From assembly GCF_000515255.1 (NCBI RefSeq), contig NZ_KI911559.1, positions 1,940,824-2,004,823 of the forward strand: DNA of 64,000 nt. Reading direction: 5' to 3'. The notes under the pieces are model-generated. The model was given only the letters and a program-made list of their open reading frames with translations. It ran no database searches and was not told where the DNA came from. Positions within the stretch are counted from its first letter, which is position 1; the number at the start of each line of letters is the position of its first letter. The stretch is from Rhodovibrio salinarum DSM 9154 (GTDB lineage Bacteria; Pseudomonadota; Alphaproteobacteria; Kiloniellales; Rhodovibrionaceae). This document shows, one piece after another, positions 1 through 64,000 of this stretch. The position numbers and the translations under genes are program-made.

Positions 1-73
1 TTGTGTGCGCCTGCGACTTGGGTCCGCGACGGGGGCGGGCAACCCCGACCCGTCTGTCTCGCGCCTCTCCGGT

Positions 74-862
74 TCAGCCGCCGTAGGATTGCACCAGCGA
101 GCCCGCGACCAGGTACCAGCCGTCGACCATGACGAAGAAGATCAGCTTGAACGGCAGGGAGATCATCACCGGCGGCAGCATCATCATGCCCATCGACATC
201 AGGATCGAGGCGACCGTCATGTCGATGATCAGAAAGGGCAGGAACAGCAGGAACCCGATCTCGAAAGCGCGCTTCAGTTCGGAGATCATGAACGCCGGGA
301 TCAGCGCGCGCATTGGCACGTCCTGCGGATCGTCGGTCAGCTCGACCTCTGCCATGTCCATGAACAGCTGCAGGTCCTGCTCGCGCACCTGGCCCAGCAT
401 GAAGCTGCGTACCGGGGCCGCCGCCGCATCGAGGGCTTCCATCTCGTCGATCTGCTGATCGACCAGCGGAATCACTGCGTCGTCGTACACCTGTTCCAGC
501 GTGGGCATCATGATGAACACGGTCAGGAACAGCGCCAGACTGATCAGCACCGAGTTGGGCGGCGTCTGCTGGATGCCGAGGGCTGAGCGCAGGAACGACA
601 GCACCACGACGATCCGGGTGAACGACGTCACCATCACCAGGATCGACGGTGCGAGCGAGAGGACCGTCACCAGCGCGATCAGTTGGATCATGGTCGAGGC
701 CGTGCTGGCCCCGCCCTGGCCGAAGTCGAGGTTGAGCGACTGCGCCGCCGCCGGGCTGGTCAGGGCGACGAGTCCGGCCACGCCCAGGAACAGCCCGCTC
801 AACCCGGCCACCAACCAGCGACCGCGTCCTGCGGTTTTGAAGGTGCGTGTCAGCCGGCTCAT
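74..862 (-). CDS. fliP: Flagellar export gate protein FliP
   Basis: FliP is a core inner-membrane subunit of the flagellar type III export gate and assembles with FliQ, FliR and FlhB. The 262-residue protein begins with a signal-like hydrophobic stretch ending near an Ala-Gln (about residues 17-41). The conserved FliP body follows, with the characteristic run of hydrophobic helices (about 58-110 and 195-255), including TSFTRIVVVLSFLR, which is diagnostic of the family. Length is normal. Its ATG overlaps the fliO stop by 4 bases (ATGA), so translation is probably coupled. It is the last gene of a minus-strand flagellar cluster; fliQ and fliR lie 4 kb away on the other strand, so the gate genes are split between two operons. 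Identification is secure. Confidence 0.97.
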   Translation of the reverse strand: MSRLTRTFKTAGRGRWLVAGLSGLFLGVAGLVALTSPAAAQSLNLDFGQGGASTASTMIQLIALVTVLSLAPSILVMVTSFTRIVVVLSFLRSALGIQQTPPNSVLISLALFLTVFIMMPTLEQVYDDAVIPLVDQQIDEMEALDAAAAPVRSFMLGQVREQDLQLFMDMAEVELTDDPQDVPMRALIPAFMISELKRAFEIGFLLFLPFLIIDMTVASILMSMGMMMLPPVMISLPFKLIFFVMVDGWYLVAGSLVQSYGG

Positions 863-1170
863 GCGCCCGTCTCCCGCTCGAGTTGGGCGGCAAAGCTGTC
901 GCCGGCGCCGATCCGGGTTTCCACTACCGTCTCCGTGTTCTGGCCGAGGATCACCAGATGCTCCCGATCGTCGCGCTTGATCAGGACGAGCTTGCGCCGG
1001 CCGTCCAACGGCTGGACCTCGACGATTCCCAGTCGGCGGTCGCGTCCGGCGTTGGTCGGGGCCATCCGGCCGCCCAGGCCCAGTCGCTTGGCGAGGTAGG
1101 CGAAGCCCCCGATCAATCCCAGGACGAACACCAGGACGAGCAGGAAGCGCAGGTAGGTTTCGATTTCCAT
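859..1170 (-). CDS. fliO: Flagellar biosynthesis protein FliO
   Basis: FliO is a small membrane protein that helps assemble the FliP ring of the flagellar export gate. The 103-residue product has one N-terminal membrane helix (about residues 6-28), then a small soluble domain with the family pattern RLGIVEVQPLDGRRKLVLIKRD and a distal GG/L-rich stretch. Length and layout fit the short FliO type. It overlaps fliP by 4 bases and follows a small unknown gene after 27 bases, which supports one transcript. Confidence 0.9.
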   Translation of the reverse strand: MEIETYLRFLLVLVFVLGLIGGFAYLAKRLGLGGRMAPTNAGRDRRLGIVEVQPLDGRRKLVLIKRDDREHLVILGQNTETVVETRIGAGDSFAAQLERETGA

Positions 1171-1197
1171 GTCTGGGAACGCGCGCTCGCTCTGCGG

Positions 1198-1551
1198 TTA
1201 CCGGCGGCCGGTCGGCGTGGAACTGGTGCTGCCTGCCTTGCCATAGGCACGCACGGCCGTCTTGCGTGCGCCGTGCTGTTTCAGTTCCGCGCTGAGGCCG
1301 TCGAGGCGTCCGCGCATCGTCCCGCTGATGCGATCGAGCGCGTCGGTAAGGTCCTGCAGGCGGGGCAGGTAGGTCCGTGCGCTTTCCCGCGGCAGGGCGG
1401 CGATGTCCGTGCAGATATTCTGGATGCCGGTTTCCAGCTCGGTGGCGTCCTGCTCGTGGCCTGCTGCCAAGGCGTTTTCGATCCCGCGCGCCTCGGCGAG
1501 CAGGTCGTCCAGGCGCGTGTCGATCGCGCTGTCAGTCGAGCTGGCGGTCAT
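1198..1551 (-). CDS. Small helical protein of the flagellar cluster, function unknown
   Basis: The 117-residue product has no motif that I recognise. It is rich in Ala, Leu, Glu and Arg and looks mostly helical (about residues 10-95), with a basic, Ser/Thr-rich tail. Its ATG at 1551 overlaps the stop of the preceding FlhB-like gene by 4 bases, and fliO follows 27 bases later, so it very probably belongs to the flagellar transcript. A FliT-like or other chaperone role would suit the size and position, but that is inference only. The same frame stays open further upstream, but that part is shadow of the FlhB-like gene; the 4-base overlap decides the start. Confidence 0.6.
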   Translation of the reverse strand: MTASSTDSAIDTRLDDLLAEARGIENALAAGHEQDATELETGIQNICTDIAALPRESARTYLPRLQDLTDALDRISGTMRGRLDGLSAELKQHGARKTAVRAYGKAGSTSSTPTGRR

Positions 1552-1928
1552 CGGGGGTCCTCGTCGTTTCTCGGGTCGTCGTCGCTTGGCTCTGGGCCGC
1601 TGGCGCCAGCCTGCGGCGGTGCGGCCGGATCCGGCACGGCCTCGCCGTTGGCCCGGTAGATGTAGGTCAGGATTTCCGCCACGGCGGCGTAGGCCGCGTA
1701 GGGGATTTCCCGGTCCAGCTCGGCGGCGCGCAGCACCTCCGCAAGATCGGCGTCGGTGCGCACCTTGACCCCGCGGTCGAAGGCCACCCGCAGGATCTGC
1801 TCGGCCAGCGCGCCTTCGCCCTTGGCGGTCACCGTCGGCGCATCCCGGCGTTCGGGGTCCCACTGCAGGGCAACGGCGACCTGGCGGCGCCGTCGTCCGT
1901 CGCTGCTGTCGTCGCTGTCGCCGGTCAT
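1548..1928 (-). CDS. Stand-alone FlhB C-terminal-domain protein
   Basis: The 126-residue protein resembles the cytoplasmic C-terminal half of FlhB, the export switch protein, without its membrane part. Residues about 16-95 carry the pattern AVALQWDPERRDAPTVTAKG, then AEQILRVAFDRGVKV and REIPYAAYAAVAEILTYIYR, matching the FlhB end region. At the place where FlhB has its NPTH self-cleavage motif this protein has Trp-Asp-Pro-Glu, so it should not self-cleave. Such FlhX/FhlB-like proteins accompany flagellar clusters in several bacteria and can partly replace the FlhB C domain. A full flhB is present 4 kb away on the plus strand. It starts the minus-strand flagellar run leading to fliP. Confidence 0.8.
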   Translation of the reverse strand: MTGDSDDSSDGRRRRQVAVALQWDPERRDAPTVTAKGEGALAEQILRVAFDRGVKVRTDADLAEVLRAAELDREIPYAAYAAVAEILTYIYRANGEAVPDPAAPPQAGASGPEPSDDDPRNDEDPR

Positions 1929-2166
1929 GGTCTGCGCCTAGCCGCTGGTAGGGAGGGCGCCGGCCGGGGGTGCCGACGCCGTCGAGCAGGAGACTGCGGG
2001 AATCGTGTTTAACGCGGCGTAAACGGCGTTAACGAATTCGCGCCGATCGGAAGATGTCTGCACTCCGGTGCAGGTTATTGCCCTGCGCGGGCGATCTACC
2101 TAGCTATTCTGACGGAAGGCCCGTGTATCGGCCTTGCCGTGGTTCCAACCGATCGAGCGCACACCC

Positions 2167-2334
2167 ATGAGCGAGCAACCCGGATTCACGGTCGAAGCGG
2201 CGCACGCACGCGATAAGGAAAAGACGACCGTCTACCCGCCGATGCCGGTTGCGGAGACGCCGGAGTACGAGACGCTGCGCGCGCGGGCGCTGCAGGCAAC
2301 GCAGGAAACGCGAGGCAACCTTGGCGACGCATGA
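2167..2334 (+). CDS. Small acidic/basic protein upstream of a Doc-like gene, possible partner
   Basis: A 55-residue reading frame beginning ATGAGCGAGCAACC. No known fold or antitoxin motif (Phd, AbrB, RHH) is visible. It is highly charged, and its middle contains a Pro-rich stretch (VYPPMPVAETPEY). Its last 14 bases overlap the proposed TTG start of the Doc-like gene, the arrangement expected of a coupled two-gene unit such as an antitoxin-toxin pair. An in-frame upstream start at 2134 would add 11 residues. The gene is short and unsupported by homology, so it may not be real. Confidence 0.4.
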   Translation: MSEQPGFTVEAAHARDKEKTTVYPPMPVAETPEYETLRARALQATQETRGNLGDA

Positions 2335-2755
2335 GGCGACCTTCACGCCCGGCGGCGAGCCGCACTGGCTGCCGCCGGAGCAACTGACCCAGTTGAATGC
2401 CGAGGCGCTGGGCGAGGGTGCGCAGGGCCCGAAACTGGCCGACCTGAGCGGGGTCGAGCGTGCTCTGCAACGTCCGCGTCAGCTCTACAGTTATCATGAC
2501 GAGCGCGACGTCGTGCGGCTGGCCTGCGCGATCCTGGTCGGCCTCATCGAGGAAAAGCCGTTCGCCCAGCACAACCTAGGGACCGGCGTGGCCGCGTTGA
2601 TGCTGTTCCTGGAGGTTAACGGCTACCGCTGGGCCGGTCCGGACGGGCCCGTACTGGCCGCGTATGTGCGGGCGCTTGCGGACGGCCGCTACACCGAAGA
2701 GGGCCTGGCCGAGACCCTGCGCCCGGACATTTATCCGCTGCAAACCGCGGCTTGA
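2321..2755 (+). CDS. Doc/Fic-family protein with degenerate active-site motif
   Basis: From TTG 2321 the product has 144 residues and follows the layout of the death-on-curing (Doc) branch of the Fic family. It has WLPPEQLTQLNAEAL near the start, then GVERALQRPRQLYSYHDERDVVRLACAILVGLIEEKPF and LFLEVNGYRW. Doc proteins phosphorylate EF-Tu and Fic proteins AMP-ylate targets through an H-P-F-x-D/E-G-N-K-R-T type motif. Here the equivalent segment (residues 79-88) reads KPFAQHNLGT: the catalytic His is Lys, and Gly-Asn-Lys-Arg is His-Asn-Leu-Gly. Catalysis by the usual route is therefore unlikely. The start is uncertain: the frame is open to 2249, but a GAGG sequence sits just before the TTG. It overlaps the 55-residue gene upstream. 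Confidence 0.7.
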   Translation: MATHEATFTPGGEPHWLPPEQLTQLNAEALGEGAQGPKLADLSGVERALQRPRQLYSYHDERDVVRLACAILVGLIEEKPFAQHNLGTGVAALMLFLEVNGYRWAGPDGPVLAAYVRALADGRYTEEGLAETLRPDIYPLQTAA

Positions 2756-2870
2756 GGTCTGGACCGTAGGGGAGGCGCCACCGTGTCAGTGGTAACTGCC
2801 GCGCGAACCGTGGCCTGCCGCGCATCTGCATGACGGTGACGTTCTGGCGCGGGGTCGCCCCTACGGCGCT

Positions 2871-3146
2871 CTAACTCTCGTTCTTATCGCTGTTGCCACT
2901 CTCATCGCCGGCGTCGGCCGGTTGCTCGCCGTCGGTGCCGAAGGTGGCGGCGAAGGTTTCCGCGCCGCCAGCGGCCGCACGGTTTTCTTCCTGGATGCGC
3001 TCGTGGACCTCCCGGCGCAGGACGCTGGCATCGGCCGGAAAGTTGAAGCCGAGTTTGATCGACTTGCCACGGATGTCGACGACCGTGACCTCGATCTCGT
3101 CATTGATAATGACGGATTCCCCGATCTTTCGGGTCAGGTAAAGCAT
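2871..3146 (-). CDS. csrA: Carbon storage regulator CsrA
   Basis: CsrA binds GGA motifs in mRNA leaders and controls translation, often of flagellar genes. Residues 1-60 match the family from the start: MLYLTRKIGESVIINDEI, VTVVDIRGKSIKLGFN, then VHERIQEEN. The product is 91 residues, about 25-30 longer than the usual 60-70. The extra part is an acidic, Ala/Gly/Asp-rich C-terminal tail ending in NSDKNES. It faces away from flgB across a shared upstream region, a common alphaproteobacterial position where CsrA or its partner tunes flagellin and rod expression. Confidence 0.95.
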   Translation of the reverse strand: MLYLTRKIGESVIINDEIEVTVVDIRGKSIKLGFNFPADASVLRREVHERIQEENRAAAGGAETFAATFGTDGEQPADAGDESGNSDKNES

Positions 3147-3344
3147 CCGGGCACATCTTCTCCTAAGGTGGCCGCCGACCGCAGCCTCGGGACGGTTCCC
3201 CGTAGCCGCCGGCTCGGCGCAATTTAGCCGGCTTTACCGCTTCTTAACAAGCAGACTGCGAAGGTTCGCCTACGCGCAGACCCGGTACGCGCCGTGTCGG
3301 GGCCGCCGCGTGCTGAGGACAGGTTAACGAAGGTCGGCAGCGAC

Positions 3345-3752
3345 ATGGGTGTGCAGAACTTCACGGTATTCGACGCGTTGCAGCGCAAGATGGGCTGGCT
3401 CAGCCAGCGCCAGGGTGTGCTGGCGGACAACATCGCCAACGCCGACACGCCGGGCTACAAGCCGCGCGACGTGAAGGAAGCCCCGTTCCAGCGGGTGATC
3501 GAGCGGATGCTGAAGCCGATGGCCCCGCGCGTCACCCACGAGGGGCATGTCGATGCGTCGATCCCCGGTGAGCCGCGTTTGGACGTCGACGAGGCGAAAG
3601 AGAAGTACGAGACCTCGCCGGTTGGCAACGCGGTCGTGCTGGAAGAACAGCTGGTCAAGGTGTCCGAGACTCAGATGGACTACCAGACCATGACCAATCT
3701 CTACAAAAAGCACATGGGTATGTTCCGCATCGCGCTCGGCCGGGGCCAGTAG
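3345..3752 (+). CDS. flgB: Flagellar proximal rod protein FlgB
   Basis: FlgB forms part of the proximal rod of the basal body. The 135-residue protein has the rod-family N-terminal helix with LADNIANADTPGYKPRDV (about residues 24-45) and a C-terminal helical segment with the MTNLYKKHMGMFRIALGR pattern, matching FlgB in length and order. The ATG at 3345 is preferred because the protein then begins MGVQNFTVFDALQ as other FlgB proteins do; an in-frame start at 3294 adds 17 residues that do not look coding. It opens the plus-strand run flgB-flgC-fliE-fliQ-fliR-flhB. Confidence 0.96.
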   Translation: MGVQNFTVFDALQRKMGWLSQRQGVLADNIANADTPGYKPRDVKEAPFQRVIERMLKPMAPRVTHEGHVDASIPGEPRLDVDEAKEKYETSPVGNAVVLEEQLVKVSETQMDYQTMTNLYKKHMGMFRIALGRGQ

Positions 3753-3805
3753 GCCGCCGCGCGCCGCAATAGACCCTGATGCGCCAGAGCGCAGGACGCC
3801 AGACG

Positions 3806-4213
3806 ATGGATCTCTCCAAGGTTCTGCATATCTCCGCCGCCGGCATGAAGGCACAGGGCGTGCGTCTGCGCGTGCTGTCGGAGAACGTTGCGAACGCCGA
3901 TTCCGTGGCGCGGACGCCCGACGGCGAGCCGTACCGACGCAAGCTCGTCACCTTCGCCAACGAGGTGAACAAGGAGCTCGGCATCAACCAGGTGAAGATC
4001 GACCAGATCGAGCCCGATCCGAGCGAGTTCGGCCAGGAATACCGGCCCGGCCACCCGGCGGCCAACGAGGAAGGCTACATCCAGACGCCGAACGTCAACA
4101 GCTTGATCGAGATGTCCGACATGCGCGAGGCCCAGCGCAGCTACGAGGCCAACCTGAAGGTCATCGAGAGTTCCCGCACGATGTTATCACGTACGATCGA
4201 TCTGCTGCGCTAA
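3806..4213 (+). CDS. flgC: Flagellar proximal rod protein FlgC
   Basis: FlgC is a proximal rod subunit of the flagellar basal body. The 135-residue product carries the rod signature at the N-terminus (AAGMKAQGVRLRVLSENVANADS, near residues 11-33) and the classic C-terminal helix with SLIEMSDMREAQRSYEANLKVIE. Start ATG 3806 gives the standard MDLSKVLHISAAGM beginning. It lies 53 bases after flgB and about 120 bases before fliE. Confidence 0.96.
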   Translation: MDLSKVLHISAAGMKAQGVRLRVLSENVANADSVARTPDGEPYRRKLVTFANEVNKELGINQVKIDQIEPDPSEFGQEYRPGHPAANEEGYIQTPNVNSLIEMSDMREAQRSYEANLKVIESSRTMLSRTIDLLR

Positions 4214-4334
4214 TCCGCTGACTTTGCATCATCCTGGTGGCCAGGAAGGCTGCCGCCTGAAGGGTCATCGCCGCGCTCTAGGCAAGGCACGCCTTTGCGC
4301 CCGCGGCGCTTAACGAAGAGAGAGACCGGTTCCG

Positions 4335-4649
4335 ATGTCCGTGTCCTATAGCGAGGCGCTCGCCGCCTACAAGCGGGTCGCCGAACAGGCCAAGGTTCAG
4401 CCGTCCAAGTCCGAGGGAACGGAGGCGATCACCAGCGATTTTGCGCAGATGCTGCGCAGCGCGGGCGAGGACGCGATCCAGGATCTCAAGGGCGGCGAGC
4501 GGATGTCGCTGGCCGCGGCCGCCGGCAAGGCGGACATCAACGACGTCGTGATGGCGATGTCGCAGGCCGAGCGCACGCTGCAGACCGTCGTGACCCTGCG
4601 CGACAAGGCCGTGCAGGCCTATCAGCAGATCATGCGCATGCCGATCTGA
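4335..4649 (+). CDS. fliE: Flagellar hook-basal body protein FliE
   Basis: FliE links the MS ring to the rod. The 104-residue protein ends in the family pattern DINDVVMAMSQAERTLQTVVTLRDKAVQAYQQIMRMPI (about residues 66-104), the conserved FliE C-terminus. An AAGAGAGAG sequence about 8-16 bases before ATG 4335 serves as ribosome binding site. The genes on either side are flgC and fliQ, the usual order in this class. Confidence 0.96.
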   Translation: MSVSYSEALAAYKRVAEQAKVQPSKSEGTEAITSDFAQMLRSAGEDAIQDLKGGERMSLAAAAGKADINDVVMAMSQAERTLQTVVTLRDKAVQAYQQIMRMPI

Positions 4650-4757
4650 GGCGCCCTGAGACCTCAAGCGACCAAGCCCTCAACTTAACCGGGCCCGCGC
4701 GATCGGCTGCCGCCGAGCGAATCGACGCGGGCTTCTTTCGAAGCTGGATTGTTAACC

Positions 4758-5024
4758 ATGAATCAGACCGAGGTCATCGAGGTCGGCCGCGAGGCGGTCT
4801 ACGTCATGCTCAAGGTATCCAGCCCGATCCTGCTGGCCGCGCTGGGAATCGGCATGGTGATCGCGCTGTTCCAGGCGCTGACCCAGATGCAGGAGATGAC
4901 GCTCACCTTCGTGCCCAAGATCCTGGTCGTCATGGTCGCGCTGATCGTCTTGGCGCCGTTCATGCTGAACGCGCTGTCGGCGTTCACGCTGGAGCTGACG
5001 GACAAGATCATCGCGGGCGGCTAA
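4758..5024 (+). CDS. fliQ: Flagellar export gate protein FliQ
   Basis: FliQ is a small two-helix subunit of the flagellar export gate. The 88-residue product has two hydrophobic helices (about residues 14-40 and 50-72) separated by a short loop with QALTQMQEMTLTFVPKI, diagnostic of FliQ/SctS. ATG 4758 is chosen over an in-frame TTG three codons upstream because it gives the standard MNQTEVIEVGREA start. fliR begins about 20 bases after the stop. Confidence 0.96.
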   Translation: MNQTEVIEVGREAVYVMLKVSSPILLAALGIGMVIALFQALTQMQEMTLTFVPKILVVMVALIVLAPFMLNALSAFTLELTDKIIAGG

Positions 5025-5044
5025 GACCTAAAGGCGCCGCGCCC

Positions 5045-5803
5045 GTGCTCCAGGAACTGCTGCCCGCCACGCTGTTTTCGGTGCTGCTCGTCTTCGTGCG
5101 CGTCGGCGCGGCGCTGTCGACCCTGCCGGGGTTCGGTGAGTCCTACGTCAGTCCGCGTGCCCGGATGATCCTGGCGCTCGCGGTATCGTTGCTGGTGACG
5201 CCGCTGGTCCAGGACACGCTGCCGGGCGAGCCGGACCAGGTGAGTGTGCTGCTGGCCTTGATGGCTGGCGAGCTGTTCATCGGCCTGTTCATCGGCACGC
5301 TGGCGCGGGTGTTCATGTCGGCCCTGGTCACCGGCGGCATGGTGATGGCCTACATGTCGAGCCAGGCCAACGCCTTGGTGAACGACCCGGCCAGCCAGCA
5401 GCAGGGATCGATCATCGGCGCGTTCCTCAATATCACCGCGTTGGTGGCGATCTTCGGGCTCAATATCCATCACATCATGCTGGCGGCGGTGGTGGATAGC
5501 TACGTGGTGTTTCCGGTCGGAGTGGCGCCGCCGGTGGCCGACTTCGCCCAGTTGATGAGCCAGACGGTGGCCCGTTCCTTTCTGATCGCGATGAAGCTGG
5601 CCGCCCCCTTCGTGGTTGCCGGTTTGGTTCTTTTCCTCGGGGTCGGTCTGCTGTCGCGTCTGATGCCACAGGTGCAGATCTTTTTCGCCACCATGCCCTT
5701 GCAGATCATCAAGGGGATCTGGCTGCTGATGATCTCCCTGCCGGCCATAATCAGTTACTTCACGGGCCAGTTCGCCGACCTGTTCATGGTCTTTCAGCAA
5801 TAG
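5045..5803 (+). CDS. fliR: Flagellar export gate protein FliR
   Basis: FliR is the single-copy gate subunit of the flagellar type III secretion channel. The 252-residue protein begins at a GTG and contains six to seven hydrophobic segments. It has the FliR patterns FVRVGAALSTLPGFGESYVSPRARM (about 18-42) and GELFIGLFIGTLARVF. It sits between fliQ and flhB with short spacers, so FliQ, FliR and FlhB are probably made from one transcript. Confidence 0.96.
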   Translation: MLQELLPATLFSVLLVFVRVGAALSTLPGFGESYVSPRARMILALAVSLLVTPLVQDTLPGEPDQVSVLLALMAGELFIGLFIGTLARVFMSALVTGGMVMAYMSSQANALVNDPASQQQGSIIGAFLNITALVAIFGLNIHHIMLAAVVDSYVVFPVGVAPPVADFAQLMSQTVARSFLIAMKLAAPFVVAGLVLFLGVGLLSRLMPQVQIFFATMPLQIIKGIWLLMISLPAIISYFTGQFADLFMVFQQ

Positions 5804-5815
5804 GGGAGGGGCGGC

Positions 5816-6901
5816 GTGTCCGACGACCAAACGGATAAGAGCCAAAAGACAGAAGACCCGACCCCGAAAAAGCTGGAGGAAGCCCGCAAGAAAGGGCAGG
5901 TCGCCAAGTCGCAGGAGGTCAACCACTGGTTCATCATCCTCGGCCTTGGTCTGATCCTGACCATCATGGCGCCCGCGATGGCGAGCGGCGTCAGCGACAC
6001 ATTGCGCCGCTTTCTGGCCAAAGCCGCTCTGCTGCCCACCGGCGGTGGGCTTGGTCCAGTTCTGACCGACACCATGATCGACATGCTATGGGTGCTGCTG
6101 TTGCCCATGGGCCTTCTGATGATCGCAGCCGTCGCGGCGAATTTCGTCCAGATCGGGTTTCTGGTCAGCGTGGAGAGCCTGAAGCCTAAACCGGAAAAGA
6201 TTTCGCCGATTAAGGGCGCCAAACGGCTGTTTTCCACCCGCGCCCTGGTCGATTTTGCCAAGGGCATCGCCAAGTTGACCTTGGTCGGCTTGGTCGCTTT
6301 TCTGGTGATCTGGCCGGAGCACGACACCCTGCCGCAGCTGATCGAGATCGGAATGACGGCGCAGCTTGAGGTGCTGCGGGTCTACGCGCTCAAGGTCACA
6401 GGCGCGGTGTTGGCGGTGATGACCGTGATCGCGGCGCTGGACGTCGCCTACCAGCGCTACAAGCACCACGAAGAGATGAAGATGTCCAAGCAGGAGGTGA
6501 AGGACGAGTTCAAGCAGTCCGAGGGCGACCCGCAGGTCAAGCAGCGCTTGCGTCAGCTGCGCATGGAGAAGTCGCGCAAGCGCATGATGGCCGCTGTGCC
6601 GCAGGCCGACGTGGTGGTCACCAACCCGACGCACTACGCCATTGCCCTGTCCTATAGCCACGGCGAAATGGCGGCGCCCAGGGTTGTGGCGAAGGGGGTC
6701 GACGAGGTCGCCCGGCGCATCCGCGAAGTGGCCGAGGCGAACGATGTGCCGCTGGTCGAGAACCCGCCGCTTGCCCGCGCGCTGCATGCCAGCGTGGAAC
6801 TGGATCAGGAGATCCCGGCGGAGCACTACAAAGCGGTTGCCGAGATTATCGGCTATGTGATGCGCCTGAAGGGCCGCATGCCAGCAACCGCGGGGCGCTA
6901 A
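5816..6901 (+). CDS. flhB: Flagellar export switch protein FlhB
   Basis: FlhB sets the substrate specificity of the flagellar export apparatus. The 361-residue protein starts with a charged leader containing EDPTPKKLEEARKKGQVAKS, has four membrane helices (about residues 32-210), and ends in a cytoplasmic domain with the self-cleavage motif Asn270-Pro271-Thr272-His273, intact here. Starts at GTG 5816, 12 bases after fliR. It is the last flagellar gene of this run; the cckA kinase gene follows on the same strand. Confidence 0.98.
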   Translation: MSDDQTDKSQKTEDPTPKKLEEARKKGQVAKSQEVNHWFIILGLGLILTIMAPAMASGVSDTLRRFLAKAALLPTGGGLGPVLTDTMIDMLWVLLLPMGLLMIAAVAANFVQIGFLVSVESLKPKPEKISPIKGAKRLFSTRALVDFAKGIAKLTLVGLVAFLVIWPEHDTLPQLIEIGMTAQLEVLRVYALKVTGAVLAVMTVIAALDVAYQRYKHHEEMKMSKQEVKDEFKQSEGDPQVKQRLRQLRMEKSRKRMMAAVPQADVVVTNPTHYAIALSYSHGEMAAPRVVAKGVDEVARRIREVAEANDVPLVENPPLARALHASVELDQEIPAEHYKAVAEIIGYVMRLKGRMPATAGR

Positions 6902-7040
6902 GGCGGTGCGGAAGCTGGATGCGTCTTGCCGGGCAAGAAGCCCTTTGCACCATCCCCGGTTCAGCGCGACTGTGAGGCGGCACGGCGTTCGGAGGTGTGT
7001 GGGATTGGGTGGGCGAACCGTTCTGAGGAGAGGCCGGCTC

Positions 7041-9560
7041 TTGATTGGCAAATGGCGAAGCGCAGTGGCTATCGCGGTGGCAACCGCCGGCCTGATCGGG
7101 GGCACGACGCCCGTGCGTGCGCAGGCGGTGGCTGGCGCGGCGGCGGCTGGCGGTTGGGGCAGCCCGCTGGTCCTGCTGCTGGCGGGGCTGGCCGGTGCGC
7201 TTGCGTTGGTGGCTGGTGGCCTTGCGGTTATCCTGATTCGGACCCAGCGCGGGCGCGTGCGCATGCAGGCGGCCTTCAACGCCATGCCCTGGCCGCGCCA
7301 ACTAGGCCGCCGGGATGGCACGCCACTGGTCAACAACCCGGCGTTCGTCGAGCGGTTCGGGGATCGCCGTCGGGCGCTGCCCGAGGTGCTGGCCGAGCAG
7401 GTCGACGACGATGGCGCGCGGCAGGAGCTTCGCCGCTTGGCGGCGAACGCCGCCGCCGGGATCGGAGGGCACGTCGAGGCGCCGGTGTGGGACCCCGATA
7501 GTGGCGAGCGGATCTGGCTCGACGTGCGGGCTCAGCCGATGCCGGACCAGGATGGCCTGGTCGCCTGGCTGACCGAGGACATCACCGCGCGCCGGCAGAT
7601 GCAGGACATCCTGCGCACCGAAATGGCGCGCTTCGTCGATCTGCTGGAGCACGCGCCGGTCGGTTTCTATTCGGTGGATGGCGATGGCCGCTTCCTGTTC
7701 GTCAACAAGACGTTGACCGACTGGCTGGGCACCACACCGGAGAAACTGACCGACGGCCATATCCGACTGCACGATCTGATCCCCGAGGCCGCAACGGAAG
7801 GGGCGCCGGCGCATGTCCCGTTCGCGTCGGAAGAAACCGTCCACGCTGCCAGCGGCGATGCGGTGACGCTCGGCCCCCGCGAGGTCGTCCTGGTTGGCCC
7901 CACGGGGCAACGGATCGAGACCTACATCACGCAGGAGGTTGTCGGCGGTGAGGACGGGCAGCCGATCTCGACCCGTTCGGTCGTCCGCAACCTGTCGGAC
8001 GAGCGCCAGGTGCACGACGCCTTGGAACGCTCGGAACGTCGGTTCCGCCGATTCTTCCAACAGTCCCCGGTGGGCATTGCGCTATTGGACGCTGACGGGC
8101 GCGTGCAGGAATGCAACGCCGCGTTCTCTAAACTGATGGGCGTAAGCCGCGACGCCGTGGTCGGGCAGCCGGCGCAGCAACTGGTGCGGCCTGGCGATCG
8201 GGCCGCGCTTGGGCAGGCCTTGTCGCGCGACGGCGGTGGAGGTCGCCCGGAGGTCCGGCCGGCGGCCGAACCAGACACCGTCTGTCGAGTCTTCGCCACA
8301 CCTTTGGACGCGGAGGGCGCCGGCGGTGCCCGCGGGCTGGAACGCGAAGGCCATGTTCTGCACCTGATCGACGCGACCGAGCAGAAGAACCTGGAAGAGC
8401 AGTTCGCCCAATCGCAGAAGATGCAGGCGGTGGGCCAACTGGCTGGCGGCATCGCGCACGACTTCAACAACCTGCTGACCGCGATGATCGGCTTCTGCGA
8501 CTTGCTGTTGTTGCGTCACAGGCCAGGCGATCAGTCGTTCGCCGATCTGATGCAGGTCAAACAGAACGCCAACCGGGCGGCCAATCTGGTGCGTCAGCTG
8601 CTCGCCTTCTCCCGACAGCAGACGCTCCGCCCGACCGTGCTGTCCGTGACCGACGTGCTGCAGGAGTTGATGCATCTGCTGCGCCGTCTGATCGGCGAGA
8701 ACATTCAGCTCGACGTGATCCACGGCCGCAGCCTGTGGGAGGTCAAGGTCGACCAGGGTCAGCTCGAGCAGGTGATCATCAATCTCGCCGTCAATGCCCG
8801 CGATGCCATGGCGGATGGCGGCGGCGAACTGGCGATCCGCACCAGCAACCAGCAACTGAGCCGCCCGCTGAAGCGCGAGGGCGAGACCGTGCCGCCGGGC
8901 GACTACGTGCTGATCGAGGTCGCCGACAGCGGCTGCGGGATCGCGCAGGAGAACCTGGACCGGATTTTCGAGCCGTTCTTCTCGACCAAGGAGGTGGGCG
9001 CCGGCACCGGTCTGGGCCTGTCCACCGTGTATGGCATCGTTAAGCAGACCGGTGGCTTCATCCTGGTCGACAGTGCGCCCGGCGTGGGCACCAATTTCCA
9101 GATTTACCTGCCGCGCCACCAGCAGATCGCGAGCGAGCACGCGCCGACAAAGAGCGGGCAGGGGCAGGTGACCGATCTGACCGGCATGGGCACCCTGCTG
9201 CTGGTCGAGGACGAGGAGGCGGTGCGCGCCTTCTCTGCCCGGGCGTTGCGCAAGAAGGGATACACCGTGTTGGAGGCCAGCTCCGGCGAGCATGCGCTGG
9301 ACGTGATGGCGGACCAGGGCGACCAGGTCGATCTGCTGATCACCGACGTGGTGATGCCGAATCTGGATGGGCCGGCGCTGGTCAAACGGGTGCGCGAGAC
9401 GCGTCCAGACGTGAAGGTGATCTTCATCTCCGGCTATACGGAGGATTCCTTCCGCCGCAACCTGGGTGAGGAAGCCGACACCCATTTCCTGGGCAAGCCG
9501 TTCACCCTCAAGCAGCTGGCCGGAATGGTGAAGGACGTGCTGTACGCCGATGCGCGCTAA
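7041..9560 (+). CDS. cckA: Hybrid sensor histidine kinase CckA
   Basis: CckA is the membrane hybrid kinase at the top of the CckA-ChpT-CtrA relay that controls cell cycle and motility in alphaproteobacteria. From TTG 7041 it has 839 residues: one or two N-terminal membrane helices (about 5-70), PAS-type domains (about 75-360), a HisKA domain with [11 protein letters not shown] (His473), an ATPase domain with [10 protein letters not shown] and [12 protein letters not shown], and a C-terminal receiver with phospho-acceptor Asp769 in TDVVMP. The TTG is favoured by a strong GAGGAGAGG upstream; the frame is open back to a GTG at 6906. Position behind flhB is usual in Rhodospirillales. No chpT or ctrA lies in this window. 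Confidence 0.93.
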
Positions 9561-9655
9561 AGTGCGATCGTTTGTGCGTGTCGCCGGAACCGAGTGATTC
9601 CGCGGAGTCGCAGGGTGGCGCCCTTTGGAGTTTCTCTTTTGTTCTTATTAAGTGA

Positions 9656-9670
9656 GAACGAAAGCAGTAC
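9656..9670 (+). promoter_or_regulatory. Candidate LexA (SOS) box upstream of recA
   Basis: GAACGAAAGCAGTAC has the form GAAC-N7-GTAC. The alphaproteobacterial LexA box is GTTC-N7-GTTC, which reads GAAC-N7-GAAC on the other strand, so this is one mismatch away. It lies 75 bases before the recA ATG, a normal operator distance. An overlapping imperfect dyad GTTCT-N9-AGAAC (9641-9659) adds to the symmetry. Confidence 0.6.
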
Positions 9671-9745
9671 AACGAAACCTGCTTGAACCCGTTCACCACG
9701 CGTTGCCCCGGCCGCGAGGGCTGTGGGATAAGGGGGCATCCACTC

Positions 9746-10855
<1,110 letters not shown>

Positions 10856-10908
10856 TGTTAGGCAGACCCTGTCGGACTTGTTGACCAGGGTTTGTGGGTT
10901 GACGGCGC

Positions 10909-10950
10909 GGCGCGCATCCTGAGGCATAAGGGTGCGCGCCCGTTTGCTTT
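10909..10950 (+). terminator. Rho-independent-type terminator after recA
   Basis: An 11-base stem (GGCGCGCATCC at 10909-10919 paired with GGGTGCGCGCC at 10930-10940, one G-T pair) encloses a 10-base loop and is followed by CGTTTGCTTT. It lies 54 bases after the recA stop. Confidence 0.65.
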
Positions 10951-11149
10951 GTGTCCCCAGCCAAGGCCGGTTCTGTGATACGCACCGGCAGTTCGCGCGG
11001 CGTTCCGCTACGCCCTGAACGCTGTCGTCTTCGCGCGCGGGTGGACAGCGCGGCGGGGCACTGGCTACATACCCGGCCAAGACGACGGTAGCTGCGCCGC
11101 CCCGTGCCACGGGGCCGGAAAATCGCGCGCGAGGTACGCGAAGGGGATC

Positions 11150-13813
<2,664 letters not shown>

Positions 13814-13842
13814 CCCCGCTAGCTGTCTCCTGATCCCGTCCG

Positions 13843-14796
13843 CTACCCCTCTGGCGGTGGTACAGCCTCGGCGAGCAGCGGGTCGTCGGCTTGGTCGCGG
13901 GCCTGTTCGACCAGCCAATCGACCATCGTGCGCACCCGTGGCTGTGGTGCCATCGCCGGGGTGGTGACCGCGTAGTAGCTGTAGCGTGTGCGTGTCACGG
14001 GGCCGAACGGACGCACCAAACGGGCGCTTTCAAGGTCTTCGCGGACCAGCGACAGACGGGCGAGCGCCACGCCCTGTCCGGCCGTCGCGGCCTGCAGTAC
14101 CAGTCCCGCATCGGAATAGTGTCGGGCCGGCGAGGCGGGGCGCGCGATTCCGGCGGCCCGGCACCAGACCGCCCAGCCGGGGTCCTCTGGCGTATCGTCG
14201 ACCTTGTCGTGTAGCAGCACGTGGCCCCGCAGATCGCCCGGCGTGCGCAACGGCGGCTCGGCTTCTGTCAGAACAGGCGCACAGACCGGGAAGATCGCTT
14301 CGTCCATCAGGTGGGTTGCGACCAGGCCTTGCGCTTCCACCCGGTCGCGCGTCGTGAACCGCAGGGCCAGATGGAAATCCTCCCGATACAGGTCGACCGG
14401 CCGGTCACCCGCCGACAGCAGGACGTCGAGCGCGGGATGTTGGGCGTGAAAGTCGGGCAGGCGCGGCAACAGCCAGCGCGAGGTCAGGGATTGTAGCGCG
14501 GAGATATGGACCGGTCCTTGGCGTGTCCGGTCGGCGACCGCCGCAGTGCTGGCCGCGATTCGGTCCAGACCATCACGCAGCCCCGGGAGATAGGCCTGTC
14601 CTGCCTCGGTTAGCGTGATCCGGCGATTGCCCCGATGGAACAAGGCCACGCCCAGCCAATCCTCCAGCGCGCGCACCTGATGGCTGACGGCGGTTTGCGT
14701 CACCGCAAGTTCGTCGGCGGCGCGCGTGAACGACAGGTGCCGTGCGGCGGCCTCGAACGCCTTGGCGGCGTTGAGTGGGGGTAGGCGGCGTGCCAT
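13843..14796 (-). CDS. LysR-family regulator, GcvA-like
   Basis: The 317-residue protein has an N-terminal winged helix-turn-helix: LPPLNAAKAFEAAARHLSF, then AADELAVTQTAVSHQVRALE, the GcvA-type start. A LysR substrate-binding domain (about 90-300) follows. GcvA-like regulators often control a divergent neighbour; here that neighbour is a DUF1127 gene whose start lies 135 bases away. The binding-domain ligand cannot be told from sequence. Convergent with alaS with a 29-base gap. Confidence 0.88.
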   Translation of the reverse strand: MARRLPPLNAAKAFEAAARHLSFTRAADELAVTQTAVSHQVRALEDWLGVALFHRGNRRITLTEAGQAYLPGLRDGLDRIAASTAAVADRTRQGPVHISALQSLTSRWLLPRLPDFHAQHPALDVLLSAGDRPVDLYREDFHLALRFTTRDRVEAQGLVATHLMDEAIFPVCAPVLTEAEPPLRTPGDLRGHVLLHDKVDDTPEDPGWAVWCRAAGIARPASPARHYSDAGLVLQAATAGQGVALARLSLVREDLESARLVRPFGPVTRTRYSYYAVTTPAMAPQPRVRTMVDWLVEQARDQADDPLLAEAVPPPEG

Positions 14797-14931
14797 CAGC
14801 TGGCCTCCGGAACCGCATGAGTTTCATTCATGCGGTCCGGAGATATCGTCGTTTGTGGACATATGCAATTGCGCCGATCTTCTCCTCAGAGCAGCGGACA
14901 CGCGGTCCGGGCCAACATGAGGAGAGTTGTC

Positions 14932-15147
14932 ATGACTTGCGGCCAACTGGACGCCGAGCGCGGACGGTCTGGGATCGCTTATGCGCCATGGGGCCCGCGC
15001 GGCGTCTGGATGACGTTGCGGTGCTGGCGCCGGCGCGCGGCCGAACGTCGGCAGCTGGCGGCGATGCCGTGGGAGCGGTGGGATGACATCTCGGCCGATC
15101 CCGATGCCATCCGGCGCGAGATCGCCAAGCCGTTCTGGCGGGCGTGA
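14932..15147 (+). CDS. DUF1127-family small basic protein
   Basis: The 71-residue product carries the short Arg/Trp-rich DUF1127 pattern: a basic helix (RCWRRRAAERRQLAAM) and an end of the form DPDAIRREIAKPFWRA, where the closing Lys-Pro-Phe-Trp-Arg is the family signature. DUF1127 proteins in alphaproteobacteria affect RNA turnover, phosphate/carbon metabolism or stress responses. AGGAGAG ends about 6 bases before ATG 14932 and sets the start. Divergent from a LysR gene, which probably regulates it. Confidence 0.8.
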   Translation: MTCGQLDAERGRSGIAYAPWGPRGVWMTLRCWRRRAAERRQLAAMPWERWDDISADPDAIRREIAKPFWRA

Positions 15148-15160
15148 GCGAAGAAAAAAA

Positions 15161-15185
15161 GCCCCGATGACGTGGTCATCGGGGC
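15161..15185 (-). terminator. Terminator of the icd-cyclophilin transcript
   Basis: A perfect 11-base stem (GCCCCGATGAC / GTCATCGGGGC, loop GTG) is followed on the minus strand by a run of seven T (A run at 15154-15160 on the plus strand). It fits the end of the cyclophilin gene and may also stop DUF1127 transcripts from the other side. Confidence 0.85.
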
Positions 15186-15218
15186 TTGGACATGCCGTGC
15201 TGTCTGGTGCCGGCGCCG

Positions 15219-15701
15219 TTACGCGTCGGCCGCCACCGTGGCCTTCTGCAGATGGTCTGGATCGTCGACCGCACCGGACTGACGGCCGGCAGGGGCCTTC
15301 TTGAGCGCGTCGACGGCGTCCATGCCGTCCAGCACTTCGCCCCAGACGGTGTAGGAGCCGGTCAGGAAATCGCAATCCGCCAGACAGATGAAGAACTGGC
15401 TGTCGGCCGAGTTCGGATCCTGCGTACGGGCCATGCCGCAGGTGCCGCGCTTGAACGGCTCCTTCGAGAACTCGCCCTTGAGCTTTTGGCCGGACCCGCC
15501 GGTCCCGGTGCCCTTGGGGTCGCCGCCCTGGGCCATGAAGCCCTCCATCACCCGGTGGAAGGGCGTGCCGTCGTAGAAGCCCTGACGGACCAGTTCCTTG
15601 ATCCGCGTGACGTGGCTGGGCGCCAGGTCCGGACGCAGACGGATGGTCACGCGCCCGGCCGGCAGGTCGAAGTACAGGGTGTTCTCGGAATCGTCGGTCA
15701 T
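15219..15701 (-). CDS. Cyclophilin-type peptidyl-prolyl isomerase
   Basis: This enzyme speeds cis-trans isomerisation of proline peptide bonds in folding proteins. The 160-residue product contains the cyclophilin hallmarks: FYDGTPFHRVMEGFMAQGGDP (about 46-66), with the catalytic Arg in FHRV, then GTCGMARTQDPNSADSQFFI (about 88-107) and a VWGEVLDGMDAVDAL end. No signal peptide, so cytosolic. ATG 15701 lies 6 bases beyond the icd stop; a GTG three codons earlier would overlap it. Followed by a strong terminator, so it ends the icd transcript. Confidence 0.95.
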   Translation of the reverse strand: MTDDSENTLYFDLPAGRVTIRLRPDLAPSHVTRIKELVRQGFYDGTPFHRVMEGFMAQGGDPKGTGTGGSGQKLKGEFSKEPFKRGTCGMARTQDPNSADSQFFICLADCDFLTGSYTVWGEVLDGMDAVDALKKAPAGRQSGAVDDPDHLQKATVAADA

Positions 15702-15706
15702 GGCGT

Positions 15707-16927
15707 TCACGCGTGGCCCAGGGCCTGCTTGAGGTTGGCGTCGACCGCATCGAAGAATTCGGCGGTGGTGAGCCAGGTCTGGTTCTCGCCGACCAGCAAG
15801 GCCAGATCCTTGGTCATCTTGCCCTGCTCGACCGTCTCGACGCAGACCTTTTCCAGCGTCTCGGCGAAGGTGACGACCTCCGGCGTCTCGTCCAGCTCGC
15901 CACGGAACTTAAGCCCACGGCTCCAGGCGAAGATCGAGGCGATCGGGTTGGTCGAGGTCTCCTTGCCCTGCTGATGCATCCGGTAGTGCCGGGTCACCGT
16001 GCCGTGGGCGGCTTCCGCCTCGATCGTCTTGCCGTCGGCGGTCATCAGGACGGAGGTCATCAGGCCGAGCGAGCCGTAGCCCTGCGCCACGGTGTCGGAC
16101 TGCACATCGCCGTCGTAGTTCTTGCAGGCCCAGATGTAGCCACCGGACCACTTCAGCGAGGCGGCGACCATGTCGTCGATCAGCCGGTGCTCGTAGGTGA
16201 TGCCCAGACGGTCGAACTCGGCCTTGAACTCGTTGTCGAACACCTCCTGGAAGATGTCCTTGAAGCGGCCGTCGTAGGTCTTGAGGATCGTGTTCTTGGT
16301 CGAGAGGTAGACCGGCCAACCGCGCTGCACGCCGAACTGGAAGCAGGCGCGGGCGAAGTCGCGGATCGACTCGTCCAGGTTGTACATGCCCATGGCGATG
16401 CCGGGACCCTTGAAGTCCTGCACCTCGTAGGTCACGGGCTCGCCACCGTCCTCGGGCGTGTAGGTCATCGTGACCTTGCCCGGGCCCGGCACCTTGAAGT
16501 CGGTTGCGCGGTACTGGTCGCCATGGGCGTGACGGCCGATCACCACCGGCTGCGTCCACCCCGGCACCAGGCGCGGCACGTTCTGGCAGATGATCGGCTC
16601 GCGAAACACGGTGCCGCCCAGGATGTTACGGATCGTGCCGTTGGGCGAGCGCCACATCTTCTTCAGCCCGAACTCCTCGACGCGCGCCTCGTCCGGTGTG
16701 ATCGTGGCGCACTTGACGCCGACGCCATGCTCCTTGATCGCCTTGGCGGCGTCGACCGTGACCTGGTCGTCGGTCTCGTCGCGGTGCGTGACCGACAGGT
16801 CGTAGTACTTCAGGTCGATATCGAGGTAGGGGAGGATCAGGCGTTGCTTGATCCAATCCCAGATAATCCGGGTCATTTCGTCGCCGTCGAGTTCGACGAC
16901 CGGGTTGGCGACCTTGATCTTCGCCAT
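15707..16927 (-). CDS. icd: NADP-dependent isocitrate dehydrogenase
   Basis: ICD oxidatively decarboxylates isocitrate to 2-oxoglutarate in the TCA cycle. The 406-residue protein is the eukaryote-like dimeric type common in alphaproteobacteria. It starts [23 protein letters not shown] and includes the substrate motif [19 protein letters not shown] and the catalytic/metal segment [23 protein letters not shown] 16927 is chosen over the longer open frame because the family starts there, and a GGGGAGG sequence lies about 6-12 bases upstream. Cotranscribed with the cyclophilin gene. Confidence 0.98.
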
Positions 16928-17080
16928 TTCTGCCTCCCCTTGGGCGCGGTCTGAAACGTCGGATGCCGAGGCTGCGTGCGCGTATTCTCGCGCCCCGGCC
17001 GGTCTGGTGCGCCGGACAATAAGCAGGCCGCTTGTGCGGTGCAAGAACCGGGCGCGGCACCTGGTCGCGGGGTTGGCGCT

Positions 17081-17665
17081 TCAGGTCCAGTCTGGCCGGT
17101 CGGGTCGGGTCGGCTCCGGATGGTTGGCGATCGCGGCAAACAGCCCGTCGATGTCGGGAACGACCTCGAACAGCTCGACATGATTGGGCCGTAGGAAGCC
17201 CATCGCCTGCTGGTGCGCGAACAGGTCGAACAGCGGTTGCCAGAAGCCGTCGTGATCGATCAGGACAACCGGCTTGTCGTGCAGGCCAAGCTGTTTCCAG
17301 GTCAGGATCTCGATCGTTTCGTCCAGCGTGCCGATGCCCCCCGGCAGGCTGCAGAATGCGTCTGACCGCTCGAACATCGCCTGCTTGCGCTGGTGCATGT
17401 TGTCGACCACGACGAGTTCGCTGTCAGCCTGCTCGCCGACCTCCCGGCTCATCAGATGGTGCGGGATGATCCCGGTCACCGCGCCGCCCGCTTCCACCGC
17501 CGCTTCGGCGACCTGACCCATCAGGCCCACCGTGCCACCGCCATAGACCACACCCACGCCACGTTCGGCGCAACGCCGGCCCAGTTCCTGGGCGATCGTG
17601 GTGTAAGCCTGCGCGGCTCCCGGGCTGGAGCCGCAGTAGACGCAGAGGGTGTCGAGTTTGGCCAT
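17081..17665 (-). CDS. LOG-family protein, cytokinin riboside phosphoribohydrolase type
   Basis: LOG proteins cleave cytokinin or nucleoside 5'-monophosphates and were once mis-named lysine decarboxylases. The 194-residue product starts with LCVYCGSSPGAAQAY and carries GGGTVGLMGQVAEA, then the catalytic signature SLPGGIGTLDETIE (residues about 105-118) and MHQRKQAMFERSDAF. Length fits the TIGR00730 type. In bacteria the usual role is nucleotide salvage or housekeeping; the substrate is not known here. Confidence 0.92.
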   Translation of the reverse strand: MAKLDTLCVYCGSSPGAAQAYTTIAQELGRRCAERGVGVVYGGGTVGLMGQVAEAAVEAGGAVTGIIPHHLMSREVGEQADSELVVVDNMHQRKQAMFERSDAFCSLPGGIGTLDETIEILTWKQLGLHDKPVVLIDHDGFWQPLFDLFAHQQAMGFLRPNHVELFEVVPDIDGLFAAIANHPEPTRPDRPDWT

Positions 17666-17897
17666 GGACGTTGCGCTTTCGTGGGCTGGCGATGGGAGGC
17701 CGGGAATTGCCTGTCTGCCTTGTCCAACAGGGCGGCCATTCGGTCAATCGCATCGACCGTGTATCTGCAGGGCAGGGTGCGCGTTCAGGTCGTGGTTCGG
17801 GTTAAAACATTTCGGGAACGTTGCGCATTTCCTTGGCAAAGGCTAACAATGACGGGCGTGTGGGGGCACGCGACTGGGGGATCGAAAGTATGACGGC

Positions 17898-19502
17898 ATG
17901 TCCGGACGATTTGTAGCCGGGGCCGGGGGACTTATTCTGGCCGCAGCCATCGGAGTTTTCGTGGCGCAGCGCGCTGGCTGGTTCGATACGCCCGAATTCA
18001 CGGGCATACTGCCGGATGCCGGGCCGTCTGGCACCTTGGCACCCAAGGATCAGTCCGCTGAGCAGACTCCGCAATCCGAAACGGAGTCGGAGGCGATCTC
18101 GCAGCGTGGCACGGCGATGCCGAGCGAGACACCGCCCAAGACGCGGCCATCGCCGGCGCGTCAGCCCGATGCGCCGACATCCACTGCGCCGACATCCACT
18201 GCCATAACCGACGGTGGACAGGAGACCGGCCGGGCGACGTCGGCCTCCACCCCCGATCCGCAAGACACCTCCGCGCGAGCCAGCCGGACGGGCGGCAGCC
18301 ACAGTGCTGCCATGCCCGAGGATAACGACGCTGGCCCGGAAACCGGTCCGACGCCGACCACGCGTCAGCACTCACGCGTGCGCGATGCCGATTCCGGCAT
18401 GCAGGTGACCGTGCCCGTGCGCGACGAGGAAGCCAGGGCGCCCGACGCCCAGGTCACCCGGGCGGAGCCGCCTCAGGTGCCGAGCTTCGATATCGTGCGC
18501 GTCGAGCGCAGCGGCGAGGCCGTGATTGCCGGGCGTGCGGCGCCGGGCAGTCGGGTTACCGTACTGCGAGACGGGCAGACGGTTGCACGATCAGAGGCGA
18601 ATACGCGTGGCGAGTTCGTCGCCATTCCGCATCGTCCCCTCCCGTCCGGTCAGCTCCAGTTGACCCTGCGCGCTGAGGGGCCGGAGAGCAACGAGACCCG
18701 TGAGTCCGAGCGCGTGGTCGTGATCGATATTCCGCGTGGACCCGGCGGCAACGCGTCCGAACGGGCCGGTCAGGGTCGGGAGTCTCCCACGCAGGCGTCC
18801 GGCCAACGCGATGGCGACGGCAGTGCGCGCGTCGCTACGCAGCCGTCGCAAGACGGCTTGCAGCGTACCCGCGACCCCTCAACCGCTCAGGCGATGCGCT
18901 CCATGGCTGCCACGCCTGATGCTCATGGAGATACGGACAACGGCCCGGGTACGCGCGGCGATGCGCCGATCGCCGTCCTGGTTCCGCGCGCCGGTCCGGG
19001 CGCGGTAGAGCTGTTGCAGCGTCCTGCCGGCGAGACCGGTTTGGAAGACCGCCAACTGGTGCTTGATGCCGTGCAGTACACGGTTGATGGCGGCATCACG
19101 ATCCGTGGCCAAGCTCCGGCGGGGGCATTGGTCGTCGCCTATCTGAACGCCACCGAACTGGCGCGTACACGGGCTTCTGCCGATGGCGACTGGACGATGA
19201 CGCCGGATGCCGAGGTCTCGCCCGGTTTGCACACCCTGCGCATCGACCAACTGGGGCCAGAGGGTCGAGTCCAGGCCAGCATCTCCACGCCGTTCGCCAA
19301 CCAGCCGATGGTCGACGAGTTGGAAGAAGACGACAGCATGGTGGTGATCCAGCCGGGCGATAACCTCTGGACGATCGCGCGGCGGATCTATGGTCAGGGT
19401 TGGGAATACACGTTGATCTACCGGGCCAACCGCGATCAGATCGGCAACCCGGACCTGATCTATCCTGGCCAGGTGTTCGTCGTGCCGGAAGCGACGGAAT
19501 GA
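17898..19502 (+). CDS. Membrane-anchored LysM-domain protein
   Basis: The 534-residue product begins with a single hydrophobic helix (about residues 6-25), so most of it faces the periplasm. A long Pro/Thr/Ser/Gln-rich linker (about 30-190) follows, then Ig-like segments (about 195-270 and 380-460; the second has VVAYLNATELARTRASADGDW). It ends in a LysM domain with VVIQPGDNLWTIARRIYG and PDLIYPGQVFVVPE, which binds peptidoglycan. The linker includes a perfect 15-base tandem duplication. Orthologues with this build are frequent in Rhodospirillales; the function is probably structural at the cell wall. Confidence 0.85.
   Translation: MSGRFVAGAGGLILAAAIGVFVAQRAGWFDTPEFTGILPDAGPSGTLAPKDQSAEQTPQSETESEAISQRGTAMPSETPPKTRPSPARQPDAPTSTAPTSTAITDGGQETGRATSASTPDPQDTSARASRTGGSHSAAMPEDNDAGPETGPTPTTRQHSRVRDADSGMQVTVPVRDEEARAPDAQVTRAEPPQVPSFDIVRVERSGEAVIAGRAAPGSRVTVLRDGQTVARSEANTRGEFVAIPHRPLPSGQLQLTLRAEGPESNETRESERVVVIDIPRGPGGNASERAGQGRESPTQASGQRDGDGSARVATQPSQDGLQRTRDPSTAQAMRSMAATPDAHGDTDNGPGTRGDAPIAVLVPRAGPGAVELLQRPAGETGLEDRQLVLDAVQYTVDGGITIRGQAPAGALVVAYLNATELARTRASADGDWTMTPDAEVSPGLHTLRIDQLGPEGRVQASISTPFANQPMVDELEEDDSMVVIQPGDNLWTIARRIYGQGWEYTLIYRANRDQIGNPDLIYPGQVFVVPEATE
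18171..18200 (+). repeat. 15-base tandem duplication inside the LysM-protein linker
   Basis: GCGCCGACATCCACT occurs twice head-to-tail, encoding APTST twice. It keeps the frame and only lengthens the disordered linker. Confidence 0.9.
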
Positions 19503-19529
19503 AGCCCCGTCGGCGGAAACCGGGGTGGT

Positions 19530-20081
19530 TCAGTTGCGCGCTGGTTTCTGGCGCGGGCGCAGGGCACCCACAGCATCCAGCAAGTCAAGGTAGGGGCGCA
19601 ACTCGACCAGCAGGACGCCGACGGTCGCCACCACCGTCACTGGGGTGCGGGGACGGGGAACCTGCGCTGTAAAGGTGATGCGGATTCGTCCGTCCGTTTC
19701 CAGACTGAAGCTGCCACTGGCCGGTTGGGCCAGCTTCAGGATGTCCTGGGTGGCTTTCCGGCCCGCGATCGTCTCCGCGGAGTAGGGCAGAACGCCGACC
19801 ACGGCTTTGATCGTGAGCGGCGCATCGAGGTCGCCTGGCAGTTGCGCCTGAAAGGGCACACCGCGGTAGGAGAATTCGAAAGCGACCGGGCAGGTGCTGG
19901 GGTATGCGACGGCGACCTCGCCGGCGGGTGACACCGTCAGATGGCCGACTTCGTATTTACCCTCCGGCGGTACATTGAACGTGTTGAAGACGGTCTGTCC
20001 GCCTGCCTTCGCGTTCGAAGTCGCGCTGCTGGATGCTGGCGATGTGTCGATGTACTCGTGATCCCGCGCCACTTGATCCAC
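19530..20081 (-). CDS. Hypothetical protein, beta-rich, convergent with the LysM gene
   Basis: A 183-residue frame filling a gap with no plus-strand gene. The middle looks beta-stranded and amphipathic (GKYEVGHLTVSPAGEVAVAYP, then DGRIRITFTAQVPRPRTPV), and the C-terminus is hydrophobic (TVVATVGVLLVELRPYLDLLDAV) before a basic tail. No signal peptide and no family that I recognise. Codon use is GC3-rich like the neighbours, which supports coding. It opposes the CDP-alcohol phosphatidyltransferase gene with a 131-base gap. Confidence 0.6.
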   Translation of the reverse strand: MDQVARDHEYIDTSPASSSATSNAKAGGQTVFNTFNVPPEGKYEVGHLTVSPAGEVAVAYPSTCPVAFEFSYRGVPFQAQLPGDLDAPLTIKAVVGVLPYSAETIAGRKATQDILKLAQPASGSFSLETDGRIRITFTAQVPRPRTPVTVVATVGVLLVELRPYLDLLDAVGALRPRQKPARN

Positions 20082-20212
20082 CGCTGGGCCCCTTCATGAT
20101 CTGGGACAGTCCGTCCCGGACGCCATTCGACGGCAAACGGCTTAAGAACCGGTTACCGGTTGCCTGCGCGCCGGCGAAAGTCGATAGAACTGTCAGAAGG
20201 AGCGATACGCGT

Positions 20213-20833
20213 ATGCTGGACGCCTACATGCGTCGGCGGATCGATCCTGCGCTGGATCGCGTCGGTGCGCGGCTTGCCGCCATTGGCGTACGGGCGGACG
20301 CGGTGACGTTGGTGGGGTTCGCGGTCGGCCTGCTGGCGGTCCCGCTGGCGGCGATGGGCTGGCACTTGGCAGCTTTGATCGCCCTGCTGGCGAATCGGCT
20401 GGCGGACGGGTTGGACGGCGCGGTTGCCCGGCATGACCGCCTGACCGATCTGGGCGGCTATCTGGACATTGTCTGCGACTTCCTGATCTACGCCGGCCTT
20501 CCGGTCGGTTTCGCGCTGTTCGATCCAACGGCGAACGCGCTTGCGGCGGCCGTCTTGTTGTTTTCCTTCATGGGCACGGGCAGTTCGTTCCTGACCTACG
20601 CGATTATCGCGGCCAAGCGCGGCGAGACGACGGAAATCCGGGGCAGGAAGTCGCTGTATTACCTGGGCGGCCTGACCGAGGGGACGGAGACGTTCGCCTT
20701 CCTCGCGGCGATTTGCGTGTTTCCGCAGGCCTTCGTGCCGCTGGCGTACGTCTTCGCGGCGGCCTGCTGGGTCACCACGGTCTCGCGCATCCTGGCGGCC
20801 GTCCGGGCGTTTGGCGAGCGGGCGGGAAGCTAG
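20213..20833 (+). CDS. CDP-alcohol phosphatidyltransferase family protein
   Basis: Members move a phosphatidyl group from CDP-diacylglycerol to an alcohol at the inner membrane. The 206-residue protein has about six hydrophobic helices. The family catalytic motif D-G-x2-A-R-x8-G-x3-D-x3-D is intact as DGAVARHDRLTDLGGYLDIVCD (residues about 64-85). The acceptor alcohol cannot be read from the sequence. ATG 20213 is set by AAGGAG at 20197-20202; a frame open from 20033 overlaps the opposite hypothetical gene. Its stop shares bases with the stop of the convergent DUF454 gene. Confidence 0.9.
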   Translation: MLDAYMRRRIDPALDRVGARLAAIGVRADAVTLVGFAVGLLAVPLAAMGWHLAALIALLANRLADGLDGAVARHDRLTDLGGYLDIVCDFLIYAGLPVGFALFDPTANALAAAVLLFSFMGTGSSFLTYAIIAAKRGETTEIRGRKSLYYLGGLTEGTETFAFLAAICVFPQAFVPLAYVFAAACWVTTVSRILAAVRAFGERAGS

Positions 20834-21240
20834 GGAGTATTGCGCGGCGTCGGGCGAGTGGTGACATACAAGCCGACGCAGCTCAGGATCGTGCCAAGAG
20901 CGAGCAGGACATACCCACCTGCGCCGCCGGACCAGGCGAGAGCGAACGAGCCGGCCATCGCGGCTACGGCCAGGATCTTGGCGCGTGTGGGGATCGCCCC
21001 TTCGACCTGCCAGGCCTGGATGTAGCGACCAAAGCGCGGATGGGTGTGCAGCCAGTGCCGCAGCGCGGGCGAAGAGCGGGCATAGGCCCAAGCGGCGAGC
21101 AACAGCAGCGGGGTGGTTGGCAGCAGCGGCACGAACGCGCCCACCACGCCGAGCCCGACCGCGCAGTGGCCAAATGCGAGCCATAACCAGCGCGTCGCTG
21201 GCGCGGCCAGTTGGTGATCCTTGTCCTCGCGCACGCTCAT
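20830..21240 (-). CDS. DUF454 (YbaN-like) inner-membrane protein
   Basis: The 136-residue protein has the DUF454 layout: a first helix with LAFGHCAVGLGVVGAFVPLLPTTPLLLLAAWAYARSSP (about 23-60), the conserved LPTTP turn, HWLHTHPRFGRYIQAW (about 65-80), and two further helices. Function of the family is unknown. ATG 21240 gives the expected length; the longer frame to 21357 looks non-coding. Its stop codon overlaps that of the convergent phosphatidyltransferase gene. Confidence 0.85.
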   Translation of the reverse strand: MSVREDKDHQLAAPATRWLWLAFGHCAVGLGVVGAFVPLLPTTPLLLLAAWAYARSSPALRHWLHTHPRFGRYIQAWQVEGAIPTRAKILAVAAMAGSFALAWSGGAGGYVLLALGTILSCVGLYVTTRPTPRNTP

Positions 21241-21361
21241 GCGGATCGAACCGTGTTCAGAAGAAAGCGCCCTATCAGAAATGGCAATCGCGGTGCGCCA
21301 TGACCAGGGGGCGGGGAAGGATAACATGGTCGGGGTAAACGAACGGTTGGCGGTCAAAAGC

Positions 21362-23203
21362 CTAGACCGGCGGCCTTTGTCGGTGCGCGAGCAGCGAGCC
21401 GGCCCAGGCCAGATAGGCCAGGGCTGCGAGTATCATCCCGGTTTCCAGCCAGTTGGAGCGATCGTCGCGCCGGGCGGCCTCGGCCCGTGTGGCGCGGTCG
21501 CGGAAGCTGGGCAGCACGGGGTCGAGGGTTTCCGTCGTGTCGTTGGCCGCGGCAAGCGTCTCCGCTTCCCGCAGCGGCACCGGCCGTCCCTGGATGCCGA
21601 CCGTGCTGGCCGGGCCGCCATGGACGGGGCCTGTCGTCGCTTCCTGGAGCGCGGGGCCGGCCAGCACCAGTTGCATCGATAGCGTGTCGATCGGGCCATC
21701 GCTTCCGGGGACCGCAGAGGCCGGCAGCCGCTGGGCGTTCAGAAAGAAAGGCGGGGCGATCACCCACTGGCTCAGGTCTGCTGCCTGGATATCGTTGTTG
21801 GCCGGGGTGCCGAGCGCCTCCCGCGCACCTTCGTCCAGCAGCAACAGAGCGGCGTCCAACTCGCCCGCGCGCAGGGCCGAGATCAGTTGGCCAGAGGTCA
21901 TCCGTTGGGCTGGTTGGTTGCTGGCCAGCGCCAGGATGCGCGCCGCGACCTTGCCGCCAGCGGTCCAGCCGGGCTGTGTCCCGACGCGCTGGGTCAGGGG
22001 GTTACGCTCCGGAGCTTCGCGCCCGGCGCGCGTCAGGAGCAAGAATGGCTGGCGGCCGACGGCGGTGATCGCTTCCAGTCGCGGGTCGCGCCCGCCATAG
22101 GCGCCGCGCCAGCTTAGCTGGAAGAAGTCGCTGGTGTGCACGATGGCAAGTTCGGCGGTACCGTCGGCAAGCGCGGCGGCCGGATCGTTGCGCGTGACCA
22201 TCTGCACCGGACGCTCGGGAAACGCGCGGCGCACAGTCAAGAGTGCCGCACCTCCCAAGTCGCCGAGTTCCGCTCCGCCCCGGACCGCGACCGTCATGTC
22301 GGGTCGGCGCACGCTGGGGCCGGTCGCGTCCAGCACGCCCAGGTCGACCAGCAAGCGGCTGGCGAGCGGGCCCGCCTCCCGGCCCTGCAACACCTGCTCG
22401 CGCAGCAGTGGCTGCACCGTCTCGTCGGTGACCCGGCCAAACAACGGCTTGAGGGCTTCTTCTATGAACGCCTGCCGAGCGGTCGCGGCCGGGCCCAGTA
22501 CGACGGCTGCTTGATAGCGGGGATAAAAATCCAGCGGATCGCTCAGGGCAGTCATGCTCGTCTGCCGCACGAAAGGCGCGCGCGTGACCGCAACGTCGAC
22601 CTCGTCGGATAAAAGCTTGGCGACCCGCTCGGACGGCGCTTGCAGCTCCGCGACCTGCTCGGGCGTGATTTCGAGGCCGTAGCGCCTGGCGAGCGCGAAC
22701 AAGCCGTCGCCCGGCTGACGCATGTACCCAGGCGGGACAGCGAACCGTGGGCGCTCCAGCTCACTCAGGTCCGCGATCGTCGCGACGGCCTGCGTTTCGG
22801 CCTGGGCACTGCGCATCAGCAGGCGATAGGGCGCATCGAAGCCAAAGGCCGGCGTGGCGGCGAGCCCGGCGTCTTCGAGTGCGCGTTGGACCGCCGGGAG
22901 ACGGCCGTCGCTTACCGGCTCGCCAGCGAAGAAGGCTCGCGCGGTGCCGGAATACTCTGGCAGCAGGTCGATGTCGCCGGCCTGCAGCTGCCGGCCACAG
23001 GCCAGCGGGGTGGAGCAGGCGGTCAGCACCGTCCGGGCGCCAGCATGCTTGAGGGTTTGGGCGACGAGTTCGGCCATCAGCGCGCTGTCCGGCTGCCCCT
23101 CAAGATAGCCGATGCGGAAGCTGGGCCGTTGGGCGCAGCCGGCAAGCAGGGTCGCAGCCAGCAATATCCCGACCAGGACGCGCAGCATCGCATTCGCCTT
23201 CAT
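21362..23203 (-). CDS. Betaine-type substrate-binding lipoprotein with extra C-terminal region
   Basis: The 613-residue product starts with a lipoprotein signal (LLAATLLAGC, lipidation at Cys23). An OsmF/OpuAC-like binding domain follows (about 30-290), seen as IGYLEGQPDSALMAELVAQTLKHAG and DIDLLPEYSGTARAFFAGE. A second binding-protein-like region follows (about 295-540), then a single membrane helix near the end (GMILAALAYLAWAGSLLAH). OpuAC proteins normally serve ABC transporters for glycine betaine or choline. Here the ATG overlaps the stop of the BCCT transporter gene by 4 bases and no ABC permease or ATPase is adjacent. The double domain and C-terminal anchor are unusual. Confidence 0.8.
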   Translation of the reverse strand: MKANAMLRVLVGILLAATLLAGCAQRPSFRIGYLEGQPDSALMAELVAQTLKHAGARTVLTACSTPLACGRQLQAGDIDLLPEYSGTARAFFAGEPVSDGRLPAVQRALEDAGLAATPAFGFDAPYRLLMRSAQAETQAVATIADLSELERPRFAVPPGYMRQPGDGLFALARRYGLEITPEQVAELQAPSERVAKLLSDEVDVAVTRAPFVRQTSMTALSDPLDFYPRYQAAVVLGPAATARQAFIEEALKPLFGRVTDETVQPLLREQVLQGREAGPLASRLLVDLGVLDATGPSVRRPDMTVAVRGGAELGDLGGAALLTVRRAFPERPVQMVTRNDPAAALADGTAELAIVHTSDFFQLSWRGAYGGRDPRLEAITAVGRQPFLLLTRAGREAPERNPLTQRVGTQPGWTAGGKVAARILALASNQPAQRMTSGQLISALRAGELDAALLLLDEGAREALGTPANNDIQAADLSQWVIAPPFFLNAQRLPASAVPGSDGPIDTLSMQLVLAGPALQEATTGPVHGGPASTVGIQGRPVPLREAETLAAANDTTETLDPVLPSFRDRATRAEAARRDDRSNWLETGMILAALAYLAWAGSLLAHRQRPPV

Positions 23204-24744
23204 TGCCATGACCGTGCCCGCTCCCGTTCGGCCAGGTAGCGGGCCTCGTCGAACTTCAGGGCGCGCAGCAAGGCAACCATCTGCAACACCATCACCGCAG
23301 CGAACGGGATCGCCCCAAGAACGGAGAGGCTACGCACCGCCTGTATGTCGCCGGCGAGGATCATCGCCGCGCCCAGCAGAGCCAGCACCAGCCCCCAGGC
23401 GACCTTGCTGCGCCGGTCCGGGTTGGCGACGTGACTGGACAGCATGCCAAGGACGAAGGCAGCCGAGACCACGCTGGTCACCAGGAAGACGAACGCCAGC
23501 ACCATCGCGGTGGCGTTCAGGACGCCGGGAAAAGGCACACGCTCCAGCAGCGTGAACAGCGCGATCGAGACATCGTAACGCACCATCTCCACAACCCCGC
23601 CCAGGCCGTAGAGTTCCTCGTACAGACCGAACCCACCGAACACGGCGAACCACAGGACCGAGAAGACGGTCGGGACCAGGATCACCCCGGCGATGAACTC
23701 GCGGATCGTCCGCCCGCGGCTGATCCGGGCGATGAACACACCGACGAAGGGCGACCAGGAAATCCACCAGAAGAAGTAGGTGAGCGTCCAGCCCTGGAAC
23801 CAGCCGGCGGCTTCCTGGCGTTCGAAGGTGAACAGCTGGAACGACAGACTGACCAGTTCGGTCAGATAGTCGCCGGCGGTGGTGACGAAGCCGCGCATCA
23901 GGAACGCGGTGGGCCCCGCCAGCAGCAGGAACAGCATCAGCGCGATGGCGAGCGCCATATTGGCGTTGGACAGCCACTTCACGCCTTTATCGAGCGGCAT
24001 CACCAGCGGCAGGGCGTAACAGACCACGAGCATCAGGAGCAGCGCGCCGGAGATCCACAGCGCTTCGGGGTCCGTCTCGACGAGCACGAACAGGCCGCGC
24101 TGTAGCTGGAACACACCCATTGCGATCGAGCCCGCCACCCCCAGGGCGATCGCAACGATCGCGGTGATGTTGGCGGCTTCGGCGGCGGCCGGCACCCAGC
24201 GCCCGGGCAGTTCCGCGCGCAACCCGGCGCCCGGCATGAAACTGCCGCCGCGCTTGAATGCGAAATAGGCGAGGGCGAGCGCGGTCATGCCGTAGATCGC
24301 CCAAGCGTGGAAGCCCCAGTGGAACAGCGTGACCGCAAGCGCGTGGCGCGCCGCCTCCCGGCTGCCAGGGGTGTAGCCGGGCGCGCCGTCGAAGTGCAGC
24401 ACCGGTTCGGCGACGCCCCAGAACAGCAGGCCCACGCCCATGCCGGCGGCGAACAGCATGGACAGCCACGACGGTGTCGAGAACTCCGGGGACTCGTCAC
24501 TGCGCCCCAGTCGGACACGCCCGTGCCGGCCGAGCGCCAGCCAAGCGGCCAGCACCAGCAACCCGGTCACCCATAGCATGTAGAGCCAGTCCAGCGCGTC
24601 GAACGCCGCGCCCGTCACTTGGCCGGCCCAGGCCGCGAGCCCCGCGGGGTCGGCGATGCCCCAGATCGCCACCCCCGCGCACAGCGGCAGCGAGATCAAC
24701 AGCGCGCGCATGCGCGTCAGCCAGGTTCGCAATCCTGTAAGCAT
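23200..24744 (-). CDS. BCCT-family transporter (betaine/carnitine/choline type)
   Basis: BCCT carriers bring in trimethylammonium compounds with Na+ or H+. The 514-residue product has the 12-helix build, with FAAGMGVGLLFWGVAEPVLH (about 104-123) and the family signature GWTLTYFFWWISWSPFVGVF (about 319-338). ATG 24744 is preceded by a GGCAGGA sequence; longer upstream frames lack family features. Which betaine-like solute is carried cannot be fixed. Overlap of its stop with the following lipoprotein gene suggests that the two are made together. Confidence 0.93.
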   Translation of the reverse strand: MLTGLRTWLTRMRALLISLPLCAGVAIWGIADPAGLAAWAGQVTGAAFDALDWLYMLWVTGLLVLAAWLALGRHGRVRLGRSDESPEFSTPSWLSMLFAAGMGVGLLFWGVAEPVLHFDGAPGYTPGSREAARHALAVTLFHWGFHAWAIYGMTALALAYFAFKRGGSFMPGAGLRAELPGRWVPAAAEAANITAIVAIALGVAGSIAMGVFQLQRGLFVLVETDPEALWISGALLLMLVVCYALPLVMPLDKGVKWLSNANMALAIALMLFLLLAGPTAFLMRGFVTTAGDYLTELVSLSFQLFTFERQEAAGWFQGWTLTYFFWWISWSPFVGVFIARISRGRTIREFIAGVILVPTVFSVLWFAVFGGFGLYEELYGLGGVVEMVRYDVSIALFTLLERVPFPGVLNATAMVLAFVFLVTSVVSAAFVLGMLSSHVANPDRRSKVAWGLVLALLGAAMILAGDIQAVRSLSVLGAIPFAAVMVLQMVALLRALKFDEARYLAERERARSWQ

Positions 24745-25021
24745 GTTGTTGGATATTTCCTGCCCGCCTCGCCCAAGCGGAGCGCCCTGCGAGGGACGCG
24801 CCGATGCAATCCGCGCCTGAACTGCCTGAAAGTAAGCGGGCATACAAGCGAATGAGCGCCTCCTGACCCTGCTTGGCGGACGGGTCATGACGCCGCTGAG
24901 CCAGGAAGCGCCGGCTGATTGGGCCGACCCTCGGGGAATCGACGGGGCATAGCCTTGCCGCATGTGGACCGGGTAGCCAGGATGCCCGCAGCTTTCTCAC
25001 AGACGTGGTGTCTCTCACTCC

Positions 25022-25864
25022 ATGGCCTCTCAGCCCGCCGTTCTGATCACCGGCTGCTCCTCCGGCATCGGCCACGCCAGCGCGCGCCTGTTGCATGCGC
25101 GCGGCTGGCAGGTGGTCGCGAGCTGCCGCAAGCAGGCCGACGTCGACCGGCTGCGCGGGGAAGGGCTGGCGAGCGTGCGCCTGGATTACGAGGAAGCGTC
25201 CAGCATCACGAGCGGCTTCGAGGCCGCCCTGGAGATTACGGGCGGGCGGCTCGATGCTCTGTTCAACAACGGCGCCTACGCCATTCCGGGCTGCGTGGAG
25301 GATCTGCCGACCGACGGTCTGCGGCAGATCTTCGAGGCCAACCTGTTCGGCTGGCACGAGCTGACGCGGCGCGCAATCCCGGTGATGCGCGCGCAGGGGT
25401 ATGGACGGATCGTGCAGAACTCCAGCGTGCTGGGGCTGATCGCGCTCAAGTACCGCGGCGCCTACAACGCCACCAAGTTTGCCCTGGAAGGGCTGAGTGA
25501 CACGCTACGGCTCGAACTGGCCGGCACCGGGATTCAAGTGTCGACCATCGAGCCGGGCCCGATCGCGACCCGCTTCCGGCGGAACGCCAAGCCGCAGTTC
25601 GAACGCTGGATCGATTGGGAAAATGCGCCGAACAGAGCGCTTTACGAGCAACGGATGATTCCGCGCCTGAACGCGGAGGACGGCGAGAGCCAGCCCTTCG
25701 AGCTGCCGCCCGAAGCGGTGGCGCGTAAGCTCGTTCACGCGCTCGAAGCCCGTCGGGCGAAGCCGCGCTACTATGTCACCACGCCGACCTACGCGCTCGG
25801 CGGGCTCAAGCGACTGCTGTCGACCCGGTGGCTCGATCGGGTCGCGGCCGCGGCGTCGAACTAG
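25022..25864 (+). CDS. Short-chain dehydrogenase/reductase
   Basis: The 280-residue protein has the SDR Rossmann pattern TGCSSGIG (residues 10-17), NNGAY in place of NNAG (82-86), the active-site Ser near 134-135 and Tyr148-x3-Lys152. It is a classical NAD(P)(H)-dependent oxidoreductase of unknown substrate. The variant NNGAY and the segment CVEDLPTDGL place it with a group of uncharacterised proteobacterial SDRs. Divergent from the BCCT gene across 277 bases, which probably holds both promoters. Confidence 0.9.
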   Translation: MASQPAVLITGCSSGIGHASARLLHARGWQVVASCRKQADVDRLRGEGLASVRLDYEEASSITSGFEAALEITGGRLDALFNNGAYAIPGCVEDLPTDGLRQIFEANLFGWHELTRRAIPVMRAQGYGRIVQNSSVLGLIALKYRGAYNATKFALEGLSDTLRLELAGTGIQVSTIEPGPIATRFRRNAKPQFERWIDWENAPNRALYEQRMIPRLNAEDGESQPFELPPEAVARKLVHALEARRAKPRYYVTTPTYALGGLKRLLSTRWLDRVAAAASN

Positions 25865-25946
25865 TCACGAAGTCGCACTCCGGCGGTGCGACAACGGCCG
25901 GGCGCGATACACCCGACCGTTTCGCAATCATCTGGCCGCGACGACC

Positions 25947-26639
25947 TTACAGGTCCATCGCCTGACCCGGCGTTGCGATCGTCACCTCGCCACGGGTGAC
26001 CTTCTTCTTGAAGTCCTCCGGGTCGCCGGTCAGCAGTTCCATCGTGCCCCAGTGGATCGGCACGATCGTCTCCAGGTTCAGGAACTCGTTGCACGCCAGC
26101 GCGGCCGTATCCGGGCCCATGGTGAAACGGTCGCCCATCGGGATCAGGCCGATCTTCGGCTCGTGGATGCGCTGGATCAGCGCCATGTCCGAGAACACTT
26201 CGGTGTCGCCGGCATGGTACAGGGTCTTCTCGCCCGGCGCCTTGATGATCATGCCAGCGGGATCGCCCATCGTGACCGGCTTGCCCGCTTCCATGAAGGC
26301 GCTGGAATGCTGGGCGTTGACCATGGTGAAGGTCAGACCGTCGTTGGTCACGCTGCCGCCGATGTTCATCGGCTCCACCTTCTCGTGACCCTTGCTGCCA
26401 TAGTACATGGCGATCTCGTACATGGTCACGAGCGTCGGGTTGAACTTCTCCAGCACCGCGTCGCTGTCGCCGAGGTGATCCTCGTGGCCATGGGTCAGGA
26501 CCAGGAAGTCGACCCGGTCGAGGCTGTCCAAGAAGCCTTCGGGCGCTCTCGGGTTACCAGTCAGGAACGGATCGATCAGCACGCTCTTGCCGGCGATCTC
26601 CGCGTGGAATGCCGAATGGCCGAGCCAAGTCAGTTTCAT
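25947..26639 (-). CDS. UPF0173 metal-dependent hydrolase
   Basis: The 230-residue protein is a beta-lactamase-fold hydrolase. It starts MKLTWLGHSAFHAEIAG, the typical UPF0173 opening, and has the metal motif HGHEDHLGD (about residues 50-58), a later LYHAGDTEVFSDM and a final IVPIHWGT. Substrate unknown. ATG 26639 is the family start; a much longer open frame upstream is shadow of the next gene. Convergent with the SDR gene. Confidence 0.93.
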   Translation of the reverse strand: MKLTWLGHSAFHAEIAGKSVLIDPFLTGNPRAPEGFLDSLDRVDFLVLTHGHEDHLGDSDAVLEKFNPTLVTMYEIAMYYGSKGHEKVEPMNIGGSVTNDGLTFTMVNAQHSSAFMEAGKPVTMGDPAGMIIKAPGEKTLYHAGDTEVFSDMALIQRIHEPKIGLIPMGDRFTMGPDTAALACNEFLNLETIVPIHWGTMELLTGDPEDFKKKVTRGEVTIATPGQAMDL

Positions 26640-26886
26640 GGCGGCTATCTCCCTTCTGGCTTGCGCAAGGAGGTTAGGGTATGTCGAAACGGCCAGGAGG
26701 CACGAAGTTAGCATGCGCCCGTGACCGGTTAACCTTTCGCCCATGCTTGTAAGTGCACCCTGCCTGACAGACAACGGGGGTGGTTGTGTGAGAGACGTGT
26801 GTCGGCGGATGCCGCCGCGCGCGTATCCGGCCTGCTGTGGCATGTGGGGGCGCAGCAGGCACTTAAGACCTTGGAGGCCTTGGGCC

Positions 26887-28854
26887 GTGTCGATCCGATC
26901 CCGCGCGTGTACGTATGTCCTCGTGTTCGCCTTGATGGGCGTTCTGGTCCCGTCTGTTTCCGCACAGGCGCTCCGGGACGTGCCGTTGCCACCCGATCTG
27001 GCCGGCGCGGCCTTGGATGCGGCGGGCGACGACGACCTGGCGACGGCCCGCCGGCTCGCCAACCGGGCGTCCGATGGCGCGTTGCTGGATAAGCTGGTGC
27101 GCTGGCGCTGGTTGACCGCGCCGGGCAGCCATCCGCCGTTCGCCGCGCTGCAGGAGTTCCTGCAGAAGAATCCGGATTGGCCACGGCGCCGGACGCTTGT
27201 GCGCAAGGCGGAGAACACGCTGCCGGCGTGGTGGAAACCGGATGAGCGGGTTGCCTGGTACAACGCGCATCCGCCCAGAACCGCACGGGCCAAGGTCGAC
27301 CGGCTACTCGAACTCGCTGAGCTGGGAGCGAGCGAGCAGTTGGCGGGCGATCTGCGGACGCTGTGGCGCACCCAACCGTTGCGCGCCTATGAGGAACAGC
27401 GGCTGCAAGAGCGCTTGGGCGAGCTGATCGCCCGCGCCGATGAAGTGGCGCGCATGACCAACATGATGGATGCACGCGCGTTCGATGTGGCTGACCGGGC
27501 GGCGGAACGCCTGGGCGGCGCCTATCCCAAGCTGGTGACCGCGCGGCGCAAGCTGGCCCAACGCGCGGCCGGCGTGGATGCGGCCATTCGCGCCTTGCCG
27601 GAATCGCTGCGCGGCCGGCCCGGGCTGCTGTACGACCGGGCCTGGTGGCGGCTGCGTGCCGGGGACCTGGACGGTACGGTCGAGCTTTTGGATCAGCTCG
27701 AGGACGAACCCAAGCCTGAGCGCTGGTGGCGGATTCGCCACTGGGTGGCGCGCGACCTGATGGAAGATGGCCGGACGGCAAAGGCCTACGAGATCGCCGC
27801 CAACCACGGCCTGAGTGAAGGCATCGGCTTCGCCGAGGGGGAATGGCTGGCTGGTTGGCTGGCGCTGACCCGGATGGACCGACCGGAAGATGCGTTCGAG
27901 CACTTCGTGCGGCTGCATGACGGGGTGTCCACCCCGATCAGCCGCGCCCGCGGCGCCTACTGGGCCGGCCGTGCGGCGGAAACCCTGGGCCGCGCCGACA
28001 CCGCGCGGGGATGGTATGCCGTGGCCGGGCAACATTGGACGACCTATTACGGCCAGCTCGCGCGGGGTCGGCTGGGCAGCACGGTGGTCCCGCCGCACGC
28101 CCTGTCGGACGCCCGTGCCCTGCAGGCCGATGCGCCGGATGATCCGGATCTGGCCGAGGCTGCCCGGTTGTTGGCCCGCCATGGCCAAGACCGCCTGGCG
28201 GACTCGTTCCTCTACACCTTGGCCGCGCGTGCCGAGCAACCGGGGCAGGCGCGTGCGGTCGCCGATCTGGCCTGGTCACTCGACCGACCCCAGGTGGCCT
28301 TATGGCTTGGTCGCCAAGCACGCGGCGATGGGCAGGTGCTGGCGGACATCCTGTTCCCGCGCCATCCCCTGCTAACGGAACGCAAGCATACCGCCCTGTT
28401 GCACGCGATCGGCCGTCAGGAAAGCGGCTTCGATCCGCAGGCTCGCAGCCGTGTCGGGGCTCGTGGGTTGCTGCAGTTGATGCCCGCGACCGCCGAGCGG
28501 ACCGCGCGGTCGGCTGGTCTGCCGGTCAGCACCACGGCGCTGACGGATGATCCCGCCTATAACGCCACGCTGGGCGCCCTGCACATCGATGACCTGATCG
28601 CGCGTTTCGATGGCTCCCGCCTGCTTGCGATCGCGGCGTATAACGCGGGCGCTGCGCGGATAGAGGAATGGATCGACCGGTTCGGCGACCCGCGCCGCGA
28701 GAGCGTCGATGTCGTCAACTGGATCGAACAGATCCCGTTCGGCGAGACCCGGAACTACGTCCAGCGGGTGATCGAAGGCTATAACGTCTATCGCCAGGAC
28801 CTGGGCGATGAACCGCATCTGCCGGGCCGGCTCGCGCGCGCGGATACCGGTTGA
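26887..28854 (+). CDS. Soluble lytic murein transglycosylase
   Basis: Slt enzymes cleave peptidoglycan between MurNAc and GlcNAc in the periplasm. From GTG 26887 the 655-residue product begins with a signal peptide (VLVFALMGVLVPSVSAQA). It continues as a long helical superhelix (about 30-490) and ends in the SLT catalytic domain: HAIGRQESGFDPQARSRVGARGLLQLMPATA with the catalytic Glu in RQES, and AIAAYNAG. GGAGG lies nine bases before the GTG; in-frame starts exist upstream to 26743. Divergent from the UPF0173 gene. Confidence 0.9.
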   Translation: MSIRSRACTYVLVFALMGVLVPSVSAQALRDVPLPPDLAGAALDAAGDDDLATARRLANRASDGALLDKLVRWRWLTAPGSHPPFAALQEFLQKNPDWPRRRTLVRKAENTLPAWWKPDERVAWYNAHPPRTARAKVDRLLELAELGASEQLAGDLRTLWRTQPLRAYEEQRLQERLGELIARADEVARMTNMMDARAFDVADRAAERLGGAYPKLVTARRKLAQRAAGVDAAIRALPESLRGRPGLLYDRAWWRLRAGDLDGTVELLDQLEDEPKPERWWRIRHWVARDLMEDGRTAKAYEIAANHGLSEGIGFAEGEWLAGWLALTRMDRPEDAFEHFVRLHDGVSTPISRARGAYWAGRAAETLGRADTARGWYAVAGQHWTTYYGQLARGRLGSTVVPPHALSDARALQADAPDDPDLAEAARLLARHGQDRLADSFLYTLAARAEQPGQARAVADLAWSLDRPQVALWLGRQARGDGQVLADILFPRHPLLTERKHTALLHAIGRQESGFDPQARSRVGARGLLQLMPATAERTARSAGLPVSTTALTDDPAYNATLGALHIDDLIARFDGSRLLAIAAYNAGAARIEEWIDRFGDPRRESVDVVNWIEQIPFGETRNYVQRVIEGYNVYRQDLGDEPHLPGRLARADTG

Positions 28855-28874
28855 CCCAACCTGATTCACGCGGG

Positions 28875-28892
28875 AGCGCTCCGCGGAGCGCT
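28875..28892. repeat. 18-base perfect palindrome between convergent genes
   Basis: AGCGCTCCGCGGAGCGCT is self-complementary and sits 20 bases after the transglycosylase stop and 37 bases before the adenine deaminase stop. It may act as a hairpin terminator for either gene, though no T run follows. Confidence 0.6.
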
Positions 28893-28928
28893 GACGCTAT
28901 CGCCAAGTTTGGTGGATGATGAGGGCGC

Positions 28929-30683
28929 TCAGCCTGCGATCCTTTGCGGCACCGGGTGGCTGTCCGCGTTGAAGCGGGTCAGGCCGGTGTCGCACAGCTT
29001 CAGGTCCGGGATCACCGGCAGCGCCAGGAAGGCGAGGGTCATCGTCGGGTCGGTGACCGACAGGCCCATCCGCGCGGTCGCGGCGATCAGGGCATCCTGC
29101 CGGTCGGCGACCTCTTCCCAGGGGCGGTCCGACATCAGACCGGCGACCGGCAAAGGCTGTTCGGCGACGACTTCGCCTCTCTGAACCAGCACGAACCCAC
29201 CACCGAGTTCCTTCACCCGGTTGACCGCCCGGGCCAGTTGCTGATCGTCGCTGCCGGCGGCGATCACGTTGTGGTCGTCGTGCGCCAGCGTGCTGGCGAT
29301 GGCCCCGTCTTTGAGCCCGAAGCCGCGCACGAAGCCGACGGCGATGTTGCCGGTCTTGCCGTGACGTTCGACGACCACGAGTTTTGCGATGTCCTGCCGT
29401 GGATCGGCCAGCAGGTTGCCGTCCGCACCGACGGACAGATCGGCCGTCTCATACTCGGTCACGATCTGACCCGGCACGATCCGGATCACCGGGACCGTGC
29501 GTCCGCTGGCCGGCTTGGCGAAGTCGTCGGGCGCGAGTTGGTCCCGTCCCTTGAAGCGGACGGTGCCGTAAGCGCCGTACTCTTGCGGATCGATGCGCGG
29601 CCGCTCGGCAAGCCGGGCGGCATCGACTGGCCGACCGTCCTTCAGCACCGTTGCGGCGCGGCAGTCTTCGAGATCGTCCAGCAATACGAGATCGGCCAGC
29701 ATTCCCGGTTCGACCGCGCCGCGGTCGCGCAGGCCGAAGTTCTCGGCCCCCCACAGGGTCGCCATCTGATAGATGCGCAGCACGTGCGCATCCCGGTTCG
29801 GCCCATGCTGGCTCGGATCGTAGAGCGCGATCGCTTGGCGGATGATGTGGTCGAGCTCGCCCTCGGCACGGACCTCGTTGGGGTGCCGGTCGTCGGTGCA
29901 GAAAGCGAGGCGGCCGGCGTTCTCGGGGCGGATCAGGCCGACCAGCGCTTCCAGGTTCTGCGCGGCCGTGCCTTCCCGGATCAGCAGGTTGAAGCCGTGC
30001 TTGAGCTTGGCCGCCCCCTCGGCATGGCTGACGCTCTCGTGGTCGTCGAGCAGGCCCAGCTTGCGGAAATGACCCAGCTTGTCGCTTTCCGCGATCAGCG
30101 GCAGGTGGCCGCCGACGTAGCGGTCGCGGAACAACTCCAGCTTCTCAAGCACCACCGGGTCGTCGCCCAGCATGCCGCCGATATCCATCATCTCGGCAAG
30201 GCCGATCACCTCCGGCATATCCATGTAAGGGGCCAGATCGCGTGCCCGCAGCACCGCGCCCGACGTGCCGAGGTCGGTCGCCGGCACGCAGGACGACAGC
30301 CCGATCTTCATGTCGAGCACCATCGTTCGGGCGTGGTCGAGGAAGAAGTCGAACGCCCGCTGGCCCAGCACGTTGGCCATCTCGTGCGGATCGCAGACGA
30401 TCGTCGTGGTGCCGCGCGGCAGCACCATGCGCTCGTATTCCTGCGGGGTGACGAGCGAACTTTCGACGTGCAGGTGGGTGTTGATGAAGCCGGGCGAGAG
30501 AACTTGGCCGCGGGCGTCCAGCGTTTCCCGCGCGTCCGGCCCGTCGCCCGGTGCGTGCAGGTCCGCGATCCGGTCGCCACAGATGCTGACATCGGCCTCG
30601 ACCAGTTGTCCGGCGCGCGTATCGATCACGCGCCCACCCGTGATCAGCAGGTCGGCGGTTTGGTTGCCCTGGCGGTCGTTCAC
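28929..30683 (-). CDS. ade: Adenine deaminase
   Basis: Ade converts adenine to hypoxanthine and ammonia in purine salvage. The 584-residue length is typical. The amidohydrolase metal motif appears as GFINTHLHVESSLVTPQEYERMVLPRGTTTIVCDPHE (about residues 64-100), followed by FCTDDRHPNEV and a C-terminal LAHDDHNVIAAG, both conserved in this type. No signal peptide. Divergent from a UPF0114 membrane protein with a 127-base gap. The guaB and guaA genes lie 26 kb away, so no direct operon link. Confidence 0.95.
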   Translation of the reverse strand: MNDRQGNQTADLLITGGRVIDTRAGQLVEADVSICGDRIADLHAPGDGPDARETLDARGQVLSPGFINTHLHVESSLVTPQEYERMVLPRGTTTIVCDPHEMANVLGQRAFDFFLDHARTMVLDMKIGLSSCVPATDLGTSGAVLRARDLAPYMDMPEVIGLAEMMDIGGMLGDDPVVLEKLELFRDRYVGGHLPLIAESDKLGHFRKLGLLDDHESVSHAEGAAKLKHGFNLLIREGTAAQNLEALVGLIRPENAGRLAFCTDDRHPNEVRAEGELDHIIRQAIALYDPSQHGPNRDAHVLRIYQMATLWGAENFGLRDRGAVEPGMLADLVLLDDLEDCRAATVLKDGRPVDAARLAERPRIDPQEYGAYGTVRFKGRDQLAPDDFAKPASGRTVPVIRIVPGQIVTEYETADLSVGADGNLLADPRQDIAKLVVVERHGKTGNIAVGFVRGFGLKDGAIASTLAHDDHNVIAAGSDDQQLARAVNRVKELGGGFVLVQRGEVVAEQPLPVAGLMSDRPWEEVADRQDALIAATARMGLSVTDPTMTLAFLALPVIPDLKLCDTGLTRFNADSHPVPQRIAG

Positions 30684-30810
30684 TCGGGTCCTCGTGGCTC
30701 GATCTGAATGTATTTGGGAAAGGCTAGCCTGCGTCGCCGCTTGCGGCTACCCACCGGTCCCGGTCGCGGTGCCTTGCACGGGTGCGGGCGCGTCGGCATG
30801 CTCCCGGCCC

Positions 30811-31407
30811 ATGGATTGGAACCGGCTCGAACGACAGGTGCTTTCTGGCACGCGGCTCTTGACCCTGGTGGCGGTGGTCAGCTCGTTCGCGGGAGCCCTA
30901 TTGATGACCTTCCTGGGGCTGGTCAATACGTTGGAGGCCTTCCACATCCAACTGGGCGGTGTCGATACGGAGTTGCCGGGCGAGGAAGCGACCATCGTTC
31001 TGTTGATCGGCGCGCTCGACCGCTTTCTGATCGGGATCGTTCTGCTGTTCTTCGGCTACGGCATCTACACCCTGTTTGTACGTCCCGACAGCACGCCGAG
31101 CGATCTGGGATTGCCGCGTTGGCTGCACGTCGAGCGGATCGGCCAGTTGAAGCAGACGCTGGCCGAGGTGATCATCGTTGTCCTGTTCGTGCTGTTCCTG
31201 CGGGTGGCGCTGGAGACTTTCGTCGCCTCCGATCCCGACCTGAACTGGCTGGATGCGGCCAAATTCCTATTGTTGCCGCTGGCGATCCTGTTGCTGGCCT
31301 GGGCGCTCAAGCTGGCCGAGCTGCATCCCAAGCACGGCAATGACAGCACCCCGCCGCGTAAGAGCGTCCGGCCCGAACGCCCGCATCAGAAGTCGGCGGA
31401 GGATTAG
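30811..31407 (+). CDS. UPF0114 (YqhA-like) inner-membrane protein
   Basis: The 198-residue protein has three to four membrane helices (about 22-45, 65-90, 120-140, 150-170). It carries the UPF0114 pattern ALDRFLIGIVLLFFGYGIYTLFV and LKQTLAEVIIVVLFVLFLRVALE. Function of the family is unknown; some members are proposed to be small ion-related membrane proteins. ATG 30811 opens the conserved part; the longer frame upstream is antisense to ade. Confidence 0.88.
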   Translation: MDWNRLERQVLSGTRLLTLVAVVSSFAGALLMTFLGLVNTLEAFHIQLGGVDTELPGEEATIVLLIGALDRFLIGIVLLFFGYGIYTLFVRPDSTPSDLGLPRWLHVERIGQLKQTLAEVIIVVLFVLFLRVALETFVASDPDLNWLDAAKFLLLPLAILLLAWALKLAELHPKHGNDSTPPRKSVRPERPHQKSAED

Positions 31408-31612
31408 GCGCCCGCGACTCCAAGGGGGCAAAAAGCCGCTTGATTGTGTGAACAGGTGCATTCCTGACATGTTTTCAACCAGCGCGTTGTTGCGCCGCAT
31501 TGACCTCTTTGGCGAGGCGGCCTAGGCGGGCCGGGCCTGTCTTTTGCGCGCGCCGTGGGGGCGGTGCTGCGCACCAAGCCGCCATAATCACACACTCTTC
31601 GAGAGGTTCGCG

Positions 31613-32956
31613 ATGGAAGCGCTTTCCGAGCTGCTAGATACGATCAGCGATTTCGTCTGGGGTCCGGTTATGCTGGTGCTACTCCTAGGCACCGGACTCT
31701 ATCTTACTGTCGGTCTACGTTTGTTGCCGCAGCGCAAGCTCGGTTACGGTCTGCGCACCGCGCTCAAGGGGCGCAGTGCCGGGGCCACGGACGAAGGCGA
31801 AATCACTGCGTTCCAGGCGCTCACCACGGCGCTGTCGGCGACCATCGGGACCGGCAACATCGCCGGTGTGGCCACGGCGATCTATATGGGCGGTCCGGGG
31901 GCCGTGTTCTGGATGTGGCTGACCGCGCTGGTCGGGATGGCGACCAAGTATGCCGAGGCGGTGCTCGCCGTACGTTACCGCGAGGTGGACGCCGACGGAC
32001 GTTTCGTCGGTGGGCCGATGTATTACATCAAAAACGGTCTTGGCGCGGGATGGGGCTGGCTTGGTGCGGTCTTCGCCCTGTTCGCCGCCATCGCCGCGTT
32101 CGGTATCGGCAATACGGTGCAGTCGAACTCGGTCGCCCGTGCCTTGGAGCGCACACTGGACGTATCCTACCTTACCACCGGCATTGTGCTTGCCGTGCTC
32201 ACCTTCCTGGTGATCATCGGCGGGGTGAAGCGGATCGCGCGTGTCGCGGAGACGATGGTGCCCCTGATGGCGGTGCTCTATGTCGCCGGCGCGCTGGTGA
32301 TCCTCGCCGCCAATGCTCCGCAGGTGCCGGGCGCGCTCGGTATGATCTTCCAGGATGCCTTCTCGGGTACGGCGGCAGCCGGCGGCTTCACTGGCGCGGG
32401 AATCCTGGCGGCGATCCGCTTCGGCGTCGCCCGCGGCATTTTCTCCAACGAAGCCGGCTTGGGCAGCGCGCCGATCGCCCACGCCGCCGCGAAGACCAGC
32501 GACCCGGTGCGTCAGGGCTCGGTCGCGATGCTGGGGACCTTCATCGACACCATCGTGGTCTGCACGATGACCGCCCTGGTGATCATCACGACCGGCGCCT
32601 GGACCAGCGGCGAGACGGGCGCGGAGCTGTCGACGCTGGCGTTCAACACCGGCCTGCCGGGCGGCGAATGGATCGTCTCGATCGGACTGGTGGTGTTCGC
32701 CTTCACCACCATCCTGGCATGGAGCTACTACGGCGAACGCGCGGCTGAGTACCTGCTGGGCACCAAGGTTGTGATGCCTTTCCGGGGGCTCTGGGTGCTG
32801 GCGCTCGTGGGTGGTGCGGTTGGCGACCTGGGTGTGATCTGGACGGTCGCTGACATCATGAATGCGCTGATGGCAATTCCGAACCTGATCGCGCTGGTTG
32901 CTCTTTCGGGCACAGTGTTCGCGGTCTCCCGGGCGTACTTCCGGAAGACCGAGTAG
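31613..32956 (+). CDS. Sodium:alanine-type symporter (AGCS family)
   Basis: AGCS carriers import alanine or glycine with sodium. The 447-residue protein has about 11 hydrophobic helices. Family motifs are TALSATIGTGNIAGVATAIYMGGPGAVFWMW (about residues 73-103) and FSNEAGLGSAPIAHAAAK (about 280-297). ATG 31613 is preceded by GAGAGG. Convergent with the UPF0178 gene; a long hairpin sits in the 56-base gap. Confidence 0.95.
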   Translation: MEALSELLDTISDFVWGPVMLVLLLGTGLYLTVGLRLLPQRKLGYGLRTALKGRSAGATDEGEITAFQALTTALSATIGTGNIAGVATAIYMGGPGAVFWMWLTALVGMATKYAEAVLAVRYREVDADGRFVGGPMYYIKNGLGAGWGWLGAVFALFAAIAAFGIGNTVQSNSVARALERTLDVSYLTTGIVLAVLTFLVIIGGVKRIARVAETMVPLMAVLYVAGALVILAANAPQVPGALGMIFQDAFSGTAAAGGFTGAGILAAIRFGVARGIFSNEAGLGSAPIAHAAAKTSDPVRQGSVAMLGTFIDTIVVCTMTALVIITTGAWTSGETGAELSTLAFNTGLPGGEWIVSIGLVVFAFTTILAWSYYGERAAEYLLGTKVVMPFRGLWVLALVGGAVGDLGVIWTVADIMNALMAIPNLIALVALSGTVFAVSRAYFRKTE

Positions 32957-32969
32957 CGGGGCCGGTACG

Positions 32970-33008
32970 CAATGGCGCGCTGGCCGATAGCCGGTCGGCG
33001 CGCCGTTG
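32970..33008. terminator. Hairpin between convergent symporter and UPF0178 genes
   Basis: An 11-base stem (CAATGGCGCGC at 32970-32980 with GCGCGCCGTTG at 32998-33008, one G-T pair) encloses a 17-base loop. It can serve both strands; no T run is present. Confidence 0.5.
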
Positions 33009-33012
33009 CGCC

Positions 33013-33465
33013 TCAGCGGCCTCGCTGGGTGGCGCGGACCAGCTGTTCCAGCTTGTCCAGGAAACGTGACCGGTCGGACTTGCTGAACGGGGCGGGACCG
33101 CCGGTGACCGCGCCGGTTTCGCGCAAATCGGCCATCAGGTTACGGTTGGCAACCGCCATGCCGATGCCGGCCTGGGTGAACGGCTCGCCGCTCGGTTTGA
33201 TCGCCTTGGCGTTGACATCCAGGCAGCGCGCGGCCAGCCGGATGTCGTTGGTGACGCAGATGTCGCCTGCGTCGATGTGTTCCGCGATCCAGTTGTCCGC
33301 CGCGTCCTCGCCGCTGGCGACGTAGACCATCTCAACCAGCACATCGCGTTCCGGGCGGACGCCGCCGTCGGAGACGATGTAGGTTTTGAGTTTGTGCCGC
33401 CGCGCGACCCGCAGCGTTTCCTCTTTTACCGGACAGGCGTCGGCGTCGATGTAAATCTCTGTCAT
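33013..33465 (-). CDS. UPF0178 (YaiI/DUF188) family protein
   Basis: The 150-residue protein starts EIYIDADACPVKEETLRVARRH, the DUF188 opening, and continues with DNWIAEHIDAGDICVTNDIRLAARCLD. The Asp pattern is like that of PIN-type nucleases, but no activity is proven for the family. It begins 5 bases after the receiver gene and may be part of the CheB-CheR kinase transcript. Confidence 0.92.
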   Translation of the reverse strand: MTEIYIDADACPVKEETLRVARRHKLKTYIVSDGGVRPERDVLVEMVYVASGEDAADNWIAEHIDAGDICVTNDIRLAARCLDVNAKAIKPSGEPFTQAGIGMAVANRNLMADLRETGAVTGGPAPFSKSDRSRFLDKLEQLVRATQRGR

Positions 33466-33470
33466 TCAGC

Positions 33471-33863
33471 TCAGTTGTGTGTCTCTGTCGCCGGCGGCAA
33501 GGCCGTGACCAGCGTGGAAACGAGTTGCAGGCGCGGGAACGGTTTGGCGAGCAATGGCAGATGGCCGAGGTCTTCGGGAATTACGGCTTCCTCGTAGCCG
33601 GTGATGAACACTACAGGGATGCCGGCCGCGAGTACCTCTCGTGCGAAGTCGCTCGCATCGCCATCTCTGAGACGTAGGTCCAGAACGAAGGCGTCGAGTC
33701 GCTCCTGCGCGCGAATATGCTGGCATTCCGCGATGCTGGGCACGAGAAAGACCTTTGCACAGCCGGCATCGATCAACGTCAACTCCAGATCGCGGGCGAT
33801 CAGATATTCGTCCTCGGCGATTAAGATATGCCGCCCCGCGAGCGATGGGGTAGGGGCGCTCAT
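33471..33863 (-). CDS. Single-domain response regulator paired with the CheB-CheR kinase
   Basis: A 130-residue stand-alone receiver. Acidic pair Glu17-Asp18 (in LIAEDEYLIA), phospho-acceptor Asp62 (in FVLDLRL), Thr88 and Lys107 (in LLAKPF) are all present, so it should accept phosphate. No output domain. The start overlaps the stop of the upstream kinase gene by 4 bases, making it the obvious partner of that HWE kinase. Confidence 0.92.
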   Translation of the reverse strand: MSAPTPSLAGRHILIAEDEYLIARDLELTLIDAGCAKVFLVPSIAECQHIRAQERLDAFVLDLRLRDGDASDFAREVLAAGIPVVFITGYEEAVIPEDLGHLPLLAKPFPRLQLVSTLVTALPPATETHN

Positions 33864-36800
33864 GCGGGCCCCCCTTGCCGCGGGGTTGGTCGGTCAGGAG
33901 GGGAGTCGTCGTCAGCTGTGTCGAGTGGAGTGGGTCCAAAGTCAATCGAGAGAACGTTGGGGGTCAGCGGGATATCGAGCAAGCATGTAAGCGTGCCATC
34001 GCTCGTCGACATCTGACCTTTGCCGCCCAATTCGTGCGGCACACCGCGTTCGATCAGCTCACGGCCGAAGCCATACGACCGTTCCGGAAGATCGCCAACT
34101 CCGGTTTCCTGCCAGCGCAGACGTAGCATCTCTTGCCCGGTCTGGTCGGCGATCAAACCCCAGCGCAGGGTCACCCGGCCGCTACCGTCGATCAACGCGC
34201 CGTGTTTGATCGCGTTGGTTTTCAGTTCGTTCAGCGCGAGCGCCAGGATCTGTGCTGCTTTCGGTTCCAAGGTCACATCCGGGCCGTCGATCGTGACGGT
34301 GGCGGCATCGGGCTCGCGCCCCACCAATTCGCGCACCAATTCGTCTAGGTCGAGTGAGCCGCGGCCGGTGCGCGAGATGATGTTCTCGGTCAGGGCCAGT
34401 GTATCCATGCGGCTCTCGAAACGCTCTTCGAAGTCGTCCAGTGTCTGGCTGGTGCGCAACGTCTCGTTGGTGATCGCGCGGATGTTTGCCAGCATGTTGC
34501 GCACTCGGTGCTGCAAGGCATTCAAGAGTAGCCGGTGGCGGCGCTGGGCGGCCTTGAGGTCGGTCACGTCGGCGAACACCATGATGGCTCCGCGACCGGT
34601 TTCAGTTGTGTGACCAAGCGGCATGGCGGAGACCAGAACTGCGCGTTCGGGGAAAGTCGGACGATCGTGTCGCAGCCCAGCCGCGGTGCCGGACTCTTTT
34701 GGATGAACCCAGGCTTCAATTTCGGTGAGCCGACCGCCTCGCGCGGCCTCGCGAAGAGGAAAGTCTAGGCGTTCGGCCCGCTCTGGCTGATCCGTGACAA
34801 ATGCCCGGGCCAGCCAATTGCAATCGATCGTCGGGTTTGCCTTGTCGGGTAGCCCAAGGATCGTGCGTCCATAACGGTTCACCTGCACGCTGGTCATCTG
34901 CTCGTCGCGGGTTAGGGCGATTCCCACGGGTACCAGATCCATCAGCGAGGTTAGGTCGGCGGTCGCCTGGCGCAACTGGGTCACGTCGATGAAGGTCAGC
35001 ACCAGCCCCTCTGCCATGCCCTCGATATTATGGTAGGGTAGCAAGCGCATCATGAAGACGGCGCTACCGTCGGTAAGCTGAACTTGGCGTTCCACCGGCC
35101 GGTGATTTTCCAGCGTTTGCGCAAGTTCCCGCCCGGGCGGACTGTCGAGCTTACCCGAGATATCCGTGAACGGTCGGCCGATGTCGCTGTCGATCAGGTT
35201 GAACAGTTGGCGGGCGTCCGGCGTGAACCATTTGATGCGTTGCTCGGAATCCAGGAAAATTGTGGCGATCCGCGTGCTTTCCATCAGGTTGCGCAAGTCC
35301 GCGTTCGACCGGTTAAATTCCTCGACCTTCCGACGGAGCTCGTCGTTGATGGTCTCCAATTCCTCGTTGGCGGATTGCACCTCTTCCTTGGAGGCCTCAA
35401 GTTCCTCGTTGGAGGACTGCAGCTCCTCGTTCATTGACAGCAGTTCTTCGTTGGCTGACTGCAGTTCCTCGTTCGAGGTTTCTAGTTCTTCGATGGTGAT
35501 CTGTAATTCGTTCTTGGTTTCGGCGAGTTCGCGCTCGAGCTCTTGTGTGTCGTGATCGTTCTTCACGGGCATGGCGGTAGCGCGTGTAGGCGGAGCCGGG
35601 TCCTGGAAAACCAGCACCAGCATCTGTTCGTTGCCGCGTCGCTCGCCGATCGCGCGGGCGTGGACTTCAATCGTTCGGCGATCGCGGTTGCCACCAGCAA
35701 TGTCGACCGATTCGGAGACAGTGCCGCTGTTTTGTTCAGCCTGGCGCAGCAGGCGCCGCAGTGCCGGGCGCAGCCCCTCACGCGCCATCTCCAGAACGTT
35801 GCTGCGGGGCGGGCCTACCGGCGGCTCCAGGTACCGTCCGACACCTTGAGAGAAGTAGATGGCCTCGTAATTCGAAGAGACCACAACATAGGGCGGACCA
35901 AACTGATCCAAGACCGCCCGTTCCGCCTTGCGTGTCAGACGTTGGTGTATGTCCTCATCGTGCTGGCGCGGCAGGATCGTAAACGGCTGGCGATGGGCGG
36001 CAGCCGGGGTCAGCGGGAATTCCGGCACACGGTGATGCACGTCGTCGCGCCGACGGAAAATGCGGTTCTTCTTGTCAACTTCGGCGAACAGGTCCGCATG
36101 CGGGCCGAGAGACTCCGAACTGCCCAGAAACAGGAATCCGCCAGGTTTCAGGGCATAGTGAAACAGCGGGAGCAGTTGCGCCTGCAGATCCGCGTTCATG
36201 TAGATCAGCAGATTGCGGCAGGAAATCAGATCCATCTGCGAGAACGGCGGGTGGCGGATCAGGTCGTGCTCGGAAAACAGGCAGATATCGCGCAAGCTAC
36301 GAACGACGCGGTAGCCGTTGACCTCGGGTGTGAAGAAGCGTGCCAGCCGGTCCGGCTCGATCTGTTCGGTGATCGTGCTTGGATAGATGGCCAGCCGGGC
36401 GTGGCGGATCGCATTGGCGTCCACGTCGGTGCCGAATACCTGAGCGGTGGTTTGCGTTGCCTGACGGTCCATCGCCTCGCGCAGCAGGATGGCGAGCGAA
36501 TAGGCTTCCTCACCGGTGCCGCATCCAGGCACCCAGATTCGCACGGCTTCCTCGGGCCCATGCGGCCGGCGCACCAATTCCGGAAAAACCTGCCGCTCCA
36601 ATACCTGGAATGCGTCTGGATCGCGGAAGAAGCTGGTCACGCCGATCAAGATGTCGTTGTGTAGCATCTCGATCTCCCGCGGCTCTTCATCGAGCCGGGC
36701 TAGGTAGGCGACGGGATCGGCGATGCGCAGCGCCTGCATCCGCCTTTGGATGCGACGGATGAGAGTGGCGGACTTGTATTGGCTCAGATCGTGATCGGTG

Positions 36801-37501
36801 CGATGCAGGATACGCCGACTGATCTCGGGTAACTGGGCTTTGATCGCCGCGACGGGATCTTCCGATGCCGAGGATTTTTCTTGCTGTTCGATGTGCCGGA
36901 CATAGTCGAGGATCAAATCCGGCATGGCAGCCACCCCGACCACATGGTCGACGATGCCCGTTTCGGCGGCAATGCGCGGCATGCTGTCGTAGGCTGGCTG
37001 CCCACTGCCCGCCACATCCGTCGCGGCTGCGAGGGCCAGCCCCCCATGCTCCTTGATCGCGCGGAGCCCGATGGCGCCATCGCTGCCGGCCCCCGACAAC
37101 ACGACACAGATCGCTTGGTCGGCCTGATCGGCGGCGAGCGATTGGAAGAACTGGTCGATCAGGCCGTAGCTTCGAGATGTCTGGACCGGTGTCAGCCGGA
37201 GTTGCCCCTGCGCGATGGTGAGCGCACGGTTGGGCGGGATCACGTAGAGCGTATCTGGGGCGACACGCTGGCCATCCTCCGCCTCGACCACCGAGATTTG
37301 GGTGGCCGTTTGCAACACCTGGGCGAGCTGGCTCGGATGGTCGGGACGCAAATGCATGACCAGCACGATCCCCAGGCCGCTATCTGACGGGAGTGCTGCC
37401 AGAAAGCGCTTCATGTCGTCGATTCCGCCCGCCGAAGCGCCGATTCCAACGATTGCGCGCGGGGTGTCCGGCTGTGGCTTGGCGGTAGCGCTAGACGGCA
37501 T
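33860..37501 (-). CDS. CheB-CheR-PAS-HWE hybrid chemotaxis-type sensor kinase
   Basis: A 1213-residue multi-domain protein. Residues about 14-195 are a CheB methylesterase with its catalytic triad in place (Ser23, His50, Asp141). About 215-490 is a CheR methyltransferase (VWVPGCGTGEEAYSLAILLRE). About 640-730 is a heptad-type coiled coil of repeated Glu-Glu-Leu-x-Ser-x-Asn units. PAS domains follow (about 735-985). The end is an HWE-family kinase with phospho-acceptor His998 (NALQHRVRNML), an N box (ALNELKTNAIKHGAL) and the Trp-x-Glu element (RWQETG). The CheB part lacks its usual receiver. Followed by a receiver gene overlapping by 4 bases; divergent from a Crp/Fnr gene. The input signal is unknown. 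Confidence 0.95.
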   Translation of the reverse strand: MPSSATAKPQPDTPRAIVGIGASAGGIDDMKRFLAALPSDSGLGIVLVMHLRPDHPSQLAQVLQTATQISVVEAEDGQRVAPDTLYVIPPNRALTIAQGQLRLTPVQTSRSYGLIDQFFQSLAADQADQAICVVLSGAGSDGAIGLRAIKEHGGLALAAATDVAGSGQPAYDSMPRIAAETGIVDHVVGVAAMPDLILDYVRHIEQQEKSSASEDPVAAIKAQLPEISRRILHRTDHDLSQYKSATLIRRIQRRMQALRIADPVAYLARLDEEPREIEMLHNDILIGVTSFFRDPDAFQVLERQVFPELVRRPHGPEEAVRIWVPGCGTGEEAYSLAILLREAMDRQATQTTAQVFGTDVDANAIRHARLAIYPSTITEQIEPDRLARFFTPEVNGYRVVRSLRDICLFSEHDLIRHPPFSQMDLISCRNLLIYMNADLQAQLLPLFHYALKPGGFLFLGSSESLGPHADLFAEVDKKNRIFRRRDDVHHRVPEFPLTPAAAHRQPFTILPRQHDEDIHQRLTRKAERAVLDQFGPPYVVVSSNYEAIYFSQGVGRYLEPPVGPPRSNVLEMAREGLRPALRRLLRQAEQNSGTVSESVDIAGGNRDRRTIEVHARAIGERRGNEQMLVLVFQDPAPPTRATAMPVKNDHDTQELERELAETKNELQITIEELETSNEELQSANEELLSMNEELQSSNEELEASKEEVQSANEELETINDELRRKVEEFNRSNADLRNLMESTRIATIFLDSEQRIKWFTPDARQLFNLIDSDIGRPFTDISGKLDSPPGRELAQTLENHRPVERQVQLTDGSAVFMMRLLPYHNIEGMAEGLVLTFIDVTQLRQATADLTSLMDLVPVGIALTRDEQMTSVQVNRYGRTILGLPDKANPTIDCNWLARAFVTDQPERAERLDFPLREAARGGRLTEIEAWVHPKESGTAAGLRHDRPTFPERAVLVSAMPLGHTTETGRGAIMVFADVTDLKAAQRRHRLLLNALQHRVRNMLANIRAITNETLRTSQTLDDFEERFESRMDTLALTENIISRTGRGSLDLDELVRELVGREPDAATVTIDGPDVTLEPKAAQILALALNELKTNAIKHGALIDGSGRVTLRWGLIADQTGQEMLRLRWQETGVGDLPERSYGFGRELIERGVPHELGGKGQMSTSDGTLTCLLDIPLTPNVLSIDFGPTPLDTADDDSPPDRPTPRQGGPA

Positions 37502-37633
37502 ACTACTAACTTTTTGCGGTATAGCCTGGCGGGTGGTCGCGTGATTGAGTGGTGTCGGGTGGGGTGTCTTTCCCGCTCGGATACCAGGTCAACCTAGAAA
37601 GTTGTAAGCAACCTCGTGGCGAGAGAATCTATA

Positions 37634-38335
37634 ATGTATACCGCCGATAGACCAAGTCTTGGTTGGATCGCGGGTCAAGGTAGTTGGACGGCGCATTTCT
37701 CCGATACGGCGCTTGAACAGATTGCCGAGTTGGTCGGTCCGCTTTTCGATGTTAGCACACGCAATATTCTGCCCGATGGTGGGGCACAAAACCCTGTTTT
37801 TCTCATTGCGGAAGGATGGGGATATTCGTACTACGACTTCCCGGATGGGCGCCGGCATGTGGTCGATGTACATCCGCCCGGCGAAATCATTGGCGTCGCA
37901 GCAGCTTGCAGCCGCCACAACGCGCCCCGGGTCAGTACGCTGACCCAGGTCACGGCGGCACGGCTCGATGGCGCCGTGTTGCGCAAACGTCAGGACACCT
38001 CGGACGACATGGCCCGGGGGCTGAGCCGTCTGCTCGCCGCACAGCAAGCGGATTTGATTGACCAGATGGGCAGCCTAGCACGGCATACCGCCTACGAACG
38101 CGTCGCGGCGTTCTTGTTGCGGCTATACGAACGCCTGGAAAAAGGCGCGCCGACCGGACGCGGGGTGTTCGCTTGCCCGGTATCCCAGCAGGTGATGGGC
38201 GACCTGCTGGGGCTCAGCGTGGTGCACGTCAACCGATCGCTACGCCGGCTCGCCGAGGATGGAATCCTGCACAAGCGTGCGAGCGATGTCGAAATCCTCG
38301 ATGCGCGCGCCCTGCGCCGGCTCGCCGTGGGCTGA
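37634..38335 (+). CDS. Crp/Fnr-family transcriptional regulator
   Basis: The 233-residue protein has a cyclic-nucleotide-binding fold (about 15-140) and a C-terminal Crp-type winged helix with CPVSQQVMGDLLGLSVVHVNRSLRRLAEDGIL (about 183-214). No Cys cluster for an iron-sulfur centre, so it is not a classical FNR; the effector is unknown. Starts at ATG 37634; a GTG at 37616 is also in frame. Divergent from the CheB-CheR kinase gene, which it may regulate. Confidence 0.88.
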   Translation: MYTADRPSLGWIAGQGSWTAHFSDTALEQIAELVGPLFDVSTRNILPDGGAQNPVFLIAEGWGYSYYDFPDGRRHVVDVHPPGEIIGVAAACSRHNAPRVSTLTQVTAARLDGAVLRKRQDTSDDMARGLSRLLAAQQADLIDQMGSLARHTAYERVAAFLLRLYERLEKGAPTGRGVFACPVSQQVMGDLLGLSVVHVNRSLRRLAEDGILHKRASDVEILDARALRRLAVG

Positions 38336-38348
38336 ACGGCGGCGGTCC

Positions 38349-39092
38349 TCAGCCGCTGGACAGGTGTCCCCGGGCGGTGCGCACGCCGCTGATCACCAGG
38401 AAATAGGCCGACAGAAGGATGAATGCCCAGAAGAGGATCGGGTGGTTGGTCTGAAGACCGCCGTTGGGCGTCTGCAGCAGTACCGCGGCCAGTGTGACGG
38501 CCGACCACGCGCCGGTTATGGCCAGGGTGAGCGGGCGCAGCGCCTTCACCCGGAAAGGATGGATGAAGGTGATCGGGATGAACGTCAGCACCGCGCACAG
38601 CACCACGATGGCAAGTGCGAACCACTCGGGTAGATCGAGCAGGTAGAAACACAGCGCGATCATGTTCCAGGCCGCCGGAAAACCGGCAAAGAAATTATCC
38701 GACGTCTTGGCGTCCCGGTTCGCGAAGCAGTACTGCGCGGTGACCATCACCACTGCGGCGCCCAACAGGTTCAATCCATCCGGCAGGAAGCCGAAGGTAT
38801 AGATGAACATCGCCGGGATGACCGCATAGGTCATGTAGTCGATGATGTGATCCAGGATGGCGCCGTCGACGCGCGGCAGCACCTCCCGGATCGCGTAGCG
38901 ACGGGCCAGGGGACCGTCCAGCCCGTCGATCACCATGCCGATGCCCAGCCAGACCAGGGCGGCCGCCGGGCGGCCGTCAGCCACGGCGATCAGGGAGATC
39001 AGGCCGGTGACGGCGCCCAATGCGGTAAACAGGTGGATCGCCCAGGCGCGTAGCTGCGCGGCCGGACTGTGGGAGTGCAATCTGTTTGTCAT
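38349..39092 (-). CDS. pcs: Phosphatidylcholine synthase
   Basis: Pcs makes phosphatidylcholine from CDP-diacylglycerol and choline at the inner membrane, a route found mainly in alphaproteobacteria. The 247-residue protein has about eight hydrophobic helices. The Pcs-type catalytic motif reads DGLDGPLARRYAIREVLPRVDG, then LDHIIDYMTYAVIPAMF (about residues 55-95). The pattern NFFAGFPAAWN is also typical. A choline supply would link it to a BCCT carrier such as the one at 23.2-24.7 kb. Follows the GcvR-like gene on the same strand. Confidence 0.93.
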   Translation of the reverse strand: MTNRLHSHSPAAQLRAWAIHLFTALGAVTGLISLIAVADGRPAAALVWLGIGMVIDGLDGPLARRYAIREVLPRVDGAILDHIIDYMTYAVIPAMFIYTFGFLPDGLNLLGAAVVMVTAQYCFANRDAKTSDNFFAGFPAAWNMIALCFYLLDLPEWFALAIVVLCAVLTFIPITFIHPFRVKALRPLTLAITGAWSAVTLAAVLLQTPNGGLQTNHPILFWAFILLSAYFLVISGVRTARGHLSSG

Positions 39093-39200
39093 ATTGCGCG
39101 GCAGTCTATCGACTTGCAACGCCCGGGGACACAGCAGATATCACCCGTTCGCGATGCTTTTTTTGCACCTGAGCCGCGCATGGCGTTGACGAGGCGTGCG

Positions 39201-39734
39201 CTACTCGTCGACCAGTTCGCGCACGTGAATGTCGACCATCAGTTCATTGGCCAGCGCTTCGATATCCTCGCGCAACTGCTCCAGCGGCAGGTCGTTCGGG
39301 ACCTGAAGCTCCGCCACGGCGCGGAACAGCGCGCCGCCGGACATCGCCCCGCTCATCCGTTCGGTCACCAGATCGTCGATGTTGACGTCCCGATCGCGCA
39401 GCACCCGGGTGATTTCATGCACCAGGCCGGGGCGGTCGTGACCGGTCAGCTCCAGGCAGACGGCATGGTGCGGGCGGACTTCCCGTGGCGTCGAATCGGC
39501 GCGGCGCAGGGAGAGTTGCAGCCGGTCGCCCGCCAGCTCCTTGAGATCGCGTTCCAGCGCCGCCGCCTGGTTGGGATCGACGCGCACGAGCGCGACACCG
39601 GCGAATTGTCCGGCCAGCACAGACATCCGGCTTTCGCTCCAGCTGCCGCCATGCTCGGCGACCACGCTGGACAGCTTCTCCACCAAGCCCGGGCGGTCGT
39701 CGCCGACCAGCGCGATCACGTAGCGCGTATGCAT
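39201..39734 (-). CDS. Double-ACT protein, GcvR-like
   Basis: The 177-residue protein is two ACT domains in a row: VIALVGDDRPGLVEKLSSVV (about 6-25) and LELTGHDRPGLVHEITRVL (about 92-110). This is the layout of GcvR, which restrains GcvA on glycine-cleavage genes in enterobacteria. ACT pairs bind amino acids. A GcvA-like LysR gene lies 25 kb away, but no gcv genes are in the window. Start ATG 39734 gives MHTRYVIALVG. Divergent from the EthD gene. Confidence 0.85.
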   Translation of the reverse strand: MHTRYVIALVGDDRPGLVEKLSSVVAEHGGSWSESRMSVLAGQFAGVALVRVDPNQAAALERDLKELAGDRLQLSLRRADSTPREVRPHHAVCLELTGHDRPGLVHEITRVLRDRDVNIDDLVTERMSGAMSGGALFRAVAELQVPNDLPLEQLREDIEALANELMVDIHVRELVDE

Positions 39735-39979
39735 CTCGGTTCTTCCCCAAACGGTGTTCCGCGTTTGCCTGAACGGGTGCGACATCGCGCACCCGCCGAA
39801 TTGCGCTCATCGTGCGGCGGTCGGGGCGGCGATGCAAATGCCTGAACGCGTATGCGTGGGACGCGATGACGCAGGCGGACATTGCGTTGCGCTTCAAGAA
39901 AAATCTGCTATTGGCCGGGCGAGACACGGGCCCGCCTCGGCGTGCGGCCCCAAAGCAACGGCACGAGAGGGCCTGCCCC

Positions 39980-40708
39980 ATGATCAAGCTGATCGTCTTC
40001 GTCACCCGTCGCGACGACCTGTCGCCGCAAGCCTTTCAGGACTACTGGCGCCAGAGTCACGGGCCGCTCGTTCGCGGTATGGCGGTGACCGGCCGGACGA
40101 TGCGTGGTTACGTACAGGGGATGACCGTACTGGAGGCCTACGAAGGCGCGCAGTTGCCTGCCTACGATGGCACCGCGGAGCTGTACTTCGACAGCCAAAG
40201 CGACGCGGATGCCTTCTTCGGCGATGCGGAATACCTGGCCAAGATCCAGCCGGACGAGTCCAACTTCGCCGATCTGAGCCGTTGTGCCTTCATCCCGACC
40301 AGCGGCCCGGAGATCGTGTGCGGCCCGGAGCCTGCGGACGCGCAGGGCGTGAAGCTGATGATCGGCGTCAAGCGCCGTCCTGACATGACGCTTGCGGCCT
40401 GGCGGGACCACATGCGCACACGTCATGCACCGCTGGTGCGCGATCATGCGACCAGCCAACGGTACCTAACCGGCTATATCCAGTGCTTTACCGCCGACGG
40501 TGCCTACGCGCAGGGCGAGCCGGCGGTCGATGCGACCTCCGAACTTTATTTCCCGGATTTGGCCGCGATGCAGGCGTTCCTGGACGACCCGGCGTATCGC
40601 TCGGAGGTGTTCACTGACGGGGCGGAGAACGCCGACATGTCGCGCACCGTGTTCTTTCCGACACGGGAGGAGACGGTTATTCCGGTGCCATCGTGCGTGC
40701 ACACGTAA
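39980..40708 (+). CDS. Protein with two EthD domains
   Basis: EthD is a small ferredoxin-like fold found in proteins near degradation oxygenases. The 242-residue product carries two copies: residues 1-115 (MIKLIVFVTRRDDLSPQAFQDYWRQSHGPLV) and 120-240 (VKLMIGVKRRPDMTLAAWRDHMRTRHAPLV), each ending in a similar SNFADLSR or ENADMSR segment. Internal duplication is clear. ATG 39980 precedes the first domain; longer frames are less likely. Function unknown. Convergent with the CIA30 gene. Confidence 0.85.
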   Translation: MIKLIVFVTRRDDLSPQAFQDYWRQSHGPLVRGMAVTGRTMRGYVQGMTVLEAYEGAQLPAYDGTAELYFDSQSDADAFFGDAEYLAKIQPDESNFADLSRCAFIPTSGPEIVCGPEPADAQGVKLMIGVKRRPDMTLAAWRDHMRTRHAPLVRDHATSQRYLTGYIQCFTADGAYAQGEPAVDATSELYFPDLAAMQAFLDDPAYRSEVFTDGAENADMSRTVFFPTREETVIPVPSCVHT

Positions 40709-40719
40709 GGGCAGGGTGT

Positions 40720-41241
40720 TCAGCTATAGAAACGCAGGTCGGCCACCGCGAGATCGGCGTGAAACGCTCTGCCGATCGCGACCAGGCCGATACGCCTGAT
40801 CCGCGTATGGTCAAGCGGTGTGTCGATCCGGTGGGCCTGGAAATTCGCGAAGGGCAGACGCACCGTCTGCCACGCGCGCGCAACCTCGAAGCTTTGACGG
40901 TAGGATTGCCAGGGCCGCTGTACGTCGCTGGTGCGCAGGTGCAGGTTGTAGCTTTCGCCGTTGCCGCTCACGGTGAGCTGGACGCCGCGCCAGCCACTGG
41001 CGTCGACCGGCCCGCCGTCCGGACGCAGGTCGAGCGTGGTCTGGGCGAAGCCGCCGTTGTTTTCCAGACTGACCTCGCCGGTCAGATGCACGGCTTGGCG
41101 GCCGTCGACGGTCGCGCGGCGGACCTGCGCTTGGGAGACCCCACCCATCACCCGGTCGGTGACCAGCCGCCACTTGGTGCCGGGCGCGGCGGTCAGGTCG
41201 GCGGCAGCCGCGTCGTCGATCAGCTCCGGGGCTTGGGGCAT
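40720..41241 (-). CDS. CIA30-family protein (NDUFAF1-like)
   Basis: The 173-residue product has the CIA30 jelly-roll pattern: WRLVTDRVMGGVSQAQVR near the start, GGFAQTTLDLRPDGGPVDASGWRGVQLTVSG in the middle, and an IRRIGLVAIGRAF segment near the end. In mitochondria the family assists complex I assembly; in bacteria the role is not settled. No signal peptide. Starts at ATG 41241. Confidence 0.85.
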   Translation of the reverse strand: MPQAPELIDDAAAADLTAAPGTKWRLVTDRVMGGVSQAQVRRATVDGRQAVHLTGEVSLENNGGFAQTTLDLRPDGGPVDASGWRGVQLTVSGNGESYNLHLRTSDVQRPWQSYRQSFEVARAWQTVRLPFANFQAHRIDTPLDHTRIRRIGLVAIGRAFHADLAVADLRFYS

Positions 41242-41464
41242 TGCCTTGGCCTCTACGTGTTGGAGGTGGGAGGGCGGCAAACGCTAACGGAGCCAGCGCA
41301 GCCCTGCGAGGGGGAGGCTCGACGGCCGCTGCGCCGATGTGCTGATTTTTCCGCCGCTTTCGATTACATCCGGTCGTGGCACAGGCCGTCTGGCGGCAGC
41401 GCTGCCGACGTGTTCGTTCGCCGCGACCCATCTCGACAAGACGCACATGGGAGACGATGAGGAG

Positions 41465-41701
41465 ATGAGCCAGCATACGCCGCACGAATTGTCCGAGGAG
41501 TTCCCGGATCACAAGGACAAGATTCACGCGCTCAAGGAAAGCGACGAGCACTTCGCCGAGCTTGCCGAGGCGTATCACCAGGTCAACCGCGACATTCACA
41601 GGATGGAAACCGAGGTTGAGCCGGTCGCGGATCTGACCGAGCACGAATTGCGCAAGCGGCGTCTACAGTTGAAGGACGAGATCGCCAGCTATTTGCGCTG
41701 A
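41465..41701 (+). CDS. DUF465 (YdcH-like) small coiled-coil protein
   Basis: The 78-residue protein is almost entirely helical: EEFPDHKDKIHALKESDEHFAELAEAYHQVNRDIHRMETE, then ELRKRRLQLKDEIASYL, the standard DUF465 pattern. Function unknown. A start at 41447 is equally in frame; GGGAG at 41449-41453 favours 41465. A perfect hairpin follows the stop. Confidence 0.85.
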   Translation: MSQHTPHELSEEFPDHKDKIHALKESDEHFAELAEAYHQVNRDIHRMETEVEPVADLTEHELRKRRLQLKDEIASYLR

Positions 41702-41732
41702 GTACACGGACACAGCGCTGTCCGCCATGCAT

Positions 41733-41764
41733 CCCGAGACGCTCATGTCGCCGAGCGTCTCGGG
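41733..41764 (+). terminator. Hairpin after the DUF465 gene
   Basis: A perfect 11-base stem (CCCGAGACGCT / AGCGTCTCGGG) with a 10-base loop begins 31 bases after the stop. No T run, so it may be a weak or Rho-assisted terminator. Confidence 0.55.
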
Positions 41765-41921
41765 GCGTGGTGGTGCTTTGGCAAACTGGCTTGTCGCTGG
41801 AACAAAAGACGCCGTGCTTGGCTGCATTCGCACGGTGGCAAGGTTCCCATTGTTGCGCCCGTGATCGCTTCCTGAGGCAACTGCCACGTCGTCGTACCCG
41901 ACGGCTGTTCTGAGGATACGC

Positions 41922-42356
41922 TCACTCGGTGCGTGGGCGGGGCTTCTGTCCTGACGAGAGCTCGGCGGATAGAGAGCCGTTCCGGTATATTGAGCGTGCG
42001 ATTTGACGGGTGGTCCCCGCCACGGCTTGCAGCTTGCCGGGGCCATTGAGGCTGACGACCGCGTCGGCACCGAGCTTTTCCGCGATCGTGGCGTACATCG
42101 GAATCTCTTTGGAGTAGGCAACCACTGGCAGGTCAAGATTCCGCGCGTTGCGGATCTCGCGGAGCAGTTCGAAACCGTCGCAGTCCGGCATGACAATGTC
42201 GGTCACCAAAACGTCGACAAAGTCCAGGTGAATCGCCTTGAGCCCACGGCGGTCGGGGTCGTACTCAACGACCTCGAAGCCGTCCTGCTCTAGCAGCGCT
42301 CTAAGTTGGCGCCGTATACCAACATCGTCATCGATCACGGCAATTGTTACGGTCAA
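41922..42356 (-). CDS. Orphan single-domain response regulator lacking the conserved Lys
   Basis: A 144-residue receiver with acidic residues Asp9-Asp10-Asp11 and phospho-acceptor Asp53 (LVTDIVMP). In the beta5 region where receivers have Lys-Pro it reads AVVSLNGPGKL, so the usual Lys is missing. The Thr/Ser position lies in VVAYSKEI. Phosphorylation may still occur but switching should differ. A Ser/Arg-rich tail of about 20 residues ends the protein. No kinase is adjacent. Confidence 0.88.
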   Translation of the reverse strand: MTVTIAVIDDDVGIRRQLRALLEQDGFEVVEYDPDRRGLKAIHLDFVDVLVTDIVMPDCDGFELLREIRNARNLDLPVVAYSKEIPMYATIAEKLGADAVVSLNGPGKLQAVAGTTRQIARSIYRNGSLSAELSSGQKPRPRTE

Positions 42357-42792
42357 TTGTGCCTACCACAGGGTGTAATTGTTCCTCGGGTACTACTGGA
42401 AGCTGGTCTTCTTTTAAGACCTATAAACCGCGACCAAGGTTTTGTCACAGTTGTGCTACGGCCCTGTTGCGACCCTCGTGGGGTGTGCGCTCCAGCGAGC
42501 GTAAATTTCGCGGCAAATGTTCGTTTAGGCGTTTAATGCTTAAAACGATGCGGAGTCAGGTCGGGGACGGGCTGTCGACCGCGCTCAAGGCATGCCTGAT
42601 GCAGTACCAATCCGTTTTGGCCCAATACGTTCCGACAGGTGGGGCGCTGGCGGCCCCGCTTGGCGGGCAGGCCCGGTCATGCTCGTGACCCGATTAAGTG
42701 CGGGAACCAGTCACGTTCGCGAAATGGACAGGAGCATAACGATGCGACTTGCAAACGCGGCCTTCGTCTGAAGGGTATGGCCGCTGGTATTG
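42357..42792. other. 436-base region without a supported gene
   Basis: Lies between the start of the orphan receiver gene and the end of the next minus-strand gene. Base composition falls in the first 200 bases. Open frames here are short, have Cys/Ser/Arg-rich translations and do not look coding. It presumably holds the receiver gene promoter; no clear hairpin or RNA motif was seen. Confidence 0.5.
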
Positions 42793-43242
42793 TCAGCGTG
42801 GCGGCGCGTCATGCTCGTGCAGGCGACGGATTTGCGCGGCCAGATCGGTCATTTCGGTATGCATGCGCTGACGCATCGCGTGTTCGCAGACCTTGCGCAT
42901 AACGCCGAGTGCCTGCAGTAGGCGCAGTTTTGCTGCGCGTGTTGCCGGTGTTTCTGCGTTTCTGCGTGCTTCTGCCAGGCCAGCCAAATCCGTGTCGGTG
43001 CGCCAAGTGCTCGCCGAACCGTCATAGCCGCCGCGTTCGTAACTGGGCGATGAGCTTGCCGTCAGCGTATCCGACACATGATCGTCCGCCTCGCTGGTAC
43101 CGCTGTAGTCGACCGGGTCGTACTGCCATTCAGATGCCGGATGGCCGTGCGACGTGTCTTCGGCGAGCAAACGGTCGGCCGCAGCATATCGTGGGATGGG
43201 ATTGGCGCGGCGGAGTCCCGGTAACAGCGACGTTGTGCTCAT
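42793..43242 (-). CDS. Hypothetical protein with charged C-terminal helix
   Basis: A 149-residue product with no family that I recognise. The first 90 residues are low in structure, rich in Ser, Asp, Gly and Tyr. The last 60 (ARRNAETPATRAAKLRLLQALGVMRKVCEHAMRQRMHTEM and on) form an amphipathic helix. ATG 43242 has a good GGGAGG six bases upstream, which supports translation. A longer in-frame start at 43383 lacks such a site. Confidence 0.6.
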   Translation of the reverse strand: MSTTSLLPGLRRANPIPRYAAADRLLAEDTSHGHPASEWQYDPVDYSGTSEADDHVSDTLTASSSPSYERGGYDGSASTWRTDTDLAGLAEARRNAETPATRAAKLRLLQALGVMRKVCEHAMRQRMHTEMTDLAAQIRRLHEHDAPPR

Positions 43243-43576
43243 TTCCAGCCTCCCATGTGACCCATGTTGGGTCCTGGTGGTGCACTCCGGTCTGTTTTGT
43301 CCCGACCGTTGCCGTTGAAGCGGGTGAGGCGGATCGGGATGCCGGATTGTCGCCGGTCGTCCAGGCTGGGCTATGTCGCCCAAACTGGACTATGCAATAG
43401 ACCAGTTGGTAGGGCCAGAGTTTTTCGCCATGACCCGCACGGCCCAAAACTCTGCCTGAAGGTGGTCGGCACGCAAAACGATTTCAGAAAGCGAGGCATT
43501 ATGTCTCGTGTCCCGCGGTCCGAGGCCCTCATCAAGTTTGCCTGCCAGGTTTGCCGGAACGCACGCGGCGTACTCT

Positions 43577-43616
43577 AAAAAAAAGTCCCCGCAGTATCTG
43601 CTCAACAGCGGGGACT
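43577..43616 (-). terminator. Intrinsic terminator with no annotated upstream gene
   Basis: On the minus strand a nine-base stem (AGTCCCCGC / GCGGGGACT, perfect) with a 15-base loop is followed by eight T. It is among the best intrinsic terminators in the window, yet no minus-strand gene ends here. Confidence 0.8.
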
Positions 43617-43695
43617 GGCGAGGAAGGCATCCGCCGGTCGGGCCAACGGATTGGGGACGATCTGATCGTACTGCAGATCGCCCGAGCTTGCGTTG
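43577..43695 (-). ncRNA. Candidate small RNA of about 120 bases ending at a strong terminator
   Basis: On the minus strand a TATAAC box at 43702-43707 sits in an AT-rich patch; from a predicted start near 43695 the transcript would run to the T-run terminator at 43577. No reading frame with a plausible start fits, and no family that I know matches. The -35 region is weak, so the start is a guess. Confidence 0.35.
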
Positions 43696-43937
43696 CCATA
43701 TGTTATAGATTGCGAGAAAATTTTTCCGTTCTTGCGCGTATCGCGCGTGCACCCTTGCAGGCATTCCACAGGCCAAAGCGGTTGGCGTGTCGAATGCCAC
43801 TTTTGACTCTGCCCGACCCCGGCCCTGGGACGTTACAGTGGTCTGCACGGGGGACCGCGGCCGGTGCGCCGCGCAACGAGATGCCGCTGGGCCGGAAGCC
43901 CCGGAAAGTCGGCCTGGCGATCGAGGGAGGAGGTAGC

Positions 43938-44369
43938 ATGAAGGTACGCCAGATCCTGGAAAGCAAGGGTGGCGAGCTGGCCACAATCACCCCGGAGCGG
44001 ACCATCGAAGAGGCGGTCGGCGAACTGGGCCGGCGTCGAATCGGGTCGCTGGTCGTCGTTGATGACGCCGGCAGTTTGATTGGCATCCTGTCCGAGCGCG
44101 ATGTCGTCTCTGCGATGGCGGAGCACGGCATGGACCTGACGCGCAGCCATGTCCGCGACCTTATGACCCATACCGTGACGACCTGCCGGCCGGACGACGA
44201 AGTCACGGACGTTACGGTCAAGATGACCGACGGTCGGTTCCGGCACGTGCCGGTGATGGACAAGGGCCAGCTGGTCGGCCTGATCTCGATCGGCGACGCA
44301 GTAAAAGCCCGGATTCAAGAACTGGAGCATGAGCGCGAGGCGCTGCGCGATTACATCTCCTCCGGTTGA
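43938..44369 (+). CDS. CBS-domain pair protein
   Basis: The 143-residue protein is a tandem CBS pair: RIGSLVVVDDAGSLIGILSERDVV (about 35-58) and RFRHVPVMDKGQLVGLISIGDAVK (about 103-126), then a short charged helix. Such proteins sense adenine nucleotides and regulate partners. ATG 43938 is set by GGGAGGAGG just upstream. No obvious partner is adjacent. Confidence 0.92.
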   Translation: MKVRQILESKGGELATITPERTIEEAVGELGRRRIGSLVVVDDAGSLIGILSERDVVSAMAEHGMDLTRSHVRDLMTHTVTTCRPDDEVTDVTVKMTDGRFRHVPVMDKGQLVGLISIGDAVKARIQELEHEREALRDYISSG

Positions 44370-44633
44370 GTCCGCATCGCCTGGTGGCAGTATCCATGCT
44401 GTCGGACCCGGCGGCGATAGGCACGGGATTGATGTGCAAACCGGGGCGACCAGTCGCCGCGATGGCTTGCCTGGCGTCGTGTGGACGGTTACCTGTCTAG
44501 GTGCGTTGACGCAGGCTGACCCACGGCGGCTTCCCGCTTCGCACGGCGCCGGCCGAAAGCGGTCCGTGCGCATGGTTTACCCGTGCGCGTATCGCGGCAG
44601 CCAGCCAGTGGAACACGAATAGGCGAAGCCCCC

Positions 44634-46646
44634 ATGATCGTCGAACTCGGCCATTTCGCCCTGATCCTGGCCCTCTGTACCGCGCTCGTTCAGTCTGTGC
44701 TTCCCATGTGGGGGGCACAGCGGAATATCCCCGGCTTTATGGCGATCGCGACGCCGGCGGCGCTGGTCCAGCTTGGCTTGATTCTGGTGTCCTTCGGGGC
44801 GTTGATGCATGCCTACGTGGTCAGCGATTTCAGCGTCCTGAACGTGGCGCAGAATTCGCACACGCTGAAGCCGATGCTCTACAAGATCTCTGGCGTGTGG
44901 GGGAACCACGAGGGCTCGCTGCTGCTTTGGGTGCTCATCCTGGCGCTGTTCGGCGCGATCGTGGCGCTGTTTGGCCGTAACCTGCCGCCGGGGCTGAAGG
45001 CGCGCACCCTCTCCGTTCAGGCGATGATTGCGGTCGGCTTCATCCTGTTCATGGCGCTGACGTCCAACCCCTTCACGCGCATTACGCCGGCCCCGGTGAA
45101 CGGGCAGGACCTGAACCCGCTGCTGCAGGACCCCGGCCTCGCGTTCCATCCGCCGATGCTCTACGTCGGCTATGTCGGTTTCTCGATTGTCTTCTCGTTC
45201 GCCATTGCGGCGTTGATCGAGGGGCGCGTGGATGCGGCCTGGGCGCGCTGGGTCCGGCCGTGGACGCTGCTCGCCTGGGTGTTCCTGACCTTCGGGATCG
45301 CGCTCGGCTCCTGGTGGGCGTACTACGAGCTCGGCTGGGGCGGCTGGTGGTATTGGGACCCGGTCGAGAACGCCAGCTTCATGCCCTGGCTGCTGGGCAC
45401 GGCGCTGCTGCACAGCGCGATCGTCGTGGAAAAGCGCGACGCGCTGAAGACCTGGACGATCCTGCTGGCGATCCTGACCTTCGGGCTGTCGCTGATCGGC
45501 ACGTTCCTGGTGCGGTCGGGCGTGCTGACCAGCGTGCACGCCTTCGCGACCGACCCGGACCGCGGCATGTTCATTCTGCTGCTCCTGGTGATTGCGATCG
45601 GGGGCGGGCTGGCGCTCTACGCCTATCGCGCCCCGCAGCTGAAGGGCGGGGGCCTGTTCGCGCCGATCAGCCGCGAAGGTGCGCTGGTTCTGAACAATCT
45701 GCTGCTGACCGCGGCCTCCGCGACCGTTTTCCTGGGCACGCTCTACCCGCTGTTCCTGGAGGCGCTGGGCGGCGGCAAGGTCTCCGTCGGGCCGCCGTAC
45801 TTCAATGCCACCTTCATCCCGCTGATGCTGCCGCTGGTGGCCGCACTCGGTATCGGTCCGCTGCTGGCCTGGAAGCGCGCGGACCTGAAGGGCGCGCTGC
45901 AGCGCCTGAAGGTCGCATTTGTGATCACCGGCGTGGTGTTCGTGGTCTGCGCCTACGTGCTTTGGGGGCGCAGCGTGTTCGGCATGCTAGGCCTGGCCCT
46001 GGCCGCCTGGCTCGCCACCGCGGTGCTGATCGAGTTCGCCGAGCGCATCGGGATCGGCAAGGGCATCGGCTGGAACGGCGTCTGGCGCCGCGCACGCACC
46101 ATGCCCCGGGCGTCTTTCGGGATGATGCTCGCACACCTGGGGGTGGCCGTTGCCATGACCGGCATGACCGCCTCGACCCTGTGGCAAAGCGAAGTGATCA
46201 CCACGATGCAGCCGGGCGAAACCCGTACGGTCGCCGGCTACGACTTCACCTTCCAGGGCGCCAGCCCGGTGAAGGGTCCGAACTACCGCGCGACCGAAGG
46301 CCGCTTTCTGGTCGAGGTCGATGGCGAGACGCTGGCCAAGCTGACCCCCCAGAAACGCCAGTACGTCGTCTCCGGCCGCAGTACGACCGAAGCGGCGATC
46401 CGCACGCGTCCCTTGGGCGACATCTTCGCCGTGGTCGGCGATCCGCAGCAGAACGGTCCGGGCTATACCGTGCGCCTCTACTTCAAGCCGCTGGTCGCCT
46501 GGATCTGGTTTGGGTGCGGCATCATGGGCCTGGGCGGTCTGGTCAGCTTGAGCGACCGTCGCCTGCGGGTGGGCGCGCCGACCCGCGCGCGCCGGCGGGG
46601 CGCTGCCCCGCAACCGGCCCTCGGCGCGGCCAAGGCACAGGACTAG
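44634..46646 (+). CDS. ccmF: Cytochrome c heme lyase subunit CcmF
   Basis: CcmF, with CcmH, attaches heme to apocytochrome c at the periplasmic face of the inner membrane. The 670-residue protein has about 14-15 membrane helices. It has the heme-handling WWD domain WGGWWYWDPVENASFMPW (about residues 236-253), KISGVWGNHEGSLLLWVLIL and GTFLVRSGVLTSVHAFA. ATG 44634 gives the standard MIVELGHFALILAL start. Begins the ccmF-ccmH-ccmI operon. CcmE and CcmG genes, often next to it, are not here. Confidence 0.98.
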   Translation: MIVELGHFALILALCTALVQSVLPMWGAQRNIPGFMAIATPAALVQLGLILVSFGALMHAYVVSDFSVLNVAQNSHTLKPMLYKISGVWGNHEGSLLLWVLILALFGAIVALFGRNLPPGLKARTLSVQAMIAVGFILFMALTSNPFTRITPAPVNGQDLNPLLQDPGLAFHPPMLYVGYVGFSIVFSFAIAALIEGRVDAAWARWVRPWTLLAWVFLTFGIALGSWWAYYELGWGGWWYWDPVENASFMPWLLGTALLHSAIVVEKRDALKTWTILLAILTFGLSLIGTFLVRSGVLTSVHAFATDPDRGMFILLLLVIAIGGGLALYAYRAPQLKGGGLFAPISREGALVLNNLLLTAASATVFLGTLYPLFLEALGGGKVSVGPPYFNATFIPLMLPLVAALGIGPLLAWKRADLKGALQRLKVAFVITGVVFVVCAYVLWGRSVFGMLGLALAAWLATAVLIEFAERIGIGKGIGWNGVWRRARTMPRASFGMMLAHLGVAVAMTGMTASTLWQSEVITTMQPGETRTVAGYDFTFQGASPVKGPNYRATEGRFLVEVDGETLAKLTPQKRQYVVSGRSTTEAAIRTRPLGDIFAVVGDPQQNGPGYTVRLYFKPLVAWIWFGCGIMGLGGLVSLSDRRLRVGAPTRARRRGAAPQPALGAAKAQD

Positions 46647-46652
46647 ACGGAC

Positions 46653-47171
46653 ATGATGCGAGGCATGAGCAAGATGGTCCGTGGTTGGCGCGTATGCGTC
46701 GGCGTCTTGGTGGTGGCCGCCGTGACGGCCATTGCCGGCGTTGGGCCAACGCTTGCCGTGGAGCCGGACGAAAAGCTGGACGACCCGAAACTGGAGCAGC
46801 GCGCGCAGGAGCTGGGCAAGGAGATTCGCTGTCTGGTCTGCCAGAGCGAATCGATCGCCAATTCCAATGCCGATCTGGCCAAGGACCTGCGTATCCTGGT
46901 GCGCGAGAAGATTCAGGAGGGGATGTCCAACGCCGAGATCAAGGACTTCCTGCAGGCCCGTTATGGTGATTACGTGCTGCTGCGCCCCCCGATGAAGCCC
47001 GAGACCTATGTGCTGTGGTACGGCCCGGCTGTGGTTACGGCGCTCGGCGCGCTTGGCATCGGCGTGTTCTTCTGGCGCCGACAACGGCGCCCGGCTGCCC
47101 AGCAGAAGCTGTCGGCGGACGAACAGCGCCGCTTGAACGACATCCTTGGAGAGAGTGACGACCAGGCATGA
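46653..47171 (+). CDS. ccmH: Cytochrome c maturation protein CcmH
   Basis: CcmH reduces the apocytochrome heme-binding cysteines. The 172-residue protein has a signal/anchor helix (about 12-36), the redox motif Cys60-Leu-Val-Cys63 in EIRCLVCQSESIANSNADLA, and a C-terminal membrane helix (about 118-140). Starts 6 bases after ccmF and overlaps ccmI by 4 bases, so the three proteins are probably made together. Confidence 0.97.
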   Translation: MMRGMSKMVRGWRVCVGVLVVAAVTAIAGVGPTLAVEPDEKLDDPKLEQRAQELGKEIRCLVCQSESIANSNADLAKDLRILVREKIQEGMSNAEIKDFLQARYGDYVLLRPPMKPETYVLWYGPAVVTALGALGIGVFFWRRQRRPAAQQKLSADEQRRLNDILGESDDQA

Positions 47172-49057
47172 CTTTCTGGATCGCCGCCGGTCTCATGACG
47201 TTGGCCGTGGTGGCGGCCGTCGTCCTGCCCATCCTGCGTTCCCGCGCCGTCGCCCGGCGTGCGGCGGATTACGACATCGAGGTCTACCGCGACCAGCTCA
47301 AGGAGGTGGAGCGCAACAAGACCCGTAACCTGATCGGTGACGAGGAAGCCGAGGCGGCCAAGGCTGAGATCGGCCGGCGTATCCTGGAAGCCGACCAGCG
47401 CCGTCAGAAGGCCGCCAGCGAAGGAGCGAGCACCAGTCGGGCCACTGTGCGGGTTGCCGCCGTCCTGATCGCGGTCGCGGTACCGGCGGGGGCGGTTACG
47501 CTGTATCTGAGCGAGGGCCGCCCGGACCTGGAAGGCCAGCCGTTCGCCAGCCGCAACCTGCCGGAGGACGCGGGCACGCGTCTGTCCGGTCGTGGCGGCA
47601 ATGGCATGGGACAGCAGGCCCAGTCCGGGAGTCCTGCTCAAGGTGGCGGTCAGAGCGGTCAGGGACAGTCGCTGGCGCAGGCCGCAGACAATCTGGCCGC
47701 GAAGTTGGAGCAGAACCCGGACAACGTGGACCAGTGGGTTCTGCTGGGCCGTACGCGTTTGGCCATGCAGCGTTACGACGCCGCCGTCGAGGCGTTCGAG
47801 CAGGCGGCCCAACGCGCGCCGGAGCGGGCGGAGGTCAACGCCTACTATGGCGAAGCGCTGGTGATGGCGAACCGGGGCACCGTCGTGCCGAAGGCGCAGG
47901 ATGCCTTCCGCAAGGTACGTGCTCAGGTGCCGGACGATCCGCGCAGCCGTTTCTACCTGGGTCTTGCGGAGAAGCAGGCAGGCAATCCGCAGGCCGCGCT
48001 GGAGATGTGGAAGCAGCTGGCCGCGGACGCCGAGCCAGGCGCCCCGTACCTGCAGGCGCTCAGCCAGCAGATGGCGCAGGTCGAGCGCGAGCTGGACATC
48101 GAACCCGGAACGACCTTCGCAGAGGTGAAGCCGGAGGCGCCGGCTGCGGACGCGGGCGGCCAGAGCGCGCGGACTGGCGCGTCGGATGGTCAGGCCGGGA
48201 GCGCGTCAAACGGCAACGCCCCCAATCCCAGTCGCGAGCAGGTCGAGGCGGCGCAGAACATGTCCGCCGAAGACCGTCAGCAGATGATCCAGGGCATGGT
48301 GGACCGCCTGGCGAGCCGTCTGGAGGAGAACCCGCAGGACGCCCAGGGCTGGCAGCGCCTGATCCGCTCCTATGGCGTGCTGGGCAGAAACGCGGAGGCG
48401 ACCCAGGCGCTGGCCGACGCATTGGCGGTGTTCCAGGGCAACGCGCGCGTGCGCCAGCAACTCAAGCTGGCTGCTCAGCAGCAGGGCGTGGCGATGCCGG
48501 AGGGCGTGAGCCCGCCGGAACGAACCGCCAGCGAAGGCAGTGGACAAAGTGGCGGGCAGCCAAGTGGCGGCGCGGCCGGGATGCCGTCCGGCGGTCAGCA
48601 GGGCCAGTTGAGCGCGGCGCAGCGTCAGCGCATGCTGGAGCAGATCGCCGAGGGCCTGTCCAATCAGTTGCAGAACAATCCTGACGACGTCTCCGGATGG
48701 ACCCGTCTGGGCCAGACCTATTTGCAACTGGGCGAGATGGAGAAGGCGATCGACGCGCTGGCCAACGCGGAGCAGCGGGCGCCGGAAGATCCGGCCGTGC
48801 TGCTGACCTATGCCCGTGCGTTGCGTCAGGACGCCGGCACCCAGACCGAGCAGACGGTGCAGCTGACCCGTCGGGCCCTCGAGCAGGTGCCCGACAATCC
48901 CGAGGCGCTGTGGTTCGGTGCGATGGCGGAACTGCGCGAGGGCGACAAGGACGAGGCCCGGGCGATGTTCGATAAGGCAATCGACCAACTCCCGCCCGAT
49001 ACCCCGCAGACCGCCGAGCTGCGCAAGCGCGCCGACCAGATGTTGGCGGACAATTGA
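47168..49057 (+). CDS. ccmI: Cytochrome c maturation TPR protein CcmI
   Basis: CcmI is the apocytochrome chaperone that hands substrates to CcmF-CcmH. The 629-residue protein has two N-terminal membrane helices (about 4-22 and 91-112) flanking a cytoplasmic loop with YDIEVYRDQLKEVERNKTRNLIGDEEAEAAK. A long periplasmic part has several TPR units (about 170-350, 370-430, 490-620) split by Gly/Gln/Ser-rich linkers. It is larger than typical CcmI (around 400-450), mainly from the extra linkers and a third TPR block. The start overlaps ccmH. Confidence 0.92.
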   Translation: MTFWIAAGLMTLAVVAAVVLPILRSRAVARRAADYDIEVYRDQLKEVERNKTRNLIGDEEAEAAKAEIGRRILEADQRRQKAASEGASTSRATVRVAAVLIAVAVPAGAVTLYLSEGRPDLEGQPFASRNLPEDAGTRLSGRGGNGMGQQAQSGSPAQGGGQSGQGQSLAQAADNLAAKLEQNPDNVDQWVLLGRTRLAMQRYDAAVEAFEQAAQRAPERAEVNAYYGEALVMANRGTVVPKAQDAFRKVRAQVPDDPRSRFYLGLAEKQAGNPQAALEMWKQLAADAEPGAPYLQALSQQMAQVERELDIEPGTTFAEVKPEAPAADAGGQSARTGASDGQAGSASNGNAPNPSREQVEAAQNMSAEDRQQMIQGMVDRLASRLEENPQDAQGWQRLIRSYGVLGRNAEATQALADALAVFQGNARVRQQLKLAAQQQGVAMPEGVSPPERTASEGSGQSGGQPSGGAAGMPSGGQQGQLSAAQRQRMLEQIAEGLSNQLQNNPDDVSGWTRLGQTYLQLGEMEKAIDALANAEQRAPEDPAVLLTYARALRQDAGTQTEQTVQLTRRALEQVPDNPEALWFGAMAELREGDKDEARAMFDKAIDQLPPDTPQTAELRKRADQMLADN

Positions 49058-49121
49058 CCGCGTTCTTGCGTGACCGCGGGGTCGGGGGAAGGCGGAGGAG
49101 GCTCTTGGCGCGCCCGTCTTT

Positions 49122-50132
49122 CTAGTCGCCGTGTCCTTCCATCCGTTTCTTCAGATCCGCGCAAGGATCGCCGCGCTCGTTAGCTGGCGTGAACCAGACG
49201 TAATCGAACGCGCGCGGTGCGGCGTCCGGCTGGTCGGGCAGGTAGGCGGCGGGATCGGTGACCTCGGGACGGACTTCCAGGAAGCGGACGACCACCACAT
49301 CGGGGTTGTCTAGGCGCTGGCGCAGATACCAGGGCACCGCCCGGTCCGCGCGAGCGTGGCCGCCGCCGGCGATCAGCACGGCACCGCGGTCCTGTTCCCG
49401 GGCGCCCGCGATCAGCGTATCGGCCATCACCGCGTCGCGCAGGCGCTGGACGTTGGCCATCGGACCCATCGCCTCCTTCGGCATCAGGTTGCAGTGCCCT
49501 TCCCGGAGTTCGGTCAGCAGCCGGTCGCGTTGCGCCGCCGGGAGCGGGGTATCGAGTCCGAGTGCCGCAACCCGGTCGGCATCGAGCGCAGCAAAGCCCT
49601 GCCGGCCAACCGTTCGGGTCTCCTCCGGCGTCGGGTTGGCGGCCAGGATCGGCAGGTCGGCCTGCAGCGCCGCCGCTGCGATCGGCTGGTAGGTCGACCA
49701 GGCAGGCCAGCCGCGCTCTTCCCACGTCACCGCTGGACCCAGACCGGTGGCGTCGTCCGGATGATCGTTCAGATAGGCCTCCAGGGCGGGGGTCTGGCTT
49801 TGGTCGATCATCTCGAAGGCGAGGGCGGGCGTTCGGCCTTGAGCGGTCATCGCCTGCACGAGCCACGCCTGCAGGGCGTGGTGGTCCGGGTTATCGTGCC
49901 GCTCTCCCAGGATGACGAAACGGGCCTTGGCCGTCGCTTCGGCCACGGTTGCCGGGTCGACGGGCTGTTCGCCGGCCGCATCGTACACCTGTCCGACCAG
50001 CGGATGGTCGCGGTGCAGGGGAGTTTCGAACTCGGGCACGGGCGGCAGTTCAGCAGCCTGCGCCAGCAGAGCGGGGGGCGCCGTGGCCAGGATGGCGACG
50101 ACGAGCACATTCCGGAGTCGCGATGGTTTCAT
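49122..50132 (-). CDS. ChaN-family (DUF399) heme-associated secreted protein
   Basis: ChaN proteins bind heme and belong to the Tiki/EreA-like superfamily. The 336-residue product has a signal peptide (about 1-28, ending in AQAAE), then the family motif FVILGERHDNPDHHALQAWLV (about 72-92), LAFEMIDQSQTPALEAYL and MANVQRLRDAVMADTL with AVLIAGGGHARAD. No lipobox. It follows the ccm operon in the opposite direction; a heme link is plausible but only contextual. ATG 50132 is preferred over two upstream in-frame starts. Confidence 0.85.
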   Translation of the reverse strand: MKPSRLRNVLVVAILATAPPALLAQAAELPPVPEFETPLHRDHPLVGQVYDAAGEQPVDPATVAEATAKARFVILGERHDNPDHHALQAWLVQAMTAQGRTPALAFEMIDQSQTPALEAYLNDHPDDATGLGPAVTWEERGWPAWSTYQPIAAAALQADLPILAANPTPEETRTVGRQGFAALDADRVAALGLDTPLPAAQRDRLLTELREGHCNLMPKEAMGPMANVQRLRDAVMADTLIAGAREQDRGAVLIAGGGHARADRAVPWYLRQRLDNPDVVVVRFLEVRPEVTDPAAYLPDQPDAAPRAFDYVWFTPANERGDPCADLKKRMEGHGD

Positions 50133-50299
50133 GCCGCTCAACATGGGCTTCTCGGCGCCAGCCGGCAACGCGCCTCCGGCTGGCGCAGCCCGGTCGGCTC
50201 ATGCTAAGCGCGATGATAGGGCACCGGCAGCGTGGCCCGCTTCCCTGAGGGAAGAGAAGACCGACAGCGTTATCAGTGGAGAGGAGGCGTCGGGCGGAC

Positions 50300-51973
50300 A
50301 TGGGGCAAGGTGAGCCGCGGACCGGTGGGCAGGTCCTGGTCGATCAGCTGGCGCTTCAGGGCGTCGAGCGCGTCTTCTGCGTACCCGGCGAGAGTTACCT
50401 GGCGGCGCTGGACGCGTTGCACGACACCCCGCAGATCGATCTCACGGTCTGCCGGCAGGAAGGCGGCGCTGCCATGATGGCGGACGCGCACGCCAAGCTG
50501 ACCGGCAAGCCGGGGGTTTGCTTCGTGACCCGCGGGCCCGGGGCGACCAACGCCGCCAGCGGGGTGCACGTTGCTTTCCAGGATTCCACGCCGATGGTGC
50601 TGCTGATCGGGCAGGTCGGCCGGCCGATGCGCGACCGGGAGGCGTTCCAGGAGATCGATTTCCGCCGAATGTACGGCGAACTCGCCAAATGGGTCGCGCA
50701 GGTCGACGATCCCGCGCGCCTGCCGGAATACCTCTCGCGCGCTTTTCATACCGCCCAGCAGGGCCGCCCTGGTCCGGTCGTGCTTGCCTTGCCGGAGGAT
50801 GTCCTGAGCGAACGTGTCGAAACGCCCGACGCTGGCCCCGTGCGCCCTGCCGTCGGCCGGCCGGGCGCGGCGGAGATGGCGGAGCTGCGCGACCGTCTGA
50901 GCCGGGCCGAGCGGCCGCTCGCGATTCTGGGCGGGGGCGGCTGGAGCGCGGACGCCAAGACCGATTTCGAGGCGTTCGCGCAGGCCAACGACCTGCCGGT
51001 CGCCTGCGCGTTCCGCTGTCAGGATTATTTCGACAATCGCCACCCCTGTTACGCCGGCGACGTCGGCCTGGGCGTCAATCCGGCGCTTGCCCGCCGGGTG
51101 CGGGAGGCCGATCTGCTGCTGGTGGTCGGCGCGCGGATGGGCGAGGCGACCACCGGCGGCTACGCCCTGATCGACGTGCCAACTCCGAAGCAGACGCTGG
51201 TCCACGTCCATCCCGGTGCGGAGGAACTGGGCCGCGTCTATCAGCCAGCGCTGGCGATCCAGGCGGCTACGGGCGCCTTTGCGGCCGCGGCGCGCGCGCT
51301 CGCCCCGCTTAACGCACCGCCCTACACCGGTGTCCGAGAGGCCGCGCGACAGGACTACCTGGACTGGACCGCGCCCCCCGTGGCGAAGGCCTCCACCGGG
51401 ACGGTCGACATGGCGCAGGCGATTGCCGATCTGCGCGAGCGCCTGCCGGACGACGCGGTGATCTGCAACGGCGCGGGCAACTACGCGGCCTGGCTGCACC
51501 GCTACTACCGCTACCGCAGCTACCGCAGCCAGTTGGCCCCGACCTCCGGGTCGATGGGGTACGGCGTTCCGGCGGCCGTGGCGGCCAAGCTCGCCGCGCC
51601 AGACCGGCCGGTGATCGCGTTCGCCGGCGATGGCTGTTTCCAGATGACCGGGCAGGAACTGGGCACCGCGATGCAATACGGCGCGGGCATCGTGGTGATC
51701 GTCGTGAACAACAGCAGCTACGCCACGATCCGGATGCACCAGGAACGGCAGTATCCGCATCGCGTTACCGGTACCGATCTGCGGAATCCGGATTTCGCTG
51801 CACTCGCCCGCGCCTATGGCGCCCATGGCGAGTTGGTGAGCGACCAGGCAAGCTTCGCCCCGGCCGTCGAGCGCGCCTTGAACGCCGGCGGTCCCGCTCT
51901 CATCGAGGTGCGCACCGATCTGGAACAGATCAGCCCGGCGAAGACGATCGCTGAACTGCGCGCAGGAAGGTGA
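50300..51973 (+). CDS. Thiamine-diphosphate enzyme, acetolactate synthase-like
   Basis: The 557-residue protein has the three-domain ThDP layout. The Pyr domain carries catalytic Glu54 in CRQEGGAAMMADAHAK and FVTRGPGATNAASGVH. The central nucleotide-like domain has LAILGGGGWSADA. The PP domain has the cofactor motif FAGDGCFQMTGQELGTAMQYGAGIVVIVVNNSSY. It resembles the acetolactate synthase large subunit, but no regulatory-subunit gene is adjacent. Residues that decide between acetolactate synthase, sulfoacetaldehyde or other decarboxylase chemistry cannot be judged reliably. Convergent with the MttB-like gene. Confidence 0.88.
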   Translation: MGQGEPRTGGQVLVDQLALQGVERVFCVPGESYLAALDALHDTPQIDLTVCRQEGGAAMMADAHAKLTGKPGVCFVTRGPGATNAASGVHVAFQDSTPMVLLIGQVGRPMRDREAFQEIDFRRMYGELAKWVAQVDDPARLPEYLSRAFHTAQQGRPGPVVLALPEDVLSERVETPDAGPVRPAVGRPGAAEMAELRDRLSRAERPLAILGGGGWSADAKTDFEAFAQANDLPVACAFRCQDYFDNRHPCYAGDVGLGVNPALARRVREADLLLVVGARMGEATTGGYALIDVPTPKQTLVHVHPGAEELGRVYQPALAIQAATGAFAAAARALAPLNAPPYTGVREAARQDYLDWTAPPVAKASTGTVDMAQAIADLRERLPDDAVICNGAGNYAAWLHRYYRYRSYRSQLAPTSGSMGYGVPAAVAAKLAAPDRPVIAFAGDGCFQMTGQELGTAMQYGAGIVVIVVNNSSYATIRMHQERQYPHRVTGTDLRNPDFAALARAYGAHGELVSDQASFAPAVERALNAGGPALIEVRTDLEQISPAKTIAELRAGR

Positions 51974-52013
51974 GCAACGGGGCCGAGAGGGCGTTCTTCG
52001 ACCGTCGGCCCCG

Positions 52014-52047
52014 GCTGCCTAACTCGAGAAGCTGCCTAACTCGAGAA
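52014..52047. repeat. 17-base tandem duplication at the end of the MttB-like gene
   Basis: GCTGCCTAACTCGAGAA is present twice head-to-tail. One copy supplies the last codons (Phe-Ser-Ser) and TAG of the methyltransferase gene; the other lies just beyond the stop. Confidence 0.9.
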
Positions 52048-53682
52048 CGAGTCCGCCATCGAGGCCTTGGTGCGCGCGACGTAGTCCTGCAGCGCTTCGT
52101 CGGTCGCGGGGTCGAGGGCGGGCGCCTCATACTCCGCCAGGCGCTTCTTCCACAGGGTATTGGCGCGTTGGGCGGCGTCCTGCGCGCCTTCGCTCTCCCA
52201 CTGCTCGAAGGAGTTGTTGTCCGCGATCTTGGAGCGGAAGAAGGCCGTCTCGAAGTTCGCCTGGGTGTGGCTGGCGCCGAGGTAGTGGCTGCCCGGGCCG
52301 ACCTCGCGGATGGCATCCATCGCCTGGCCGTTTTCCGACAGATCCACGCCGTTGGTCATGGCGTGCATCATCTCCAGCTGGTCGGCGTCCATCACCAGCT
52401 TTTCGAACGACGCGGCCAGTCCGCCTTCCACCCAGCCTGCGGAATGCAGCGTGAAGTTCACGCCGGCCAGCACGGTCGGCAGCAGGGTGTTGGCGCTTTC
52501 GTAGGCCGCCTGCGCATCCGGAATCTTGGACCCGCACAGCGAGCCGCCGGAGCGGAACGGCACGCCCAGCCGGCGCGCCAGCGCGGCGGCGCCGTACAGC
52601 ACCAGCGCCGGCTCCGGCGTCCCGAAGGTAGGCGCGCCGGACTGCATCGAGATCGAACTGGCGAACGAGCCGAACACCACCGGCGCACCGGGGCGCACCA
52701 GCTGGGCGAACGCCATACCCGCCATCGATTCCGCGAGCGTTTGCGCCAGCGTGCCGGCGATCGTCACCGGCGCCATGGCGCCGGCCAGAATGAACGGCGT
52801 GATGATGCAGGCCTGACCCGCGCGGGCGTAGACCTTGAGCGCGCCCAGCATGGTCGCGTCGAAGGTCATTGGCGAGTTGGCATTGATCAGCGAGATGGTG
52901 ACGACGTTCTGCTCGACCGTCTCCTTGCCGAACAGGATCTTGGCCATCTCCACCGTGTCTTCGGCGCGTTCGGGCGCGGTGACGGAGCCCATGAATGGCT
53001 TGTCGCTGTAGCGCATGTGCGCGTACAGCATGTCCAGGTGCCGCTTGTTCACGGGCACATCGACCGGCTCGCACACCGTACCGCCGGAGTGGTGCAGCGA
53101 CGGCGTCATGTAGGCGAGCTTCACGATCTTCTGGAAGTCGTCGAGCGTGGCGTAGCGACGACCTTCGTCCAGCGTGCGCACGAACGGCGGGCCATAGACC
53201 GGGGCAAACACCGTATTGTTGCCGCCGATCTCGACCGACCGCTCGGGATTGCGGGCCAGCTGGGTGAACTGCCGGGGCGCGTTGTCCTGGATGATCTTGC
53301 GCGCCATGCCGCGCGGCAGGCGCACCCGCTCGCCCTGGACGTCCGCACCGGCCTGGCGCCAGATCTCCAGCGCCTCCGGGTCGTCGCGGAACTCGATCCC
53401 GATCTCTTCCAGGATGGTGTCGGCGTTGGCCTCGATCGTCTCCAGGCCTTCTTCGCTCAGCACCTCGTAGGGCGCGACCTTGCGGGTGATGTAGCGCAGC
53501 TGCTGCACCCCGCCGCCGCCGCGTTGGGCGCGCCGGCCTTCCCGGCCGCTGCCACGCCCGCCACGGCCACGCCGGCCGCCGCGGCCGCCAGCATTGGCGG
53601 TACTGTCGGCGGTGTCGCTGGCCGTTTCGGCGGATGCGTCGTGTCCGGCGGGCGTCTCGGCGGTTTCGGCAGTGTTGGTCAT
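52036..53682 (-). CDS. MttB-family methyltransferase without pyrrolysine
   Basis: The MttB superfamily takes methyl groups from trimethylamine, glycine betaine or similar quaternary amines to a corrinoid protein. The 548-residue product has an N-terminal Arg-Gly-rich tail (about 34-60) before the TIM-barrel. Family segments include YITRKVAPYEVLSEEGLETIEANADTILEEIGIEF, FAPVYGPPFVRTLDEGRRYAT and GPGSHYLGASHTQANFETAFF. The frame has no internal amber stop, so no pyrrolysine, placing it with the betaine-type members. No corrinoid protein or methyltransferase partner gene is adjacent. Start ATG 53682; MGTRV upstream is also in frame. Confidence 0.9.
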   Translation of the reverse strand: MTNTAETAETPAGHDASAETASDTADSTANAGGRGGRRGRGGRGSGREGRRAQRGGGGVQQLRYITRKVAPYEVLSEEGLETIEANADTILEEIGIEFRDDPEALEIWRQAGADVQGERVRLPRGMARKIIQDNAPRQFTQLARNPERSVEIGGNNTVFAPVYGPPFVRTLDEGRRYATLDDFQKIVKLAYMTPSLHHSGGTVCEPVDVPVNKRHLDMLYAHMRYSDKPFMGSVTAPERAEDTVEMAKILFGKETVEQNVVTISLINANSPMTFDATMLGALKVYARAGQACIITPFILAGAMAPVTIAGTLAQTLAESMAGMAFAQLVRPGAPVVFGSFASSISMQSGAPTFGTPEPALVLYGAAALARRLGVPFRSGGSLCGSKIPDAQAAYESANTLLPTVLAGVNFTLHSAGWVEGGLAASFEKLVMDADQLEMMHAMTNGVDLSENGQAMDAIREVGPGSHYLGASHTQANFETAFFRSKIADNNSFEQWESEGAQDAAQRANTLWKKRLAEYEAPALDPATDEALQDYVARTKASMADSFSS

Positions 53683-54116
53683 GACTCTCGTCCCCAAAGC
53701 CCGGGCGCGTGGTGTTATGGATCGCGGACTCGGGCGGCGTTCGCGCGCCGCGTCTTAGCCTGGATTATTCGGAGTGGGTCCCTAGCGGGGCTGTCGTTTC
53801 CGCGACGGGGAACGGCTGAATTGCGGCGCGGCGCGGGGCCGCAGGGGCTCTACGTCGCGTAACGGCTCTATGCTTCTGTCCGCTGTGCTACACCGTGTCG
53901 GTCCCACACTTGCTGGGTGTCGCTTTTCGGGGGGCTGGCCGGTTTGCGATCCCGCAGCGTCCGGCTCGCTGGACGGGCAGGCGGGCGACCGGTTAACTGT
54001 CGCGGGCAGGGGCTTCGAAGACAGCCCTGCGCGTGGGCCGGTTGCGGAGACCGTCCCTAAGGCCACGCGACGCCGACGCGTGCGATCCGCCGGGACCAAG
54101 ACGAAGGATATGCTTG
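53683..54116. other. 434-base divergent region between MttB-like and ETF-QO genes
   Basis: No supported gene. It must hold promoters for both flanking genes. The Arg/Ser-rich open frames here do not look coding, and no clear hairpin or repeat was found. Confidence 0.5.
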
Positions 54117-55772
54117 ATGAGCGAACGTGAGGCGATGGAGTACGACGTGGTGATCGTCGGCGCGGGCCCATCCGGCCTGTCCGCGGCGATCCGGCTGCGT
54201 CAGCTGGCCGAGGAGACGGGTCAGGAGATCAGCGTCTGCGTCCTGGAGAAGGGCTCGGAAGTGGGCGCGCACATCCTCTCCGGCGCGGTGATCGAAAGCC
54301 GGGCGCTGGATGAGCTGATCCCCGACTGGCAGGACAAGGGCGCGCCGCTCAACACGCCGGTCAAGAACGAGAAGTTCCTGTACCTGACCGAGCGGGGCGG
54401 CTTCAGCGTGCCGGTTGGCCTGTTGCCCGCGCAGATGCAGAACCACGGCAATTACATCGTCTCGCTTGGCACCGTCACCCGTTGGCTGGGCGAGCAGGCG
54501 GAGGCCATGGGGGTCGAGATTTACCCTGGCTTTGCCGCGGCCGAGGTGCTGTTCGACGCGCAGGACCGGGTGGTCGGCGTGGCGACCAACGAGCTGGGCG
54601 TCGCCGCCGACGGCAGCCACAAGGACAGCTACACGCCCTCGATTGAACTGCGTGCCAAGTACACCATTTTCTCCGAGGGCTGCCGCGGCTCGCTCTCGGA
54701 ACAATTGGTCAAGAAATACGGCCTGCGCGACGCCGCCGATCCGATGACCTACGGCATCGGCATCAAGGAGCTGTGGGAGGTTCCAGCTGAGCAGCACGAC
54801 GAGGGGCTGGTCATGCACTCCTCCGGCTGGCCGATGGACGATGCCACCTGGGGCGGCTCGTTCATGTACCACCTGGAGAACAACCAGGTGTATGTCGGCT
54901 ACGTGATCGGCCTGGACTACAAGAACCCCTACCTCTCGCCGTTCGACGAGTTCCAGCGGTTCAAGACGCATCCCAAGGTCCGCCCCTACCTGGAGGGCGG
55001 CAAGCGGGTCTGCTACGGCGCCCGCGCACTCAACGAGGGCGGGCTGCAGGCGCTGCCCAAGATGCAGCTACCGGGGGGAATCATTACCGGCTGCGCTGCC
55101 GGCACGCTCAACGTGCCCAAGATCAAGGGCACCCACAACGCGATGAAGACCGGCATGCTGGCCGCCGAAAGCATCGCCGAGGCGTTGCAGGCGGGGGACG
55201 AGGGGCAGTCTACGCTCGACAGCTATCAGGAGAAATTCGACGCCAGCTGGGTGAAGGAAGAGCTGTACGCCGCGCGCAACGTCCGTCCGGCGGTTTCCAA
55301 GCTCGGCATGAAGCTCGGCACGCTCTATGCCGGGATCGACCTCAAGCTGTTTGGCGGCAAGGCTCCCTGGACCTTCCATCACAAGCACGGCGACCACGAA
55401 TCGCTGAAGCCCAAGGAGCAAATGCCCCAGATCGAGTATCCCAAGCCGGATGGGGTGGTTTCGTTCGACAAGCTGTCCAGCGTCTATCTGGCGAACGTCT
55501 GGCATGACGAGGACCAGCCGTGCCATCTGCAGCTGAAGGACAGCCGGATGCCGGTGGAGCATAACCTGGAGTGGTACGACGCCCCCGAGCAGCGCTACTG
55601 CCCGGCCAGCGTTTACGAGATCGTCACCGACAGCGACGGCTCCAACCCGCGTCTGCAGATCAACTTCACCAACTGCGTTCACTGCAAGACCTGCGATATC
55701 AAGGATCCGACCCAGAACATCGTCTGGACCACGCCGGAAGGCGGCGGCGGGCCGAACTACCCGAATATGTGA
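54117..55772 (+). CDS. Electron transfer flavoprotein-ubiquinone oxidoreductase
   Basis: ETF-QO passes electrons from ETF-linked dehydrogenases (fatty acid, amino acid, dimethylglycine or sarcosine oxidation) to ubiquinone at the inner membrane. The 551-residue protein has the N-terminal FAD motif VVIVGAGPSGLSAAIRL, a middle ubiquinone-binding region and the C-terminal 4Fe-4S site NCVHCKTCDIKDPTQNIVWTTPEGGGGP. Length is typical. ATG 54117 has GAAGGA upstream. Divergent from the MttB-like gene. Confidence 0.97.
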   Translation: MSEREAMEYDVVIVGAGPSGLSAAIRLRQLAEETGQEISVCVLEKGSEVGAHILSGAVIESRALDELIPDWQDKGAPLNTPVKNEKFLYLTERGGFSVPVGLLPAQMQNHGNYIVSLGTVTRWLGEQAEAMGVEIYPGFAAAEVLFDAQDRVVGVATNELGVAADGSHKDSYTPSIELRAKYTIFSEGCRGSLSEQLVKKYGLRDAADPMTYGIGIKELWEVPAEQHDEGLVMHSSGWPMDDATWGGSFMYHLENNQVYVGYVIGLDYKNPYLSPFDEFQRFKTHPKVRPYLEGGKRVCYGARALNEGGLQALPKMQLPGGIITGCAAGTLNVPKIKGTHNAMKTGMLAAESIAEALQAGDEGQSTLDSYQEKFDASWVKEELYAARNVRPAVSKLGMKLGTLYAGIDLKLFGGKAPWTFHHKHGDHESLKPKEQMPQIEYPKPDGVVSFDKLSSVYLANVWHDEDQPCHLQLKDSRMPVEHNLEWYDAPEQRYCPASVYEIVTDSDGSNPRLQINFTNCVHCKTCDIKDPTQNIVWTTPEGGGGPNYPNM

Positions 55773-55780
55773 TGGGCAGC

Positions 55781-55814
55781 GGACGGGCCGGTCGGTAGGC
55801 GTACCGGCCCGTCC
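55781..55814. terminator. Bidirectional hairpin between ETF-QO and host-attachment genes
   Basis: A perfect 12-base stem (GGACGGGCCGGT / ACCGGCCCGTCC) with a 10-base loop fills the 51-base gap between convergent genes. Confidence 0.7.
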
Positions 55815-55823
55815 TGCGGCAGC

Positions 55824-56273
55824 TCAAATTGCCATCACCGCGCCAAGTTGTTCCTTCAGGTCCGCGTCGCTGGCGTTGGTCAGGTCCTTGGCGATCTCGC
55901 CGGTGACCTTGGCGTAGGTCGGCTTGCTGAGCTGTTCGCGCAGCCAGCCGAGCGTCTTTGGTGGGGCGACCAGCACCAGGCGGTCGAAGCGACCTTCGGT
56001 GCGGGCGTGATCGAGCGTCTCGGCGACCTGGTGGGCAAAGCGTTCCTTCTCGAAGGTGTGCCAGTCGGTGCGCGGTGCGACGGCGTGGCGGCCGCCGCTG
56101 GCCGGGCTGCTGCCGCGGCCGGGCTTGTCGGTCACCAGCTCGCGGTTGGGCGGCAGGTGTTGTTGCATCTCGGAGTCGAGGGCGGCTTCAAGGCCCTTGC
56201 CGGGGCCATGGTTCTCCAGAAAACGGGCGCGAGCGCCGTCGGCGACGAGGATCCAGGTTCGGATGGGTTTCAT
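55824..56273 (-). CDS. Host-attachment-family protein
   Basis: The 149-residue protein matches the family named from an Agrobacterium host-attachment gene and related to eRF1-like archaeal/bacterial domains. It starts KPIRTWILVADGARARFLEN, has WHTFEKERFAHQVAETLDHAR (about 72-92), then LVLVAPPKTLGWLREQLS and GEIAKDLTN. The molecular function is not established despite the name. ATG 56273 preferred; an upstream ATG adds three residues. Confidence 0.85.
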   Translation of the reverse strand: MKPIRTWILVADGARARFLENHGPGKGLEAALDSEMQQHLPPNRELVTDKPGRGSSPASGGRHAVAPRTDWHTFEKERFAHQVAETLDHARTEGRFDRLVLVAPPKTLGWLREQLSKPTYAKVTGEIAKDLTNASDADLKEQLGAVMAI

Positions 56274-56346
56274 GGCCAGCAATTACCTCCGCTCAACTTG
56301 TTGTTTTACCCGGATTTTGGCGGTTGCCTCTCAGGCATGTAGGTAG

Positions 56347-57912
<1,566 letters not shown>

Positions 57913-57942
57913 CGGCCGAGGCCGTCAGGCACGGGGGCGACG

Positions 57943-59349
57943 ATGACCCCCGGCGCCCGGATCGCCGCAGCGATCGAGCTATTAGCGGAGGTCGATGCGC
58001 ACGACCGGCCAGCCGATCAGGTCGTGCAGGAGTACGTGCGTCAGCGCCGGTTCATGGGAGCCAAGGACCGGCGCGCGGTGACCGACCTGGTGTTCGCCGC
58101 GATCCGCGCCCGGGCGCGGACGTCCTGGTGGTTGGCACTGGCGGCGGGACACGATCCGGAGCATGTCGGCTCGGAAAGTGTCGGCGAGCAGGCCGCCCAG
58201 ACGCCGCCGGCCCCGCGCGCCCGTGTGTTCGCCTTGTTGATCCTGGGCGAGGGATGGACGGTCGAGCAGCTGGCCGGCGTGTGTGATGGCACCGGCTACA
58301 ATCCGCCGCCGCCCGACGAGGCTGAACAGGTGCTGCTGTCCGCGCTGGAGGGACAGACGCTGGATGACCCGCGCCAACCGGACTGGGTACGCCTGGAGAC
58401 GCCGGCGTGGCTCCTGCCTGCCTTCCGAGAGGCGTTTGGCGAGGCAACCGAGGCGGAACTGACCGCGTTGCGCCAGGAAGCTCCGGTTGACCTGCGCGTC
58501 AACCGCCTGCTGACCGACGGTCCGCGTGAGGTCGCCGAGGCGCTGGCCGCCGAGGATCTCCAGACCCAGCCCACGGCCTATTCGCCGCTCGGCCTGCGTT
58601 TGACCGGCCGGCGGGCGGTGCAGGCAACCGCGCCTTACCGCGATGGCTTCGTCGAGTTGCAGGACGAGGGCTCGCAACTGATCGCGCTTCTGGTCGCGGC
58701 CAAGCCCGGCATGGCGGTGTGCGACTTCTGTGCCGGGGCTGGCGGCAAGACACTGGCCCTGGCAGCCGAGATGAACGACCGCGGCCGGCTGGTGGCCCTC
58801 GATGTCGACGGCGAGCGGCTGGGCCGTGCGGGGCCGCGGTTGCAGCGGGCGGGCGCCCGGAATGTCGAACGGCGGATGCTGGCCACCGACCAGGATGGCG
58901 AGAGCGACCCTTTCGTGGAGGAGAACGCCGGCAGTTTCGACCGCGTGCTGATCGACGCGCCTTGTACCGGAGTTGGGGCCTGGCGCCGGCAGCCCGACAG
59001 CCGTTGGCGTCTGTCGGAGCATGCACTCACCCAGCGTACACAGGCGCAGGATCGCATCCTTGCGCAAGCGGCGAAGCTGGTGAAGCCAGGCGGCCGGCTG
59101 ATCTACGCCACCTGCTCGCTGTTGCCGCAAGAGAACCGTGTGCGCACCTGGGATTTTCAGTCCGCTCATCCGGAGTTTCGCCAGTTGCCTATTGACGAGG
59201 TCTGGGCCGAAGGGGTCGGTACGGATACGACCGGCGTGCTGCCGAACGACGGCCAGGACCTGACCCTGACGCCGGCACGCCACGGGACCGACGGCTTCTA
59301 CCTCGCGGTGTTCGAACGTCAGGCCCAGGGAGCCGGGGGCGGGAAATGA
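57943..59349 (+). CDS. RsmB/NOP-type RNA (cytosine-5) methyltransferase
   Basis: The 468-residue protein has an N-terminal NusB-like helical region (about 1-160), then the NOP2/Sun methyltransferase fold: DGFVELQDEGSQLIALLV, SAM motif FCAGAGGKTLALAAEM, catalytic DAPCTGVGAWRRQPD and ATCSLLPQEN with the second conserved Cys. It methylates a cytosine, most likely in 16S rRNA. Lies 30 bases after guaB and overlaps the acetyltransferase gene by 4 bases. Confidence 0.93.
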   Translation: MTPGARIAAAIELLAEVDAHDRPADQVVQEYVRQRRFMGAKDRRAVTDLVFAAIRARARTSWWLALAAGHDPEHVGSESVGEQAAQTPPAPRARVFALLILGEGWTVEQLAGVCDGTGYNPPPPDEAEQVLLSALEGQTLDDPRQPDWVRLETPAWLLPAFREAFGEATEAELTALRQEAPVDLRVNRLLTDGPREVAEALAAEDLQTQPTAYSPLGLRLTGRRAVQATAPYRDGFVELQDEGSQLIALLVAAKPGMAVCDFCAGAGGKTLALAAEMNDRGRLVALDVDGERLGRAGPRLQRAGARNVERRMLATDQDGESDPFVEENAGSFDRVLIDAPCTGVGAWRRQPDSRWRLSEHALTQRTQAQDRILAQAAKLVKPGGRLIYATCSLLPQENRVRTWDFQSAHPEFRQLPIDEVWAEGVGTDTTGVLPNDGQDLTLTPARHGTDGFYLAVFERQAQGAGGGK

Positions 59350-59900
59350 GCGCAAGCATCCGTCTGGCCCAGCCCGCCGACGCCGCGGCGATCGCCCATG
59401 TGCATGTCGAGACCTGGCGCGCGGCCTACGCCGGCGTGGTGCCGGACAGCTACCTGGTGCGGATGAGCGAGCAGGGCCAGGCCTTCACGTGGCGCAAGAT
59501 GCTGGCCCGTCGGTCGAAGGACGAGCGCACGGTGGTCGCCGAAGTCCGCCGGGGCGAGAGTGGTGCGCAGTCGCTGGTCGGTTTCGCGTCGTACGGTCGC
59601 CAGCGGGGCACGGACCTCGGCTACACCGGCGAGATCTTCGCGCTGTATGTGCTGCCGGACTGGCACGGCCAGGGTATCGGCCAGCAGCTGATGCACGCGA
59701 CCTTCCGCCGTCTGTGGGAGGCCGGGACGCCGGGCTGCCTGATCTGGGTGCTGGCGGAGAACCCCGCGCGCTTCTTCTACGAGCATATGGGCGGTCAGCG
59801 AGTCGCCGAGCGGATCGAGAACTTCGCGGGCGAGAACCTGACCCAGGTGGCCTACGGCTGGCCCGACCTGGAAACCTGGCTGCAGCAGACCGGTGGGTAG
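59346..59900 (+). CDS. GNAT-family N-acetyltransferase
   Basis: The 184-residue protein begins IRLAQPADAAAIAHVHVETWRAAYAG, the common GNAT start, and has the acetyl-CoA motif LYVLPDWHGQGIGQQLMHATF (about 99-119), then FYEHMGGQ. The acceptor is unknown. Overlaps the rsmB stop by 4 bases and precedes guaA by 106 bases. Confidence 0.92.
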   Translation: MSASIRLAQPADAAAIAHVHVETWRAAYAGVVPDSYLVRMSEQGQAFTWRKMLARRSKDERTVVAEVRRGESGAQSLVGFASYGRQRGTDLGYTGEIFALYVLPDWHGQGIGQQLMHATFRRLWEAGTPGCLIWVLAENPARFFYEHMGGQRVAERIENFAGENLTQVAYGWPDLETWLQQTGG

Positions 59901-60006
59901 CGGGAAGGTGTGTGCCCGCCACCCCTGCCGCCCGCTTGCCGCCGCACCGCGCCGTCGCTAGCCTCCGCCGCACTTCACGCCCGCCTTCGCTGACGAGACA
60001 GTTCCC

Positions 60007-61575
60007 ATGACCGACGCCATCGCCCAGCAGCACGACTGCATTCTAATCCTCGATTTTGGCTCGCAGGTGACGCAGCTGATCGCCCGTCGGGTGCGGGAGA
60101 GCGGGACCTTCTGCGAGATCCTGCCCTACAACGCCGACGAAAGCCGGATTCGGGGCTACGACCCCAAAGGCATCATCCTGTCCGGCGGACCGGACTCGGT
60201 GACGCGCGAAGGCTCGCCGCGCGCCCCGCAGGCGGTGTTCGAGCTGGGCGTGCCGCTGCTCGGCATCTGTTATGGGCAGCAGACGCTGGTCGAGCAGTTG
60301 GGCGGCCGGGTCGAGGGCTCCGAGCATCAGGAGTTCGGCAAGGCCTTCCTCGAGATCGGCGCCGACGTGCCGCTGTTCGAGGGTGTCTGGCAGGCGGGCG
60401 AGCGCCATCAGGTCTGGATGTCCCACGGCGATCGCGTGGTTTCGCTGCCCGACGGCTTCCAGGTGGTCGGCACCAGCGACGGCGCGCCCTGCGCGGCGAT
60501 CGCCGATCCCGAGCGTGGCTATTACGGCGTGCAGTTCCATCCGGAGGTGGTGCACACCCCTGACGGCGGCCGCCTGATCCAGCAGTTCGTGCGCGAGATC
60601 GCGGGCTGCCGTGGCGACTGGTCGATGGCCGCCTTCCGGCAGGAGGCGATCCGCAAGATCCGCGCCCAGGTGGGCGACGCCAAGGTGATCTGCGGCCTGT
60701 CCGGCGGGGTCGACTCCAGCGTCGCCGCCGTGCTGGTGCACGAGGCGATCGGGGCGCAGTTGACCTGCATCTTCGTCGATCACGGCCTGATGCGCGCGGA
60801 CGAGGGGACGCAGGTCACCGAGCTGTTCCGCAACAGCTACAACATCCCGCTGGTACACCGCGATGCCTCGGACCTGTTCCTAGGCAAGCTGGACGGCGTT
60901 ACGGACCCGGAAGCCAAGCGCAAGATCATCGGCACCACCTTCATCGACGTGTTCGAGGAGGAGGCGACCAAGATCGGCGGCGCCGACTTCCTGGTGCAGG
61001 GCACGCTCTATCCCGACGTGATCGAGTCGGTGGCGCCCAAGGGCGGGCCGTCGCAGACCATCAAGTCGCACCACAATGTCGGCGGCCTACCCGAGCGGAT
61101 GGACATGGACCTGGTCGAGCCGCTGCGCGAGCTGTTCAAGGACGAGGTGCGCGCGCTGGGTCGCGAACTGGGCCTGCCGGAACGCATGGTTGGCCGACAC
61201 CCCTTCCCGGGACCGGGCCTGGCGATCCGCATCCCCGGCGGGGTCACGCGCGAGAAGGCGGACATCCTGCGCAAGGCCGACCGGATCTATCTCGAGGAGA
61301 TCCGCGAGGCCGGCCTGTACGACGCCATCTGGCAGGCGTTTGCCGTGCTCCTGCCGGTGCAGACGGTGGGCGTGATGGGCGACGCGCGCTCCTACGACTA
61401 CGTCTGCGCCCTGCGTGCGGTGACGAGCGTTGACGGCATGACGGCCGAGTCCTATCCGTTCGACCACAGCTTCCTGTCGCAGGCCGCGACCCGCATTATC
61501 AATGAGGTTCGCGGCATCAACCGGGTGGTCTACGACGTCACCTCCAAGCCGCCGGGAACGATCGAGTGGGAGTAG
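60007..61575 (+). CDS. guaA: GMP synthase (glutamine-hydrolysing)
   Basis: GuaA aminates XMP to GMP using glutamine. The 522-residue protein has an N-terminal class I amidotransferase with the catalytic Cys in [14 protein letters not shown] (about residue 87) and the His-x-Glu of [10 protein letters not shown]. The ATP pyrophosphatase domain has the P loop [12 protein letters not shown] (about 232-243), and the C-terminal dimer domain ends with [14 protein letters not shown]. All catalytic elements present. Confidence 0.99.
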
Positions 61576-61604
61576 GGCGTTAGCCGGCGCCGACCGGACC
61601 GGGC

Positions 61605-61905
61605 CTATTCGATCTTTGCCCCCCGCTCTGCCAGCAGGGCGCGCAGGACGGAGCGGTGGCAGCGGTCTTCGCGCGCGCAGTAGCAGCCGACCGAGAAGTT
61701 GCCGGTGTGGGAGAGGGCGGCCAGCAGGTCCAGGCCGCGGGTGTCGACGCCGCCCAGGGTCACCTCGGCCGTGCGGTAGCCCTCGGTGCCGCCGGGGACG
61801 AAGCGGTGGCGGTTGAGGGTCTCGGCCAGGCGGGCGAGGGCGCGCTTGTCCAGGTCGGCGATGCGCGCTGCGCTGAGATTACCGAGCGGGCCAACCGCGC
61901 GGCGG
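61605..61905 (-). pseudogene. 5'-truncated DUF488-family remnant
   Basis: The frame ends with LDLLAALSHTGNFSVGCYCAREDRCHRSVLRALLAERGA, the typical C-terminus of a DUF488 (N3-type) protein. The N-terminal half of that family is absent: upstream the frame continues to an ATG at 62027 with unrelated sequence of lower GC, starting near the AGAATAGAAAAG patch at 61909. So the gene seems to have lost its 5' part where the adjoining nuclease/IS segment joins. The exact joint is approximate. It might still be translated as a chimera from 62027, overlapping the nuclease gene by 29 bases. Confidence 0.5.
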
Positions 61906-61998
61906 ACTAGAATAGAAAAGCGGTGAGAGACATGCGCGCATTTCGCGGGAGTGATGTGGCGAATGCCATTTTGAATGCGTACGGAGCTTACAAACTCC

Positions 61999-62970
61999 TC
62001 AAGCGGTGTCGGTAGGGAGTTCCTCATCCGCTCCCAGATCCAACGAAATGTTGGAAATGTTGGTAGCCGGCAGCGGAGCGCCGACAGCTGCGGCGTAGTC
62101 GGCATCGGAGATAGAGACGAGAAAAGGCGCGGCGTCAGCGGGGCTGATGTCGAACTTCGGCTCGGGATTCGGCACTGCGAAGGCTGGCGTGCCGATCTGG
62201 CCATCGCGAGCGACGACGGCGCCGAAGCCGGTGATGTAGACTGCGTTGACGTGGGTGGCCCCGTAATGCCCGAACAAGGCATATGACAGGATACCGGTTT
62301 TACGCCGTATGTGTGGAAGCATCAGGTCGGCGGGCTCGATGCCATGCTCCTGGATGGCGATGAAGGCCGGGCGTTCGCCGGTGAACTGGACGGCTGCCTT
62401 TCGCATTGCCTCGAGCTTCGGCTTGGATGGATCGTCCTCTCGGTTGCTCCGCATCACGACGAGACAGCCTCCATCCTCGGTCAAGTTCCCGGCGACATGG
62501 GTGTTCTGTCCAAAGGCTTTGCCGCAAGCTCTATAGTAGGCCTTCTGGTCCATGAGCTGCGCCGTACCGAAGCACTCGGCATAGGGGTGAAGCTCCAGGC
62601 GGAAGCCATCACCCAGACCAATTCGCCGCGTGCCGTCGTGCATGAGCGAGTCAACCGCCTTCACCAAGGGCTTCTGCTCATTCGTGTTCGAGGGTAGCCG
62701 GGCAGCTAGCGTGATGAGGAGCACCTCCTGCCGCCGCTGCTCGGCCTGTGCGGCCAACGCCGTCGCAATCGACTCCATAAAGCGGTAGAAGTCCTTGCGA
62801 TGGATCTGGCGGCCCGCATCAGCCGAGAGGCTCTTGCACTCCACCTCACCGACGAACGCGCCGCGGCTGAACAGAAGATCGTACTGGGAGGTGCCCGCCA
62901 TGTCACCGAACTCGACCTCGTAGCCGGCGTCCATGAGGCGCTGAGCTAGTCTTCTGGAACTGTAATTCAT
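61999..62970 (-). CDS. Orphan PD-(D/E)XK-like nuclease, function unknown
   Basis: The 323-residue protein has an N-terminal segment with a nuclease-like core: YDLLFSRGAFVGEVECKSLS (about residues 30-49), where the first Asp and the Glu-x-Glu-Cys-Lys fit the D...ExK pattern of restriction-type enzymes. The remainder (about 100-323) shows no known domain. No methyltransferase or specificity gene is adjacent. GC content is below that of the chromosome and it faces away from an IS630 transposase, suggesting acquired DNA. Defence or repair use is possible; I do not recognise the family. Confidence 0.6.
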   Translation of the reverse strand: MNYSSRRLAQRLMDAGYEVEFGDMAGTSQYDLLFSRGAFVGEVECKSLSADAGRQIHRKDFYRFMESIATALAAQAEQRRQEVLLITLAARLPSNTNEQKPLVKAVDSLMHDGTRRIGLGDGFRLELHPYAECFGTAQLMDQKAYYRACGKAFGQNTHVAGNLTEDGGCLVVMRSNREDDPSKPKLEAMRKAAVQFTGERPAFIAIQEHGIEPADLMLPHIRRKTGILSYALFGHYGATHVNAVYITGFGAVVARDGQIGTPAFAVPNPEPKFDISPADAAPFLVSISDADYAAAVGAPLPATNISNISLDLGADEELPTDTA

Positions 62971-64000
62971 ATCATTTACTGGATCAGTTTCGGGAGATGA
63001 TGGGATGTCAGGTCGGGTGGCGGATGCAGTTGTTCTGAGTGACGAGGAGCAGGTTTTTCTCGAAGCGCAGGTTCGTCGGCATAAGGCGGCACGGTCGCTT
63101 TCGGATCGCTGCCGAATGATCCTTCTCTGTGCTCAGGGTTTGCAGAGTAAGGAAGTCGCGAACCGGCTCGGTGTGCATGAGCACACGGTTGGAAAGTGGC
63201 GCAGACGGTTCGTGAAGGACCGGATCGAGGGCCTCACGGACGAACATCGCCCCGGCCGGCCGCGCACAGTTTCGGACGACCAGGTTGCCGATGTGATCGA
63301 GCGCACGCTGCACACCACGCCCAGGGACGCCACCCACTGGTCGATCCGAACCATGGCCGCCGAGAGCGGGCTGTCGCACACCACGATCCGGCGGATCTGG
63401 ACAGCCTTCGGCCTGCAGCCACACCGGAGCGAGACGTTCAAGCTCTCGACCGATCCCCTATTCGTCGACAAGGTGCAGGACATCGTCGGCCTTTACATGT
63501 CGCCGCCGAACCGGGCCATTGTGTTGTGCGTGGACGAAAAATCCCAGATCCAGGCGCTGGATCGCGAGCAACCGGTGCTGCCGATGGCGCCGGGTGTCGC
63601 CGAGCGGCGAACCCACACATACATTCGCTATGGCACCACGTCACTCTTTGCTGCGCTCGACATCGCCACAGGGGCGGTGATCGGGAAATGTTACAAGCGC
63701 CACCGGACGACAGAGTTCCTGGACTTTCTCAAGAAGGTCGATGCTGCCGTGCCGAAGGGGCCGGACGTGCATCTGGTGATGGATAACTACGCCACCCACA
63801 AGGCACCGAGCATCAAGGCCTGGTTGGCACGCCGCCCGCACTGGCACGTCCACTTCACCCCCACATCGGCAAGCTGGATCAACCAGGTCGAACGTTGGTT
63901 CGCGGAACTGACCCGCAAGCAGTTGCAACGCGGCGTTCACCGCTCGACCACCGAACTGGAAGCCGATATCGCTGCCTTCATCAAGGCGCATAACGAAAAT
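62971..64000 (+). mobile_element. IS630-type element, left end approximate, right end outside window
   Basis: Recognised by the transposase. The left boundary lies in the 34 bases between the nuclease start and the transposase ATG, but the terminal repeat cannot be verified without the right end. Confidence 0.6.
63005..64000 (+). CDS. IS630-family transposase, cut by the window end
   Basis: 332 codons are visible and the frame is still open at 64000. An N-terminal helix-turn-helix region (GLQSKEVANRLGVHEHTVGKWRRRF) precedes a DDE domain: first Asp in LCVDEKSQIQALDR, second in LVMDNYATHKAPS, Glu in SWINQVERWFAELTRKQL. All three catalytic residues are intact. ATG 63005 is chosen for its position just before the conserved start. 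It should transpose into TA sites; the right end is outside the window. Confidence 0.95.
   Translation, partial: MSGRVADAVVLSDEEQVFLEAQVRRHKAARSLSDRCRMILLCAQGLQSKEVANRLGVHEHTVGKWRRRFVKDRIEGLTDEHRPGRPRTVSDDQVADVIERTLHTTPRDATHWSIRTMAAESGLSHTTIRRIWTAFGLQPHRSETFKLSTDPLFVDKVQDIVGLYMSPPNRAIVLCVDEKSQIQALDREQPVLPMAPGVAERRTHTYIRYGTTSLFAALDIATGAVIGKCYKRHRTTEFLDFLKKVDAAVPKGPDVHLVMDNYATHKAPSIKAWLARRPHWHVHFTPTSASWINQVERWFAELTRKQLQRGVHRSTTELEADIAAFIKAHNEN

Follow-up and report, generated by a model that had tools for sequence, protein, structure and literature searches.

What could maintain a two-gene unit resembling a Doc toxin-antitoxin module, with the toxin's catalytic motif replaced, amid the flagellar genes of Rhodovibrio salinarum? 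The original prediction, made on the 64,000-nucleotide stretch of DNA analyzed here (the window), had described a 55-codon frame overlapping a Doc-like gene and had offered a new activity, a regulatory pseudo-enzyme or decay as explanations. The open reading frames of the window bear out this arrangement, with the two frames sharing 14 nt (Table 1). The proposed kinship with the Doc branch, originally aligned by eye, is likewise recovered by profile searches: the Doc-like protein matches PHROG 577 'Doc-like toxin' (E 1e-12) and, under their respective cut-offs, NCBIfam TIGR01550 DOC_P1 (E 5e-8; curated cut-off) and Pfam Fic (E 9e-4), while P1 Doc itself is hit by sequence (3k33, E 0.002). The AlphaFold2 model is a helical Doc fold (mean pLDDT 88.9, pTM 0.85), whose best solved-structure matches in Foldseek are all P1 Doc (3dd7, 3kh2, 3k33; TM 0.84-0.86 normalised to Doc, 24% identity). 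It is compact and does not display the upper-lobe domain inserted in the beta-hairpin that is a trait of AvrB. PADLOC returned no match. Judged by sequence, predicted fold and tree (see below), the 144-aa protein is a member of the Doc branch of the Fic/Doc (Fido) family, and it shares with Doc of the P1 Phd-Doc system (3dd7/3k33) a single-domain architecture of ~125-145 aa and, in the same operon, a small partner gene upstream.

Table 1. Coordinates of the features of the Doc-like pair and its surroundings (window positions unless a locus is named)
Feature	Position	Strand	Remarks
CtrA-like box TTAACGCGGCGTAAA	2009-2023		between divergent fliO-side genes and the pair
Promoter-like element TTGCCC-N17-TAGCTA	2078-2106	+	common to all four species
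55-aa partner gene	2167-2334	+	55 codons, ATG..TGA
Doc-like gene	2321-2755	+	TTG start, 144 aa, 14-nt overlap with partner gene
Degenerate active-site loop KPFAQHNLGT, replacing HPFxDGNKRT	2555-2584	+	altered in all four orthologues
Frozen C-terminal region, residues 100-136, NGYRWxGPDGxVLxAYVxALAxGRYTEEGLAETxRPD	2618-2728	+	31/37 invariant, 4 species
Flanking CtrA-like boxes	window 2009-2023, 3233-3247; L031 4684, 5973; L033 6366, 7791; L034 3770, 8128		

The active-site reading KPFAQHNLGT was located as predicted. The further expectation of a consistently altered loop stands in that every orthologue is changed and falls in that there is no one fixed new motif: the loops of the four orthologues read KPFAQHNLGT, KPFAQHNLGT, RPFARGNLST and RPFAARNRAT, such that neither the Lys (K/K/R/R at the position of the catalytic His) nor HNLG (two of four loops) is conserved across genomes, and the sole common replacement is that of His by a basic residue. 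The catalytic motif HPFx[D/E]GNKR is found in none of them and the GNKR loop is lost in all four. Among 62 other Docs, chosen by whole-length homology and not by motif, the His is kept in 60, and all 62 agree with GNKR at three or more of its four positions; Docs from viral contigs, which were used in the structure alignment, were left out of these counts because they had been fetched with a motif-based pattern. With four altered loops against a near-universal motif, this clade has lost three elements of the site at once, namely the general base, the Asp that binds metal and the phosphate-binding Lys/Arg. From the motif, we predict that kinase activity on EF-Tu is absent; a new transfer chemistry is not supported, since the loops present no new consensus beyond the basic residue at the His position.

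These loops bear directly on the possibility of a live toxin-antitoxin module, i.e., a Doc-like toxin with altered or residual chemistry, using Lys/Arg for His and restrained by the small protein as its antitoxin. Such a module would account for the overlapping small-then-toxin gene order and for the basic residue that all four species have in place of His, and substituted relatives are on record: Doc groups with His-to-Gln and Asp-to-Asn changes have been described from sequence (PMC4454073), where the motif His or Asp is substituted clade-wide as in the Rhodovibrio proteins, and the degenerate Fic2 of C. fetus is toxic (PMC5651007). However, the His-substituted Doc clade D2 retains the NKR loop (Qx[FY]x[DE][GV]NKR), whereas in the Rhodovibrio proteins neither half of the site survives, since the Asp that binds metal and the phosphate-binding GNKR loop have gone as well and nothing common to the four takes their place; Fic2, for its part, has kept its His, and toxicity is gone without it (PMC5651007). 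The absence of an antitoxin with a DNA-binding domain and the vertical inheritance at a housekeeping locus, which is not a mobile pattern, also count against a live module, and we deem it unlikely. A Fido fold minus the conserved motif residues is seen in AvrB (PMC2686095), which acts by peptide binding; unlike the Rhodovibrio protein, AvrB is a secreted plant-cell effector with an extra domain that still binds ADP, and the two have no sequence-level relation.

Selection on the pair was gauged by comparing the window with Rhodovibrio sodomensis (Nei-Gojobori), which gave dN/dS values of 0.091 for the Doc-like gene and 0.114 for the partner, alongside 0.092, 0.074 and 0.118 for the neighbors csrA, flgB and fliR. 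Deeper comparisons gave 0.51-0.58 for the partner, i.e., less constraint, these being near saturation and hence less informative. A decaying, functionless toxin gene would explain the variation of the loop among orthologues, but it is hard to reconcile with a Doc-like dN/dS of about 0.09, the lack of any stop or frameshift in the four species, the conserved promoter-like element and a near-invariant C-terminal third; with the pair kept at the same locus in four species, we reject decay, which we hold to be barely credible. The pair is, on these substitution patterns, kept by purifying selection. Within the clade, the loop is invariant at only 5 of 12 positions, as against 31 of 37 in the C-terminal residues 100-136, and canonical Docs show the reverse, with a mean majority frequency of 0.83 in the loop and 0.53 in the C-terminal region (the latter figure is approximate, as many rows were shortened by local alignment). 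Constraint has thus shifted from the catalytic loop to the C-terminal third. With the catalytic positions relaxed and the C-terminal third almost frozen, the pseudo-enzyme is the one of the three original options that fits best.

The flagellar and csrA neighborhood noted in the original prediction recurs throughout: in all four species, the pair sits between the fliP/fliO genes and csrA-flgB-flgC-fliE-fliQ-fliR-flhB, and the Doc-like gene is always accompanied by the small gene. The nearest homologue is from Rhodovibrio sodomensis DSM 9895 (90%), followed by one from a Rhodovibrio MAG (63%) and one from G002, another genome of the Rhodovibrionaceae (58%); flgB is close to these values in the same species (95/63/55%). 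In G002, sugar-related genes are inserted between fliO and the pair, which is still linked to csrA and flgB; this insert (L034, about 3500-6950) holds one dTDP-sugar epimerase-like gene and, by eye, one glycosyltransferase-like gene. Beside fliO in the window lies a gene for a 126-aa FlhB C-terminal domain homologue (1548-1928, minus strand), which is fast-evolving relative to its neighbors (dN/dS 0.46). Close relatives with a normal motif at the flagellar locus, which would have pointed to a simply decayed copy, were looked for and not found. Sampling at the ranks of order, class and phylum yielded no further orthologue; it included 385 class genomes in a single-protein search and 367 class plus 329 phylum genomes in a clade-profile search (these samples overlap), and the pair is known from four species. 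Since no orthologue was seen elsewhere in the sampled genomes and the tblastn matches listed for plasmids do not exceed 36% identity, a horizontal or plasmid source was rejected.

The distribution of other Docs in these genomes bears on a decoy function, wherein the inert Doc-like protein or its partner would bind and dampen the antitoxins or toxins of genuine Doc modules. Although G002 does possess an intact Doc (HPFVDGNKRT) elsewhere in its genome, no second close Doc was found in G000 and G001, just more distant Fic/Doc-type proteins, and the partner is unlike AbrB-type antitoxin tails, which leaves the decoy highly unlikely. One Fic/Doc-type protein of G000, distinct from the flagellar-locus pair (G000:C1:38249-38497, L126), has the motif HPFHDANKRT in an open frame of 298 aa.

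In a tree built with the motif columns removed, the four orthologues are monophyletic (support 100/99), the stem leading to them is long (1.3 changes per column), and their sister is the motif-intact Doc of G049 (HPFEQGNKRT; support 98/94). The canonical alphaproteobacterial Docs that we retrieved mostly have an AbrB/MazE-type antitoxin upstream, the tail of which adjoins the start of Doc. Such MazE/AbrB-Doc modules (composite TasA-TasB type, PMC1626090) share with the Rhodovibrio pair the antitoxin-then-Doc order and abutting or overlapping frames, but the latter lacks an AbrB domain and has its motif destroyed. Closer in form are the Docs of G049 and G016, whose short AbrB-less partners (60 and 48 aa) lack the DNA-binding domain and overlap the Doc frame; in contrast to the Rhodovibrio pair, they are away from flagellar genes, their motif is intact where readable (the G016 contig ends before it), and the tails of their partners fit the profile of antitoxin tails (p 0.008 and 0.0004, respectively). 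Another reduced antitoxin type might be represented by the short, Pro-rich upstream partners (..LPPRPAKP..), apparently without an AbrB domain, of the intact Docs (HGFVDGNKR) at L053 and L058 (G375, G294).

The 55-aa partner itself is conserved in the four species (87/54/51%), with the motifs AAHA-x-D-x-x-K, Y-x-P-x-P and L-R-x3-L-x-A-T-x3-R-x2-L in the alignment, and its model, of low confidence (pLDDT 68), predicts helices at 9-18 and 34-53. It matches nothing in Pfam, NCBIfam or PHROG, and profile searches, together with its mere 55 aa and two short helices in that model, point to the absence of a Phd or AbrB DNA-binding domain. A by-eye likeness to antitoxin tails was rejected when shuffle tests against the canonical antitoxin-tail profile gave no significant similarity (p 0.25-0.67); when it was compared pairwise with the short partners that accompany intact relatives, the results were unconvincing and inconsistent (best p 0.02 of nine). 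These results leave some room, doubtful as it is, for the small protein being an unrelated new flagellar-locus protein, linked to the Doc-like protein only operonically, a scenario compatible with our main reading of the latter. Against it stand the position and overlap, which are those of antitoxins 5' of Doc, the similarly short partners of the sister-type Docs with their antitoxin-like tails, and the pairing in 4/4 species; outside the family, only weak profile matches occur in the class, which we take for chance because none of the nine loci with known surroundings adjoins a Doc gene. With the tail test not significant and the pairwise tests unconvincing, we take the partner, from its position and the sister lineage, to be a putative reduced antitoxin.

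Upstream of the partner start, by 36-64 nt, all four species feature TTGnnn-N17-TAGCTW with an exact 17-base spacer, a pattern that was picked after inspection and that composition shuffles yield in 0.03-0.2% of such stretches; a scan with the E. coli promoter consensus did not report it. In each of the four species, the csrA-flgB region and the fliO-side operon are flanked by CtrA-like boxes (TTAA-N7-TTAA with one mismatch), and the window holds three such sites, two of them flanking this region, against 0.9 expected by chance. The box next to the pair probably serves the minus-strand fliO-side flagellar genes; it was dropped as the pair's promoter because the G002 box stays with the fliO operon and the G002 pair has none. 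The third box, TTAAGAACCGGTTAC, lies at window 20142-20156. In the gap between the pair and csrA, a structured RNA or terminator was rejected (z -0.49, unconserved inverted repeat, no Rfam match).

A motif lost in four species, in a pair that selection has nonetheless kept at one locus, looks like the mark of a recruited toxin pair, and we consider it probable that a Doc toxin-antitoxin pair was disarmed and put to new use (exapted) as a protein-binding complex without catalytic activity. We posit that a chromosomal Doc-type pair would have been fixed in the flagellar cluster of the Rhodovibrionaceae ancestor, and that the kinase center was then lost, with His going to Lys/Arg and the loop Asp, Gly, Lys and Arg being replaced, while the fold of Doc and the helical protein co-translated with it may have been retained as a constitutive two-protein complex. 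In such a complex, the Doc-like protein would perform no phosphoryl transfer, the partner might occupy the Doc groove and complete the fold in the manner of Phd, and the conserved C-terminal face could dock some cellular protein. The P1 system supplies the analogy: two core helices of the Fic fold are missing from Doc and come from Phd, and the H66Y mutant is non-toxic and still binds Phd (PMC2686095), while the C-terminal peptide of Phd is by itself enough to bind Doc and inhibit it (PMC9207808). The Rhodovibrio pair looks like a natural counterpart of this, a Doc without its base plus a short partner of two predicted helices. It differs from Phd-Doc in the replaced catalytic His, Asp, Gly, Lys and Arg, in a partner without a DNA-binding domain or detectable Phd similarity, and in its fixed locus among flagellar genes; because the partner has no significant similarity to Doc antitoxins, its binding role is proposed from position only.

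Any role in flagellar or CsrA regulation is a tentative guess from location, and the more specific proposal that the pair is devoted to regulating flagellar assembly or CsrA without catalysis, with pseudo-kinase and partner docking via the frozen C-terminal face, strikes us as somewhat unlikely. Pseudo-enzymes are well known among kinases. In the open literature that we searched, they are seldom described for the Doc branch, and we found no report of a Doc that has lost both halves of its active site and is kept with its partner in a flagellar locus. The disarmed and exapted pair would represent a traceable case of a toxin-antitoxin module that gives up its chemistry while selection on it persists, with the stages visible in an intact sister whose antitoxin lacks the DNA-binding domain, a disarmed clade and a constraint moved off the active site. 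As such, it may lend itself to testing, on a small scale, how addiction modules turn into housekeeping parts.

Follow-up and report, generated by a model that had tools for sequence, protein, structure and literature searches.

A BCCT carrier gene paired with that of a two-cup lipoprotein: a possible new type of uptake aided by a binding protein

Genes and features of the locus

The window, by which we mean the whole 64,000-nucleotide stretch of Rhodovibrio salinarum DNA that was analyzed, carries on its minus strand a gene for a BCCT-family carrier that runs into a gene for a lipoprotein with two cups of the binding-protein kind. The features, in window positions, are:

24744..23200, minus strand: BCCT-family carrier, 514 aa (PF02028, E 7.7e-152)
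23203..23200, minus strand: stop/start overlap, ATGA, from carrier to lipoprotein (sequence and translations)
23203..21362, minus strand: two-cup lipoprotein, 613 aa (OpuAC profile, structure model)
23135..23203, minus strand: lipoprotein signal peptide with lipobox LLAG-Cys23 (sequence)
22325..23131, minus strand: N-terminal cup, OpuAC/ProX/OpuBC type, residues 25-293 (PF04069 and VIA)
21473..22315, minus strand: C-terminal cup, TAXI type, residues about 297-577 (VIA, profiles)
21380..21454, minus strand: membrane helix near the C-terminus, residues 584-608, with a short basic tail after it (structure model)

A sequence-only reading of this DNA had described a BCCT carrier whose stop overlaps the start of a lipoprotein gene by 4 bases, with no ABC permease or ATPase present. 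The profile match agrees with the carrier's identity, and the ATGA at 23203..23200 is present as described; were the lipoprotein to start at an alternative ATG, 23209, the overlap would be 10 bases long. The carrier start was set at the ATG at 24744, within an open frame that continues to 24963. The 65 matches to BPD_transp_1 in this genome all lie outside the window's range. The genes adjoining the lipoprotein gene were identified by profile search as BCCT and DUF454. Scans for promoters and terminators gave nothing above shuffled sequences, and a tRNA-Ala call within the BCCT gene was taken as false.

The carrier spans positions 3-483 of the 485 in the PF02028 profile, and among its relatives of solved structure are BetP and a trimethylamine transporter. 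Carriers of this family adopt the LeuT fold. The motifs HW..H.W..Y and WW..W.PF are both present, and W143, W148, Y151, W326 and W327 (window numbering) are kept in 29/29 paired carriers, with W330 kept in 27/29. We take these residues to be the equivalents of the BetP substrate-path residues in TM4 and TM8. Because the core aromatic residues are kept in 27-29 of 29 sequences, the paired carriers look transport-competent. They would be predicted to import a trimethylammonium compound by ion coupling. They share with BetP and other stand-alone BCCT carriers the family, the core aromatic residues and the GMG.G motif, but here a lipoprotein gene accompanies that of the carrier, and the C-terminal tail of the paired carriers looks short beside that of BetP (six rows compared by eye). 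To our knowledge, the BCCT carriers studied to date operate without a binding protein.

The two binding-like regions proposed for the lipoprotein were both recovered, and the second proved to be of a different type from the first. The N-terminal cup matches the OpuAC profile over residues 38-276 (E 1.1e-20) and aligns with 1sw1, 3r6u and EgtU entries at a VIA Z of about 29; 15/15 family members are of the OpuAC type. Reading AfProX positions off an alignment, we found the equivalents of Y63, T66, Y111 and Y214 in 30/30 lipoproteins. The equivalents of R149 and of the lysine K13, assigned by motif, which make up the carboxylate clamp, are kept in 29/30, the exception being the window's protein. 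The position of AfProX Y190 is Tyr in many members and Phe or Leu in others. With the OpuBC/OpuCC/ProX/OsmF-type ABC importers (SBP cluster F) the N-terminal cup shares its fold and, it appears, the greater part of the aromatic cage. The lipoprotein has in addition another cup and a membrane helix near its C-terminus.

In the window's model, residues about 297-577 align with 4ddd, 9ibp, 8s4j, 9ibo, 8u79 and 1us4 at VIA Z 16.3-17.8 and rmsd 4.4-4.8. This match came from VIA with a second model; Foldseek with the first model had returned the N-terminal cup above all. TIGR02122 was matched by 29/30 family members (best E 2.7e-16), counted at E <= 0.01, which is a different threshold from the curated cut-off of 84.35 bits; the window's own lipoprotein was the one among the 30 with no match in this profile search. 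Moreover, profile A3 matched 1us4 at E 4.1e-14. A second OpuAC domain was therefore rejected, since both profiles and fold make the second cup TAXI-type. Like VcGluP in its TAXI-TRAP system, the lipoprotein thus has a cup with the TAXI fold, but the Tyr and Gln that determine glutamate binding in VcGluP (Y45, Q93) were not seen at the positions aligned by eye in the family alignment, whose printed form stops short of Y45. Because these determinants seem to be missing, the TAXI cup may bind nothing.

Both ends of the lipoprotein would be anchored in the membrane. The lipobox Cys23 is kept in 30/30 aligned proteins, the window's included. The C-terminal membrane helix that had been read from the sequence is also modeled, at residues 584-608, and a hydrophobic segment was seen by eye in the corresponding tails of relatives (15 and 28 tails in two printed sets). 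Because its pTM is 0.54, the model does not give the arrangement of the two cups relative to each other.

Recurrence and linkage of the gene pair

A BCCT gene lies directly upstream in 30/30 genomes with a full-length lipoprotein, counted after the surveys were merged and duplicates removed. The order-level survey of 61 genomes contributed 14 other untruncated full-length lipoproteins, all 14 with BCCT upstream. The sequence-only reading had held that a pair seen only once would count against it; a one-off gene arrangement was rejected, since the pair recurs across surveys. The full-length lipoprotein is nevertheless rare, found in 2/385 genomes of a class sample and 2/398 of a phylum sample, with the window's own counted in each and at most 3 candidates scored per genome.

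A contig scan of 61 loci, based on two peptide patterns only so that its 28 two-cup loci are a lower bound, found BCCT upstream of 28/28 two-cup lipoproteins and of 0/33 one-cup relatives. This difference places the arrangement beyond chance. An osmoprotectant-type ABC permease showed the reverse, at 33/33 one-cup and 0/28 two-cup loci (tblastn with a single osmoprotectant-type query, confirmed as BPD_transp_1), and in this the two-cup loci differ from OpuBC/OpuCC/ProX/OsmF-type importers. Several loci have short flanks, for example of 398 to 600 bases downstream (L035, L055, L061) or 657 upstream (L045). Unrelated ABC genes stand in the flanks of at least 2/28 loci: L047 has oligopeptide-type permeases about 3-5 kb downstream, and L052 has upstream genes for an ABC ATPase and for the binding protein that belongs to it.

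Where the spacing was measured, the paired genes either overlap or are separated by no more than 27 bases. No fusion of carrier and lipoprotein was noticed among the loci; the long open frames of L156 (1023 aa) and L048 (1082 aa) hold both in different frames. Beside 15 unpaired carriers, out of 54 carrier matches in all, no lipoprotein was found within 1.5-kb flanks, and there was also none at L009. Carrier and lipoprotein distances correlate at r 0.97, a value that none of 2000 permutations reached (28 pairs, window left out), as is expected for linked genes anyway.

In 26/28 loci, a gene for a universal stress protein (UspA) lies downstream of the pair; none like it was found in the 64-kb window. 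UspA also follows the TRAP genes in TAXI-TRAP systems and, according to PMC11574862, seems to regulate TRAP transporters negatively. The neighboring membrane partner here is instead a BCCT carrier.

A proposed uptake unit, its precedent and its alternatives

Together, the recurrence of the pair in 30/30 genomes and the absence of an osmoprotectant-type permease from 28 loci support well that carrier and lipoprotein belong together as one unit. The reading that we consider probable is that a BCCT secondary carrier and a dedicated, doubly anchored binding protein form a single quaternary-ammonium uptake unit, possibly tuned by UspA. The OpuAC cup would catch a quaternary-ammonium compound in the periplasm, betaine-like in most members, while a lipid anchor and a membrane helix at opposite ends would hold the lipoprotein over the carrier. 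The TAXI-type cup might then take over the ligand or act as a docking or gating piece, and the BCCT carrier would import the solute by an ion gradient. UspA, encoded next in line in most relatives, may adjust activity, as has been reported for TRAP systems. The sequence-only reading was thus right in part: the pair is real and its treatment as a unit is borne out, its idea that the lipoprotein could deliver or sense substrate at the carrier is one that we also only infer, and it missed the TAXI type of the second cup, the UspA gene of the relatives and a published precedent.

That precedent, published in 2025 (PMC12344293), is a TAXI protein whose translation is coupled to that of GltS, a secondary carrier. 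As presented in the accessible part of that report, Bordetella pertussis BP0403/BP0402 also pair a secondary-carrier gene with a lipoprotein whose start overlaps the upstream carrier's stop, and the lipoprotein likewise has a TAXI domain with an extra N-terminal globular domain. No TRAP membrane gene is present there, linkage again extends over many genomes, and delivery is likewise only proposed. The two systems differ in the carrier (GltS, of the ESS family and modeled as an elevator, versus BCCT), in the N-terminal domain (PilO-like versus an OpuAC cup) and in the glutamate binding of the TAXI domain of TAXI-GltS; carrier fusions exist for GltS, and a membrane helix at the C-terminus is not mentioned in that part of the report. 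Its authors suggest that a carrier may need an elevator mechanism in order to work with a binding protein; they name further classes as a test (PMC12344293, discussion).

The transporters linked to binding proteins so far are of the ABC, TRAP and TTT types, with GltS added in 2025. Because BCCT carriers are of the LeuT fold, the pair could test the elevator idea. We tentatively raise, as a possibility short of our preferred reading, that a LeuT-fold carrier is fed by a two-cup relay, ABC-type OpuAC and TRAP-type TAXI, within one doubly anchored lipoprotein, which would make a fourth family of secondary transporters that depend on a binding protein, and the first whose carriers are not elevators. 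If so, a BCCT carrier that works together with a binding protein would speak against an elevator requirement, the binding protein would have been assembled from ABC-type and TRAP-type cups, and stand-alone carriers could have a route to gain affinity for scarce solutes. A search of an open-access library by title and start of abstract, with subscription papers and preprints outside its scope, returned no paper on a BCCT carrier with a binding protein; in the accessible part of PMC13220886 the relevant terms occur in the reference list only.

Alternatively, the lipoprotein might not donate substrate to the BCCT carrier but act on it as a sensor or regulator, its ligand-bound cups opening, blocking or tuning the carrier as an osmotic or substrate gauge, perhaps with UspA. 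We think this rather unlikely. BCCT carriers, as far as we know, work alone, and a TAXI cup that seems to lack known ligand determinants would suit such a role, as would the UspA gene alongside the pair. However, the invariant cage tyrosines (30/30) fit this role and delivery alike, nothing cleanly separates the two, and the TAXI-GltS authors favor delivery (PMC12344293, accessible part).

It is much less likely that the lipoprotein works for an ABC or TRAP permease whose gene lies elsewhere, the adjacency of the lipoprotein to BCCT reflecting a shared solute only. Besides the lipoprotein, the genome holds 8 OpuAC matches, of which 3 have a permease match no more than a few kb away and 5 have none, as well as its 65 BPD_transp_1 matches and three TAXI proteins over the cut-off; given these OpuAC matches and TAXI proteins, permeases able to act in trans exist. 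Nevertheless, the contrast between two-cup and one-cup loci and the close spacing of the pair argue against this use, and such linkage makes an ABC partner elsewhere in this genome unlikely.

Divergence of the window copy

The window lipoprotein is 22-28% identical to its relatives and differs from them at positions 35, 37, 39 and 163, each otherwise kept in 29/30. In the carrier tree, 29/30 paired carriers form one clade (SH-aLRT 97); one of these rows, L156, is identical to L062 and probably comes from the same genome. L045, whose carrier is cut by a contig end, was dropped before the tree, and a second tree was also built without L012, L149, L010 and L151. The window carrier groups apart from the 29 other paired rows, with 8 unpaired carriers (SH-aLRT 99 and 98), on long branches, and a single clade of all paired carriers was not rejected (p-AU 0.074). 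By eye, no neighbor is common to the 8 nearest unpaired carriers. This divergence and tree placement, together with the missing clamp residues, the missing TIGR02122 match and the missing UspA gene of the window copy, weigh against the proposed unit.

That the window copy is a degenerate or repurposed relict, its lipoprotein having drifted in this genome from a pair functional elsewhere, is the least likely explanation: the long branch, the four changed positions, the absence of a UspA gene of the relatives' kind and the grouping of the carrier with unpaired ones would fit it, but the frame is intact over 613 codons, as is the 4-base overlap, and the lipobox, the cage tyrosines and the Thr66 equivalent are kept, as are the C-terminal helix and the residues invariant in the TAXI half.

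Linkage of the carrier and lipoprotein genes

Two adjoining genes make up the pair in Rhodovibrio salinarum:

24744..23200, minus strand: BCCT carrier, 514 aa (PF02028, E 7.7e-152)
23203..21362, minus strand: lipoprotein, 613 aa (OpuAC, E 1.1e-20; lipoprotein signal LLAG-Cys23)

The sequence-only reading had described a 4-base overlap between these genes and no ABC permease nearby, and both points hold: the BCCT stop TGA and the lipoprotein ATG share ATGA, and none of the genome's 65 BPD_transp_1 matches falls in the window's range. The source genome, a single contig of 4.18 Mb, has 9 OpuAC matches and 4 BCCT carriers. The lipoprotein ends in a hydrophobic helix and then a short basic tail, and a DUF454 protein gene is next downstream. 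The tRNA-Ala that ARAGORN places within the BCCT gene (24583-24670, minus strand) is very likely a false positive.

Within the order, 21 of 61 genomes gave a lipoprotein match (E <= 1e-5). Of their 22 matches, 15 are full-length, among them the window's; six reach no further than the OpuAC part, and one is truncated at a contig start. A BCCT gene lay directly upstream of all 14 other full-length lipoproteins, its product 44-47% identical to the window's BCCT; the three further BCCT carriers of the R. salinarum genome share 29-36% identity with it. A second survey, with two peptide patterns against 84,980 species genomes, returned 28 full-length loci and 33 limited to the OpuAC part, 61 altogether. 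We found BCCT directly upstream in 28/28 full-length loci compared with 0/33 OpuAC-only loci, whereas an osmoprotectant-type ABC permease, searched for with a single query taken from the R. salinarum genome, was present in 0/28 and 33/33, respectively. At least two of the 28 full-length loci, L047 and L052, are flanked by unrelated ABC genes. With both surveys merged (13 of the 28 loci are common to the order survey), the pair is found in 30 different genomes and is thus not a single occurrence. Judged by record titles, its range covers Kiloniellales, Rhodovibrionaceae, Pelagibius, Roseovarius, Defluviimonas, Mesorhizobium and other Hyphomicrobiales, and Gammaproteobacteria; the measured gene spacings, which depend on our choice of start codons, range from -4 to +27.

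Full-length lipoproteins are also encoded in three plasmid records, two from Martelella and one from Paracoccus aminovorans. Both Martelella plasmids carry BCCT and lipoprotein genes, with a 4-base overlap in NC18. On the Paracoccus plasmid (L164) and at locus L060, the paired BCCT match is split over two frames while the lipoprotein frame is open; these carriers look broken or misassembled. In a Minwuiaceae genome, the pair is directly preceded by another BCCT gene of lower similarity (L054:2682-4232, plus strand). Locus L053, titled Oceanobacillus sp. HTM 045, is probably from a mislabelled genome: its stretch has 69% GC and its carrier groups with those of Alphaproteobacteria.

A universal stress protein gene follows the lipoprotein gene in 26 of the 28 loci (gap of 2 to 71 bases in 25, 396 in one), and also occurs at locus L016 and on the Paracoccus plasmid. 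PF00582 was confirmed in 4/4 of the downstream proteins tested. Searches with three such proteins as queries found no counterpart at L050 or L060, in the Martelella stretch, or anywhere in the window. PMC11574862 associates TRAP transporters with UspA, which appears to be their negative regulator.

Two cups in the lipoprotein

Built from 15 full-length relatives, a first profile aligned with OpuBC/ProX/EgtU structures over its first ~300 positions and with TAXI structures over positions 352-529. A second one, from 30 relatives, matched three TAXI proteins in its C-terminal half: 1us4 (E 4.1e-14), 8u79 from T. thermophilus (E 4.5e-14) and VcGluP from V. cholerae (9ibo, 8s4j; E about 6.5e-5). 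OsmF matched 30/30 members and TIGR02122 (TRAP_TAXI) 29/30, the window's own lipoprotein being the sole miss. Because its AlphaFold model (30 alignment rows) has a mean pLDDT of 79.9 and a pTM of 0.54, its individual domains can be interpreted, but not how they lie relative to each other. In VIA, residues about 25-293 matched ProX/OpuBC/EgtU entries (Z 23.9-29.5), which dominate the list; residues about 297-577 matched 4ddd, 9ibp, 8s4j, 9ibo, 8u79 and 1us4 (Z 16.3-17.8) at low rank and with middling rmsd (4.4-4.8). The second binding-like region noticed earlier is therefore a TAXI-type cup by profile in 29/30 members and, as predicted by the model, in the window's protein, for which the case rests on structure.

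Window residues 84, 87, 126 and 230 align with AfProX Y63, T66, Y111 and Y214 and are kept in 30/30. The equivalent of R149 is kept in 29/30, as is the lysine of a KNFTE-like motif (K13), assigned by motif outside the aligned AfProX stretch; K13, R149 and some cage residues are numbered as in AfProX. The window's lipoprotein has Gln and Glu at the R149/K13-equivalent positions in our alignment. According to PMC9732360, the site has an aromatic cage, Lys, Thr and Arg hold the carboxyl group, and AfProX has Phe where EgtU has Gly; family members have Phe there in 29/30 and the window Gln. Since cage and clamp residues are kept in 29-30/30 and the clamp is changed in the window, most members look like betaine-type binders, and the window's lipoprotein may take a ligand without that carboxylate. 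The Gln and Tyr that are important for glutamate in VcGluP had no evident counterparts in the family's TAXI cup when aligned by eye, so this cup may have no ligand.

History of the carriers

The carriers retain GMG.G, HW..H.W..Y and WW..W.PF, and therefore look able to transport; W330 is kept in 27/29. A search of the order with a paired carrier ranked the 15 paired carriers first (45-100% identity), and the remaining 39 matches were 37-44% identical; the 1.5-kb flanks of the 15 examined among these 39 contained no lipoprotein. Carrier and lipoprotein distances correlate (r 0.97, 28 pairs without the window; 0/2000 permutations as high), which fits long joint inheritance, though this is expected of linked genes anyway.

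The carrier tree unites 29 paired rows in a single clade (SH-aLRT 97) and groups the window's carrier with 8 unpaired carriers (99; 98 once long branches were removed). Constraining all paired carriers to one clade costs 19 log-likelihood units (p-AU 0.074). This placement speaks against a simple history of the pair: either the 8 lost the lipoprotein, or the window represents a separate lineage, or a long-branch artefact is at work.

Just downstream of one unpaired BCCT gene, we observed an extracellular solute-binding protein of another family (L146:362-1201, minus strand; SBP_bac_3, E 1.2e-24); the arrangement could be coincidental or could be another type of BCCT that has a binding protein. 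The TRAP small membrane subunit DctQ is encoded downstream of a different unpaired BCCT (L143:228-827, minus strand; E 1.2e-13).

Readings of the pair and related systems

A BCCT carrier assisted by a binding protein in solute uptake is the best explanation and, in our judgement, a fairly probable one. It builds on the linkage, overlap, folds and conserved residues; the lipoprotein would be anchored, bind its ligand, dock on the carrier and deliver to it, with putative roles for the second cup and UspA. A lipoprotein acting as regulator or sensor, which we regard as rather unlikely, would account for much of this evidence too. Service to an ABC permease in trans is opposed by the linkage of the lipoprotein with BCCT and is very improbable.

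For an assisted BCCT carrier, the nearest known system is TAXI-GltS, as both join a TAXI lipoprotein with an additional domain to a secondary carrier. In B. pertussis, according to PMC12344293, this lipoprotein is translationally coupled to the carrier, their functional coupling is proposed and as yet putative, and the question is raised whether an elevator mechanism is required of the carrier. Searches of an open-access library, judged by title and abstract start, turned up none about BCCT carriers that have a binding protein, and we file the pair as a variant of binding-protein-linked secondary carriers outside TRAP, ABC and TAXI-GltS. BCCT carriers have the LeuT fold, and the pair is therefore a natural test of the elevator requirement.

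In another part of the R. salinarum genome, beyond the window, one match to OpuAC and one to TAXI adjoin in opposite directions (G000:C1:3252938-3255122). An MTTB family protein (trimethylamine-methyltransferase; PF06253, E 1.7e-240) is encoded at 52036-53697 (minus strand), 28 kb from the pair, and could bear on quaternary-amine use by this species.
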